Source: an uncultured cyanobacterium (GTDB taxonomy: Bacteria; Cyanobacteriota; Cyanobacteriia; PCC-6307; Cyanobiaceae). From it: a stretch of DNA of 44,598 nucleotides. The DNA lies in contig CAIJRN010000071.1 in assembly GCA_903823115.1 (NCBI GenBank), positions 1-44,598 of the forward strand, given 5' to 3'. Position 1 is the stretch's first letter. Each line of letters opens with the position of its first letter. Below, in pieces: positions 1 through 44,598 of this stretch. The translations under genes and the position numbers were made by a program. The notes under the pieces were generated by a model. The model ran no database searches. It was not told the DNA's origin and saw nothing but the letters and a program-made list of their open reading frames with translations.

Positions 1-470
1 GCGGCACCGGCGCCGAAGAGAGGCAAGGGGCCGGGGACAGGGGCGGGGGCAGTGTAAACAGAAAGAGTCGATGAAGTGATAAGTTCAATACCGGTATCGG
101 AAAGAATACTATCAGCAGTGCAATAGGTAGCGCTACCTCCTGAAGAACAATATGCATTAGAGAAAGATCCAGAAGCCAAATCCCAGGCAATGCCATAGCT
201 GTTTGCCAGCAAAGACGAAGGACTGCCATTCCATTTAAATGTGTTATCCGCCCCGAAATAGTTGGCAAGACCCGTAATCGTTGATCCGTTTTGAGTGCCA
301 GCAACGGATGTAATAGTATACACTTGGCCGACAGCCACGCTTGCGCCGTCGGTGACAAAGGTGCCAGACGCATTATAAGCTGGGTTGTTGGATACGAAGC
401 TGAAGTTCCAGGTGAGGGCATGGGCCGCATTCGGTACAGCCAGCGCGGTCAGCGAAGCAGCGGCGACCAA
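1..470 (-). CDS. PEP-CTERM-type secreted protein, C-terminus cut by window edge
   Basis: The minus strand is open from about 479 to the window edge. It encodes a hydrophobic Ala/Leu-rich signal sequence ending in a typical A-H-A cleavage site, followed by a Thr/Ser/Asn/Gly-rich secreted body of about 130 residues. It runs into APAPVPGPLPLFGAGA at the edge, which matches the cyanobacterial form of the PEP-CTERM sorting signal (VPxPLPLxGAxxA). Exosortase substrates of this kind are exported and anchored or released at the cell surface. The start is problematic. The only in-frame start is TTG at 470, which gives a signal peptide with no positive charge. The ATG at 487-489 is one frame off, and an in-frame TAA sits at 480-482. 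Removing one base from the TTTAACCC stretch would join that ATG to the ORF and begin the protein M-R-L-P-V-A-L, a proper signal peptide. GC is lower than in neighbouring genes. No exosortase gene is in the window. Confidence 0.72.
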   Translation of the reverse strand, partial: MVAAASLTALAVPNAAHALTWNFSFVSNNPAYNASGTFVTDGASVAVGQVYTITSVAGTQNGSTITGLANYFGADNTFKWNGSPSSLLANSYGIAWDLASGSFSNAYCSSGGSATYCTADSILSDTGIELITSSTLSVYTAPAPVPGPLPLFGAGA

Positions 471-522
471 GGCAACGGGTAAACGCATTGCAAACAGGTA
501 CAAACTGCCTCAAATTTGCAGC

Positions 523-533
523 CCCCCCCCCCC
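523..533. repeat. 11-base C/G homopolymer upstream of the PEP-CTERM gene
   Basis: Eleven consecutive C on the plus strand (G on the coding strand of the leftward PEP-CTERM gene) lie about 34 bases upstream of its ATG at 489. Tracts of this length are prone to slipped-strand changes. It lies between the twin dyads and the start codon, so length changes would alter promoter or leader spacing. Confidence 0.9.
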
Positions 534-570
534 GCAGGTGCTCGTGTTGCTGTGCCAGTCAAATCATTGG

Positions 571-590
571 TCTACCTATTAGTGAGTAGA
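571..590. promoter_or_regulatory. 20-bp dyad operator candidate, copy 1
   Basis: TCTACCTATTAGTGAGTAGA is an imperfect palindrome with TCTAC/GTAGA arms. Read on the minus strand it is two heptamers around TA (TACTCAC-TA-ATAGGTA), the 7-2-7 arrangement known for NarL-type (LuxR/GerE helix-turn-helix) regulators. It lies about 82 bases upstream of the ATG of the leftward PEP-CTERM gene. The regulator is not in the window. Confidence 0.55.
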
Positions 591-613
591 TGACACCCCC
601 CGAACCGCCCCGA

Positions 614-633
614 TCTACCAATTAATGGGTAGA
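614..633. promoter_or_regulatory. 20-bp dyad operator candidate, copy 2
   Basis: TCTACCAATTAATGGGTAGA has perfect 6-bp arms (TCTACC/GGTAGA) and shares 16 of 20 positions with the copy at 571-590. The two copies start 43 bases apart, close to four helical turns, so two bound dimers would lie on the same face. On the minus strand it reads TACCCAT-TA-ATTGGTA, again a NarL-like 7-2-7 layout. This is a candidate tandem activator site for the PEP-CTERM gene. Confidence 0.6.
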
Positions 634-712
634 CGGCCTCCTGGGTTTGTCACGGTTTGTCAGCGGCCGTCAGGGCGTCGTCGCGGGGGCTGGGTGTCTC
701 CGGGGGGCGGGC

Positions 713-1096
713 TCACGCTCGTGGGTTCGCTCGGGCCCGTTGGTCGGTTGGCAGGGCTTGGTCGGAGTCGCGAGCATCAAACAGCTCGCTCGGCGGGGTG
801 TCGTCGAGGGGGTAGCGGCTGGTCACGGTCATCCGGCTCAGGGCCGGCAGCGGCAGGGGGTCCAGCGCCGTCACATCGAGCCCCTCGGCCGTCAGCAGCT
901 TGACCAACTGGCCCAGCACCTGGGTGTGGGGCGGTTGGCAGCCTAGTTCCAGGATGGCGCCCTTCAATGCCTTCTCGGCCGCCTGCGTGGCGAAGAAGCA
1001 GGCCTGGGCATGGAAGCCGTTGCTGCGCGCCAGCTCTGCGAGCTCCAGGTCGTTGTGGGCTCGGCGCCACCAGGCACCCGTGCGGGCCTGAGTCAT
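713..1096 (-). CDS. HEPN-domain protein of MNT/HEPN pair
   Basis: This is a 127-residue all-helical protein of the COG2250-type HEPN family, recognised by the A-C-F-F-A-T-Q-A-A-E-K-A-L-K-G helix (about residues 31-45) and the late S-R-Y-P segment. HEPN proteins paired with a minimal nucleotidyltransferase act as ribonuclease toxins or nucleic-acid binders. The start at 1096 is chosen because its ATG overlaps the TGA of the upstream nucleotidyltransferase gene (ATGA), implying translational coupling; an ATG at 1114 is the alternative. There is an R-x4-H spacing (R24, H29), but alignment with COG2250 proteins places it before the QAAEKALK helix. The canonical Rx4HxY motif of HepT toxins is not seen, so RNase activity is uncertain. 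Confidence 0.8.
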   Translation of the reverse strand: MTQARTGAWWRRAHNDLELAELARSNGFHAQACFFATQAAEKALKGAILELGCQPPHTQVLGQLVKLLTAEGLDVTALDPLPLPALSRMTVTSRYPLDDTPPSELFDARDSDQALPTDQRARANPRA

Positions 1097-1446
1097 GGCC
1101 GCGGGTGCACACAACGGGCCTGGGCATGCACGGCGCGCCAGTGCGGGGAGGGCGAATCGGCCATGGCCTGCCAGCGGCTCCGATCAAGGGCCAGCACGTC
1201 ATCGCCCACCACAGCGCTGCGCAGCTGATCGGCGGCCTGCTCCGCCAGTTCGGCGGACTCGGCTTCCACCAGCAGATCGGTGTCCGAGTAGCCATCCCAA
1301 TCTCCCCGGGCGCGGGATCCGAACAGCCAGACCCGGCATGGAACATCAGCCAGCGTCTCGGCCAGCCGCTGCTGCAGCGTCTCCAGCCAGCGTTCGTGTC
1401 GCCGGCGGCGCAACCGTTCGAGGGGGCTCAGTCCGTCTCTTCCCAT
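1093..1446 (-). CDS. Minimal nucleotidyltransferase (MNT) of MNT/HEPN pair
   Basis: This is a 117-residue polymerase-beta-like nucleotidyltransferase. The signature G43-S44-x10-D55-x-D57 (GSRARGDWDGYSDTDLLVE) is complete, including both metal-binding aspartates. The N-terminal 35 residues are basic and helical. In the related MntA/HepT system the nucleotidyltransferase is the antitoxin and adenylylates the HEPN toxin, so the same role is inferred here. The gene precedes and overlaps the HEPN gene by 4 bases. Its start lies 136 bases from the divergent Phd/PIN module, so both modules share one promoter region. Confidence 0.85.
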   Translation of the reverse strand: MGRDGLSPLERLRRRRHERWLETLQQRLAETLADVPCRVWLFGSRARGDWDGYSDTDLLVEAESAELAEQAADQLRSAVVGDDVLALDRSRWQAMADSPSPHWRAVHAQARCVHPRP

Positions 1447-1552
1447 GCTCTCAAGTTAGGTGCCGACAACGGCTGCAGGCGGCAGCAACCGCCGCAACCA
1501 GCAGACGCACGATCACAGTGGTGGCGGCAGACTACCGGACTTAGCCGCTAGC

Positions 1553-1567
1553 CTGGACTAAGTCCAG
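1553..1567. promoter_or_regulatory. Perfect 15-bp palindrome, candidate TA autoregulatory operator
   Basis: CTGGACT-A-AGTCCAG is a perfect 7-1-7 palindrome ending 15 bases before the ATG of the Phd/YefM-family antitoxin gene. Phd- and VapB-type antitoxins bind dyads at this position to repress their own operon, so this is the likely operator. A related half, GGACTTAG, occurs just upstream near 1536-1543. Confidence 0.6.
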
Positions 1568-1582
1568 CACTGGCGCCCCTCC

Positions 1583-1816
1583 ATGCAGGTCAACCTCCAC
1601 GACGCCAAGACCCATCTCTCCCGCTATGTGGACCGGGCCCTGGCCGGCGAGGAGGTGGTGATCGCCCGCGCCGGCAAGCCCCTGGTGCGGCTGGTGCCAC
1701 TTGAGACCCAGCCCGCGCCGCGCCTGGGCGGTTTCCTGAGAGGCCAGGCCATCCTCACGGCCGATCTCAAGGCCGATTTCAAGGACGACATCGAGGAGAT
1801 GTTCTATGGCAGCTGA
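1583..1816 (+). CDS. Phd/YefM-family antitoxin
   Basis: This 77-residue protein has the Phd/YefM N-terminal DNA-binding fold: V-N-L-H-D-A-K-T-H-L-S (residues 3-13) and the I-A-R-A-G-K-P-L-V-R-L-V-P strand-turn (27-39). The C-terminal tail (about 50-77) is acidic and hydrophobic and would wrap the toxin. It overlaps the downstream PIN toxin gene by 11 bases, the usual antitoxin-first order. It probably represses its own operon through the palindrome at 1553-1567 and neutralises the PIN nuclease. Confidence 0.88.
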   Translation: MQVNLHDAKTHLSRYVDRALAGEEVVIARAGKPLVRLVPLETQPAPRLGGFLRGQAILTADLKADFKDDIEEMFYGS

Positions 1817-2210
1817 ATCTTTAGGCCTGTTGGTCGATACCCACCTGCTGCTCTGGTGGGCCACCCTGCCGGAGCAACTTCCGGCGGCAGCTCGCATCCC
1901 GCTGCAGAGTGCCGAACCGGCTCCGCTGTTCAGCGTGGTGAGCCTCTGGGAGGTGGCGATCAAGGCCTCCCTCGCTCGCGGCGATTTCAAGGTGAACCCC
2001 CTCGCCCTGCGGATGGGGTTGCTGCAGGACGGATTCCGGGAACTGCCGATCCAGCTCGAGCATGTGCTGGCGGTGCAGCACCTCCCCTGGGTTCACCGGG
2101 ATCCGTTTGATCGGCTGTTGGTGGCCCAGGCCGCCCAGGAACGGCTGAGCCTGCTCACCGCCGATCGCACCCTGTTGGGCTACGGCGAAGCGGTGCGCTG
2201 GGTGGGGTGA
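1806..2210 (+). CDS. PIN-domain ribonuclease toxin (VapC-like)
   Basis: This 134-residue PIN-domain protein is a likely Mg-dependent RNase toxin. Acidic residues expected in the active site are present: D11 in L-L-V-D-T-H, E49 in L-W-E-V-A-I-K, D99/D102 in H-R-D-P-F-D-R-L-L and D120 in L-L-T-A-D. The length is typical for the family. The start overlaps the antitoxin gene by 11 bases. VapC-type toxins cut tRNA or rRNA; the target here cannot be told from sequence. It is convergent with the Uma2-type gene 47 bases downstream. Confidence 0.88.
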   Translation: MAAESLGLLVDTHLLLWWATLPEQLPAAARIPLQSAEPAPLFSVVSLWEVAIKASLARGDFKVNPLALRMGLLQDGFRELPIQLEHVLAVQHLPWVHRDPFDRLLVAQAAQERLSLLTADRTLLGYGEAVRWVG

Positions 2211-2257
2211 GAATCGGGATGGGCGCTGGCCACGGCCTTGGCGCCATTGGCATCCGG

Positions 2258-2851
2258 CTATCCCAGGGCTCGCAGCTCAGCCACGAGGAGCTCGACCTGC
2301 TCGCGCAACACCGCAATCAGGGACGAGTTGTTTTTGCCCTGAAGCAGGAAGAAGGCCGTGGGTTCACGAACATCAACCACCCAGTAGTTGGCGATCCCGG
2401 CCTGTTGATACAGCCTCAGTTTCGTATCGAGGTCATAGGCCAGGCTGGCATCGGCCACCTCGATCACCAGCAGCGTGTCGGCGGCGGTGGGGTGGGCCTC
2501 CAGCCAGGCATCGGAGCGAGCCGTCACCACGGCCAGGTCGGGCTCCGGCTCCTGATGTTCCCCCAGATCCAGGGGGGCCTCGATGCGAAGTTCATGGCCG
2601 GACAACGGACGCTCCCCGTCCTGGTGGCTCTCCAGCAGCGGGGTAAGGGCCCGCGCCAGCCGATGGACCACCGCCGTGTGGCGGCTCCCCTTGGCGATCA
2701 CCTCCAGCACCTCACCATCGATCAGTTCCAGCCTTCGCTCCGGCACCTGCTCGCACAGGCGATGGAATTCAGCCACGCTGAAACGGGCATGGCGACGTCC
2801 GCCGTCGCGCCTGGCTGGCTGGACCGCAGGGATGGCGGCGATCGGGCCCAT
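2258..2851 (-). CDS. Uma2-family (DUF820) endonuclease-like protein
   Basis: This 197-residue protein belongs to the Uma2/DUF820 family, which has a PD-(D/E)xK restriction-endonuclease-like fold and is greatly expanded in cyanobacteria. Visible family features are L-E-L-I-D-G-E (41-47), E-P-D-L (103-106), L-L-V-I-E-V (127-132) followed by D140 and K144, and the A-G-I-A-N-Y-W-V-V-D strand (151-160). D105, E131 and K144 are the likely catalytic residues. The cellular role of the family is unknown. It closes the accessory block at the left end of the window. Confidence 0.88.
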   Translation of the reverse strand: MGPIAAIPAVQPARRDGGRRHARFSVAEFHRLCEQVPERRLELIDGEVLEVIAKGSRHTAVVHRLARALTPLLESHQDGERPLSGHELRIEAPLDLGEHQEPEPDLAVVTARSDAWLEAHPTAADTLLVIEVADASLAYDLDTKLRLYQQAGIANYWVVDVREPTAFFLLQGKNNSSLIAVLREQVELLVAELRALG

Positions 2852-3109
2852 GGCGGAAGAAGCCTGATAGTTCAGACCTAGGAATCATAGGTTTGTTGTT
2901 TCTGGTTCAGGTTGGCTTCCATTGAGGAATCCATGGATCACCCGTGCCTCATGTGGGCCCTCAGTCGATGACAGTCCTGCCTGGGGCCAAAGCGGCCCAA
3001 GCGGTGCGGAGTTGATCCCGAACTGCCCTGGCTCCTGTTGCCTGACCCTCCCTGGCTCGCCAGTTTCCCGGCCGTTGTGACAGGCTTTGGCCACGCGCCG
3101 CCCCCCGCG

Positions 3110-4375
3110 ATGACCGCCGCCCCGTCCCGCCCCGACACGGCCCCGGCCGACTCCGCCTCGGCCGCCGCTGCAGGTCTGCCGGCATGGGCGAGCGACCCCC
3201 GCTACGAAACCACCATCCGCCGCCGCAAAACCCGCAGCGTGCGCGTCGGCGACGTCTGGATCGGCAGTGAGCACCAGGTGGTGGTGCAGTCGATGATCAA
3301 CGAGGACACCCTCGACATCGCCGGGGCCACCGCCGGTATTCGCCGCCTGCATGAGGCCGGCTGCGAGATCGTGCGGCTCACCGTGCCCTCGCTGGCCCAC
3401 GCCAAGGCGGTCAAGGAGATCCGCCAGCGCCTGCAGGACAGCTATGGCCCGGTGCCGCTGGTGGCGGACGTGCACCACAACGGCATGAAGATCGCCCTGG
3501 AGGTGGCCCAGCACGTCGACAAGGTGCGCATCAACCCGGGCCTGTTCGTCTTCGACAAGCCCGATCCCAATCGCAGCGAGTTCAGCGCTGAAGAATTTGC
3601 CGCCATCGGCGAGCGCATCGCCGCCACCTTCGAGCCCCTGGTGAGCCTGCTCAAGGAGCAGGACAAGGCCCTGCGCATCGGCGTGAACCACGGTTCGCTG
3701 GCCGAGCGCATGCTGTTCACCTACGGCGACACGCCCCTGGGCATGGTGCAGAGCGCCCTGGAGTTCATCCGCATCTGCGATCGCCTCGACTTCCACAACA
3801 TCGTCGTGTCGATGAAGGCCTCCCGCGCCCCGGTGGTGCTGGCCTCTTACCGGATGATGGCCGACCGCATGGACGCCGAGGGTTTCCCGTACCCGCTGCA
3901 TCTGGGCGTCACCGAAGCCGGCGACGGCGACTACGGCCGCATCAAGAGCACCGCCGGCATCGCCACCCTGCTTTCCGAAGGCCTGGGCGACACGATCCGC
4001 GTCTCGCTCACCGAGGCCCCGGAGAGGGAAATTCCGGTCTGCTACTCGATCCTGCAGGCCCTGGGCCTGCGCAAGACGATGGTGGAATACGTGGCCTGCC
4101 CCAGCTGCGGCCGCACGCTGTTCAACCTCGAGGAGGTGCTGCACAAGGTGCGCGAAGCCACCGCCCACCTCACGGGCCTCGACATCGCCGTGATGGGCTG
4201 CATCGTCAACGGCCCCGGCGAGATGGCTGACGCCGACTACGGCTATGTGGGCAAAACCCCCGGCACCATCTCCCTCTACCGGGGCCGCGATGAAATCCGC
4301 CGCGTACCCGAGGCCGAGGGTGTCGAAGCCCTGATCGCCCTGATCAAGGACGACGGTCGCTGGCTGGATCCCTGA
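3110..4375 (+). CDS. ispG: 4-hydroxy-3-methylbut-2-enyl-diphosphate synthase
   Basis: IspG (GcpE) converts 2-C-methylerythritol 2,4-cyclodiphosphate to HMBPP, the penultimate step of the MEP isoprenoid pathway; in cyanobacteria the electrons come from ferredoxin. The 421-residue protein has the conserved TIM-barrel start ([11 protein letters not shown]) and the three [4Fe-4S] ligands C330, C333 and C364, followed by E371 in N-G-P-G-E. The ATG at 3110 is preferred because residues from there match the known N-terminus length. An upstream TTG at 3038 would add 24 proline-rich residues. It is divergent from the Uma2-type gene. Confidence 0.95.
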
Positions 4376-4487
4376 GGCAGTTTCGCCGCGATTGAGGCAA
4401 CGAATGGCCAACGGGCCAGGGTTGCTGGTCTTCGCCCCAGTTCGACGCTGGGGTCGATCGGGAAACCGGCGCATCAGGGGGGGGGCA

Positions 4488-4507
4488 GGTCCGGACTCGG
4501 CCGGACC
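4488..4507 (+). terminator. GC-rich hairpin after ispG
   Basis: GGTCCGG-ACTCGG-CCGGACC forms a perfect 7-bp stem with a 6-base loop, 112 bases past the ispG stop and 49 bases before the protease start. It lacks an immediate T-tract, so it may be a terminator for ispG or simply a leader structure. A run of nine G (4477-4485) lies just upstream. Confidence 0.4.
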
Positions 4508-4556
4508 GGTGGCGCTAGTTTGGATTGAACATTTTTTCCTGTCGAGGAATCCCTGA

Positions 4557-5891
4557 ATGGGCAGCGGTCGCACCGGCCTGTTGGTTCTGGTTGGTCTGGG
4601 TGCCTGTGCCGCAACGGCCGTGCTGGCCAGGGACATGGTGATGGCACCGAATGGAGGGGCCTCGATCAGCGACAGCCCCAAGGAGGTGATGGATCAGGCC
4701 TGGCAGATTGTCTTCCGCGACTATCTCGACACCACCGGCAAATACAACGCTGACCAATGGCGCAAACTGCGCCGCGATCTGCTGGCCAAAAGTTACGGCA
4801 GCCCCAAGGAGGCCTATGAGGCGATCCGCGGCATGCTCGGCACCCTCAACGACCCTTACACCCGTTTCCTGGATCCACGCGAATTCAAGGAGATGCAGAT
4901 CGACACGTCCGGGGAACTTTCCGGCGTGGGTATCCAGCTGAGCCTCGACAAGGACAGCAAGGAATTGGTGGTGATTTCGCCGATTGAAGGTTCACCGGCC
5001 TCCCGGGCTGGAGTGCAGCCCAAGGACGTGATCGTCTCGATTGATGGCAAGCCAACCAAGGGCATGAGTACTGAAGATGCGGTCAAACTGATTCGCGGTA
5101 AGGCCGGCACCACGGTGAATCTGGTGCTGCGGCGAAAGGGCCAGAACGTCAACGCTGCCCTCACCCGCGAACTGATTGAGTTGCATGCCGTCAGCCATCA
5201 GGTGAATACCACCCCTGATGGCGTGAAGGTGGGTTATGTGCGGCTGAAGCAGTTCAATGCCAATGCCAGCAAGGACATGCGCACGGCCCTCAACGATCTC
5301 GAGGAGCAGGGCGTGCAGGGCTATGTGCTGGATCTGCGCAGCAACCCCGGCGGTTTGCTGATTGCCAGCGTCGATATCGCCCGTCAGTGGCTCAATGAGG
5401 GTGTGATCGTCTCCACGAAAACCCGCGACGGCATCCAGGACATCAAGCGCGCCAACGGCCGGGCCATCACCACCAAGCCCCTGGTGGTGCTCGTCAATGA
5501 GGGCTCCGCCAGCGCCAGTGAGATCCTTTCTGGCGCTCTGCAGGACAACAACCGGGCCGTGCTCGTCGGTCAGAAGACCTTCGGCAAGGGCTTGGTCCAG
5601 TCGGTGCGAGGGCTCTCCGATGGCTCCGGCATGACCGTCACCATCGCCAAGTACCTCACCCCTCTCAATCACGACATCCACCATCGCGGCATTGTGCCCA
5701 ACGTGTCGGTGAAGATGACCGACCAGGAGGCCCAGAAGCTCACCATCGAAGATCTGGGCACCCGCAAGGATGGCCAATATCGTGTGGCTGAATCCACCCT
5801 GGTCAAACAGCTGCGCAGCGCCGCTTCACTGCAGAAGCCCTACCAGCCTGGCAGCGCCAACGTGCCGGCCGCCGTTGGTAGCAAACCCTGA
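4557..5891 (+). CDS. Carboxyl-terminal processing protease (S41, Ctp)
   Basis: This 444-residue exported serine protease of the C-terminal processing family is composed of an N-terminal signal/anchor (about 1-24), a PDZ domain (about 105-185, with G-V-G-I-Q-L-S) and an S41 catalytic domain. The Ser/Lys dyad is S319 (in G-S-A-S-A-S-E) and K344 (in F-G-K-G), 25 residues apart as in plant D1 protease. Cyanobacterial CtpA trims the D1 precursor of photosystem II; CtpB and CtpC are paralogues with other substrates. The sequence alone does not decide which one this is. A GAGGA ribosome-binding site lies 8 bases before the ATG. Confidence 0.93.
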   Translation: MGSGRTGLLVLVGLGACAATAVLARDMVMAPNGGASISDSPKEVMDQAWQIVFRDYLDTTGKYNADQWRKLRRDLLAKSYGSPKEAYEAIRGMLGTLNDPYTRFLDPREFKEMQIDTSGELSGVGIQLSLDKDSKELVVISPIEGSPASRAGVQPKDVIVSIDGKPTKGMSTEDAVKLIRGKAGTTVNLVLRRKGQNVNAALTRELIELHAVSHQVNTTPDGVKVGYVRLKQFNANASKDMRTALNDLEEQGVQGYVLDLRSNPGGLLIASVDIARQWLNEGVIVSTKTRDGIQDIKRANGRAITTKPLVVLVNEGSASASEILSGALQDNNRAVLVGQKTFGKGLVQSVRGLSDGSGMTVTIAKYLTPLNHDIHHRGIVPNVSVKMTDQEAQKLTIEDLGTRKDGQYRVAESTLVKQLRSAASLQKPYQPGSANVPAAVGSKP

Positions 5892-5892
5892 G

Positions 5893-6141
5893 ATGGCCGC
5901 TGAGGTTTCACCCACGTCGCCCGTCGGTTCAATCTGGAGCCTGAAGCCCTGGTGGTGTCAGCCCTGGTCGATCCTGCTCACCGGCGTGGCGATCCCGGCC
6001 GCCAGTTGGTGGCTGTTGCAACGCCTGTGGATCACGGCGCCCCTGGCTTTGGCCGTGCTGCTCTGGTGGTGGTTGTTTCTGGTGTTGGTTCCCGCCTCCT
6101 GGCGAGCCGAGCAGGCTGGTCAGCAGGACCTCCACCCTTGA
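5893..6141 (+). CDS. Small two-helix membrane protein (DUF6737-like)
   Basis: This 82-residue protein starts one base after the protease stop, so it is co-transcribed. It has a W-x-L-K-P-W-W-C-Q-P-W-S segment (residues 16-27) followed by two hydrophobic helices (about 28-46 and 50-68) rich in Trp. This resembles a small uncharacterised family seen in cyanobacteria (probably DUF6737). No function is known. The link to the Ctp protease may be only positional. Confidence 0.72.
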   Translation: MAAEVSPTSPVGSIWSLKPWWCQPWSILLTGVAIPAASWWLLQRLWITAPLALAVLLWWWLFLVLVPASWRAEQAGQQDLHP

Positions 6142-6278
6142 GCCCAGTGGCACTCGGTTCGGAAGCGGCTTGCTGCGGCTGGGTTTGAGTTGCTCAAATC
6201 TGGTCCTCGTCGAAGGCCGCCGCCGCCGATCTCCCTGGACAACTCGCTCCGGCACCAGGCCAGCGGTCAGCAAAGCTT

Positions 6279-6317
6279 TGACCTGAGCCCGCAGCAGCAA
6301 GGCAGGGGTTCAGGTCA
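6279..6317. terminator. Inverted repeats between convergent genes
   Basis: The 224-base gap between two convergent genes contains TGACCTGA (6279-6286) paired with TCAGGTCA (6310-6317), and a shorter perfect repeat TTTGAG-TTG-CTCAAA at 6184-6198. Neither has a strong T-tract. They may serve as a bidirectional termination region. No gene is evident in the gap. Confidence 0.3.
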
Positions 6318-6365
6318 GTGCCGCCTCACCGGACCGTGCTGGCTGGAAGCGATCGGGTTCGGGCT

Positions 6366-7058
6366 TCAGCGGTAAGGCGCCAGGCCGAAGGCCTCGGCTT
6401 CGCTGTTCGGTTGGCCCTGGCTCTGGGAGGGTTCGCCTGCGTAGGGTTGCTGGCTGATCAGGCCGCCACCGCCTGGGCCCTGGCCCAGCTGGCCCCGTCC
6501 GACCCGATCCTCACCCAGACGCCCTTGACGCAGGGCCGAGAGCAGACCGTCGCAGCCGCCGTAGCGGGCCAGCAGTTGTTCGCTCTGATGGTCAGGGAAG
6601 CGCTGTTGCCAACCATCGGGCCAGCCGCGGGCACGACCCTGATGGAGCAGCAGGCTGGCGCCTTCCCCGGGGGCCAGTTGGCCAGCCTGCTCCAGGCAGC
6701 GGGCCGCAGTGAGCGACGCCAGTTGCAGACCCGTGCTGCCACTGGCGTAGCCGGAGCCCATGGGACCTGAGCCGTAGGGCATCGGCGCAACGGTCATGCC
6801 GCCGGGTCCACGGTTGCCAGGGAAACGGTTGCCTGGGAAACTGTTGCCTGGAAATCTGATGCCTGGGATGGCAACTCCTGGGATGCCGTTCCCCGGGCCC
6901 ATCGCGCCTGGGTAACCCCCGCCGAAACGCGGTCCGCCAAAGCCCGAGCCGAAACCAAGGCCTGGGCTGCCCAGGCCACCACCACCAAAACCGCCACCAC
7001 CAAGGCCGGTGAATTGGCCCAGGGCGGCCATGGCGAGCGAGAAGAGCAGGTTGTTCAT
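6366..7058 (-). CDS. Gly/Pro-rich protein with pentapeptide repeats, unknown function
   Basis: This 230-residue protein begins with a short hydrophobic stretch (1-19), then a Gly-rich stretch (about 20-55) and six five-residue repeats of the form G-x-x-(I/F)-P (about 53-82). A compact C-terminal part (about 105-180) holds one Cys-rich-type segment A-R-C-L-E-Q-A and Y-G-G-C-D-G-L-L, followed by a Gly/Gln tail. The two Cys could pair if it is exported. It starts 4 bases after the stop of the secreted HExxH protein gene, so both form an operon. I do not recognise the family. The repeats suggest an extended, elastin- or collagen-like spacer. Coding is supported by the ordered C-terminal segment and frame-preserving 15-base repeats. 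Confidence 0.6.
   Translation of the reverse strand: MNNLLFSLAMAALGQFTGLGGGGFGGGGLGSPGLGFGSGFGGPRFGGGYPGAMGPGNGIPGVAIPGIRFPGNSFPGNRFPGNRGPGGMTVAPMPYGSGPMGSGYASGSTGLQLASLTAARCLEQAGQLAPGEGASLLLHQGRARGWPDGWQQRFPDHQSEQLLARYGGCDGLLSALRQGRLGEDRVGRGQLGQGPGGGGLISQQPYAGEPSQSQGQPNSEAEAFGLAPYR
6811..6900. repeat. 15-bp tandem minisatellite, six units
   Basis: Six consecutive 15-base units begin at 6811, 6826, 6841, 6856, 6871 and 6886; the first two differ at one base (CGGTTGCCAGGGAAA and CGGTTGCCTGGGAAA) and the rest are more degenerate. Each unit encodes one pentapeptide of the Gly/Pro-rich protein, so copy-number change keeps the frame. Confidence 0.88.
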
Positions 7059-7062
7059 GGCG

Positions 7063-7569
7063 TCAGGGCCGCTGCGAGAGGGAGGGAGAGGTGGGCGAGC
7101 CGCAGTAGCGGCGGAACAACTGCAGAACCTGGGCAGGCGGTAGATGGGCGGTGTAGCGCGCTTCCAGTTCGCCCAGCTGTTCGCGGGCCGGGTAGGCCTT
7201 CAGGGATCGCCATTCGAGCGGCTCATAGGTGGCCAGGGCACGGGCCATGGCTTCGTGGTGCTCGCTGCGGGTGATGTTGCCGTTCGCGCAGGCCTGCATC
7301 CGGTGGGTGGCCTCATGGGCCAGGGTGTTCCAGACGGCATCACGATCGGCGTGCACCCGGCAGACCACGATGGTGCGACTGGGCTGGTGGTACAGCCCCT
7401 GGAGGCCGCGTTGATTGCAATCGCGCTGCACGACGTTGGAGCCGCTGGCCACCAGCAGCCGGCGCAGGGCGTCAATGTCCTGCCAACCCGCCAGGGGCAG
7501 AGCCCCGGCCGCCGATGCCGGTCCAGGCAGGGTGATCGCCGCCAGGCTGGCGATCAGGGTTGCCTTCAT
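7063..7569 (-). CDS. Secreted HExxH (zincin-like) protein
   Basis: From the ATG at 7569 this is a 168-residue protein with a clear signal peptide (M-K-A-T-L-I-A-S-L-A-A, cleavage near A-S-A/A-G). It has a zincin-type H85-E-A-T-H89 helix, flanked by L-A at its start and M-Q-A-C after it. The downstream E-H-H-E-A-M-A-R-A-L helix could supply a third metal ligand. Cys residues (in R-D-C-N, V-V-C-R, Q-A-C-A, R-Y-C-G) suggest disulfides outside the cytoplasm. A small secreted metallopeptidase is inferred; no named family is recognised. An upstream in-frame start at 7659 would add 30 residues before the signal peptide. It is the first gene of an operon with the Gly/Pro-rich protein. Confidence 0.7.
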   Translation of the reverse strand: MKATLIASLAAITLPGPASAAGALPLAGWQDIDALRRLLVASGSNVVQRDCNQRGLQGLYHQPSRTIVVCRVHADRDAVWNTLAHEATHRMQACANGNITRSEHHEAMARALATYEPLEWRSLKAYPAREQLGELEARYTAHLPPAQVLQLFRRYCGSPTSPSLSQRP

Positions 7570-8230
7570 GAACGCTGCGGCGATCCCAGCAGAGCTGGTG
7601 ATCGGGGCGGCGCTGGTCTGGCCGAGATGGGGCTTGAGCTGGGATCGTATGGGGACCATGGGTCCAGATCTGAACCTCTTGAGCCTGAATCGGCCCGTCT
7701 CCCCTATCCATCACCCGAATGGGGGATAGCTCGGCAGGACATCGGGGGGATTACCGGCGAGGCCAGAGTTGAGCAGCGTCGTCACCGCCGAGGCCAATGG
7801 CCTCACTGAGCATGCAGCCCACCTCAAGCCGTCGCTTGATGAGCCCATGCAGTCCACTCAGGGACCTGTGAGGCTGCAGTCCCTGGGGTAAAACTGTAGA
7901 AGTGAGCTTCCCCGATCAAGATCGGCCCTGACTCACCGAGCTGCCAGCTCATCAGGAGCGGACATGACATCAGGGCAGGCAACGAACTGGCTGGTGATGC
8001 AAAGCCCAGGGACGGCCTGTTCGAAAAGCCCGTACGTCAAAACGCCTCAAGGGTGATAGCAGGAGCGCAAAATCAAAGAAAAATCTTTCGTCGGGACTTC
8101 AACTGATTGATAAAATATTGAAAGAATATTTGTCGGTAAATATTATACTGAAGTCGCAAGCGCTGGAACAGGTAGCTAAGCAGGTTTTGCAGCAACATCG
8201 CCAGCGATGGAGCGATTCATGCTTGCAGGC
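7570..8230. other. 660-bp region without a supportable gene
   Basis: No ORF here looks coding. Visible structures are CAGGGAC...GTCCCTG (7859-7885, 7-bp stem, 13-base loop) and an AT-rich island at about 8065-8150. The island contains AAATATT-GAAAG-AATATTT (8113-8131), a third AAATATT copy at 8138-8144, and a minus-strand TATAAT (8147-8142). The island could hold a promoter for a leftward transcript, possibly a long leader or small RNA ahead of the HExxH gene. Confidence 0.5.
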
Positions 8231-8401
8231 TCAGGACACGGGCTGCATCAGGCCACCGCCGGGTGAGGAGTCGTCATCGTCGTTGTTCTCAGGTTCAGCA
8301 GTGAACCAGGCGTAGATCGCGAGGCCAGCCAGGCACAGGGCGGCCGAACCGAAGCCGAGCCCTGACTGAAGACCACCACCCACCTCGATCAGCTCGCCCA
8401 T
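8231..8401 (-). CDS. Small acidic single-helix membrane protein
   Basis: This 56-residue protein has a single hydrophobic helix (about residues 13-34, G-L-G-F-G-S-A-A-L-C-L-A-G-L-A) followed by an acidic stretch P-E-N-N-D-D-D-D-S-S and a short Gly/Met tail. The codon use matches the high-GC neighbours and there is a clean ATG and TGA. Small membrane proteins of this shape accompany photosynthetic or respiratory complexes in cyanobacteria, but I do not recognise this one. Confidence 0.62.
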   Translation of the reverse strand: MGELIEVGGGLQSGLGFGSAALCLAGLAIYAWFTAEPENNDDDDSSPGGGLMQPVS

Positions 8402-8424
8402 GACGCTTGGTAACGGATTTCAAA

Positions 8425-8444
8425 GCATCGTAACGAAACGATGC
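8425..8444 (-). terminator. Hairpin downstream of the HPPD-like gene
   Basis: GCATCGT-AACGAA-ACGATGC is a perfect 7-bp stem with a 6-base loop, 56 bases after the stop of the leftward HPPD-like gene. On the minus strand it is followed by TTTG, a weak T-tract. It is a possible terminator or a leader hairpin for the small membrane protein gene. Confidence 0.45.
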
Positions 8445-8499
8445 GGCACCGGTGGCTGCTCTGGCTCAGTCGAGCAGCCGGCTCCATCCAGGCCCCTGT

Positions 8500-9741
8500 T
8501 CAGTCGAAGACATGGCCGTGCTCGTAGCGCTCCGCCTGGCCAGCCGCCGCGGTCAGGGCCGCCACGTTGTCGCGGGTGAAGAAGCCGTCGTAGCCGAGGC
8601 AGCGTTCCACGTATTCGGTGATCAGCAGCGAGTAGGGGGACGCTTTGGAGAAAATCTGCTTGAGATTGGGTTGGTCCGTGCATTCGCCCACCACATCGGC
8701 CAGAAAGGCAATGCCGAGGTTGCGCAGCACCTCGACGACAAAGTCGACGTTCTTCCTGCCCTGGATCTCACCATCTTTGACCTCATAGGCGATGTGATGC
8801 AGGCGGCGGCCGTAGTTGCGCACGAAGTCCTCCGTCGGCATCGGCAGATTGTCGAAGGAGTTGAGAAAGGAGGGGGTGTTGTTGGCGGTGAACACCCGCG
8901 CCGGTGACTGCTTCTCATCGCTGGTCCCCGGATGGCGAGTGACGTTGGTGGAGGAGTTCATCTCGGCGATGTTGTAGGCCCCCCAGAAGTAGTAAGGCAC
9001 CATCGTCAGGTATTCCAGAAGCGCGTCCTCACGATCCCCCGCCAGCACGCGTGTGGCCAGATGATCAATGCCCAGCACCCGCTCGGCCAGCCCTTGGCGC
9101 TCGTGTTGTGCCGCTGCCGCTTCCAGTACGGCCAGAGGTTCATCGTCGAGCAGCACCCGATCGCCCGGATCCAGGGCCGCCAGGCTGTCGAGCGGCACAT
9201 CGCTGTAGCCGACCCGGTTGTAGGTGTAATCCGAGAGGAAGGTGAAGGTGAGATGCTCCAGGGCATAAAAGGGATTAACGCATTCCCCTGGGTAGACGAA
9301 GCGGATGTTCTGGGGTTCCAGCACAGTCCGCACATCGCCGCAGGAGGAGCTGCTGTAGATCTCGCCGATGTAGCGGGCGTTGGGTTTGGCCGCCGCCAGG
9401 GGATACATCTGGTTCCAGCGGGTCGTTTCGTCTTCGTAGTTGCGGCTGAGGGGCTCCAGCAGGATCAGGCGGGGATGGGCGCGATCGGCCTGGAGCAGAT
9501 AGATCCGATGGCTCTCATTCAGCCAGCATTCGCGGAACCGGTATGGCCCCATCAGCGCCAGCTCAGCCATGTAGGCGATCGCATCGCCGTGATCCACCTG
9601 GATCACCACCGCTGCCATCCCCCCCACCAGCTGGCTCAACCCCGAGCTGCGGCGCCGCTCATAGACCTTGGGCAGGTTCTGCTCAAAGAACGGCGTGTTC
9701 TGCTTGTCGCCCTGGGGCTTGTAGGTGCTGAGATCAAGCAT
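8500..9741 (-). CDS. VOC-superfamily, 4-hydroxyphenylpyruvate dioxygenase-like protein
   Basis: This 413-residue protein resembles 4-hydroxyphenylpyruvate dioxygenase: two consecutive vicinal-oxygen-chelate halves with possible Fe(II) ligands H227 (G-I-D-H-L-A), H316 (L-H-H-I-A-Y) and E376 (L-L-I-T-E-Y). The closing G-Y-D-G-F-F-T-R-D-N-V-A-A-L matches the C-terminal G-F-G-x-x-N-F-x-A-L helix of HPPD. HPPD makes homogentisate for tocopherol and plastoquinone in plants and some cyanobacteria. This sequence is divergent, with ligand spacing of 89 and 60 residues rather than about 80 each, so the substrate may differ. It lies 82 bases downstream of mfd on the same strand. Confidence 0.6.
   Translation of the reverse strand: MLDLSTYKPQGDKQNTPFFEQNLPKVYERRRSSGLSQLVGGMAAVVIQVDHGDAIAYMAELALMGPYRFRECWLNESHRIYLLQADRAHPRLILLEPLSRNYEDETTRWNQMYPLAAAKPNARYIGEIYSSSSCGDVRTVLEPQNIRFVYPGECVNPFYALEHLTFTFLSDYTYNRVGYSDVPLDSLAALDPGDRVLLDDEPLAVLEAAAAQHERQGLAERVLGIDHLATRVLAGDREDALLEYLTMVPYYFWGAYNIAEMNSSTNVTRHPGTSDEKQSPARVFTANNTPSFLNSFDNLPMPTEDFVRNYGRRLHHIAYEVKDGEIQGRKNVDFVVEVLRNLGIAFLADVVGECTDQPNLKQIFSKASPYSLLITEYVERCLGYDGFFTRDNVAALTAAAGQAERYEHGHVFD
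9575..9582. repeat. HIP1 octamers (example; others listed)
   Basis: GCGATCGC, the highly iterated palindrome of cyanobacterial genomes, occurs here and at least at 31503-31510, 33480-33487, 33816-33823 and 43244-43251, all inside coding regions. They support a cyanobacterial origin. The list is not exhaustive. Confidence 0.85.
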
Positions 9742-9823
9742 GGGCTGGGCTGGTCGTTGGCGCCTGTCTTAGCAGGTTGCATAAGTTCTGCACTGCCGCC
9801 TGGATGAGGCTGGCGCCGATTCA

Positions 9824-12800
9824 TTACACCACCAGCACCTCGGCATCGCGCTGGGCCTGTTGCTGTTCGCGCTGTTCGGCGCTGAGGCCATCGGCGCCGG
9901 GCAGCCGCTCGGCCATCGCCTGCAGCCACTCCATCAGTTGTTCGAGCTGCCTGTCCATCGGCAGGGCGCCCAGGCCGCGGGCCAGCACCTTGGCGGTGCT
10001 GCCGGAGCCGGCCTGATAGACGAAACGGCCATGCAGGTGCTGGGGCAGGCCCTGGCGCAGCAGGCGGAAGGCGGGCTCCTCCATCGGGGTCTCCAGGGCG
10101 ATGTTGGGTTTGTCGGGTTTGATGCGCGAGAAGCCGCAGCGCTTGGCCAGCAACTTGAGCTCCATCAGTTGCAGCAGTGATTGCACCGGTGCCGGGATGG
10201 CGCCATAGCGATCCACCCAGCCGGCCGCCAGTTCCACCAGGCGTGCCTTGGTGTCGCAGCCGGCGGCGGCGCGATAGGCGGCGATCTTCTCGTCGTTTTC
10301 GGTGATCCAGTCGCCGGGGATGAAGGCGGTGATCGGCAGGTCGATCTGGGTGTCGTCCACCGCCGGGATGTCCTGGCCCTGAATCTCGGCCAGGCACTCC
10401 TGCAGCATCTCCATATACAGATCGAAGCCGATCGTCTCCATCTGGCCGCTCTGCTCCACCCCCAGCAGGTTGCCGACGCCACGGATCTCCATGTCACGCA
10501 TGGCCAGCTGATAGCCGCTGCCCAGCTGGGCGAACTCCTGAATCGCCCGTAGGCGCTGGCGCGCCGCCTCGCTCAATGACGCCTCCCCGGGATAGAACAA
10601 CCAGGCATGGGCCTGAATGCCGCTGCGGCCCACCCGGCCGCGTAGTTGATAGAGCTGGGCCAGGCCGAACTTGTGGGCATCCTCCACCAGGATCGTGTTG
10701 ACCCGCGGAATATCGAGTCCCGATTCGATGATCGTGGTGCAGAGCATCACGTCGGCCTCGCCGGCATTGAAGGCCACCATGGCGCTCTCCAATTCGCCTT
10801 CGGCCATCTGGCCGTGGGCCACCAATAGCTTCAGCCCCGGCACCATCTGGCGCAGCTGCTCGGCCACATCGTCGATGCCCTCCACCCGCGGCACCACATA
10901 GAAGATCTGGCCACCACGATCGAGCTCCTGGCGGATGGCGCTGCGCACCGCCTCCTCATCAAGGGCGGCCAGGTGGGTTTTGATCGGCCGGCGCAGCGGC
11001 GGCGGTGTGGTGATCAGGCTCATCTCGCGCACGCCCGAGAGGCTCATGTAGAGGGTGCGGGGGATCGGTGTGGCCGAGAGGGTCAGCACATCCACGTCCT
11101 TGCGCAAGGCCTTGATCTTTTCTTTCTGGTTCACACCGAAGCGCTGTTCTTCATCCACCACCAGCAGCCCCAGCTCCTTGAAGCTGGTGCCCTTGCCCAG
11201 CAGCTGGTGGGTGCCCACCACCACATCGACGTTGCCCTTTTCCAGCCCGTCGAGGATGGTGCGTCGCTCGGCGGCCGTGCGGAAACGGTTGAGCAGGGCC
11301 ACCTTGAGCGGATAGGGGGCGAAGCGCTCACTCAGGGTGCGCCAGTGCTGCTGGGCCAGCACCGTGGTGGGTGCCAGCAGGGCGCATTGCTTGCCGGCGG
11401 TCACCGCCTTGAAGATCGCCCGGATCGCCACCTCGGTCTTGCCGAAGCCGACATCACCGCAGACCAGCCGGTCCATCGGCTGGGGGCGTTCCATGTCGCG
11501 TTTGACTTCGATGATCGCCTTGCTCTGATCCGGGGTGGGCTCATAGGGGAAGGAATCCTCCAGTTCGCCCTGCCAGGGGCCATCGGCGGGGAAGGCGAAG
11601 CCGGGTGACTTATGGCGCTCCGCATAGAGCTTCACCAGATCCATCGCCACCTTGCGGATGGCTTTCTGGGCCCGCTCCTTGGCCTTGCCCCAGGCGGTGC
11701 CGCCCATGCGGTTCAGGTCCGGCGGCTGATCGCTGGTGGCGCGGTAACGGCCCAGGCTGCCCAGTTGATCGGCGGCCACCCGCAGCAGGCCATCGGCGTA
11801 CTGCACCACCAGGTAATCGCGGGATTCACCGCCGATCGCCAGTTTTTCCAGCTTCAGAAAACGGCCGATGCCGTGGTTGCGATGCACCACGAAGTCCCCC
11901 GGCAGCATCTTGAGCGGATCGACCGTGCGGCTGGCCGCCCGCCGCCGCCGGCGTACGTAGCCCGCCGCCGTCAGGCTGTGCTGGCCGAAGAATTCCCGGT
12001 CGGTGAGCAGCACCAGCTTCCAGGCCGGCAGCTGCAGCCCCTCCAGTTCGGCGGTGCCCCTGGTTTTGAGCGCCACCGGCGTGTTCTGTTCGATCAGCCG
12101 CTCGATCGCCGGTGTGTCATTGGGGTTGGGCACAAACCGGGTGATGCAGTCGTGTTCCTCCAGCAGGGCCACGGCCCGGGAGGGCTGGGCCGAGAGCAGC
12201 CACACCCGGGCCTTCTCGGCCTGGAAGCCCTTGATCAGACCCGCCAGCTTGCCGAACTGGTTCGGATGGGCCGGCACCGAGCGGCTGGTCAGGTCAAAGC
12301 TGTTGGGATGCCTGTCGGTTTCGTGCAGCTCCGCCAGATCGAAGCCCCGCAAGCCTTCGGCCTCGGCCAGGGCCTGCTGGGGTGGGCGGTGCAGCGAGCT
12401 GGGCAGCGCCGGCAGCTGGAGCTCCTGCCAATGGTTCTGGGCATGGTCAAACCACTGTTGGCCGTGAGCGAGGCAATGGCGCCGTTCATCGACGGCCACC
12501 AGGCAGTTGGCGGGCAGGTAGTCGAGCAAGCAGGCGGGCCGCTGCCAGGCCAGGCCCATCAATCGGCGCATCCCCTCTGGTGTGCCCCCCTCCAGCAGCT
12601 GCTCGAGCGCCTCGGGGCTGAGCAGCTGCTCCAGCTCTGCCGGCATGCGCTCGCGCAGGGCCTCGGCCACCAGGGGCCCATGGCTGGTGGGGGTGAGGTG
12701 GACGAACTCGATCGGATCGAGGGAGCGCTGGCTGGCCGGATCGAATTCGCGCAGTTTTTCCAGCGTGTCGCCGAAGAACTCAAGCCGCACCGGCAACTCG

Positions 12801-13414
12801 GTGCTGACCGGATAGAGATCAACGATGTCGCCGCGGCGGCTCCAGTGGCCCTCCTGTTCGATCGTCGGCACCCGCTCGTAGCCGAGGCGGGTGAGAGTGT
12901 GGCCCAGCTCCTCGAGATCGACGATCTGCCCCTTGCGCAGGCTCAGGCACTGGGCCGCCAGGGCTGCGGGAGGTGGCAGATGGGGCTGGAGCGCCCGTTC
13001 GGTGGCGACGATCGCCATGGCGTTGCCCCGGCTGCCGGCACCTGGGGTGCCCGAGCCAGCGGCGTTCGGGCCGCCGGCAGCGATCAGTTCAGCCAGCACC
13101 TGCAGCTGTCCCCAGGTGATCTCACTGGTGGGATCAAAGGGTTCGTAGGGGGATCCTTCACTGGTGGGATAGAGCTGGCTGGAGCTCCAGCCCATCAGCT
13201 CCAGCAGAGCAGCCCAGCGGCCCGCCTCCTCGAGGGTGGGCACGATCACCAGCAGCGGCGCTCCGGTCTGGGCGGCCAGGGCGCTGGCGATCAGGGCCCT
13301 GGCACCCCGCCCAGCGCCACTGAGCCGCAGCCGATCGCTGCGGTCCATGCGGGCGGCCACCTCGCCGGTGAGGGGCACCTGCTGCAGCTGGCGCACCAGG
13401 GCGGAGAGGGGCAT
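9824..13414 (-). CDS. mfd: Transcription-repair coupling factor
   Basis: Mfd dislodges stalled RNA polymerase at DNA lesions and recruits UvrA. The 1196-residue protein shows the full domain order: UvrB-homology N-terminus; the RNA-polymerase-interacting (CarD-like) domain starting at [13 protein letters not shown]; RecG-like translocase lobes with Walker A G-D-V-G-F-G-K659-T; D-E-E-Q box; [18 protein letters not shown]; and the C-terminal D7 domain. The ATG at 13414 ([10 protein letters not shown]) matches the family start. Longer in-frame extensions upstream are Arg/Gln-rich and not conserved-looking. Confidence 0.97.
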
Positions 13415-13468
13415 GGACGGAAAGGGAGGCACAGCTGCAGATCTTCGCAAGCGCCGTTCACGGCTGTT

Positions 13469-13519
13469 GGCCGATCCGGGTCGGCCTACCGCGTCGGCCA
13501 ACCGGATCGGCCGATCCGG
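13469..13519. repeat. Nested GC-rich palindromes between mfd and the HExxH gene
   Basis: The divergent gap contains a perfect 18-bp palindrome CCGGATCGG-CCGATCCGG (13502-13519). Its right arm also pairs with GGCCGATCCGG at 13469-13479, whose complement is CCGGATCGGCC (13502-13512), across a 22-base loop. Two alternative foldings are possible. It may be an operator or a mobile palindromic repeat. Confidence 0.75.
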
Positions 13520-13564
13520 CCGGACAGCACCATGCTGGGATCGGTGTTGCGCGCCCTTTCTGGC

Positions 13565-14335
13565 ATGAACCGCTGCTGGCTCGCTCTGGGCCTGGTGACC
13601 CTGACGCTGTTTCTGGCCTCGCTGCCGGATTTGCTGCGGGAAGCGGCGGTGCTGGCGCTTCATCCCCCGCGCCTGCTGCGCTTGCTACAAGATCAGCAGC
13701 ATCGGGACCAACGGCCTGCTTCGCCGGCTGCCATGTCCGAGTCCCTGAGCCAGCCGAGCCTGTTGTCCCAATTGCAGGTCGCTGATCGGGACTGGCTGCC
13801 GAAGGCTGAACCTCTGGCTGATGGCGGGATCCGCTATCTCTACAAACGCCGGCCTGGCGATCCCGAACTCTCGATCGCCGAGATCAAGGCTCTGATGGCC
13901 AACCCACCCAGTCACCTCGAAGAGCGCCAGGCGATCTCGGTTCTGTTGGGCCTGCTGCAGCGCCGTGGTGTGGCCGTGGCTCTGAGTGAACCGATCAAGA
14001 CGGGCGCGGCGGCGGAATGGGATCCGCAGCAGCGCACCCTGCGCATCCGCCCCGATGTGCCTAGCCGCGGCAGCATCGAGTTCGCCCGGGTGCTCAACCA
14101 TGAGGCGATCCATGTCGCCCAGAGCTGTGCAGCCGGTGGCCTGGCTGCTCAGCCCAGGCCCCTGGGCATTGCCACTCCCCTCACCCCCGCCCTGAGCGCC
14201 CAGCTGGCGGAACCCCTCTACGCCGATGCCAGTGCGGATGAAAAGGTCATGGAGCTGGAGGCCTATGCCCACCAGGACAGGCTCGGGACGGCCCAGACCC
14301 TGTTGACGCTGCATTGCCCTGAGGGCCGCAGCTGA
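13565..14335 (+). CDS. Membrane-anchored HExxH (zincin-like) protein
   Basis: This 256-residue protein has an N-terminal hydrophobic anchor ([17 protein letters not shown]), a Pro/Gln linker and a soluble domain with H179-E-A-I-H183 in [13 protein letters not shown]. The downstream [10 protein letters not shown] helix looks like the third-ligand glutamate segment of gluzincin-type peptidases. It shares HEA(T/I)H and the following Q-x-C pattern with the secreted protein at 7063-7569, so the two may be distant paralogues. The ATG at 13565 is used; 13532 is an in-frame alternative adding 11 residues. Function beyond a probable metallopeptidase is unknown. Confidence 0.7.
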
Positions 14336-14357
14336 ACGTCATCAGGGCGGCGGAGCC

Positions 14358-16704
<2,347 letters not shown>

Positions 16705-16779
16705 GGAGGACCCTGATCGCCGAGGTGGGATCCCTATGTTGAGGCCCGACCCTCAGCGCTGCCCAGCGACTCTGATGCG

Positions 16780-17559
16780 ATGGAAGCGGAACTGGTTCCT
16801 TCCCTGACAGCTCTGGTTCAGGACGCCGATCAATGGCGCGAGGTGCTGGTGCTGCTGCCGTTGCTGGTGGCCCTTGAGGCGGTCTTATCCGCGGACAATG
16901 CCATTGCTCTGGCCGCCATCTCACGCCGTCTGCACGATCCGGATCGCCAGCGACAGGCTCTGAACATCGGCCTGTTGCTGGCCCTGGTCCTGCGCCTGTC
17001 CCTGATTCTGGCGGCCCGCTGGGTGCTGCACGCCTGGCCCTTGCAATTGCTGGCTTCCGGCTATCTGCTGTGGCTGTGTGGCAACCACCTGGTCAGCCTC
17101 CGGCGCCAGGAGAACGAGGCCGGTGATGAGGAGGATGGCCAGGGGAAGGACAGCAGCCTGATGGGGGCCTCCTTGCTGTCGGTGGTGGCCACCCTGGCGT
17201 TCACCGATCTGGCCTTCTCCCTGGACAGTGTCGCTGCTGCCGTCGCCGTCACCGACCGGCTGCCGCTGGTGATGGCCGGTGGCGTCATCGGCGTGCTGGC
17301 TCTGCGACTCACCGCCGGGCTGTTCATCCGCTGGCTGGAAGTTTTCCGCCATCTGGAAACAGCGGGCTACCTGGCCGTGGGGCTGGTGGGCATCCGCCTG
17401 TTGATCCGGCTGGCCTTTCCCGCCCTGGTGCTGCCGGAATGGTCGTTGCTGATCATCGTGGCGATGCTGTTTTTCTGGGGCTTTTCAGCCAGGGTGGTCG
17501 AGGCGGTGCCCGAGGTGGTGGAGGTGGTTGAGCCCCGGAACGATGCTGATGGGGGTTGA
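16780..17559 (+). CDS. TerC-family integral membrane protein
   Basis: This 259-residue multi-pass protein belongs to the TerC/Alx family, with about seven helices. The conserved intramembrane acidic residues are present: D39 in L-S-A-D-N-A and D143/D149 in F-T-D-L-A-F-S-L-D-S-V. Family members act in metal (Mn, Ca) export or in protein insertion in thylakoids. A charged loop (residues 110-125) separates the two halves. It is divergent from the hypothetical gene upstream, 75 bases away. Confidence 0.9.
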   Translation: MEAELVPSLTALVQDADQWREVLVLLPLLVALEAVLSADNAIALAAISRRLHDPDRQRQALNIGLLLALVLRLSLILAARWVLHAWPLQLLASGYLLWLCGNHLVSLRRQENEAGDEEDGQGKDSSLMGASLLSVVATLAFTDLAFSLDSVAAAVAVTDRLPLVMAGGVIGVLALRLTAGLFIRWLEVFRHLETAGYLAVGLVGIRLLIRLAFPALVLPEWSLLIIVAMLFFWGFSARVVEAVPEVVEVVEPRNDADGG

Positions 17560-17735
17560 AAGGGCTGAGCTCGAGACCGCGGCTAGCTGTGAATCTGGTG
17601 AACGATTCGCTCAAACGATGTCCAGCAGCCGATGAGCTGCCAGCAGCCATGAACTGCCCGTCACGATCCCAGCCTGACAGCGGCTTCGTTGCAACTGGCC
17701 TGGGCCTTGAACCTGAACGAGAAGATTGAGCAGCC

Positions 17736-18098
17736 ATGCAGATTGAGCTGCGTCAGATTGAGGACGATCGGCTGATCAGCCGCCTGGAGGTGGCGAGCCT
17801 CGGCGATGTCCCCTTCCCCGGTCGCTGGCTCAGCCACGAAGGGATCAGTTATTTCGTGCTGCAGCGCCGCCATTGCTACCGGCTGAGCCAGGGTCGCTAT
17901 GAGCTGGCTGCTGTGGCGCTGCAGGTGAAAACCGAACAGCAACCCGCCGATGCCCGCCACTGGAATGGCCAATGGGTGATCGGTGATCCCAGCTGTCGTT
18001 TCAATGCCCGCAGCCCCTTGCTGCGCTGCGCCGTGATGCCCGATGGACCCTGCGATTGCTGCGCTCACTACAGCCTTGGGGAGCGGGGACCGACCTAG
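17736..18098 (+). CDS. Conserved cyanobacterial protein (DUF6464-like)
   Basis: This 120-residue soluble protein has a C-terminal segment C-R-F-N-A-R-S-P-L-L-R-C-A-V-M-P-D-G-P-C-D-C-C (about 87-109) that matches my recollection of the cyanobacterial DUF6464 family. The four or five clustered Cys could bind a metal or Fe-S cluster. It ends 18 bases before the DEAD-box helicase gene and may be co-transcribed with it. No function is known. Confidence 0.75.
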   Translation: MQIELRQIEDDRLISRLEVASLGDVPFPGRWLSHEGISYFVLQRRHCYRLSQGRYELAAVALQVKTEQQPADARHWNGQWVIGDPSCRFNARSPLLRCAVMPDGPCDCCAHYSLGERGPT

Positions 18099-18116
18099 AC
18101 TGGTTGGATTCGATAC

Positions 18117-19550
18117 ATGGTTCCGATCACGCCGTCCCCCTCGTCTGCTGGCCCCCGCCGCCGCCAGTCCGCACCGCAGCCGGCTTCGTCCAGGACTGCG
18201 GACTCCCTGTCCCTGACCGCTGATGCCGAGACGGTTGCCCCTGGGGCTCCCGTGGCAGGCCTGGCTGTCGATTTTTCGGCCCTCGGTCTGTCCGAGCCCC
18301 TGCTCAAGGCCGTGGCGGCCAAGGGTTATCGCCATCCCTCGCCGATTCAGCTGCAGTGCATCCCAGCTGTGCTCGAAGGGCGCGATGTGATGGCGGCAGC
18401 CCAGACCGGCACCGGCAAGACCGCTGGCTTCACCCTGCCCCTGCTGGAGCGGCTGCGCCATGGTCCCCATGCCCGCGCCGGCGTTGTGCGGGCCCTGGTC
18501 CTCACCCCGACGCGCGAACTGGCCGCCCAGGTCGCCGAGAGCGTCACCGCCTATGGCCGCTATCTCGATCTGCGCTCCGATGTGGTCTTCGGCGGTGTCA
18601 GTGCCAATCCCCAGATCGATCGGTTGCGGCGCGGCACGGATGTGCTGGTGGCCACCCCCGGCCGCCTGATGGATCTGCATCAGCAGCGGGCGCTGCGGTT
18701 GGATCAGGTGGAAATCCTGGTGCTGGATGAAGCGGATCGCATGCTTGACATGGGTTTCATCCGCGATATTCGCAAGATCCTGGCCCTGATGCCCGAGCGG
18801 CGTCAGAACCTGCTCTTTTCTGCCACCTTCTCGCCGGAGATCCGGCGCCTGGCCACCGGGTTGCTGCATCAACCGGTGCAGCTCCAGGCCACGCCGGAGA
18901 ACCGGGCCACGCCGCTGGTGGAGCAGGTGATGCATCCCTGTGACATGGCGCGCAAGCCTGATCTGCTCTGCCATCTGATCCGTGACAACGACTGGCAGCA
19001 GGTGCTGGTGTTCTCACGCACCAAGCACGGCGCCAATCGCATGGCAGAGCGCCTCGACAAGGAGGGCATTTCGGCAGCCGCCATCCATGGCAACAAGAGC
19101 CAGGGGGCCCGCACCAGAGCCCTCTCAGGCTTCAAGAGCGGTGAGGTGCGGGTGCTGGTCGCCACCGACATCGCCGCCCGGGGCATCGACATCCACCAGT
19201 TGCCCCACGTGGTCAACCTGGATCTGCCGAATGTGGCTGAGGACTATGTGCACCGCATCGGCCGAACCGGTCGGGCCGGCCTGAACGGCCATGCCATCTC
19301 TCTGGTGGCCGCCGAGGAGCATGAGTTGCTGCGGGCGATTGAGCGCGTCACGGGCTCGCCCTTGCCCCGCAGCGAGATTGCCGGCTTCGAGCCCACCGTG
19401 CACTCGGCTCCGCCCATTGACCTCAGCGGTGGCCGTGGGCGTCGCCGCGAGGGTGGCGGAGCATCGAGTGGCCCCCGCGCCGGGCGCAGCGGACGGGACT
19501 CCAGCCGGGAACCGGCAGCTGGCGCACGGCGTCGCTCGCGCAGTCGCTGA
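18117..19550 (+). CDS. DEAD-box ATP-dependent RNA helicase (RhlE/Crh-like)
   Basis: This 477-residue RNA helicase has a 55-residue low-complexity N-terminus, then the Q motif, Walker A A-Q-T-G-T-G-K101-T, P-T-R-E-L-A, T-P-G-R, D204-E-A-D207, S-A-T, and the C-terminal-lobe motifs [10 protein letters not shown] and H-R-I-G-R-T-G-R. The tail (about 430-477) is Arg/Gly/Ser rich, typical for RNA-binding extensions of RhlE-type helicases. Cyanobacterial members such as CrhR unwind RNA under cold or redox stress. The assignment to a particular subfamily is not certain. Confidence 0.94.
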
Positions 19551-19622
19551 TCAACCTGTTACATCCACCACTGTTTCTCGAGCCGATCTGGGTTGCAGTG
19601 GCAGGGTGTTTCGATCCTTCCC

Positions 19623-19820
19623 ATGACCTACGAGCCCGGATCCAGTGAGTGCCGCGTGTTGATCGATTGCAAGGCTCAGATCGAAGCCATGTTGCTGAGC
19701 CTGTCGCGCATCGATAACAGCCGCCATATCCGCGATCAGCTGGTGTCTGTTCATAACCAGCTGGAAGGTCTGCATGAGTTGCATCGCCGCCAGCCTCAGG
19801 ACACGGCTGTTGCCGGCTGA
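19623..19820 (+). CDS. Small conserved-looking protein, unknown
   Basis: This 65-residue predicted helical protein (I-D-C-K-A-Q-I-E-A-M-L-L-S-L-S-R-I and D-Q-L-V-S-V-H-N-Q-L-E-G-L-H-E-L) has an amphipathic two-helix pattern, possibly a hairpin. It starts 72 bases after the helicase on the same strand. An in-frame start at 19593 would add 10 residues. I do not recognise it. The regular heptad-like pattern and neighbour-like codon use support coding. Confidence 0.5.
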   Translation: MTYEPGSSECRVLIDCKAQIEAMLLSLSRIDNSRHIRDQLVSVHNQLEGLHELHRRQPQDTAVAG

Positions 19821-20039
19821 GAGCCCCTGGCCCCCGACTTCACCTTATCGGTGCGCTCAACGCCAGCGTTCCAATCCATGGCCTCGTTTCCGTTCAGAGG
19901 ACCAGGAGCTGGGGGCAAGCTCGACACTCCCTTTCTCCGCTGCTGAGCCGGCAAAGAAGGCATCAATCACGTCCCGATGCACGAACAGGGAGACTGGAGT
20001 TAATGGTTCCGTCGGGTGCGACCGTGGGCACCTGCCGGT

Positions 20040-20423
20040 TTAAACGAGTTGGATCAGTGAGATCCAAGCCTGCTGATCGGAGCTTGCTAACAGCACAAGA
20101 ACGGCCAGGACACAGGTGTAATCACAGATAAAAATAATGCGGTTCAGGAAACGAGCTTCACCTTCCATGCTCCAGAAGTTATGGAATACGAGTGGGGCCA
20201 CCAAGGTGAAGACAATCAAGACCCCTGCCATCAGGGCTGGGTACAAGCCAAGCAGCAGTGCTGCACCCGCCAGCGACTGGGTGCTCACGCCCAACCAGAA
20301 CAGAACCTGCGGCGCAGCAAAGGATCGCGTCTTCAGCGAATCAATGATCGCTGCTGATGATCGTGCATTGGCAATGCCAAAGCCCAGAAAAAAAGCGCCG
20401 ACAAGCGACGCCGCAATGCGCAT
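20040..20423 (-). CDS. DoxX-like membrane protein
   Basis: This 127-residue protein has four predicted membrane helices (about 4-18, 40-60, 62-80, 103-120) and a loop V-F-H-N-F-W-S-M-E-G-E-A-R-F, matching the DoxX/DoxD-like family. Such proteins are often small redox-associated membrane proteins; the function here is unknown. The ATG at 20423 is used. Upstream TTG codons after a GAGGGA sequence could add about 9 residues. The gene has visibly lower GC and more AT-rich codons than its surroundings, which suggests acquisition. Confidence 0.65.
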   Translation of the reverse strand: MRIAASLVGAFFLGFGIANARSSAAIIDSLKTRSFAAPQVLFWLGVSTQSLAGAALLLGLYPALMAGVLIVFTLVAPLVFHNFWSMEGEARFLNRIIFICDYTCVLAVLVLLASSDQQAWISLIQLV

Positions 20424-20454
20424 GGCCCAGAACGGAATCAACAAGGTCAATCCC

Positions 20455-20637
20455 TCAGGTCTGCGCCCATTGTCCCCGTTCCCAGCTGCGGCAGGCGGCA
20501 TAGGCACCAGCGAGAGTGGCCACTTTCATCTGCTGCCTGGGCTGCAACTCATGACTGACCACGTAGCGCCCCGTTGTTTCACGAAAGATCTGGCAGCCTG
20601 ATCCCGTTGCATTGACGAACGACAGATCGCTCCCCAT
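20455..20637 (-). CDS. Small hypothetical protein upstream of DoxX
   Basis: This 60-residue reading frame from an ATG at 20637 ends 31 bases before the DoxX-like gene on the same strand. It is soluble-looking (C-Q-I-F-R-E-T-T-G-R-Y-V-V-S-H-E-L then a helical A-T-L-A-G-A-Y-A-A-C-R-S-W-E-R). Residues upstream of that ATG in the same frame look random. Coding is plausible but not proven, and no family is recognised. Confidence 0.42.
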   Translation of the reverse strand: MGSDLSFVNATGSGCQIFRETTGRYVVSHELQPRQQMKVATLAGAYAACRSWERGQWAQT

Positions 20638-20859
20638 TTCACACCTAGCGTTACTTCGGGTTTGGTCTAATCGGGTCGGCTGGTCATCTGGCTGTGATGG
20701 GAACCTAACAATACAAGTCTTCATCATTGACCTTGAGCGAATCAATGTAGTGGGGCTCAATGGTGATTCGGGATCTCCATTGTTTCTTCGGATTGATGTC
20801 CCTCTGGCGGTGGATGGACGCCACGCTGGCTGATCGTCCCGCTGCCAGTGGCCAGGTTC

Positions 20860-21948
20860 TCAGGTTGGCTCTGCAGGTGTTGCGGCCTGCTGTCCCAGAA
20901 GCTCGCCGCTGCTGGCGCCGCATTGCTGGATTAAAGAGTTCCCCGTGGCTTCACTGCGGCCTTCGAGTTTGGCGGTGCGGATCAGCAGCGGGCAACCGCC
21001 GGTGGCCACCACCAGGCCAACGCCTGCCAACACCTCCAGGATCTGGCCAGCAACGGGCTTGCCGGCACAGGCGGCAGGACTCGCTGCGCTGACGCCGCCG
21101 TTCTCAGCCAGCCCCCAGCGCGCCGCCGCCTTGGCCCCTTCGGGGCTGAGCTGGTCGGCCAGCCGCGGCACCAGGGGTTCACTCGCCAGCAGTTGCAGGC
21201 GCCGTTGCCGCCAGTGGGTCCAGGCGCCCGGGTAGAGGCCCATGACCTGGCGGTGGATGGTCAGCGCGCTCTGCTGCCAGTCAATCAGCCGGTCGTCCGG
21301 TTTAAGTAGCCGGGCATAGGTGACCCCCTCCTGGCTCTGGGGAATCAGGTTCAGGCGCTCGAGTCGCTGCCGCTCGCTTCCCGGGCCGGCAGCCTCGATG
21401 GCTGGCAGGGCCTCCACCAGCAAGGCGCCGGTGAGCTCGGCGAGGCGTTGGCCAAGTTGGGTGGCGTTCTCCAGCAGGGGGATCTCCAGGCTTCGCTGCA
21501 GCAGCACCGGTCCGGTGTCGAGTCCCTCCTCCATGGCCATGATGCCGACGCCGGTGTGGGTATCGCCCTCAAGCAGGGCCCATTGAATCGGCGCGGCTCC
21601 GCGCCAGCGCGGCAACAGGGAGCCATGGCCGTTCCAGCAGCCCAGAGGCGGCTGGGCCAGCACTTCCGGCGGGAGAATCTGGCCAAAGGCCACCACCACG
21701 TAGGCCTCGGCTCCCAGGGCGGCCAGTTCGGCTTGCATCGCCGGCTCGCGGCGGATCCGCTCCGGCGTGAACACCGGCAGAGCCAGCTCCAAGGCCCTGG
21801 CTTTCACCGCTGAGGGCACCAGGGCCGATCCCCGTCCCCGTCGCCGGTCCGGCTGGCTGACCACCCCCACCAGCTCGTGGCCCGCTGCCACCAGGGCATC
21901 AAGGCTGGCCAGGGCGTAGGACGGTGTCCCCCAGAACAGGATTTTCAT
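20860..21948 (-). CDS. fmt: Methionyl-tRNA formyltransferase
   Basis: Fmt formylates the initiator Met-tRNA using 10-formyltetrahydrofolate. The 362-residue protein has the catalytic triad N106, H108 and D144 at the same positions as in E. coli, the S-L-L-P-R motif (110-114) and the C-terminal OB-like tRNA-binding domain. The usual N-V-H-A is N-G-H-G here. The C-terminus carries about 40 extra residues. It starts 23 bases after tldE and is the last gene of a tldD-tldE-fmt unit. Confidence 0.97.
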   Translation of the reverse strand: MKILFWGTPSYALASLDALVAAGHELVGVVSQPDRRRGRGSALVPSAVKARALELALPVFTPERIRREPAMQAELAALGAEAYVVVAFGQILPPEVLAQPPLGCWNGHGSLLPRWRGAAPIQWALLEGDTHTGVGIMAMEEGLDTGPVLLQRSLEIPLLENATQLGQRLAELTGALLVEALPAIEAAGPGSERQRLERLNLIPQSQEGVTYARLLKPDDRLIDWQQSALTIHRQVMGLYPGAWTHWRQRRLQLLASEPLVPRLADQLSPEGAKAAARWGLAENGGVSAASPAACAGKPVAGQILEVLAGVGLVVATGGCPLLIRTAKLEGRSEATGNSLIQQCGASSGELLGQQAATPAEPT

Positions 21949-21971
21949 CGCTTCTCCTTGCCTGCGCTGAC

Positions 21972-23363
21972 TCAGGCTTCGCCGGTGATCGAGAGGTTGT
22001 CGACCCAGACCCAGGGACAGAGTCCATCCGGGGTGATCTTGGCCTGGCCTTCAAAGCCGATGATGCCCTGCAGCAGCTGGCGGATATCGCCGGCAACGGT
22101 GGCCGATTCAATCGATTGCTGCTCACCGTGTCGCAGGAGCCAGCCATCAAAGGGAAGCGAGAAGGAGCCCTGGGAGGCCTTCACACCCGCGTGAAGGGCG
22201 GAGAGGGAATCGATGACCACGAGGCCCTGCTCGCCCCCGGCGCTGTGGCCACTGCTGGCGAAACGGTCCAGTCCCTGTTCGCCGCCGCTGACTCCAGCGG
22301 TTGGGCCGATTTCGAACCAATCCGGGCCGACGGAAACCTTGGCGCCAAGACCGGCATGGCCCGTGGGCGCCACCCCGAAGGCCCGTGCGGTGGCCTCGGA
22401 ATGGAGGAAATTTCTGAGCATTCCACCCTCCAGCAAGCTCAGCCGGGCCGTGGGCGTGCCCTCGCCATCAAAGGCCGAAGCTCCGATGTTGCCTGGATGC
22501 AGGCCGTTGTCGTGGATCGAAAGGAAGGGCACGGCCAGCTGCTCGCCGATCGAATCCCTGTGGCTGAGGCTGATGCCATCGAGGATGGCGCGGGCGTTGA
22601 ACAGGCTGCTGAAGGCGCCGATCAGATCGAGGAAGGCCTCCGGGCTGAACACGCAGGTGTAGTGACCGGTACGGATCGGCGCGTAGTTGAGATGGGCAAT
22701 GGTGCGCTCGGCCGCTTCCTGGATGCAGCCGGCGATATCAAGATCGCCAGCGCCGTAGGCCATGCGGACCGCGCCGCTGCTGCGTGGTTTGCGGCCGGTT
22801 TCTTCGGCTCGGGCGTAAAGGTAGAGACTGGCGGTGGTCAGCTGTTGCTGGCGACAGGCGCCATCGCTGTTGAGATAGATCCGTTCACTGCTGCGCTGGG
22901 CCAGGCCGTTGTAGGGCACGGTGGCGATGGCGTTGTGGCGGCCGATCAGATCGCGTTCCGCCTCCTTGAGGGTGTCCAGGAGCTCCAGGATGCTGCGCTG
23001 CTCGTGCAGGGGCTGATCGAGGACCGCCAGGGGTGCGGTGGCCAGAGGGGAGAAGGCGGGTGTTTCGGCGTGGTTGCCGAAGGCGCTGGCCTCATGGGCT
23101 CCCAGCAGGGCCTTGGACAGCCCCTCATCGGAGAGGTCGGAGGTGCTGGTGATTCCCACCAGGCCCGCCTCGTTCCAGACCCGCAGGGTGATCGAACGGC
23201 GCTGGGCGCCCTTGAGCTGCTTGGCTTCGCCCCGGTCCACCTGCACGGAGGTGTCGGTGCTGCAGGCGGCCCCCAGATCCCATTGGCAGATTCCTTCCCG
23301 ACTCGCCAGCGTTTCCAGGCGACTGCGCAGAGCCACCGCATCGAGAGCTGTTTCCATGGTCAA
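21972..23363 (-). CDS. tldE: TldE/PmbA-family metalloprotease partner subunit
   Basis: This 463-residue PmbA/TldE-type protein is the partner that lacks the HExxxH motif. TldD/TldE heterodimers cut unfolded peptides and mature some ribosomally made peptides such as microcins. The start codon ATG overlaps the TGA of tldD by 4 bases (23360-23363), so the subunits are translationally coupled. The family's D-G-x-G-T-P-T-A-R block is present in the C-terminal half. Confidence 0.92.
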   Translation of the reverse strand: MTMETALDAVALRSRLETLASREGICQWDLGAACSTDTSVQVDRGEAKQLKGAQRRSITLRVWNEAGLVGITSTSDLSDEGLSKALLGAHEASAFGNHAETPAFSPLATAPLAVLDQPLHEQRSILELLDTLKEAERDLIGRHNAIATVPYNGLAQRSSERIYLNSDGACRQQQLTTASLYLYARAEETGRKPRSSGAVRMAYGAGDLDIAGCIQEAAERTIAHLNYAPIRTGHYTCVFSPEAFLDLIGAFSSLFNARAILDGISLSHRDSIGEQLAVPFLSIHDNGLHPGNIGASAFDGEGTPTARLSLLEGGMLRNFLHSEATARAFGVAPTGHAGLGAKVSVGPDWFEIGPTAGVSGGEQGLDRFASSGHSAGGEQGLVVIDSLSALHAGVKASQGSFSLPFDGWLLRHGEQQSIESATVAGDIRQLLQGIIGFEGQAKITPDGLCPWVWVDNLSITGEA

Positions 23364-24802
23364 CGTCCCCCCACGGTGATCGAATCCACCTTGATGTGCG
23401 GTTGGCCCACGGTGACGAAGATGCTGCCACTGACCGAGCCGCAGAAGCCGGCTGCCAGTTCAAGGTCATTGGCGCACATGGAGATGCGCGGCATCACCTC
23501 CTTGGCCTCACCGATCAATGTGGCCCCCTTGACCGGGCTGGCCAGTTGGCCGTTCTCGATCCGATAACCCTCCTCGACGGCGAAGTTGAACTGGCCGGTG
23601 GGGCCGACACTGCCGCCCCCCATCGCCTTGCAGTACAGGCCATGGTCGATCGAGGCGATCAGCTCCTCGGGGCTGTGAGGCCCGGCGGCAATGAAGGTGT
23701 TGCGCATGCGGCTGGCGGCGGCGAAGGTGTGGCCCTGGCGCCGGCCGCTGCCGGTGCGGGCATGGCCGGTGCGCAGTTCGCCGGCCCGGTCGCTGAGAAA
23801 GCGCTTGAGGACGCCGTTTTCAATCAGTACGGTGCGCTGGGCCGCCATGCCTTCATCGTCCATGGCGATCGAGCCGAAGGCGCCGCCTGTGAGCCCCTCG
23901 TCAATGGCGGTGACGGCCGCATGGGCGATCGATTGTTCCACCTGGTCGGCAAAGGGGGTGGTGCCCCGTTCCACCTGGGTGGTTTCCAGCAGATGGCCGC
24001 AGGCCTCATGGAAGATCACGCCGCCGAAGCGGTTGGCCAGCACCACCGGAAACTGACCGGCCTCGATGTAGTCGGCATAGAGCATGCGGGCGGCGCTCTG
24101 GCAAAGATCGAGGGCGGCAGCCTCGGCATCCCATTGGCGCAGGTCGTCGGGGCTGTCGGTGGTGCCGTAGCGGCGGCCGACACTGGAACGATGCTCGCCA
24201 TCGGCGGCCAGGACGTTCAGGCCGAGGGTCTGGTGCAGGCGGATGTCATGGGCATAGGTGCCGTCGCTGGCGGCCACCAGCACCGCCTGCCAATCACGGC
24301 CATAACTGCCGCGGCGGGCTTGCAGATGCTGGCCATGGCGGTTCAGCTGATCGGTGCCCCTGAGCAGGGCCTCGGTGGTTTCAGCCAGCGATGGGACCTG
24401 AGCGAGCCAGGCCCGTTTCTCGCTGGCGAAGTCCCGCAGGCCAGGCAGGCCGTCGAAGCGGCTGAGGCTCTGGCTGGAGCGCTGCAGACCGAGCATGGCC
24501 AGGGCCTGGTCCAGGGCCGCCAGCAAACCGGCGTCGCTGAGGTCGTTGGTGGAGACGAAGCCATCGCGATGGCCCAGAAACACGCGGATGCCAGCTCCCA
24601 TCCCGAAGGCGGGGCTGACATTGGTGATGGTGTCCTGTTCCGCCAGTACACCGAGGTGGTCGGTGCGCTCGATGAACAACTCCACCAGATCCGCTCCGGC
24701 GGCCCGGCCCTGGCTGAGCAGCGATTCCAGCCGAGCCTGCCAGCTGGCCTCATGGAGTTCGAAGGCAGCCGGCAGTGCTGTGGACAGGGTGGCCTGGGTC
24801 AA
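23360..24802 (-). CDS. tldD: TldD-family metalloprotease catalytic subunit
   Basis: This 480-residue TldD has the zinc-binding H265-E-A-C-G-H270 (HExxxH) typical of the family and the C-terminal beta-barrel segments. It starts with TTG at 24802 and has no obvious Shine-Dalgarno sequence; no in-frame ATG exists nearby upstream. It is the first gene of the tldD-tldE-fmt operon, and its promoter must lie in the 318-base gap upstream. Confidence 0.94.
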   Translation of the reverse strand: MTQATLSTALPAAFELHEASWQARLESLLSQGRAAGADLVELFIERTDHLGVLAEQDTITNVSPAFGMGAGIRVFLGHRDGFVSTNDLSDAGLLAALDQALAMLGLQRSSQSLSRFDGLPGLRDFASEKRAWLAQVPSLAETTEALLRGTDQLNRHGQHLQARRGSYGRDWQAVLVAASDGTYAHDIRLHQTLGLNVLAADGEHRSSVGRRYGTTDSPDDLRQWDAEAAALDLCQSAARMLYADYIEAGQFPVVLANRFGGVIFHEACGHLLETTQVERGTTPFADQVEQSIAHAAVTAIDEGLTGGAFGSIAMDDEGMAAQRTVLIENGVLKRFLSDRAGELRTGHARTGSGRRQGHTFAAASRMRNTFIAAGPHSPEELIASIDHGLYCKAMGGGSVGPTGQFNFAVEEGYRIENGQLASPVKGATLIGEAKEVMPRISMCANDLELAAGFCGSVSGSIFVTVGQPHIKVDSITVGGR

Positions 24803-24847
24803 GGGTTCAAGGAGGTGAGCGATGGCAGGGAAGGAAGGACTGAATCG

Positions 24848-24862
24848 CAGATCAAAGATCTG
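24848..24862. promoter_or_regulatory. Palindrome in the tldD upstream gap
   Basis: The 318-base gap 24803-25120 is AT-richer than its surroundings and carries no convincing gene. It holds CAGATC-AAA-GATCTG (24848-24862), a perfect 6-3-6 dyad 46 bases upstream of tldD, and a hairpin CGGCAG-TCATCAT-CTGCCG (24892-24910). The first is a possible operator for tldD; the second may end the leftward acsF transcript, though no T-tract follows. Confidence 0.4.
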
Positions 24863-25120
24863 GATTCTTCAGCCAGTTCATGACATTCAATCGGCAGTCA
24901 TCATCTGCCGTTCAGAGCGAAATGAAGCAACCTTTCGAGCAAGAGGAGATCAACAAAACAAGACAGCTGGCACCGGTCAATAATCAGCAAATAGAAATTG
25001 ATGAATCAATGGACTATGATTTCTATGGCCGGATCTGGACGGCTCAACAACAATGCTCCAGGTTGTTGAAATCAATCTGCCTGGGGATGGCCGTCCAGTT
25101 ACATGGGCAGGAACTGGGGA

Positions 25121-26227
25121 TCAGCGGATCGCTGGCTGGAAGCGTTCGCTGCGGATCGGAGCCATCAGGAACAACTTGGCCATCTCCAGGCCATTGGCAG
25201 CCCACCACGGCAGCTTGCGCAGGGTCCGCAACGGCGCCGGACCGCCGGCGGCATCAGCGGCGCTGAGAGCGGCGTTGTTGGTGACCAGGCGCTCGAGGCG
25301 CTGCCAGAATTTGGGATTCTCGACATCGAGCACCACGGGAAAGACGCGGGCTGAAGTTTCGTTGGTTTTGGCGATCACGTACTTGTCGTAGTCGCGGGCA
25401 TCGAGGCCCAGGGCCTCATAAAACTCTTTGCGGGCCACATCGCGCACGTACATGGTGGCGAAGACCGCCAAAAGGAAGAAGCGACACCAGAGGCGGGCAC
25501 TGAAGCCCCGCACCGTGTCCGGTTGGGCTTTCATCAGGGCATCGAAGAAATCACCGTGGCGATTTTCGTCCTGGCACCAGTTCTCGAAGAGGTTGAAAAT
25601 TGGGTAGATCTTGCTTTCGGGATGCTTCTCGAGATGACGGAAGATCGCGATGTAACGCCAGTAGCCGATCTTTTCAGAAAGGTAGGTGGCGTAAAAAATA
25701 AACTTCGGCTTGAAAAACGTGTAGGACTTGTTCGCTGTCAGGAAGCCGAGATCGAGTTGCAGGCCGAAGTCACCCATCGACTTGTTGAGGAAGCCGGCAT
25801 GGCGGGCCTCGTCGCGGGCCATGTGGGCAAAGCACTCAGCCAGCAGCGGGTTCTTTCCCTTGATGCGGCGGCTGAGCTCCTTGTAGAGCAGAAAACCGGA
25901 GAACTCAGACGTGCAGCTCTGCTCAAGAAACTCGATGAACACCTTGCGGGTTTCGGGGTCGAGTTTGTCGGCGGCGCCATCAAAGGTTTCGTTGCGAACG
26001 AAGTGGTGCCGGTTGTAGTCCTTGCGGAACTCCTCGCAGATCGCCTCCAGCTCTTCCTCGTTTGGCCGCAGATCCATGGCCGCCATGGCCTCGAAATCCG
26101 TGGTGTAGAAGCGCGGGGTCAGGATGGTGTCCTTGACCGGATCCTTCACGGCCGGTGCATCGGGGGTGCCCAGCCTTGGTTTGTCCTGGCTGGTGGAGAG
26201 GCTGGCTGTGGCGGCGGGAGGAACCAT
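25121..26227 (-). CDS. acsF: Mg-protoporphyrin IX monomethyl ester oxidative cyclase
   Basis: AcsF (ChlE) is the oxygen-dependent diiron enzyme that forms the isocyclic ring of chlorophyll. The 368-residue protein has the diiron ligands E108 and two E-x-x-H motifs: E140-A-R-H143 and E221-N-R-H224. The ATG at 26227 gives the usual length; a longer frame to 26350 is an Arg/Pro-rich extension overlapping the neighbour. It is the last gene of a leftward group after DUF2996, UbiX and the RNase homologue. Confidence 0.96.
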
Positions 26228-26331
26228 CGCGCGGCGCTTCTGACGGCAGATGGCGCCATCGTAGTGGGCACAGGACCAACTCGGGCCCGGTTGTTGTGGA
26301 CGGGCCCTTGGGCCGCCGCTGCTGGCAGCCC

Positions 26332-26778
26332 TCAGTTCGGACCCAGCCATTTCTGGCCGTTGAGCCGTTGCACCAGGCGCGAGACGATCAGGGCCAGGGT
26401 GATCTTCCTTTCGTCGATCAGAAAGGATTCCAGCAGGCTGGGATCGCCGCCTCCCTCGCTGACGGCAATCGTTTTGGCGGAAGTGAGCTCGGCGGCCGTG
26501 AAGCAGAGCCAGAAGCGGCGATCGCTGCCCAGGGAACCCTTGACCATCCAGCAGGGACTTCCCACCACCGGCATCGGACCCTGCTCAAAACTCAGTTCCG
26601 GCGCCGGTCCGCCATAGGCCTCCACTTCGCGGATCAAGGCCGGCAGCAGCAGCTGGGGCACAAACTCCTCAAAGGGGCGATCCTCCGGTGCCGGTGGCTT
26701 GGCTTTGACAGCGGTCGCTGGGGTGGTGCTGGCACCGGCCTCGGCAGGTTCAGGAGCGGGACGGGCGGAGTCGGTCAC
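26332..26778 (-). CDS. DUF2996 cyanobacterial protein
   Basis: This 148-residue protein begins with a GTG and a Pro/Ala-rich tail (1-30), followed by a domain with P-F-E-E-F, L-P-A-L, C-W-M-V-K-G-S, and [12 protein letters not shown] near the end, and closes with Q-R-L-N-G-Q-K-W-L. This matches the DUF2996 family of cyanobacteria and plastid-bearing organisms. Its place 104 bases before acsF suggests a role in chlorophyll or thylakoid biology, but this is inference. Confidence 0.85.
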
Positions 26779-26858
26779 CGGTGGGGCGCTGGCACGGTTG
26801 CTGCTTGAACTTTAGGGACTTCGCCTCCCTGGCCCCGATGGCAGCCGCTGATCCGCTC

Positions 26859-27557
26859 TCACCAGTCATCCGCCTCGTTCTGGCCCCAGTCGTCAGCGAC
26901 GGCCACCGCTTCGGGTTGCGGCTCGTCGTGGACCGCGGTGGCTGGCTCCGTCCGAGCCTCTCCTGGCGCCGGTGCTGCCGTTGATCTGGCCCCAGGGCGG
27001 TGCAGCACACGAAAGGGCACGGCCACGGTCGGGGCCGGTTCGCCCGGGGGGCGCTGGGGACCGGCACCGCCGGCATGGGGGCGGCGCCCTTCACTGGTGG
27101 TGGCCGCTTCTGGTGCCGCTGGTGAGACCTTCTCCTGCTGGCGTGTGAACCAGTTGCCCATCCGTGATGGTGCTGGCTGTTGTTGCCAGCTCTCGGACCA
27201 GGGCTCCGAAGTGTCCATGGCGGATTGCGGCCGTCGCCGGCCGCTGCGCCGCTGGCTCGCCCCACCCTGCTGCAGGGCCAGGGCGGCGGCCGAAGCGCTG
27301 AGCAGGGCACCGCCACTGGCTCCAATTCCGATCCACAGACCGATCGGCAGCGGCGGCGTGGTCCAGATCAGCAGCCGCAACGCCAGATTGGGCCGCGGAT
27401 TGAGGGCCGCCAGCAACAGGGCCGCCAACAGGGGCGACAGCAAAGGGAGCAGCAGCAGGCGTCGAAGCAGCGCCAGAACGGTGAAGGGGCAGAGAGATTC
27501 AGGTTGAGGATGGCCGCTGCGGCGGCCCCTGCCAACGGTTGAGCTGGCCGAGATCAA
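26859..27557 (-). CDS. Two-helix membrane protein, LapA/DUF1049-like N-terminus
   Basis: This protein has about 232 residues. Residues 25-95 hold two membrane helices separated by N-P-R-P-N-L, with P-P-L-P-I-G-L-W-I-G-I-G-A-S-G-G-A-L-L-S in the second, as in LapA-domain proteins. The rest is a disordered Pro/Gln/Glu-rich cytoplasmic tail. The only start in frame is a TTG at 27557, which lies inside the end of ubiX (59-base overlap); the true start is uncertain. Function unknown. Confidence 0.65.
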   Translation of the reverse strand: MISASSTVGRGRRSGHPQPESLCPFTVLALLRRLLLLPLLSPLLAALLLAALNPRPNLALRLLIWTTPPLPIGLWIGIGASGGALLSASAAALALQQGGASQRRSGRRRPQSAMDTSEPWSESWQQQPAPSRMGNWFTRQQEKVSPAAPEAATTSEGRRPHAGGAGPQRPPGEPAPTVAVPFRVLHRPGARSTAAPAPGEARTEPATAVHDEPQPEAVAVADDWGQNEADDW

Positions 27558-28131
27558 GGCCGAGGCTGTCGAAGACCCGGATCACGAGAAAGTCCACCAT
27601 GTCATCGATGGTGCGTGGTTGGTGATACCAGGCGGGCACCGGCGGCGCAATCCTGGCCCCAGCTTCGGCCAGGGTGGTGAGGTTGCGCAGATGGATCAGA
27701 TTCCAGGGCAGTTCCCGCGGGGCGATCACCAGGGGGCGGCGCTCCTTGAGATGCACATCAGCAGCCCGCTCGATCAGGTCAAGGGCCACCCCCGAGGCGA
27801 TGCGACCGACGGTTCCCATGCTGGCGGGCAGGATCACCATCCCCCGGGTGGGATAGCTGCCACTGGCGATGGCGGCGGCCTGGTCGTTCCAGCGATGACA
27901 GCGCAGCTCGCCGCTGTGGCTGCCGCAGCGCTGTCGCCAGAACTGTTCCTGGGCATCCGGTTCGGATGGCACCCGCAGGCCCAGCTCGGCCTGCCAGACG
28001 CCGATGGCGCCACGACTGGTGACCATCTCAACCCGGTGATCGGCCTCCAGCAGCAACTGCAGCGCTCGCTGGGCCAGGGGCTGGGCGGAGGCCCCGGAGA
28101 CAGCCAGGACCACAGGATCGGACTTGCGCAT
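27499..28131 (-). CDS. ubiX: UbiX-family flavin prenyltransferase
   Basis: This 210-residue protein matches UbiX, which attaches a dimethylallyl group to FMN to make the prenylated flavin used by UbiD decarboxylases. Visible signatures are S-G-A-S-A-Q (13-18), P-A-S-M-G-T (102-107), and L-I-E-R-A-A-D-V-x-L-K-E-R-R-P-L-V followed by P-R-E-L-P. No ubiD gene lies in the window. It starts 8 bases after the RNase homologue and is probably co-transcribed. Confidence 0.9.
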   Translation of the reverse strand: MRKSDPVVLAVSGASAQPLAQRALQLLLEADHRVEMVTSRGAIGVWQAELGLRVPSEPDAQEQFWRQRCGSHSGELRCHRWNDQAAAIASGSYPTRGMVILPASMGTVGRIASGVALDLIERAADVHLKERRPLVIAPRELPWNLIHLRNLTTLAEAGARIAPPVPAWYHQPRTIDDMVDFLVIRVFDSLGLDLGQLNRWQGPPQRPSST

Positions 28132-28139
28132 CAGGGCGC

Positions 28140-30431
28140 TCAGTCCTCCTCGGAGTCGGCGTCAGCGTCAGCCTCGGAGTCGGCCTCGATCCTGTCGTCT
28201 TCACCGGCCTCCGGCAGCACCACGGCCAGATCGATCTGATGGCGCAGGGCATCCACCTTCTGGATCTCCACCTCAACGGTGTCGCCGACCATGAAGGTGC
28301 GGCGAAACTTCCTACCCACCAGACGGTTCTGGCGGGATCGGTACTCGTACCAGTCGTCCTTGAGCGAGCTGACATGCACCAACCCTTCGACATTGGAGGG
28401 GGGCACCTCGACGAAGAAGCCATAGCTCTGCACGCCGCTGATCACGCCGGGCAGCACCTGGCCCACCAGCGGTTCGGCGTGGCGGGCCTGGGCCATGGCC
28501 AGCAGGTCGTCCTGGAATTCCTGCAGCAGCCCCTGACGGCCATTCAACCGTTGGGCCAGGCCGTGCTGCAGCACCTGCTCATAGGGAGCCAGCTGGCTTG
28601 GGGCCAGCAGGGACCAGTCAATCGTGCCGTGGCAGCTGTCACTGGCGATGTCAGCACTGGTTTTGTGGCGCACGGTGGGGCGGTCCTTGCCCTCACACAG
28701 AAGCGTGACCAGCAGCTGCTGGTTCCAGAGGTCGGCGTAGTGGAGCGAGGGGCAGGTCCAGGGGGCAAAGGCTTCCGTTTCGCCCGCCAGCGCATGGGGG
28801 CCGGCCTCGTTGGCATACAGGGCTGGTTTGAGGCTGTCCCGTAGCTGTTGTTGCAGGGCCCGTTGGCGATCGGTGGCGGCGAAGGCGGCTGCCAGCTCGG
28901 CGGCGCTGGCGTTGCCGTCGACCGAGAGCTCCATGGGGATTTCCAGGGCCAGGGCGGCCTTGGCGACCTCGTTGATTTCAGCCGGGTCGGCGGCAGGGTT
29001 CACCGCGTAGAGCGCCGGCAGGCGCAGGGCCGCCAGGTGGCACCCCAGGGCCCGATGGGCGACCAGCACCGCTTCGCGCAGCACCTCGGAGGCATCGGCG
29101 GATGGCCGTTCCACCAGCCAGCCCTGGCGGGGGGCATCGGGGGCGGGCACCTGTAGATCCCCGAGTTGCGCCAGGGGCGGCATCGGCAGATGCAGATCGA
29201 TCGAGCCGGCGGCGAGCCGTCGCTGCCGCAGCAAGGCGCCCAGAGCCACCAGTTGCTCCACCAGGGGCAGGTGCTCCTTGAGGGCCTTGAGGGCCGCCGG
29301 TACGGTCCTGGCCTTGGGTTTGCGTTCGGCCAGGGCCTCAAAGGCGGTCTGGGGAACCCTGGCGCTGGGCCGAATGCGGCTGAGGCAGAAGCGGTAGTGC
29401 TCCAGGCGGCCCTCGGCGTCCAGTTCCAGGGCGACCGAAAGCGCATCCTGCACTTTGTCGACCTGGAAGGCCGCAGCCTTGGCCAGGGGTGCGCTCAGCA
29501 GTGGCAGCCAGCCGCGACCGGTGGCGATGGCGTCGCCCTGGTCGCGCATCCAATTGTCGAGGACACCGCCGAGGCTGAAGCGTTCGGCGACGCTGGGACT
29601 GTGGACCCAGAGCCGCCAGCGCCCGCCTTCGAGTTCCTCAAGGGAGAGGGCCGGCAGGATCGGAGCGTCCTCCGCAGACCAGCACTCCACCAGCAGGGCT
29701 GGAAGGGCGCTGAGGTCGTTGCGCCCTTTGTCCTGGGGCGTTTTGAGTGTGGCTTTTGGGGGCGCGGGGCGCTCGTGCAGCAGGTGCTTGGTCAGCAGCA
29801 GGTCGAGATCGGCCGCTTCCCCGCCCCGTACCGGCAGTTGGCGGGCCACATGGCCCAGGGGGCCGAACTGGCCGACGGGGAACTGGTCAATCTGCACCTC
29901 CACCACGGACTCCTGGGCGGGATCGAGGTGCGTCGCATCGCTGCTCGGCAGTTCAACCGTGGTCAGCAGTCGATCGTCGAGCGGGATGGCCAGCAGCCGT
30001 TCGTCCTGTTGTTCGATCTGGGCCAGCAGGCTTGAGGTCTTGCGTTGCAGGATGCATTGCACGCCGCCTTCCGGGGAGCGCCGTCGCCCTCCCTCCCGGG
30101 TGATGCGCACCAGCACCCGATCGCCATTCCAGGCGTGGTTGAGCTGGTGATCGCGGATGTAGATGTCCTCGCCGCCGTCATCGCGAAGGGCGAAGCAGAA
30201 GCCCTTGCTGGAACAGCGCAGACGGGCGGGAATCAGCTCCGGATTGTCCTGGCGCAGCAGGCCGGTCTCCTTTTCGCTGACCAGATCGAGGCGCACCATC
30301 GCATCGAGGCCGATTCGCAATTGCTCCTTGTCCGTTTTGCTGGACAGGCCAAGCGCTTTCTCCAGCTTGCTGATCTGCAGGCATTCTTCAGTGGAGAGCT
30401 GGTCGAGCAGGTCGGCGACCGTGAACTTCAT
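28140..30431 (-). CDS. RNase II/R-family protein with degenerate catalytic site (Zam-like)
   Basis: This 763-residue protein has the architecture of RNase R/II: an N-terminal helical and cold-shock-like region, an RNB domain (about 245-600) and a C-terminal S1 domain (about 655-735, V-G-Q-V-L-P-G-V-I-S-G-V-Q-S-Y-G-F-F-V-E-V). The RNB alignment is anchored by G-G-R-W-R-L-W-V-H. It shows that the active-site segment T-I-D-x-x-D-A-x-D-x-D-D-A of RNase R is replaced by residues 249-261 (E-C-W-S-A-E-D-A-P-I-L-P-A), so D272, D278, D280 and D281 (E. coli numbering) become W, P, L and P. The T-S-P-I-R-R-Y motif becomes T-C-P-S-L-H-Y (559-565). Exonuclease activity is therefore unlikely. It could be an RNA-binding pseudoenzyme, akin to the cyanobacterial acetazolamide-resistance protein Zam. 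The C-terminus is an Asp/Glu/Ser tail. Confidence 0.85.
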   Translation of the reverse strand: MKFTVADLLDQLSTEECLQISKLEKALGLSSKTDKEQLRIGLDAMVRLDLVSEKETGLLRQDNPELIPARLRCSSKGFCFALRDDGGEDIYIRDHQLNHAWNGDRVLVRITREGGRRRSPEGGVQCILQRKTSSLLAQIEQQDERLLAIPLDDRLLTTVELPSSDATHLDPAQESVVEVQIDQFPVGQFGPLGHVARQLPVRGGEAADLDLLLTKHLLHERPAPPKATLKTPQDKGRNDLSALPALLVECWSAEDAPILPALSLEELEGGRWRLWVHSPSVAERFSLGGVLDNWMRDQGDAIATGRGWLPLLSAPLAKAAAFQVDKVQDALSVALELDAEGRLEHYRFCLSRIRPSARVPQTAFEALAERKPKARTVPAALKALKEHLPLVEQLVALGALLRQRRLAAGSIDLHLPMPPLAQLGDLQVPAPDAPRQGWLVERPSADASEVLREAVLVAHRALGCHLAALRLPALYAVNPAADPAEINEVAKAALALEIPMELSVDGNASAAELAAAFAATDRQRALQQQLRDSLKPALYANEAGPHALAGETEAFAPWTCPSLHYADLWNQQLLVTLLCEGKDRPTVRHKTSADIASDSCHGTIDWSLLAPSQLAPYEQVLQHGLAQRLNGRQGLLQEFQDDLLAMAQARHAEPLVGQVLPGVISGVQSYGFFVEVPPSNVEGLVHVSSLKDDWYEYRSRQNRLVGRKFRRTFMVGDTVEVEIQKVDALRHQIDLAVVLPEAGEDDRIEADSEADADADSEED

Positions 30432-30596
30432 CGGAATCGGGGTGCGGGTATGGACTTGGATCCGGTGTTGCAGCCGGTGGGGCCTGGCTGGGAACCGTGC
30501 TCAGCTCGGGCTGATCGGGCAGGGCGAGTCTGGGGCGAAAGGCGGGATGGTCACCCTGGAACTGGGGCCCGTCCATCGTCCGCAATCGCTTTGACT

Positions 30597-31004
30597 TTAC
30601 GGAGCGGTGGGCTCCCCATCGTGGCCCTCCTCGCCACCGCCACTTTCAAGGCCTTCGGTGGCCGTCGCTGCAGCGTTGGCGGCGTCCTCATTGGCGATGG
30701 CCGATCCCGTGCTGCTGCCGGGCTCCGCCTTGCCGGAGCTGGAGCGCAAGATCAATCGGGTGCCGATGATCAGGAAACCAGCCGCCGCCGCCAACTGCAG
30801 GCTGTTGGTGGGAACCACGCTCGAGAGGGAACCACCGGCGGCAGCCCCCACCAGGCTGGCCAGGACCAGGGCAAAGGAGCTGCCGGCAAACACAGCCCCG
30901 GGGCGGTTGGAGGTGCCGCTGATGCTGACGATGGCCAGTTGGGTCTTGTCCCCCAGCTCCGCCAGGAACACCGTGACAAACGTGGAGGCCAGGAGGGCAA
31001 GCAT
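30597..31004 (-). CDS. Half-size UPF0016 manganese exchanger subunit
   Basis: This 135-residue protein has three membrane helices and one E16-L-G-D-K-T-Q22 signature of the UPF0016/GDT1/Mnx cation exchangers, which normally carry two such motifs. The C-terminal 45 residues are an Ala/Gly/Glu-rich tail. Half-size pairs in cyanobacteria (hemi manganese exchangers, Hmx1/Hmx2) work together as a Mn transporter; the same is inferred here with the adjacent gene 12 bases upstream. Confidence 0.85.
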   Translation of the reverse strand: MLALLASTFVTVFLAELGDKTQLAIVSISGTSNRPGAVFAGSSFALVLASLVGAAAGGSLSSVVPTNSLQLAAAAGFLIIGTRLILRSSSGKAEPGSSTGSAIANEDAANAAATATEGLESGGGEEGHDGEPTAP

Positions 31005-31016
31005 GGCGGCGGGTGT

Positions 31017-31418
31017 TCAGCTGAGGACCAGGTGCATCGGCGAGAACTGCAGGACAGCCTGACGACCGAGCCAGAGGCCGAGCGCCACCATCAGCAGCCC
31101 TGCGGCCCGTTCCAGTTGTTCGGGCGCCATCACCCTGGAGAGCCAGCGACCCAGCAGCACACCCACCAGGCTGGAGCAGATCAGGGCCAGGGAGGCACCG
31201 ACGAAGACGACGCCGGGTCTGCCCGATTCGGCCGACAGCAGCAGGGCCGCCAGCTGGGTCTTGTCCCCCAGTTCGGCCAGAAAGACCGTGGTGGCGGTGG
31301 AGAGGAACACAGCTCCCCAGCTGCCAGCCGTGTCAGATCCTGAGGCTGCTGGTGCTTCTGCAGCGCCGGAAGGCTCGCCCTGGGAGGGCTGGACGACCGG
31401 ATCGGGCAGCTCACTCAT
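31017..31418 (-). CDS. Half-size UPF0016 manganese exchanger partner
   Basis: This 133-residue protein has a 33-residue Pro/Ala/Ser-rich N-terminus followed by three helices with E49-L-G-D-K-T-Q55. It is similar but not identical to the following gene, so the pair would supply the two inverted halves of one exchanger. The ATG at 31418 overlaps the stop of the YkgJ-type gene (ATGA), which supports this start over 31475. Confidence 0.85.
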   Translation of the reverse strand: MSELPDPVVQPSQGEPSGAAEAPAASGSDTAGSWGAVFLSTATTVFLAELGDKTQLAALLLSAESGRPGVVFVGASLALICSSLVGVLLGRWLSRVMAPEQLERAAGLLMVALGLWLGRQAVLQFSPMHLVLS

Positions 31419-31906
31419 CGTTTCTGGCGAATGGCGCGGTTGAAGCGTTGCATCACCCTGCCACGGCCTCCCCACTCACTGCGGATCTGTTGACGGCAGC
31501 AGGCGATCGCCAGTTCGTTTTGTTGGCTCGGGTCCAGGTGGGGGTTGATCGCTCCTTCCTCCGTGATTCCGCCGTTCTCTGTGCTGTTGCCATCCACATC
31601 CAGGGCCTGGGCGCCGAAGATTGGCTCGCCAGCCGAGCCGAGATTTTCGGGGCTGCTGCAGCTGGCGGGCTGGAAGAGCCCCACCAGATTCTCCACGCGG
31701 CAGAAATCGGGCCGCTGCTCATAGATGCGACAGCGGCGAGCGCCGGTGTCGAAGTGAAGGCACCAGCCATCGGCTCCCACCATCGCCAGATAGGTCTGCC
31801 GTTGCTGCGCATCCAGGGCCTCAAGTGCCTCAGCCCGCAGGGCCGGATCGAGTCGGCAGCAGGCGCCACAGCCGCCGATGCATTGCCACTGCTCTTCAGG
31901 CTTCAT
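31415..31906 (-). CDS. YkgJ-family cysteine-cluster protein
   Basis: This 163-residue protein has the YkgJ/UPF0153 pattern of Cys: C9, C13, C16, C17 (C-G-A-C-C), C49 (G-W-C), C59 (R-R-C-R-I-Y) and C69 (R-P-D-F-C-R-V), likely a zinc or Fe-S site. Residues 80-128 form a Ser/Asn/Gly/Glu-rich segment with more AT-rich codons, an insertion compared with compact family members. It is the first gene of an overlapping trio with the two manganese exchanger halves, so a metal-handling role is plausible. Confidence 0.82.
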
Positions 31907-31952
31907 GTCACAACCTCGGCTTCAGCGCTGCTCGCCATTCAGCCATGGTGCC

Positions 31953-31991
31953 TGGCGGTCGTGCCGCCAGTGCTGTGACAAGCCGTCACAG
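31953..31991. promoter_or_regulatory. Two perfect dyads between ykgJ and psb30
   Basis: The 163-base divergent gap holds TGGCGG-TCGTG-CCGCCA (31953-31969) and CTGTGAC-AAGCC-GTCACAG (31973-31991), separated by 3 bases. The second resembles a CRP-family TGTGA-TCACA site but has a spacer of 7 instead of 6. They lie about 79 bases before psb30 and 47-67 bases before the ykgJ gene, so either direction could be regulated. Confidence 0.5.
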
Positions 31992-32069
31992 AGATGGTGG
32001 ATCAGCCCTGAGCCAAGCGGCTGGAAGCCTATGGTTCATCCTGAGCGCCACTCCCACGAGCCAGCCACC

Positions 32070-32177
32070 ATGGGCATCGATTTTCACCTGATCGCCAACT
32101 TCGGAGCCCTGGCCCTGATCACCCTGGCCGGTCCTGCCGTGATCTTCATCCTCTTTTATCGCCGCGGCGCGCTCTGA
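32070..32177 (+). CDS. psb30: Photosystem II protein Psb30 (Ycf12)
   Basis: This 35-residue single-helix protein has the closing segment [17 protein letters not shown]. It matches the L-A-G-P-x-V-I-F-x-L-x-x-x-R-G-G-x-L end of Psb30/Ycf12, a small subunit at the periphery of photosystem II near cytochrome b559. The ATG is unambiguous. Such short genes are easily missed in annotation. Confidence 0.85.
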
Positions 32178-32224
32178 AGCGTTCTGAGGCGACTGCGCTG
32201 AAGGTCCAGCACCCAGCCCAGGCT

Positions 32225-34183
32225 TCACAAATTCAGTCCCAGGGCCATGGCCGCATCCCGGAACAGATCCTGAACGTAGGGATGGTGAGAATCGGCCTTC
32301 GCACTTGAGTCGAGCACCGGCAGCAAAGCGAGGCTGAGGTCAGCGGTCACTGGCGCTTCGAGTTCCTGGCCGGCGGCATTGCGGATCACCAGCACATCCC
32401 CCCGTCGCTTGCACCAGTAGGTGCGTTGCTGCCTTTGCAGCACCACTTCACCGCCGCCGCTGGTTCGCAGACCCAGCAGTTCCAGCTGCAGTCGCTCCTC
32501 TCCCTGCCAGCGATCCAGCCGCAGGCGGTAGGCCACATCCAGGGGACCCTGGACCTGATCAGGCCCCTGCCAACGCCAGGCCACGGCCCGGCGCTGGCTG
32601 CCCTGCTGCTCCAGCATCAGTTGCAGATGGCCGCCCCGCATCAACTTCTGGCTGACCACCTGGCAGCCCGAACTCCAGAAGATCGGGGCGGGATGGCCGA
32701 TGCCAAAGGGCTCGAGACGGCTCAGTTGCTGCCAGAACTCCCGGTCGATCCGCTCCAGGCTGAGCAGAGCTTCCGGTTCCACCGTGCGTCCGCCGCCGCC
32801 GGCGCCGAGCCATTGCTGGGCCAGGGCTTCCAGCCGTTCATGCAGGCCACTGACATGCTCAGCCGCGACGGTGAAGCCGCCGGCGGCGGGATGGCCGCCA
32901 TGGCGCAGCAGCAGATCGCTGCAGGCGCTCAGGGCCTTGTCCACCGCGAAACCGACCGGGGCTCGCACCGAAGCGCGCAGCCGGCCGTTCCCCTCCCCGG
33001 CCAGCAGGGCGGCCGGCAGGCCGAAGCGATCCACCAGTCGCGAGGCCACGATGCCGATGACGCCGTGATGCCAATGGCTCTGGGCCAGCAGCAGAAAGCT
33101 GGGGCGCTGGGGGCCATCGGCTTCGAGCAGGGCCAGGGCCTCCGCTTCGATCGCGTCGCAGAGTTCGCGCCGCTGGCGATTCATCGTCTCGCAGCTGCGG
33201 GCCAGATCCAGGGCCTGGTCCTGGTCTTCGGTGGTCAGCAGCTCCACCACCAGCAGCGGATCACCGAGGCGACCCACGGCGTTGATCCTGGGCGCCAGCT
33301 GGAAACCGACCGTCTCCGCATCCAGAGGACGTTGTTCGATTCCGGCAATCTGTTGCAGCGCCTTCAGCCCCGGCAGGCTGCTGCTGCCCAGGCGAGGCAG
33401 GCCATCCATCAGCCAACGCCGGTTCACACCCACCAGGGGGGCCATATCGGCGATCGTGCCGATGCAGAACAGATCCAGGGCGATCGCCAGGCCGTCCTGG
33501 CGCTTGAGGCGCAGGCAGAGAGCCGAGGCGAGCACGTGGGCCAGGCCGACACCGGCCAGGCCGCGGAAGGGGGAACCGGGCGGCGTGACGGCCGGGTGGA
33601 GCAAGGCCAGATGGGGCGGCAACTCCGGCGGCAGGGTGTGGTGATCGGTGAGGATCACCTCCAGGCCCAGCTCCTGGGCCCGATCCAGCGCCTCCTTGGC
33701 GGCAACCCCGTTGTCGACGGTGATCAGCAGCCGCACCCCGGCCTCGGCCAACCGTTCCACCATGGCCACGTTGAGGCCGTAGCCCTCGGCCATGCGACTC
33801 GGAATCGCCGGCAGGGCGATCGCCCCCAGGCGTTGCAGCACCCCCGCGAGCAGGGCCGTGCTGGTCATGCCATCGGCGTCGTAGTCACCGCAGATCGCCA
33901 CGGTTTCTCCTTGGCGGCAAGCCTGCTCCAGCCGCTGTTCGGCCCGAATCAGGTCGGGAAAGTGCTGGCGGGGATCAGGCGCTTCAGGAGGGGCCAGCAA
34001 GGCCTCGATGGCTGCGGCAGTGCAGTGGCCCCGGCGCCAGAGCACAGCCAGGAGTTCCGGCCCAAGACCCAGTGGCCCGGCCCAGGGGGCGCCGCCGCCG
34101 GCCTCAGCGGGCAGGGGGGTGGGCAGCAGCCAGCGTTGCTCGTCGTGGGCGGGGAGCAACGGCAGGACGCGGGGCTGGCTCAT
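32225..34183 (-). CDS. recJ: Single-stranded-DNA exonuclease RecJ
   Basis: RecJ is a 5'-3' single-strand DNA exonuclease of recombination and mismatch repair. The 652-residue protein has the DHH-family metal motifs G-D100-Y-D102-A-D104-G, D157-N-G and D180-H-H, and the DHHA1 domain with G-G-H-P-A-A-G-G-F. The ATG at 34183 is preferred to 34198. It is divergent from cbbY with a 69-base gap. Confidence 0.95.
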   Translation of the reverse strand: MSQPRVLPLLPAHDEQRWLLPTPLPAEAGGGAPWAGPLGLGPELLAVLWRRGHCTAAAIEALLAPPEAPDPRQHFPDLIRAEQRLEQACRQGETVAICGDYDADGMTSTALLAGVLQRLGAIALPAIPSRMAEGYGLNVAMVERLAEAGVRLLITVDNGVAAKEALDRAQELGLEVILTDHHTLPPELPPHLALLHPAVTPPGSPFRGLAGVGLAHVLASALCLRLKRQDGLAIALDLFCIGTIADMAPLVGVNRRWLMDGLPRLGSSSLPGLKALQQIAGIEQRPLDAETVGFQLAPRINAVGRLGDPLLVVELLTTEDQDQALDLARSCETMNRQRRELCDAIEAEALALLEADGPQRPSFLLLAQSHWHHGVIGIVASRLVDRFGLPAALLAGEGNGRLRASVRAPVGFAVDKALSACSDLLLRHGGHPAAGGFTVAAEHVSGLHERLEALAQQWLGAGGGGRTVEPEALLSLERIDREFWQQLSRLEPFGIGHPAPIFWSSGCQVVSQKLMRGGHLQLMLEQQGSQRRAVAWRWQGPDQVQGPLDVAYRLRLDRWQGEERLQLELLGLRTSGGGEVVLQRQQRTYWCKRRGDVLVIRNAAGQELEAPVTADLSLALLPVLDSSAKADSHHPYVQDLFRDAAMALGLNL

Positions 34184-34252
34184 TGTGCGGCCCAGCAAGC
34201 GTGCGCGGCACCCTTAGCCTTCCCTGGCAGCGACATTCCGCGGCCGGTACCC

Positions 34253-35029
34253 ATGGTGCAGCGTCTGAAGGCCGTGTTCTGGGATGTGGATGGCACCCTC
34301 GCTGAGACCGAAATGGCCGGTCATCGTCTGGCCTTCAACCGGGCCTTCGCCGAAGCCGCTCTGCCCTGGCACTGGGATCCCCCCACCTACCGCCGCCTGT
34401 TGAAGGTCAGCGGTGGCCGGGAGCGGATCGGGGTCTTCCTGACCGAGGTCGAGGGTGTCGTCCCCGAGCAAGCTCGCCTGGATCGGCTCCAGGCCTGCAA
34501 GCAGCTCCACTACCGCCAGTTGGTCCAGTCGGGCGGCCTGGAGCCACGGCCCGGTGTGATCCGCCTGATGACGGAGATCGCCGAGGCCGGCATCCCCCAG
34601 GCGATCGTGACCACCAGTGGCCGCACGGCTGTGGCCGCCCTGCTGCAGGCCAGTTTCACTGATCTGCAGCAGGCTTTCCGTTTCTGGGTGTGCGGCGAGG
34701 ATGTGAGCCGCAAGAAGCCCCATCCTGAGGCCTACCGACTGGCGATCGAGCAAGCGCAGGTGGATCCCTGCCGGATTCTGGTGCTGGAGGATTCGGCCCA
34801 GGGTCTGGCGGCCGCCGTCGCCGCTGGACTGAGCACCCTGGTCACCCTCAGTCAACTGTCCTTGGCCGAACCCCTCGAGCCGTTCGTGGCGGCTCGGGCG
34901 GTGCTGGATGGCCTGGGCGATTCGGCCGCCCCGGCACTCGTCAGGCTCGGCCCAACCTGCCCTGACGGCCAGGTGACCCTCTCCTACCTGCAGGACCTGC
35001 TGCGGCAGCAGCCGAATCGTGATGGCTGA
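34253..35029 (+). CDS. cbbY: CbbY-type HAD phosphatase
   Basis: This 258-residue HAD phosphatase has nucleophile D11 and D13 (F-W-D-V-D-G-T), the T-T-S motif II, K-K-P-H-P-E and E-D-S-A-Q-G motifs, and a cap domain between. It fits CbbY, which removes xylulose-1,5-bisphosphate, an inhibitory misfire product of Rubisco. Its stop overlaps the next gene by 8 bases. The operon also encodes glycerate 3-kinase, consistent with a carbon-fixation maintenance role. Confidence 0.85.
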   Translation: MVQRLKAVFWDVDGTLAETEMAGHRLAFNRAFAEAALPWHWDPPTYRRLLKVSGGRERIGVFLTEVEGVVPEQARLDRLQACKQLHYRQLVQSGGLEPRPGVIRLMTEIAEAGIPQAIVTTSGRTAVAALLQASFTDLQQAFRFWVCGEDVSRKKPHPEAYRLAIEQAQVDPCRILVLEDSAQGLAAAVAAGLSTLVTLSQLSLAEPLEPFVAARAVLDGLGDSAAPALVRLGPTCPDGQVTLSYLQDLLRQQPNRDG

Positions 35030-35399
35030 GCCACGGTTGCAGCCAATTCGACCGCAGCAAACCCGGTTGCAGCAAACCCGACTGCAGGGCGTGCAGCGGC
35101 GGCTGGGGGACTCGCTGCTGCGCCAACTGCGTCACAGCTGGCGAGCCGGAAGTCTGTCGATCCTCTCGCTGTTGATCGGTTTTTATCTGGCCCAGAACCT
35201 CTCGGCGATGTTGTTGGTGCGCTTCCGCGGAGGCCGGCCGGTGCTGGTCCTGGGGCTGGTGCTGTTGTTTGAATTGATCGTGCGACTGCGGACCCGGTTG
35301 GTGAGTGGACCGGCACCGCTGCGTTGGGTCATGGTCGACAACCTCAGGATCGGCGCCACTTACGCCATGGTCTTCGAGGCCTTCAAGCTTGGAACCTGA
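35022..35399 (+). CDS. DUF565 (Ycf33-like) membrane protein
   Basis: This 125-residue protein has two helices (about 46-62 and 72-92) and the C-terminal [17 protein letters not shown] segment of the DUF565/Ycf33 family, found in cyanobacteria and some plastids. The N-terminus contains a short repeat (Q-Q-T-R-L twice) coded by a 15-base near-duplicate. It overlaps cbbY by 8 bases and the glycerate kinase by 11. Function unknown. Confidence 0.85.
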   Translation: MAEPRLQPIRPQQTRLQQTRLQGVQRRLGDSLLRQLRHSWRAGSLSILSLLIGFYLAQNLSAMLLVRFRGGRPVLVLGLVLLFELIVRLRTRLVSGPAPLRWVMVDNLRIGATYAMVFEAFKLGT

Positions 35400-36453
35400 G
35401 CAGGCTCTCCTCCGGTTGCGGGCCGCGGGCCTGCCGGCGATCGATCCCCGGTTGTTGGTGGGTTTTCTCCTGCCGATGCTGCAGCAACTCGGCGATCTGC
35501 GCAAAGTCGGTTCCCGTCTCCCCTTGCTGGCCCTCAATGGACCGGTGGGAGCCGGCAAGAGCAGCCTCGGCAGGGCGCTGGCCGTGCTGGCTCCGGCCCT
35601 TGACCTGCGGCTGGTGGTGGTCTCGATCGACGATCTCTACCTGCCCTGGCCCGAGCGCCAGCGGCGGCTGGCGGGCAATCCCTTCGCGGTGTCGCGGGTA
35701 CCTCCGGGCAGCCACGATCTCGATGTGTTGCTCGAAGGTCTCGCCAGTTGGCGCCACAGCGGCGTCTTGCTGCTGCCCCGGTTCGACAAGACCCTGGCCC
35801 AGGGTCAGGGAGACCGTTGCGGCTGGCATCAGGGCCCCTGTGATGTCCTGGTGCTGGAGGGCTGGCTGATGGGCTGCCGGGCCCTGGGTGCTGAAGGTCT
35901 GGCCACAGCCCTCGCTGCCGTTGATCTATCCCGGCCAGGCCCTGACGGCGCTCCGGCCCTGGAGCCGATGGAGCTGGATTGGCTGGCGACCTGGGACCGT
36001 CAACTGGAGGCTTATGGGCCCCTGTGGCAGGCCTGCGATGGGCTCTGGGTGCTGCGACCCCTGAGCTGGGAATTACCCAGGCGCTGGCGCTTCCAGGCAG
36101 AGGCGCGCCAGCGCCGCAACGGAGGTGGTTGGCTGCCGCCCGACCAGCTGGAGCGATTGGTGCGATCCAGCCTCTGCTCCCTGCCGCCGGCGCTCTATCA
36201 GGATCCCCTGGCCATGGATCCGCTACTGGTGCCGGAGCCTGCGGTGATGTACGGGAATGCAAGTTCGCTGATGGCGGCTGGCAAAAATCCGAATCAGTCA
36301 GCTCAGGTGATGGCGGTTGAGACGGCCGCTGTTGCCGAGCTGACCGTTGAGGGTCTGGCCGTGTTGGATGGCCGCCGCCACTGTGTTGGCCTATGGCGGC
36401 GGCAGAGAGAGACTCAGCCTTCGCCTTCTGATTCCTCTTCGCTGATGGGGTAA
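35389..36453 (+). CDS. D-glycerate 3-kinase (GLYK type)
   Basis: This 354-residue P-loop kinase has Walker A G51-P-V-G-A-G-K-S58, a likely Walker [11 protein letters not shown], and V-L-E-G-W-L-M-G. It matches the plant/cyanobacterial D-glycerate 3-kinase that returns photorespiratory glycerate to 3-phosphoglycerate. The TTG start at 35389 overlaps the DUF565 gene by 11 bases; there is no closer ATG. Its 3' end runs convergently 40 bases into rpmF. The C-terminal 30 residues look unconserved. Confidence 0.85.
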
Positions 36454-36593
36454 ACGAAGCCCTGGGCGCGGCCACTGAGCACGGCCTTGCCAATGGACAG
36501 GGCCTTCTGGGCAGCGACGCCTGCCTTGGCCTTCCAATGGGCGTGGCGTTGATTGCGCTTGCCTTTGGAGGTTTTCTTCTTGGGTACAGCCAT
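36414..36593 (-). CDS. rpmF: 50S ribosomal protein L32
   Basis: This 59-residue basic protein starts [20 protein letters not shown], the bacterial L32 signature, and ends in an acidic tail. The zinc-binding Cys of some L32 forms are absent, as in other cyanobacteria. It is divergent from ftsH and overlaps the 3' end of the glycerate kinase gene by 40 bases. Confidence 0.95.
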
Positions 36594-36681
36594 CCCTAAC
36601 GCTCAAGAACCAAACAACGATCTTCCGCTGCCACCTGACCTTTCGTCAAATCGCTACAGTCGATTTCTGACCTGAACGTCC

Positions 36682-38586
36682 GTGACCATTAGCCCCAACT
36701 CCGCCCAGGCCATCCCTGCCGTAGCCAGCCAAGGCCTCCGGCCGGCAGCCAGTGGACCCTTCACCCTCGGCGGCTTCAGTGCCGACACGCCCTCCTACAG
36801 CCAGCTGTTGCAGGATCTCAGCAAGGGTCGCGTGCAATCGCTGGAGCTGGCGCCGCGGCAACGGCTGGTCACGGTGCAGTTCAAGGACGGCAAACGGGTT
36901 GAGGTGCCTGTCTTCAGTGACAACCAGCTGTTGCTGCGCACGGCCGAACAGGCCCGGGTTCCCCTGACCGTGCGCGATGAACGCGCCGACGATGCCACCG
37001 CCGGCCTGATCAGCAACGGCTTGCTCCTGGTGCTGTTGCTGGTGGGTCTGACCCTGCTGGTGCGCCGCTCTGCCCAGGTCGCCAACAAGGCGATGGGCTT
37101 TGGCCGCAGTCAGCCGAAATTACAGGCCGAGGGATCAATTCCCGTCCGCTTTGAGGACGTGGCTGGCATCAATGAGGCCAAGGAGGAATTGCAGGAGGTC
37201 GTCTCCTTTCTCAAGGCCCCTGAGCGCTTCACCGCGATCGGCGCCAAGATCCCCAAGGGCGTGTTGCTGGTGGGTCCGCCAGGCACTGGCAAAACCCTCC
37301 TGGCCCGGGCGATTGCTGGCGAAGCGGGCGTGCCCTTCTTTTCGATGGCAGCCTCTGAGTTCGTTGAGATGTTTGTCGGCGTCGGTGCCAGTCGGGTTCG
37401 GGATCTGTTCCGCAAGGCCAAAGCCAAGGCCCCCTGCATCATCTTCATTGATGAGATCGATGCGGTTGGTCGCCAGCGTGGCGCGGGCATCGGTGGTGGT
37501 AACGATGAGCGGGAGCAGACGCTCAATCAATTGCTCACCGAAATGGACGGATTTGAGGACAACTCCGGTGTGATCTTGCTGGCAGCCACCAACCGGGCCG
37601 ATGTGCTCGATTCGGCCCTGATGCGTCCAGGCCGCTTTGATCGGCGCATCACCGTCGATCTGCCCGATCGCAAAGGTCGTGAGGAAATCCTTGCGGTCCA
37701 TGCCCGCACTCGCCCCCTTGACCCGGCGGTGTCTCTGGCCGATTGGGCGGCCCGTACGCCTGGCTTTTCCGGCGCCGACCTCTCCAACCTGATCAATGAA
37801 GGGGCGATCCTCACCGCCAGGCGCCAGCAGAGCTGCATCGACGACGCCTGCCTCGGCGACGCCCTGGAGCGCATCACCATGGGCCTTACCGCCGCCCCAC
37901 TCCAGGACAGCGCCAAGAAGCGCCTGATCGCCTACCACGAGGTTGGCCATGCCCTGCTCACCACCCTGATGCCCCATGCCGACAGGCTGGACAAGGTGAC
38001 GCTGTTGCCCCGGGCTGGTGGTATCGGTGGTTTTGCCCGCACGATGCCCGATGAGGACATCCTCGATTCAGGTCTGATCAGCCGCGCTTATCTGATGGCG
38101 AAGCTGGTCGTGGTGCTGGGTGGCCGCGCTGCCGAGATTGTGGTGTTTGGTCCCAGTGAGGTCACCCAGGGTGCGGCCAGTGATCTGCAGATGGTCAGCC
38201 GGATCGGCAGGGAAATGGTGACCCGCTACGGATTCTCCGAGCTGGGGCCGCTGGCCCTTGAAAGTGACGAGGGTGAAGTGTTCCTGGGCCGTGACTGGTT
38301 TCGAGCCCAGCCCCACTACTCCACCGATACGGGAAATCGCATCGACAGACAGGTGCGGGAGCTGGCCAGACAGTCCCTGGATCGGGCCGTCGCGGTTCTT
38401 GGTCCACGGCGCGAGCTGATCGATGATCTTGTGGATCGTCTGATCGCCGAGGAAACCATCGATGGCGACAGCTTCCGCCAGTCGGTGGAGGCCTGGGAGA
38501 CCAGCCATCCAGATCTGGCCGTGGCAGGGGAGCCGGTTCAGCCGCGGCCAGCAGCCCGCCTGGCGGTGCCGGTGGGCGAGAGCTGA
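36682..38586 (+). CDS. ftsH: FtsH AAA metalloprotease
   Basis: This 634-residue ATP-dependent zinc metalloprotease has Walker A G198-P-P-G-T-G-K-T205, the [10 protein letters not shown] pore-region and second-region-of-homology segments, and zinc-binding H419-E-V-G-H423. Cyanobacterial FtsH complexes degrade damaged D1 and other thylakoid proteins. It starts with GTG; a TGA two codons upstream rules out extension. Only one membrane helix is seen (about 109-127): the usual N-terminal helix before the periplasmic domain is absent, and residues 1-45 are hydrophilic to neutral. Confidence 0.94.
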
Positions 38587-38608
38587 GCTTCACATCCCCA
38601 TCATCAAG

Positions 38609-38627
38609 TCTGGCCTTGTCGGCCAGA
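38609..38627. terminator. Hairpin between convergent ftsH and bicupin genes
   Basis: TCTGGCC-TTGTC-GGCCAGA is a perfect 7-bp stem with a 5-base loop, 22 bases past the ftsH stop and 38 bases past the convergent bicupin stop. It has no long T-tract on either strand. The position favours a bidirectional terminator. Confidence 0.5.
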
Positions 38628-38665
38628 GCCGGGGCTGATTGTGAATTGCCGGGCGATTCCAGGGA

Positions 38666-39628
38666 TCAGTTGGCTCCGGCAAAGCGGATGTCCAGGCTCC
38701 TGAGGTAGGTGTGCAGCCCGGAGTCCTGAATCGGCAGCAGTCGGGCGATGCGACCGCTTTCATTGACGTGGGAATGCCAATGGCCAGGAGGCGTGATGAA
38801 CGCGCCGCCGGCCTGCCAGTCGATGCGATGGGGATCGCGGATCGTACCGTCATCGCTGAGCTCCCTGCCCACCAGGGTGTAACAGCCGGGATCGCAGTCC
38901 ACGATCAGATCGAGGGCCACGGATTGATGGCGATGAGGAGGTTGGATGGCCCCGGCCGGCACCACCCCGAGCATCGCCCAGAGGGTGTGGCTCACCGTGC
39001 GGGTGGCGGGCAGATCCTCGTGGGCCAGCAGGATGCTCAACCGGTTGCTGCGGGCGGCGCTGGGGTCGTCCAGCAGCGTCTGCAGTTCGGCCTCAAGCAG
39101 GGCGCTGGGGTAATGGCTGGCCCGAAAGCGGGGCTGGTTCGGCTCCACTCCCAGATACCTGAGCAGGGGGCCGTCATGAACCCAGTAGAGAATGCTTTCC
39201 TCCCGGGCCTGCAGCAGGGGATCGGGGCCGGCCGGCAGCACAAACAGATCGCCTGCTGCCCAGCTGAGTTCCAGCGTCGGTTGATTCGGGGCGGCTGGAC
39301 GTTGCAGTTCGCCTGAGCCACGCAGGACATAAAACAGGGAACTGGTGGCGCTGGCGGCTGGCTTGAGCGCCTCACCGGCCAGCAGCCGCAGGAAATGGGC
39401 CGCCAGAGCCGGACTGGTGGCCGGTCCGGGGCAGCCCAGCTCTTCACTGAGATCGAGGGGCAGGATGGCCGTCGGGCCTGCTGCATGCAGCTCTGGGGGC
39501 CACTGCCGGTAGGCGATCGGTACGGTCAGGCCGGCGCGGATCGGATTGGCCGCCTGGCGGTAATCGAAGATCCGAATGCCGGCCTGCCAGTCGTGCCGAC
39601 TCAGCGATGGGGTTGGACTCTGGCTCAT
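38666..39628 (-). CDS. Bicupin (gentisate-1,2-dioxygenase-like)
   Basis: This 320-residue protein has two cupin domains: about 95-150 (degenerate metal site) and 225-300 (P-P-H232-R-H234-Q and G-H283-W-H285-S-H287). The arrangement resembles gentisate 1,2-dioxygenases and related bicupins. The true substrate is uncertain. A GGGAGGG ribosome-binding site precedes two tandem ATG codons; the second (39628) has the better spacing, the first is 39631. Confidence 0.7.
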   Translation of the reverse strand: MSQSPTPSLSRHDWQAGIRIFDYRQAANPIRAGLTVPIAYRQWPPELHAAGPTAILPLDLSEELGCPGPATSPALAAHFLRLLAGEALKPAASATSSLFYVLRGSGELQRPAAPNQPTLELSWAAGDLFVLPAGPDPLLQAREESILYWVHDGPLLRYLGVEPNQPRFRASHYPSALLEAELQTLLDDPSAARSNRLSILLAHEDLPATRTVSHTLWAMLGVVPAGAIQPPHRHQSVALDLIVDCDPGCYTLVGRELSDDGTIRDPHRIDWQAGGAFITPPGHWHSHVNESGRIARLLPIQDSGLHTYLRSLDIRFAGAN

Positions 39629-39749
39629 CATTCCCTCCCGGTCATGGAGCGAACCCTATGGGATCAAGCTGGATCCGCGACCCTGCCAAGGATCAGTGTT
39701 GCTGACCCTGACCCTCGTCATCGCTGATACCAGAAAGAAAATGCCGCCT

Positions 39750-40025
39750 TCAGCCGCCAGCGACCGCCGGCACGATGCTGACCTCATCGCCATCGGCCAG
39801 AGCCGTGGTCTGGTTGTCGAGGAAGCGGATGTCCTCGCTGTTGACATAGACGTTCAGAAATCGCCGCAGTTTGCCGTTCTCATCACAGAGGCGGCCGAGG
39901 ATGCCTGGAAAGCGGCCATCGAGGGCCTGCAGCAAGGCATCGACGCTGCTGGCATCCAGGCTGACACTGGCTTCGTCGTTGGTGAACTTCTGCAGGGGCG
40001 TGGGGATCAGAACCTGGACGGCCAT
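39750..40025 (-). CDS. MoaD/ThiS-family sulfur-carrier protein
   Basis: This 91-residue ubiquitin-fold protein ends in A-V-A-G-G, with the C-terminal di-Gly used for thiocarboxylate formation. It lacks the typical partners moaE or thiG next to it. It lies 127 bases downstream of thrC on the same strand. A MoaD-like protein beside a PLP enzyme recalls CysO-CysM in actinobacteria, but ThrC here is a true threonine synthase, so the functional link is open. Confidence 0.88.
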
Positions 40026-40152
40026 GGGAGCGTTGGGGGGCGGGTGTAGGAGTGATCGGGTCGCTGACGGGCCGGGGTCCGCTGGCGGTTTTCAGATGAT
40101 GGCGACGGGACGAGGCAGGCCACCGGCGGCGAACGCCGATGACCGTGGAGCC

Positions 40153-41436
40153 TCAGTCGACGCGCTCAGTGCTGGTCCGGTGCAGGGACTGCGAGCGCTC
40201 CCAGGCGGCGTTGAAGCTGTCGAGCTGGGCCTCGATCAGGAACGGCTCACCGATCGAGGAGGCAATCGCTTCGGTGGTCTTGAGTCCGTTGCCGGTGATG
40301 TAGGCCACGGTGGTTTCACTGGGGTCGATCTTCCCCTGTTCCACCAGTTTCTTGAGCACCGCAATCGTGGTGCCACCTGCTGTTTCGGTGAAGATGCCCT
40401 CCGTTTCGGCCAGCAGCTTGATGCCTTCGATGATCTCGTCGTCGCTGACGGCGCTGATCGTGCCACCGGTGCGATTGGCAATATCAATGGCATAGGGGCC
40501 GTCGGCTGGATTGCCGATGGCGATTGACTTGGCGATGGTGTTCGGCTTGACCGGGATGATGAAGTCGCGGCCATCGGCGAAGGCCTGGGCGATCGGCATG
40601 CAGCCTTCGGCCTGGGCGCCGCTGAACCGCACGGGCTTCTCCTCCACCAGTCCGACCTTGATGAACTCGTCGAATCCCTTGCGAATCTTGGTGTACAGGG
40701 AGCCGGAGGCCAGGGGCGCCACGATGTGATCGGGCAGGCGCCAGCCGAGCTGTTCGATCACCTCATAGCCCAGGGTCTTGGAGCCCTCCGAGTAATAAGG
40801 GCGGAGATTGATGTTGACGAAGCCCCAGCCATGGGTGTTGGCCACTTCTGAACACAGGCGGTTCACCTGGTCGTAATTGCCCTTCACCGCCATCAGCGTG
40901 GGGTTGTAGACCAGGGTGCCCAGCACCTTGCCCAGTTCCAGATCGCTGGGAATGAACACACAGCACTCCAGACCGGCATGGGCGGCGATGGCGGCTGTGG
41001 AGTTGGCCAGATTGCCGGTGGAGGCGCAGCTCACCGTGGTGAAGCCGAGTTCGCGGGCGCGGGTCAGGGCCACCGACACCACCCGGTCCTTGAAGGAGAG
41101 CGTCGGCATGTTGACGCCGTCATTCTTGATGTGGAGCTCCTTCAGCCCCAGGCGCTTCGCCAGCCGGTTGGCGCGCAGCAGCGGTGTGAAGCCGGTGCCG
41201 ACGTCGATGGGATCACCCTCGATCGGCAGGAACTCGCGGTAGCGCCAGATCGAGACGGGCCCGGCTTCGATCGTGGCGCGGCTGACGCGGGCACGGATTG
41301 CCTCGTAGTCGTAGACGACTTCCAGGGGGCCGAAGCAGACGTCCTCGCAGACGTGTCGGGCTGTGGCCTCATAGCCCTGGCCGCACTCCTTGCAGCGCAG
41401 GCCCGTGAAGGTGGAGCGGGACAGGGTGGCAGTCAA
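40153..41436 (-). CDS. thrC: Threonine synthase
   Basis: This 427-residue PLP enzyme makes threonine from O-phosphohomoserine. The PLP lysine is K116 in L-S-F-K-D-R, and the glycine-rich phosphate loop follows. The N-terminus has C15-K-E-C18 and C30-E-D-V-C34, a zinc-ribbon-like pair seen in this subgroup. It starts with TTG at 41436; no in-frame ATG lies just upstream. It is divergent from the UPF0182 gene. Confidence 0.93.
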   Translation of the reverse strand: MTATLSRSTFTGLRCKECGQGYEATARHVCEDVCFGPLEVVYDYEAIRARVSRATIEAGPVSIWRYREFLPIEGDPIDVGTGFTPLLRANRLAKRLGLKELHIKNDGVNMPTLSFKDRVVSVALTRARELGFTTVSCASTGNLANSTAAIAAHAGLECCVFIPSDLELGKVLGTLVYNPTLMAVKGNYDQVNRLCSEVANTHGWGFVNINLRPYYSEGSKTLGYEVIEQLGWRLPDHIVAPLASGSLYTKIRKGFDEFIKVGLVEEKPVRFSGAQAEGCMPIAQAFADGRDFIIPVKPNTIAKSIAIGNPADGPYAIDIANRTGGTISAVSDDEIIEGIKLLAETEGIFTETAGGTTIAVLKKLVEQGKIDPSETTVAYITGNGLKTTEAIASSIGEPFLIEAQLDSFNAAWERSQSLHRTSTERVD

Positions 41437-41493
41437 GGAATGAACCGTGATTGTGGCTCAGATTACCAGTGTTGAATCGGGCCTTCTTTTATC

Positions 41494-41518
41494 TCCGACC
41501 TTTTTGGTCGGATTTTAT
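41494..41518 (+). terminator. Orphan intrinsic terminator in the thrC/UPF0182 divergent gap
   Basis: TCCGACC-TTTTT-GGTCGGA followed by TTTTAT is a classic rightward intrinsic terminator: perfect 7-bp GC-rich stem and a U-tract. No rightward gene ends here; it lies 40 bases before the UPF0182 start in the divergent gap. It may end a short leader or small RNA, or act as an attenuator for the UPF0182 gene. Confidence 0.7.
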
Positions 41519-41557
41519 GGTCCTTGTCGTTGCCGGTGGCCCCCCTAGCCTCACTCT

Positions 41558-44455
41558 GTGGTTCCTGTGCTCCCCCTCCCACCGCGCCGGCGCCTCGGCC
41601 TGCTGCTGGTGTTGCTGTTGCCGGTCGCCCTGCTCCTGGCGCTGATCGCGGCCGCTCGCCTGGCGGTGGAATGGCAGTGGTTCGGACAGTTCGATGTCCA
41701 GGCCGTGATCCTGCGGCGCTGGATTCTGCAGCTGTTGGCCTTCGCCCTGGTCTTCGGGCCTGGTTCCCTGTTGCAGCTGCAGCAGTTGCAGCGCTGTTGG
41801 CGTCTGCGCGGCGAGGCCGGGCGCAAGCGTCTGTCCCTGTTGCCGTTGTTGCGGTTGGGCTCCAGGCAGCTCGTGGTCGCTCTGCTGGCCTTGTTGATGC
41901 TGTTCAGCGTCGGGCTCAGCTTCGTCCTGGTGCAGGCCCGCGATCTGATCCAGGCCCCCTTCAGCGGTCAGGTGATCACCGGCTTCTCGCTGTTGCGGGA
42001 TCTGCCGCCACTGTTGCCGTTGAGCCTGGCGGCGCTGCTGGCCCTGCCGCTGGTGCTCGCTCCCCTGACCACCCTGCGCATCGCCCTGGCGGCGGCCCTG
42101 GCGGGGGCTGCCACCGCCGTGGCCCGCGGCTGGAGCCTCTGGCTGCCGGCCCTGTTGGCGGTGCCCTTCGGCCAGGGGGATCCCCTGACCGGCCTGGATC
42201 TCTCGTTCACGGTGCTGCAGCTGCCGGCTCTGCGACTGTTGCTGAGTGTGCTGTTTGCCCAGGTGCTGGTGGGACTGGCTGCCTGCCTGCTGATCACCCT
42301 CAGTGAGGGCACCAGCCTCTCGGACCTGCGTTTCGTTGGACTCAGCCGCGAGCAGCAGCGGGTGCTTCAGCCCCAGCTGGCCGTGTTGGCGATCGTGGCG
42401 GCGATCAGTTCGGCCCTGGCCCCCTTTGATCTGTTGGTGGAGGGCAGTGGCGTCGCCTCCGGCGCCGGCTTTGTCGATCTGCACGTGCGCCTGCCCCTGC
42501 GCCTGCTGCTGGCCCTGCTGTTGTTGCTGACGGCTGTGGGGCTGCTGGTTCCACTGCCGCGCGGCTGGCTGCGCCGCGGCGCCCTGATTCCCCTGGCCGG
42601 CACCACCCTGTTCGTGCCGATCACGGAGTTGCTGCTGGCCCCCTTGGTGCAGCGCATCTGGGTGCAGCCGCGGGAGCTGGCCATCGAGGGTCCCTATCTC
42701 GATCGCAGCATCAAGGCCACCCGACGGGCCTTCGGTCTTGAGCGGGTCAAGGCCATCGCGCTGGAGCCGCGCCAGAAAATCACAGCAGCGGATCTGAAGG
42801 CCTCGCCCGGCACCCTCGACAACATCCGCCTCTGGGACAGCCAGCCCTTGCTGGCTGCCAATCGCCAGCTGCAACAACTGCGGCTTTATTACACCTTTTC
42901 TTCGGCGGCGGTGGATCGCTACCCGCTGAAGAGCCGCAGCGGCGCCGGTACCTTCAGCCAGCAGGTGTTGATCGCGGCCCGTGAGCTCGACAGCTCTGCC
43001 TTGCCGCTGCAATCGCGCACCTGGCTGAATCGCCATCTGGTGTTCACCAATGGCCATGGCTTCACGGTGTCGCCGGTGAATGCTGCCGGCCCCGATGGCC
43101 TGCCCCTGTTCCTGGTGAAGGACCTGGGCCGCAGCGGCAGGGTGCAGGGCATTCCCCAGCTGGGGATCAGCGATCTCGATGCCCGCGCCGCCCTGCCGGT
43201 GGGCAGGCCCAGTCTCTATTACGCCTCCGGGCCTGCTCCTTATGCGATCGCGCCCACGAAAGTGCAGGAGTTTGCCTATCCCGATGGCGAAGTCAACGTC
43301 TACACCCACTACGACGGCCAGCGCGGTGTGCCCCTGGCCACCCCCTGGCAGCGACTGAGTGCGGCGATCTACCTCCAGGAGCCCCGGATGCTGTTCACGG
43401 GCTCCTTCACGCCTAACTCGCTCCTGCTGCTGCGGCGCCAGGTGAACCAGCGGCTGCAGACGTTGGCCCCTTTCCTGCGTTTTGAGAGTGAGCCCTATCT
43501 GGTCACGGCCAGGATCGGTGCGGCGGCGGGGTATCGCAGCGAGCAGCATCAGTACTGGCTGCTCGATGGCTTCACCAACAGCCGCTCCTACCCCTACAGC
43601 GATCCCAACCCCGCCGGGCTGCGTTATTTCCGCAACCCGGTCAAGGCCGTGGTGGATGCCCATGACGGGCGCCTGTGGCTGTACGTGAGTGATCCCAGTG
43701 ATCCTTTGCTGGCCACCTGGCGGCGCGCCTTTCCGGAGCTGTTCCAGCCGCTCTCGGCGATGCCGGCGGCCCTGTTGCGCCACATCCGCGTGCCCCAGAG
43801 CCAGTTCAACATCCAGATCGAGCGCTTGCTGCGCTACCACGTCACCGATGTGCGCACCTTTTACAACGGCGACGATGTCTGGGCGATTCCCTACGAGATC
43901 TATGGCAATGCCAATGTGCAGGTTCGGCCCTATCACGTCACCCTTCAATTGCCGAGGCAGCGCGATCCCGAGTTCGTGCTGCTGTTGCCGTTCACGCCCC
44001 TGAGGCGCACCAACCTGGTGGGCTGGCTGGCTGCCCGCAACGATCCACCAAACTACGGCGAATTGCGCCTGGTGCGCTTCCCGCAGCAGCGCCTGCTGCT
44101 CGGTCCGCAGCAGATTTCGGCCCTGGTGGACCAGGACCCCACGATCAGCTTCCAGTTCGGCCTCTGGAACCGGCTGGGTTCCAAGCTGTTCCGCGGCAAC
44201 ATGCTGGTGCTTCCCGTGGGCGAGGGGCTGCTGTACGTGGAGCCCATCTACCTGCAGTCGCGCAACAACGATCTGCCCACGCTCGTGCGCGTGGTCGTGA
44301 CCGATGGCCGCCGCTTCGTGATGGAAAAGGACCTGCGCCAGGCTCTGGCCAGATTGGTGTCGACCGCCTCAACGCCGGCCTCGGATCGCAGCTCAGCAGC
44401 CCTGGTGCCGGGTCGGCTGGCGACAGAGTTACCCGTACCGGCCGTGGTGCCCTGA
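41558..44455 (+). CDS. UPF0182 family large membrane protein
   Basis: This 965-residue protein of the COG1615/UPF0182 family has about seven N-terminal helices (1-345) and a large extracytoplasmic domain (350-930). Characteristic segments include Y-A-S-G-P-A-P-Y, Y-W-L-L-D-G-F-T-N-S-R-S-Y-P-Y-S and R-N-P-V-K-A-V-V-D-A. The start is GTG at 41558. Function is unknown across bacteria; a role in envelope biology is usually assumed. Confidence 0.92.
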   Translation: MVPVLPLPPRRRLGLLLVLLLPVALLLALIAAARLAVEWQWFGQFDVQAVILRRWILQLLAFALVFGPGSLLQLQQLQRCWRLRGEAGRKRLSLLPLLRLGSRQLVVALLALLMLFSVGLSFVLVQARDLIQAPFSGQVITGFSLLRDLPPLLPLSLAALLALPLVLAPLTTLRIALAAALAGAATAVARGWSLWLPALLAVPFGQGDPLTGLDLSFTVLQLPALRLLLSVLFAQVLVGLAACLLITLSEGTSLSDLRFVGLSREQQRVLQPQLAVLAIVAAISSALAPFDLLVEGSGVASGAGFVDLHVRLPLRLLLALLLLLTAVGLLVPLPRGWLRRGALIPLAGTTLFVPITELLLAPLVQRIWVQPRELAIEGPYLDRSIKATRRAFGLERVKAIALEPRQKITAADLKASPGTLDNIRLWDSQPLLAANRQLQQLRLYYTFSSAAVDRYPLKSRSGAGTFSQQVLIAARELDSSALPLQSRTWLNRHLVFTNGHGFTVSPVNAAGPDGLPLFLVKDLGRSGRVQGIPQLGISDLDARAALPVGRPSLYYASGPAPYAIAPTKVQEFAYPDGEVNVYTHYDGQRGVPLATPWQRLSAAIYLQEPRMLFTGSFTPNSLLLLRRQVNQRLQTLAPFLRFESEPYLVTARIGAAAGYRSEQHQYWLLDGFTNSRSYPYSDPNPAGLRYFRNPVKAVVDAHDGRLWLYVSDPSDPLLATWRRAFPELFQPLSAMPAALLRHIRVPQSQFNIQIERLLRYHVTDVRTFYNGDDVWAIPYEIYGNANVQVRPYHVTLQLPRQRDPEFVLLLPFTPLRRTNLVGWLAARNDPPNYGELRLVRFPQQRLLLGPQQISALVDQDPTISFQFGLWNRLGSKLFRGNMLVLPVGEGLLYVEPIYLQSRNNDLPTLVRVVVTDGRRFVMEKDLRQALARLVSTASTPASDRSSAALVPGRLATELPVPAVVP

Positions 44456-44598
44456 TCCGGTGACTGCCAGGAAAGATGACGCCGCTGCCGCGGATCAGCC
44501 GGCCATCACCAACGTAGTCGGATGGATGATGTTTTCCGGTGGTGGTGGATTGATCCAGACCACCTCCGGCTGACGCCAACAGCGGGTGGTTCGACTCC
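44456..44598 (+). other. Tail with hairpin and T-arm-like motif at window edge
   Basis: After the UPF0182 stop, CCGG-T-GGTGGT pairs with ACCACC-T-CCGG (44536-44573 region), a large hairpin without a T-tract. The last 17 bases contain GGTGGTTCGACTCC, which looks like the T-arm of a tRNA or tmRNA cut by the edge. No upstream anticodon or D arm is recognisable, so nothing is assigned. Confidence 0.3.

Follow-up and report, generated by a model that had tools for sequence, protein, structure and literature searches.

A probable Zam orthologue with a degenerate RNase R-type active site, encoded directly upstream of ubiX in an uncultured member of the Cyanobiaceae

Results

The window, that is the whole stretch of 44,598 nucleotides analysed here from an uncultured cyanobacterium of the family Cyanobiaceae, encodes an RNase R-like protein with a degenerate active site, which we call Zam (28140..30431 including the stop codon, minus strand; assigned from the open reading frame and Pfam). 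The gene is one open frame of 763 amino acids without interruption, as stated in the original prediction. On the same strand lie an OB_RNB or CSD1 domain (residues 70-125; 30057..30224; Pfam PF08206, E 3.9e-20), an RNB domain (residues 237-578; 28698..29723; PF00773, E 1.7e-42) and an S1 domain (residues 655-736; 28224..28469; PF00575, E 5.2e-12). They follow each other in the order of RNase R and each scores above its Pfam cut-off, which for S1 agrees with its earlier description as intact. The Pfam match to CSD2 covers residues 88-129 and overlaps CSD1; an AlphaFold2 model has strands at residues 134-199, and two other Zam proteins, L039 and L042, have their best CSD2 matches at 181-231 and 155-227, respectively. 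Against the RNase R equivalog TIGR02063 the protein reached 200.8 bits, below the cut-off of 597.85.

A structure model had been proposed as a check, and the AlphaFold2 model, based on a 43-sequence alignment (pLDDT 78.5, pTM 0.73), predicts an RNase R fold. Structural neighbours were searched with Foldseek as well. Among solved structures, an RNase R bound to the 30S subunit came out best (Z 38.6 over 620 residues, 3.5 A), and the model also matched E. coli RNase R (Z 37.1), the RNase II variant D209N (36.0) and yeast Ssd1 (7am1_B; 32.2 over 605 residues).

The domain architecture, the numbering of two cysteines and the distribution described below suggest the name Zam, the acetazolamide resistance protein known as sll1910 in PCC 6803 and as Zam in PCC 7002 (available portions of PMC9145284). 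That paper, of 2022, presents Zam as a nuclease that does not function and that carries two redox cysteines. In the window protein these are C73 and C79, numbered as in published Zam, within L-R-C-S-S-K-G-F-C-F (30195..30215, minus strand), a putative redox pair by conservation and by the excerpts of PMC9145284. C73 is present in 77 of 78 proteins of the window's family and in 136 of 137 other Zam proteins, and C79 in 76/78 and 135/137. In PCC 7002, according to the same excerpts, the gel mobility of purified Zam shifts with the redox state, and a serine in place of either cysteine reproduces the phenotype of a zam deletion, namely less phycocyanin and an altered PSI:PSII. The purified protein showed no binding to the tested RNA there, but it was aggregated.

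We then compared the window protein with active enzymes at the catalytic residues. The original prediction held that all four metal-binding aspartates had been lost and that they align with W251, P257, L259 and P260. For the last two, including the essential one, this stands: L259 and P260 correspond to D280 and D281 of E. coli RNase R in all alignments made. For the first two, the outcome varies with the register. Three alignments anchored on R-x-D-L agree in pairing E249 with D272 and D255 with D278, after which two residues are inserted: an hmmsearch profile built from eight proteins whose sites are complete or nearly so, an hhalign comparison of profiles (probability 99.7) and a phmmer alignment to RNase R of E. 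coli (5xgu). MAFFT places E249 at D272 and P257 at D278. The assignment to W251 and P257 appears in the phmmer alignment to RNase R 8cdu_C, where R-x-D-L, a motif conserved otherwise, is shifted by two residues; as firm sites of the first two aspartates, these residues are countered by the profile alignments and by 5xgu. E249 and D255 could be acidic remnants of the first two aspartates, though they are not kept across the family, where an acidic residue occurs at position 249 in 29, at 255 in 51 and at both positions in 26 of the 78 members.

In every alignment, at least D280 and D281 are thus missing from the four-aspartate site that defines RNase R. The motif T-S-P-I-R-R-Y reads T-C-P-S-L-H-Y at residues 559-565 (28737..28757, minus strand, located by alignment), as had been noted before, and the catalytic arginine is replaced by L563; leucine is found here in 58 of the 78 family members. 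The register of the first two aspartates matters little for activity, because the RNase II counterpart of D280 (L259 in the window protein) is D209, the third of the four aspartates. Exchange of D209 for asparagine abolished the activity of RNase II and left RNA binding unaffected, as reported in the available part of PMC3293843. With the last two aspartates and the catalytic arginine replaced, the sequence supports the predicted loss of catalysis, and the window protein is very probably a dead nuclease.

The comparison set consisted of 215 Zam proteins, 78 from the window's family, which probably corresponds to the picocyanobacteria, and 137 others, read in MAFFT columns. Before counting we dropped a 354-aa fragment (L193), a second entry for the L185 gene (L194), twelve duplicates and three repeats (L002, L003 and L055); close relatives stayed in the counts, since only identical cores were removed. 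In the MAFFT register none of the 215 proteins has all four aspartates. Outside the family, three are present in 35 proteins, two in 45, one in 16 and none in 41, and the 35 proteins with three retain D272, D280 and D281. Within the family, 77 of 78 lack all four. These graded counts rule out a uniform degeneracy of Zam sites. We had also considered that Zam always lacks an aspartate at D278, an idea refuted by six of the 137 proteins; these are of the Okeania/Trichodesmium type (L143, L144, L148, L155, L158 and L161) and combine Asp at D278 with N or S and H at positions 280 and 281. Nostocaceae-like Zam proteins have E-N at D280/D281 in 7/7 read. For D272, D278, D280 and D281, 30, 9, 9 and 6 losses were counted if regain is disallowed, and 8, 2, 6 and 5 in the smallest-change reconstruction. 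The tree was built rapidly with FastTree from 111 of the 215 Zam rows and its outgroup branch is long, which leaves the root and the order of the losses unsure.

The segment that formerly bound metal (residues 249-260; 29652..29687, minus strand, delimited by alignments) mostly reads W-x5-P-x-L-P in the window's family. Among the 78 family sequences, which come from 48 genera, W251 is found in 75, P257 in 77, L259 in 70 and P260 in 70. By weighted entropy these positions rank 22, 9, 68 and 63, respectively, among 356 RNB positions. The strict motif occurs in 61/78 family members and in 0/137 other Zam proteins. The segment as a whole is slightly less constrained than the remaining RNB domain and consists of a few conserved positions among variable ones, a pattern that argues against the entire segment being a new site under strong constraint.

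Selection on the gene was estimated as dN/dS from 15 hand-chosen pairs among 30 sequences of the genus (14 usable pairs for the pseudo-site). Over the whole gene the median was 0.097; by region, the medians were 0.0 in CSD1 (residues 70-133), 0.085 in CSD2, 0.109 in RNB, 0.15 in the pseudo-site and 0.022 in S1. CSD1 is also the most conserved domain by mean entropy (0.67 bits; S1 0.91, RNB 1.85). The gene is therefore under purifying selection, strongest in CSD1 and S1, and the RNB domain is constrained too despite its degenerate site. The earlier claim of a gene under selection rather than in decay was thus confirmed, with a median dN/dS of about 0.1 within the genus.

A search of the whole source genome (3.42 Mb, 86 contigs) with the Pfam RNB profile revealed one further RNB protein, L001, which carries T-I-D-D-D-D-T-V-D-I-D-D and T-S-P-I-R-R-Y. 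Since this Rnb keeps all four aspartates, the genome encodes an RNB protein with an intact site in addition to the presumably dead Zam. Pfam detects neither a cold-shock nor an S1 domain in L001; for Synechocystis Rnb, modelling in the accessible part of PMC3293843 assigned a CSD1 that is divergent and an S1 that is short.

Of 388 genomes sampled from the class, all at least 99% complete, 387 have Zam, 386 of them by one query and G149 by a second one. Matches were obtained for 357 of the 400 genomes from the window's family and for 245 of the 251 more complete ones; the other six had no Zam match at 1e-20. The gene is kept even in relatives with genomes of 1.6-1.9 Mb. Across the phylum, 145 of 291 sampled genomes matched the Zam query. 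Four of the 145 belong to other classes, have weak scores and contain, as their sole RNB proteins, ones with complete four-aspartate sites, and the non-matching genomes among those listed (20) are all from other classes. The one remaining genome of the 388 (G482, locus L235), near-complete and in a single contig, gave no Zam match, and its sole RNB protein is of the Rnb type, with N-E-I-D-D and thus E for the second aspartate. In G038, a fragmented genome of 97% completeness, the Rnb-type gene alone was found, and Zam is apparently absent. In G020, from the same genus as the window, zam is split into two overlapping frames (C151:51552-53839), by a frameshift or an assembly error.

On the minus strand, zam is followed by ubiX, which encodes a flavin prenyltransferase (27499..28131; NCBIfam TIGR00421, 159.6 bits, cut-off 108.9), and only 8 nt separate the zam stop from the ubiX start. 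Further downstream are an ORF, a DUF2996 protein between ubiX and acsF (26332..26778, minus strand; Pfam PF11210) and acsF for Mg-protoporphyrin IX monomethyl ester cyclase (25121..26350, minus strand; NCBIfam TIGR02029, 504.6 bits, cut-off 192.5). The order zam-ubiX-ORF-DUF2996-acsF agrees with the ordered operon described in the original prediction. Among 204 loci with enough flank, ubiX lies 3' of zam, on the same strand and within 500 nt, in 174: in 29/29 of the genus, 43/46 of the rest of the family and 102/129 outside the family, the last being counted without L194. The misses include deep-branching loci (L048, L050 and L051) and loci of the Okeania type. acsF is present in all three family loci that have at least 1950 nt downstream of zam; it was seen near zam in 4/48 family loci, where the flanks are mostly too short to show it, and in 1/120 elsewhere. 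The link to acsF is thus found mainly inside the window's family, and the link to ubiX across most cyanobacteria sampled. The neighbourhood of zam held no direct link to RNA decay. Just upstream of zam, at 30597-31475, we observed two adjacent single-domain GDT1 (cation/proton antiporter) genes; GDT1 is near zam in 48/48 family loci, 28/29 genus loci and 0/120 loci elsewhere.

Discussion

Taken as a whole, the explanation that we consider likely is that the window protein is an orthologue of cyanobacterial Zam, a pseudonuclease that arose from an RNase R-like enzyme. It has in common with published Zam the domain order, the numbering of C73 and C79, a degenerate site and a separate intact Rnb alongside, as far as the available text of PMC9145284 describes them. 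Since these features are shared, the central observation is already in print. The interpretation as an inactive protein is sound, and the novelty that the original prediction implied falls away, because a non-functional nuclease with redox cysteines was published for Zam in 2022 (PMC9145284, in excerpt). The same excerpts call the active sites of Zam poorly conserved, whereas the window's family has the conserved W-x5-P-x-L-P. Compared with RNase R (E. coli rnr; TIGR02063), the fold, OB_RNB and S1 are shared, but the window protein is without D280, D281 and the catalytic arginine and lies far under the equivalog cut-off. Cyanobacterial Rnb, represented by L001 in the same genome and by the Synechocystis protein in the accessible text of PMC3293843, likewise has an RNB domain; it keeps the four aspartates and T-S-P-I-R-R-Y, while Zam does not.

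Three observations appear to be new relative to PMC9145284 and to the open-licence literature: the graded loss of the metal ligands, the re-fixed W-x5-P-x-L-P motif and the pairing of zam with ubiX. For the pairing, no report was found in open-licence literature, in which ubiX itself was little queried, and the words ubiX, plastoquinone and operon are absent from the available text of PMC9145284. Each of the three leads to concrete mutants that can be tested.

Zam retains the RNase R fold with its RNA-binding domains and the cysteine pair, as judged from the sequence, and its most likely role would be that of a thiol-switched, non-catalytic regulator of RNA turnover. Zam would work without cutting; its OB domains may bind RNA and/or RNase E under thiol control, and this binding would then adjust the turnover of RNA. 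That a switch acting on RNA or RNase E is the mode of action of Zam is a tentative proposal, to which we give slightly less than even chances. Counting against it, purified PCC 7002 Zam, although aggregated, bound none of the RNA tried, and the neighbourhood of zam offers no direct tie to RNA decay. Its RNase E link comes from Alr1240 of Anabaena, on which two papers disagree. In the portions of PMC9145284 at hand, Alr1240 is called Zam, the inactive protein, and binds RNase E through its cold-shock and S1 domains; the review PMC10989914, as far as available, presents an active RNase II-like enzyme that degrades unstructured RNA and stimulates RNase E. If Alr1240 is both active and Zam, then Zam is not always inactive, or one of the papers has the wrong protein. 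An RNase E binder acting through cold-shock and S1 domains would fit Zam, because the genome's own Rnb is without a Pfam match to either; E-N at D280/D281 in Nostocaceae-like Zam does not fit an active enzyme.

The Alr1240 reports bear directly on the idea that Zam has a weak or altered nuclease activity, exerted through E249 and D255 or confined to the lineages with three aspartates. The 35 of 137 non-family proteins that keep D272, D280 and D281 are in line with it, as are the activity reported for Alr1240, provided that it is Zam, and the lack of cold-shock and S1 matches in the genome's own Rnb. However, the last argument is weakened by the modelled CSD1 and S1 of Synechocystis Rnb, the residues at D280/D281 are E-N in the seven Nostocaceae-like proteins and L-P in the window protein, and both position 249 and position 255 are acidic in just 26 of the 78 family members. 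As the D209N exchange by itself inactivates RNase II (PMC3293843, in the part available), we regard residual nuclease activity as improbable. Far less probable still is that the gene is decaying and about to be lost. The catalytic residues are gone, RNB evolves faster than CSD1 and S1, and six of the more complete family genomes gave no match, but dN/dS is well under 1 over the entire gene including RNB, which in practice rules decay out, and the re-fixed positions in most of the 78 family members as well as the presence of Zam in nearly all sampled genomes point the same way.

A possible, though less favoured, reading is that Zam is a translational repressor or mRNA binder resembling Ssd1, binding RNA at the outward surface of its cold-shock domains and not in the channel. 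The modelled fold is common to Zam and yeast Ssd1, and conservation is concentrated in the cold-shock domain over RNB, as it is in Ssd1 (PMC8934651 and PMC8097288, available parts). Against this, RNase II enzymes generally have that fold, RNase R scores higher, and Zam has no known RNA target. We also think it rather doubtful that the former metal site has been rebuilt as a working element, for example for channel closure or docking of RNase E, with Zam coupling quinone or redox status to RNA turnover through the thiol switch and the zam-ubiX linkage. The original prediction had proposed a regulator of the pigment operon, which is a weak proposal. In this form Zam would act locally on its own operon with ubiX and acsF, and hence on plastoquinone and chlorophyll synthesis. 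The close spacing of zam and ubiX and the recurrence of this pair in 174 of 204 loci would suit it, and plastoquinone has a redox role. Nevertheless, acsF was seen near zam in few loci, even allowing for the short flanks in the family, and linkage suggests co-expression, not regulation. With the broad zam phenotypes in the excerpts of PMC9145284, local regulation seems unlikely, and a thiol-switched regulator of RNA turnover in general is preferred.

Among bacteria, Zam is the counterpart of a fungal pseudonuclease, Ssd1, and nearly every cyanobacterial genome sampled has kept it. According to the accessible parts of PMC8097288 and PMC8934651, Ssd1 and the fungal pseudonucleases likewise combine the RNase II fold with a lost site, conservation in the cold-shock domain and repeated loss. 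They differ from Zam in being eukaryotic, in their descent from Dis3L2, in their channel-blocking insertions and in having known mRNA targets. In many genomes, zam-type genes carry an exonuclease annotation (PMC9145284, in the text available), a label that misleads.
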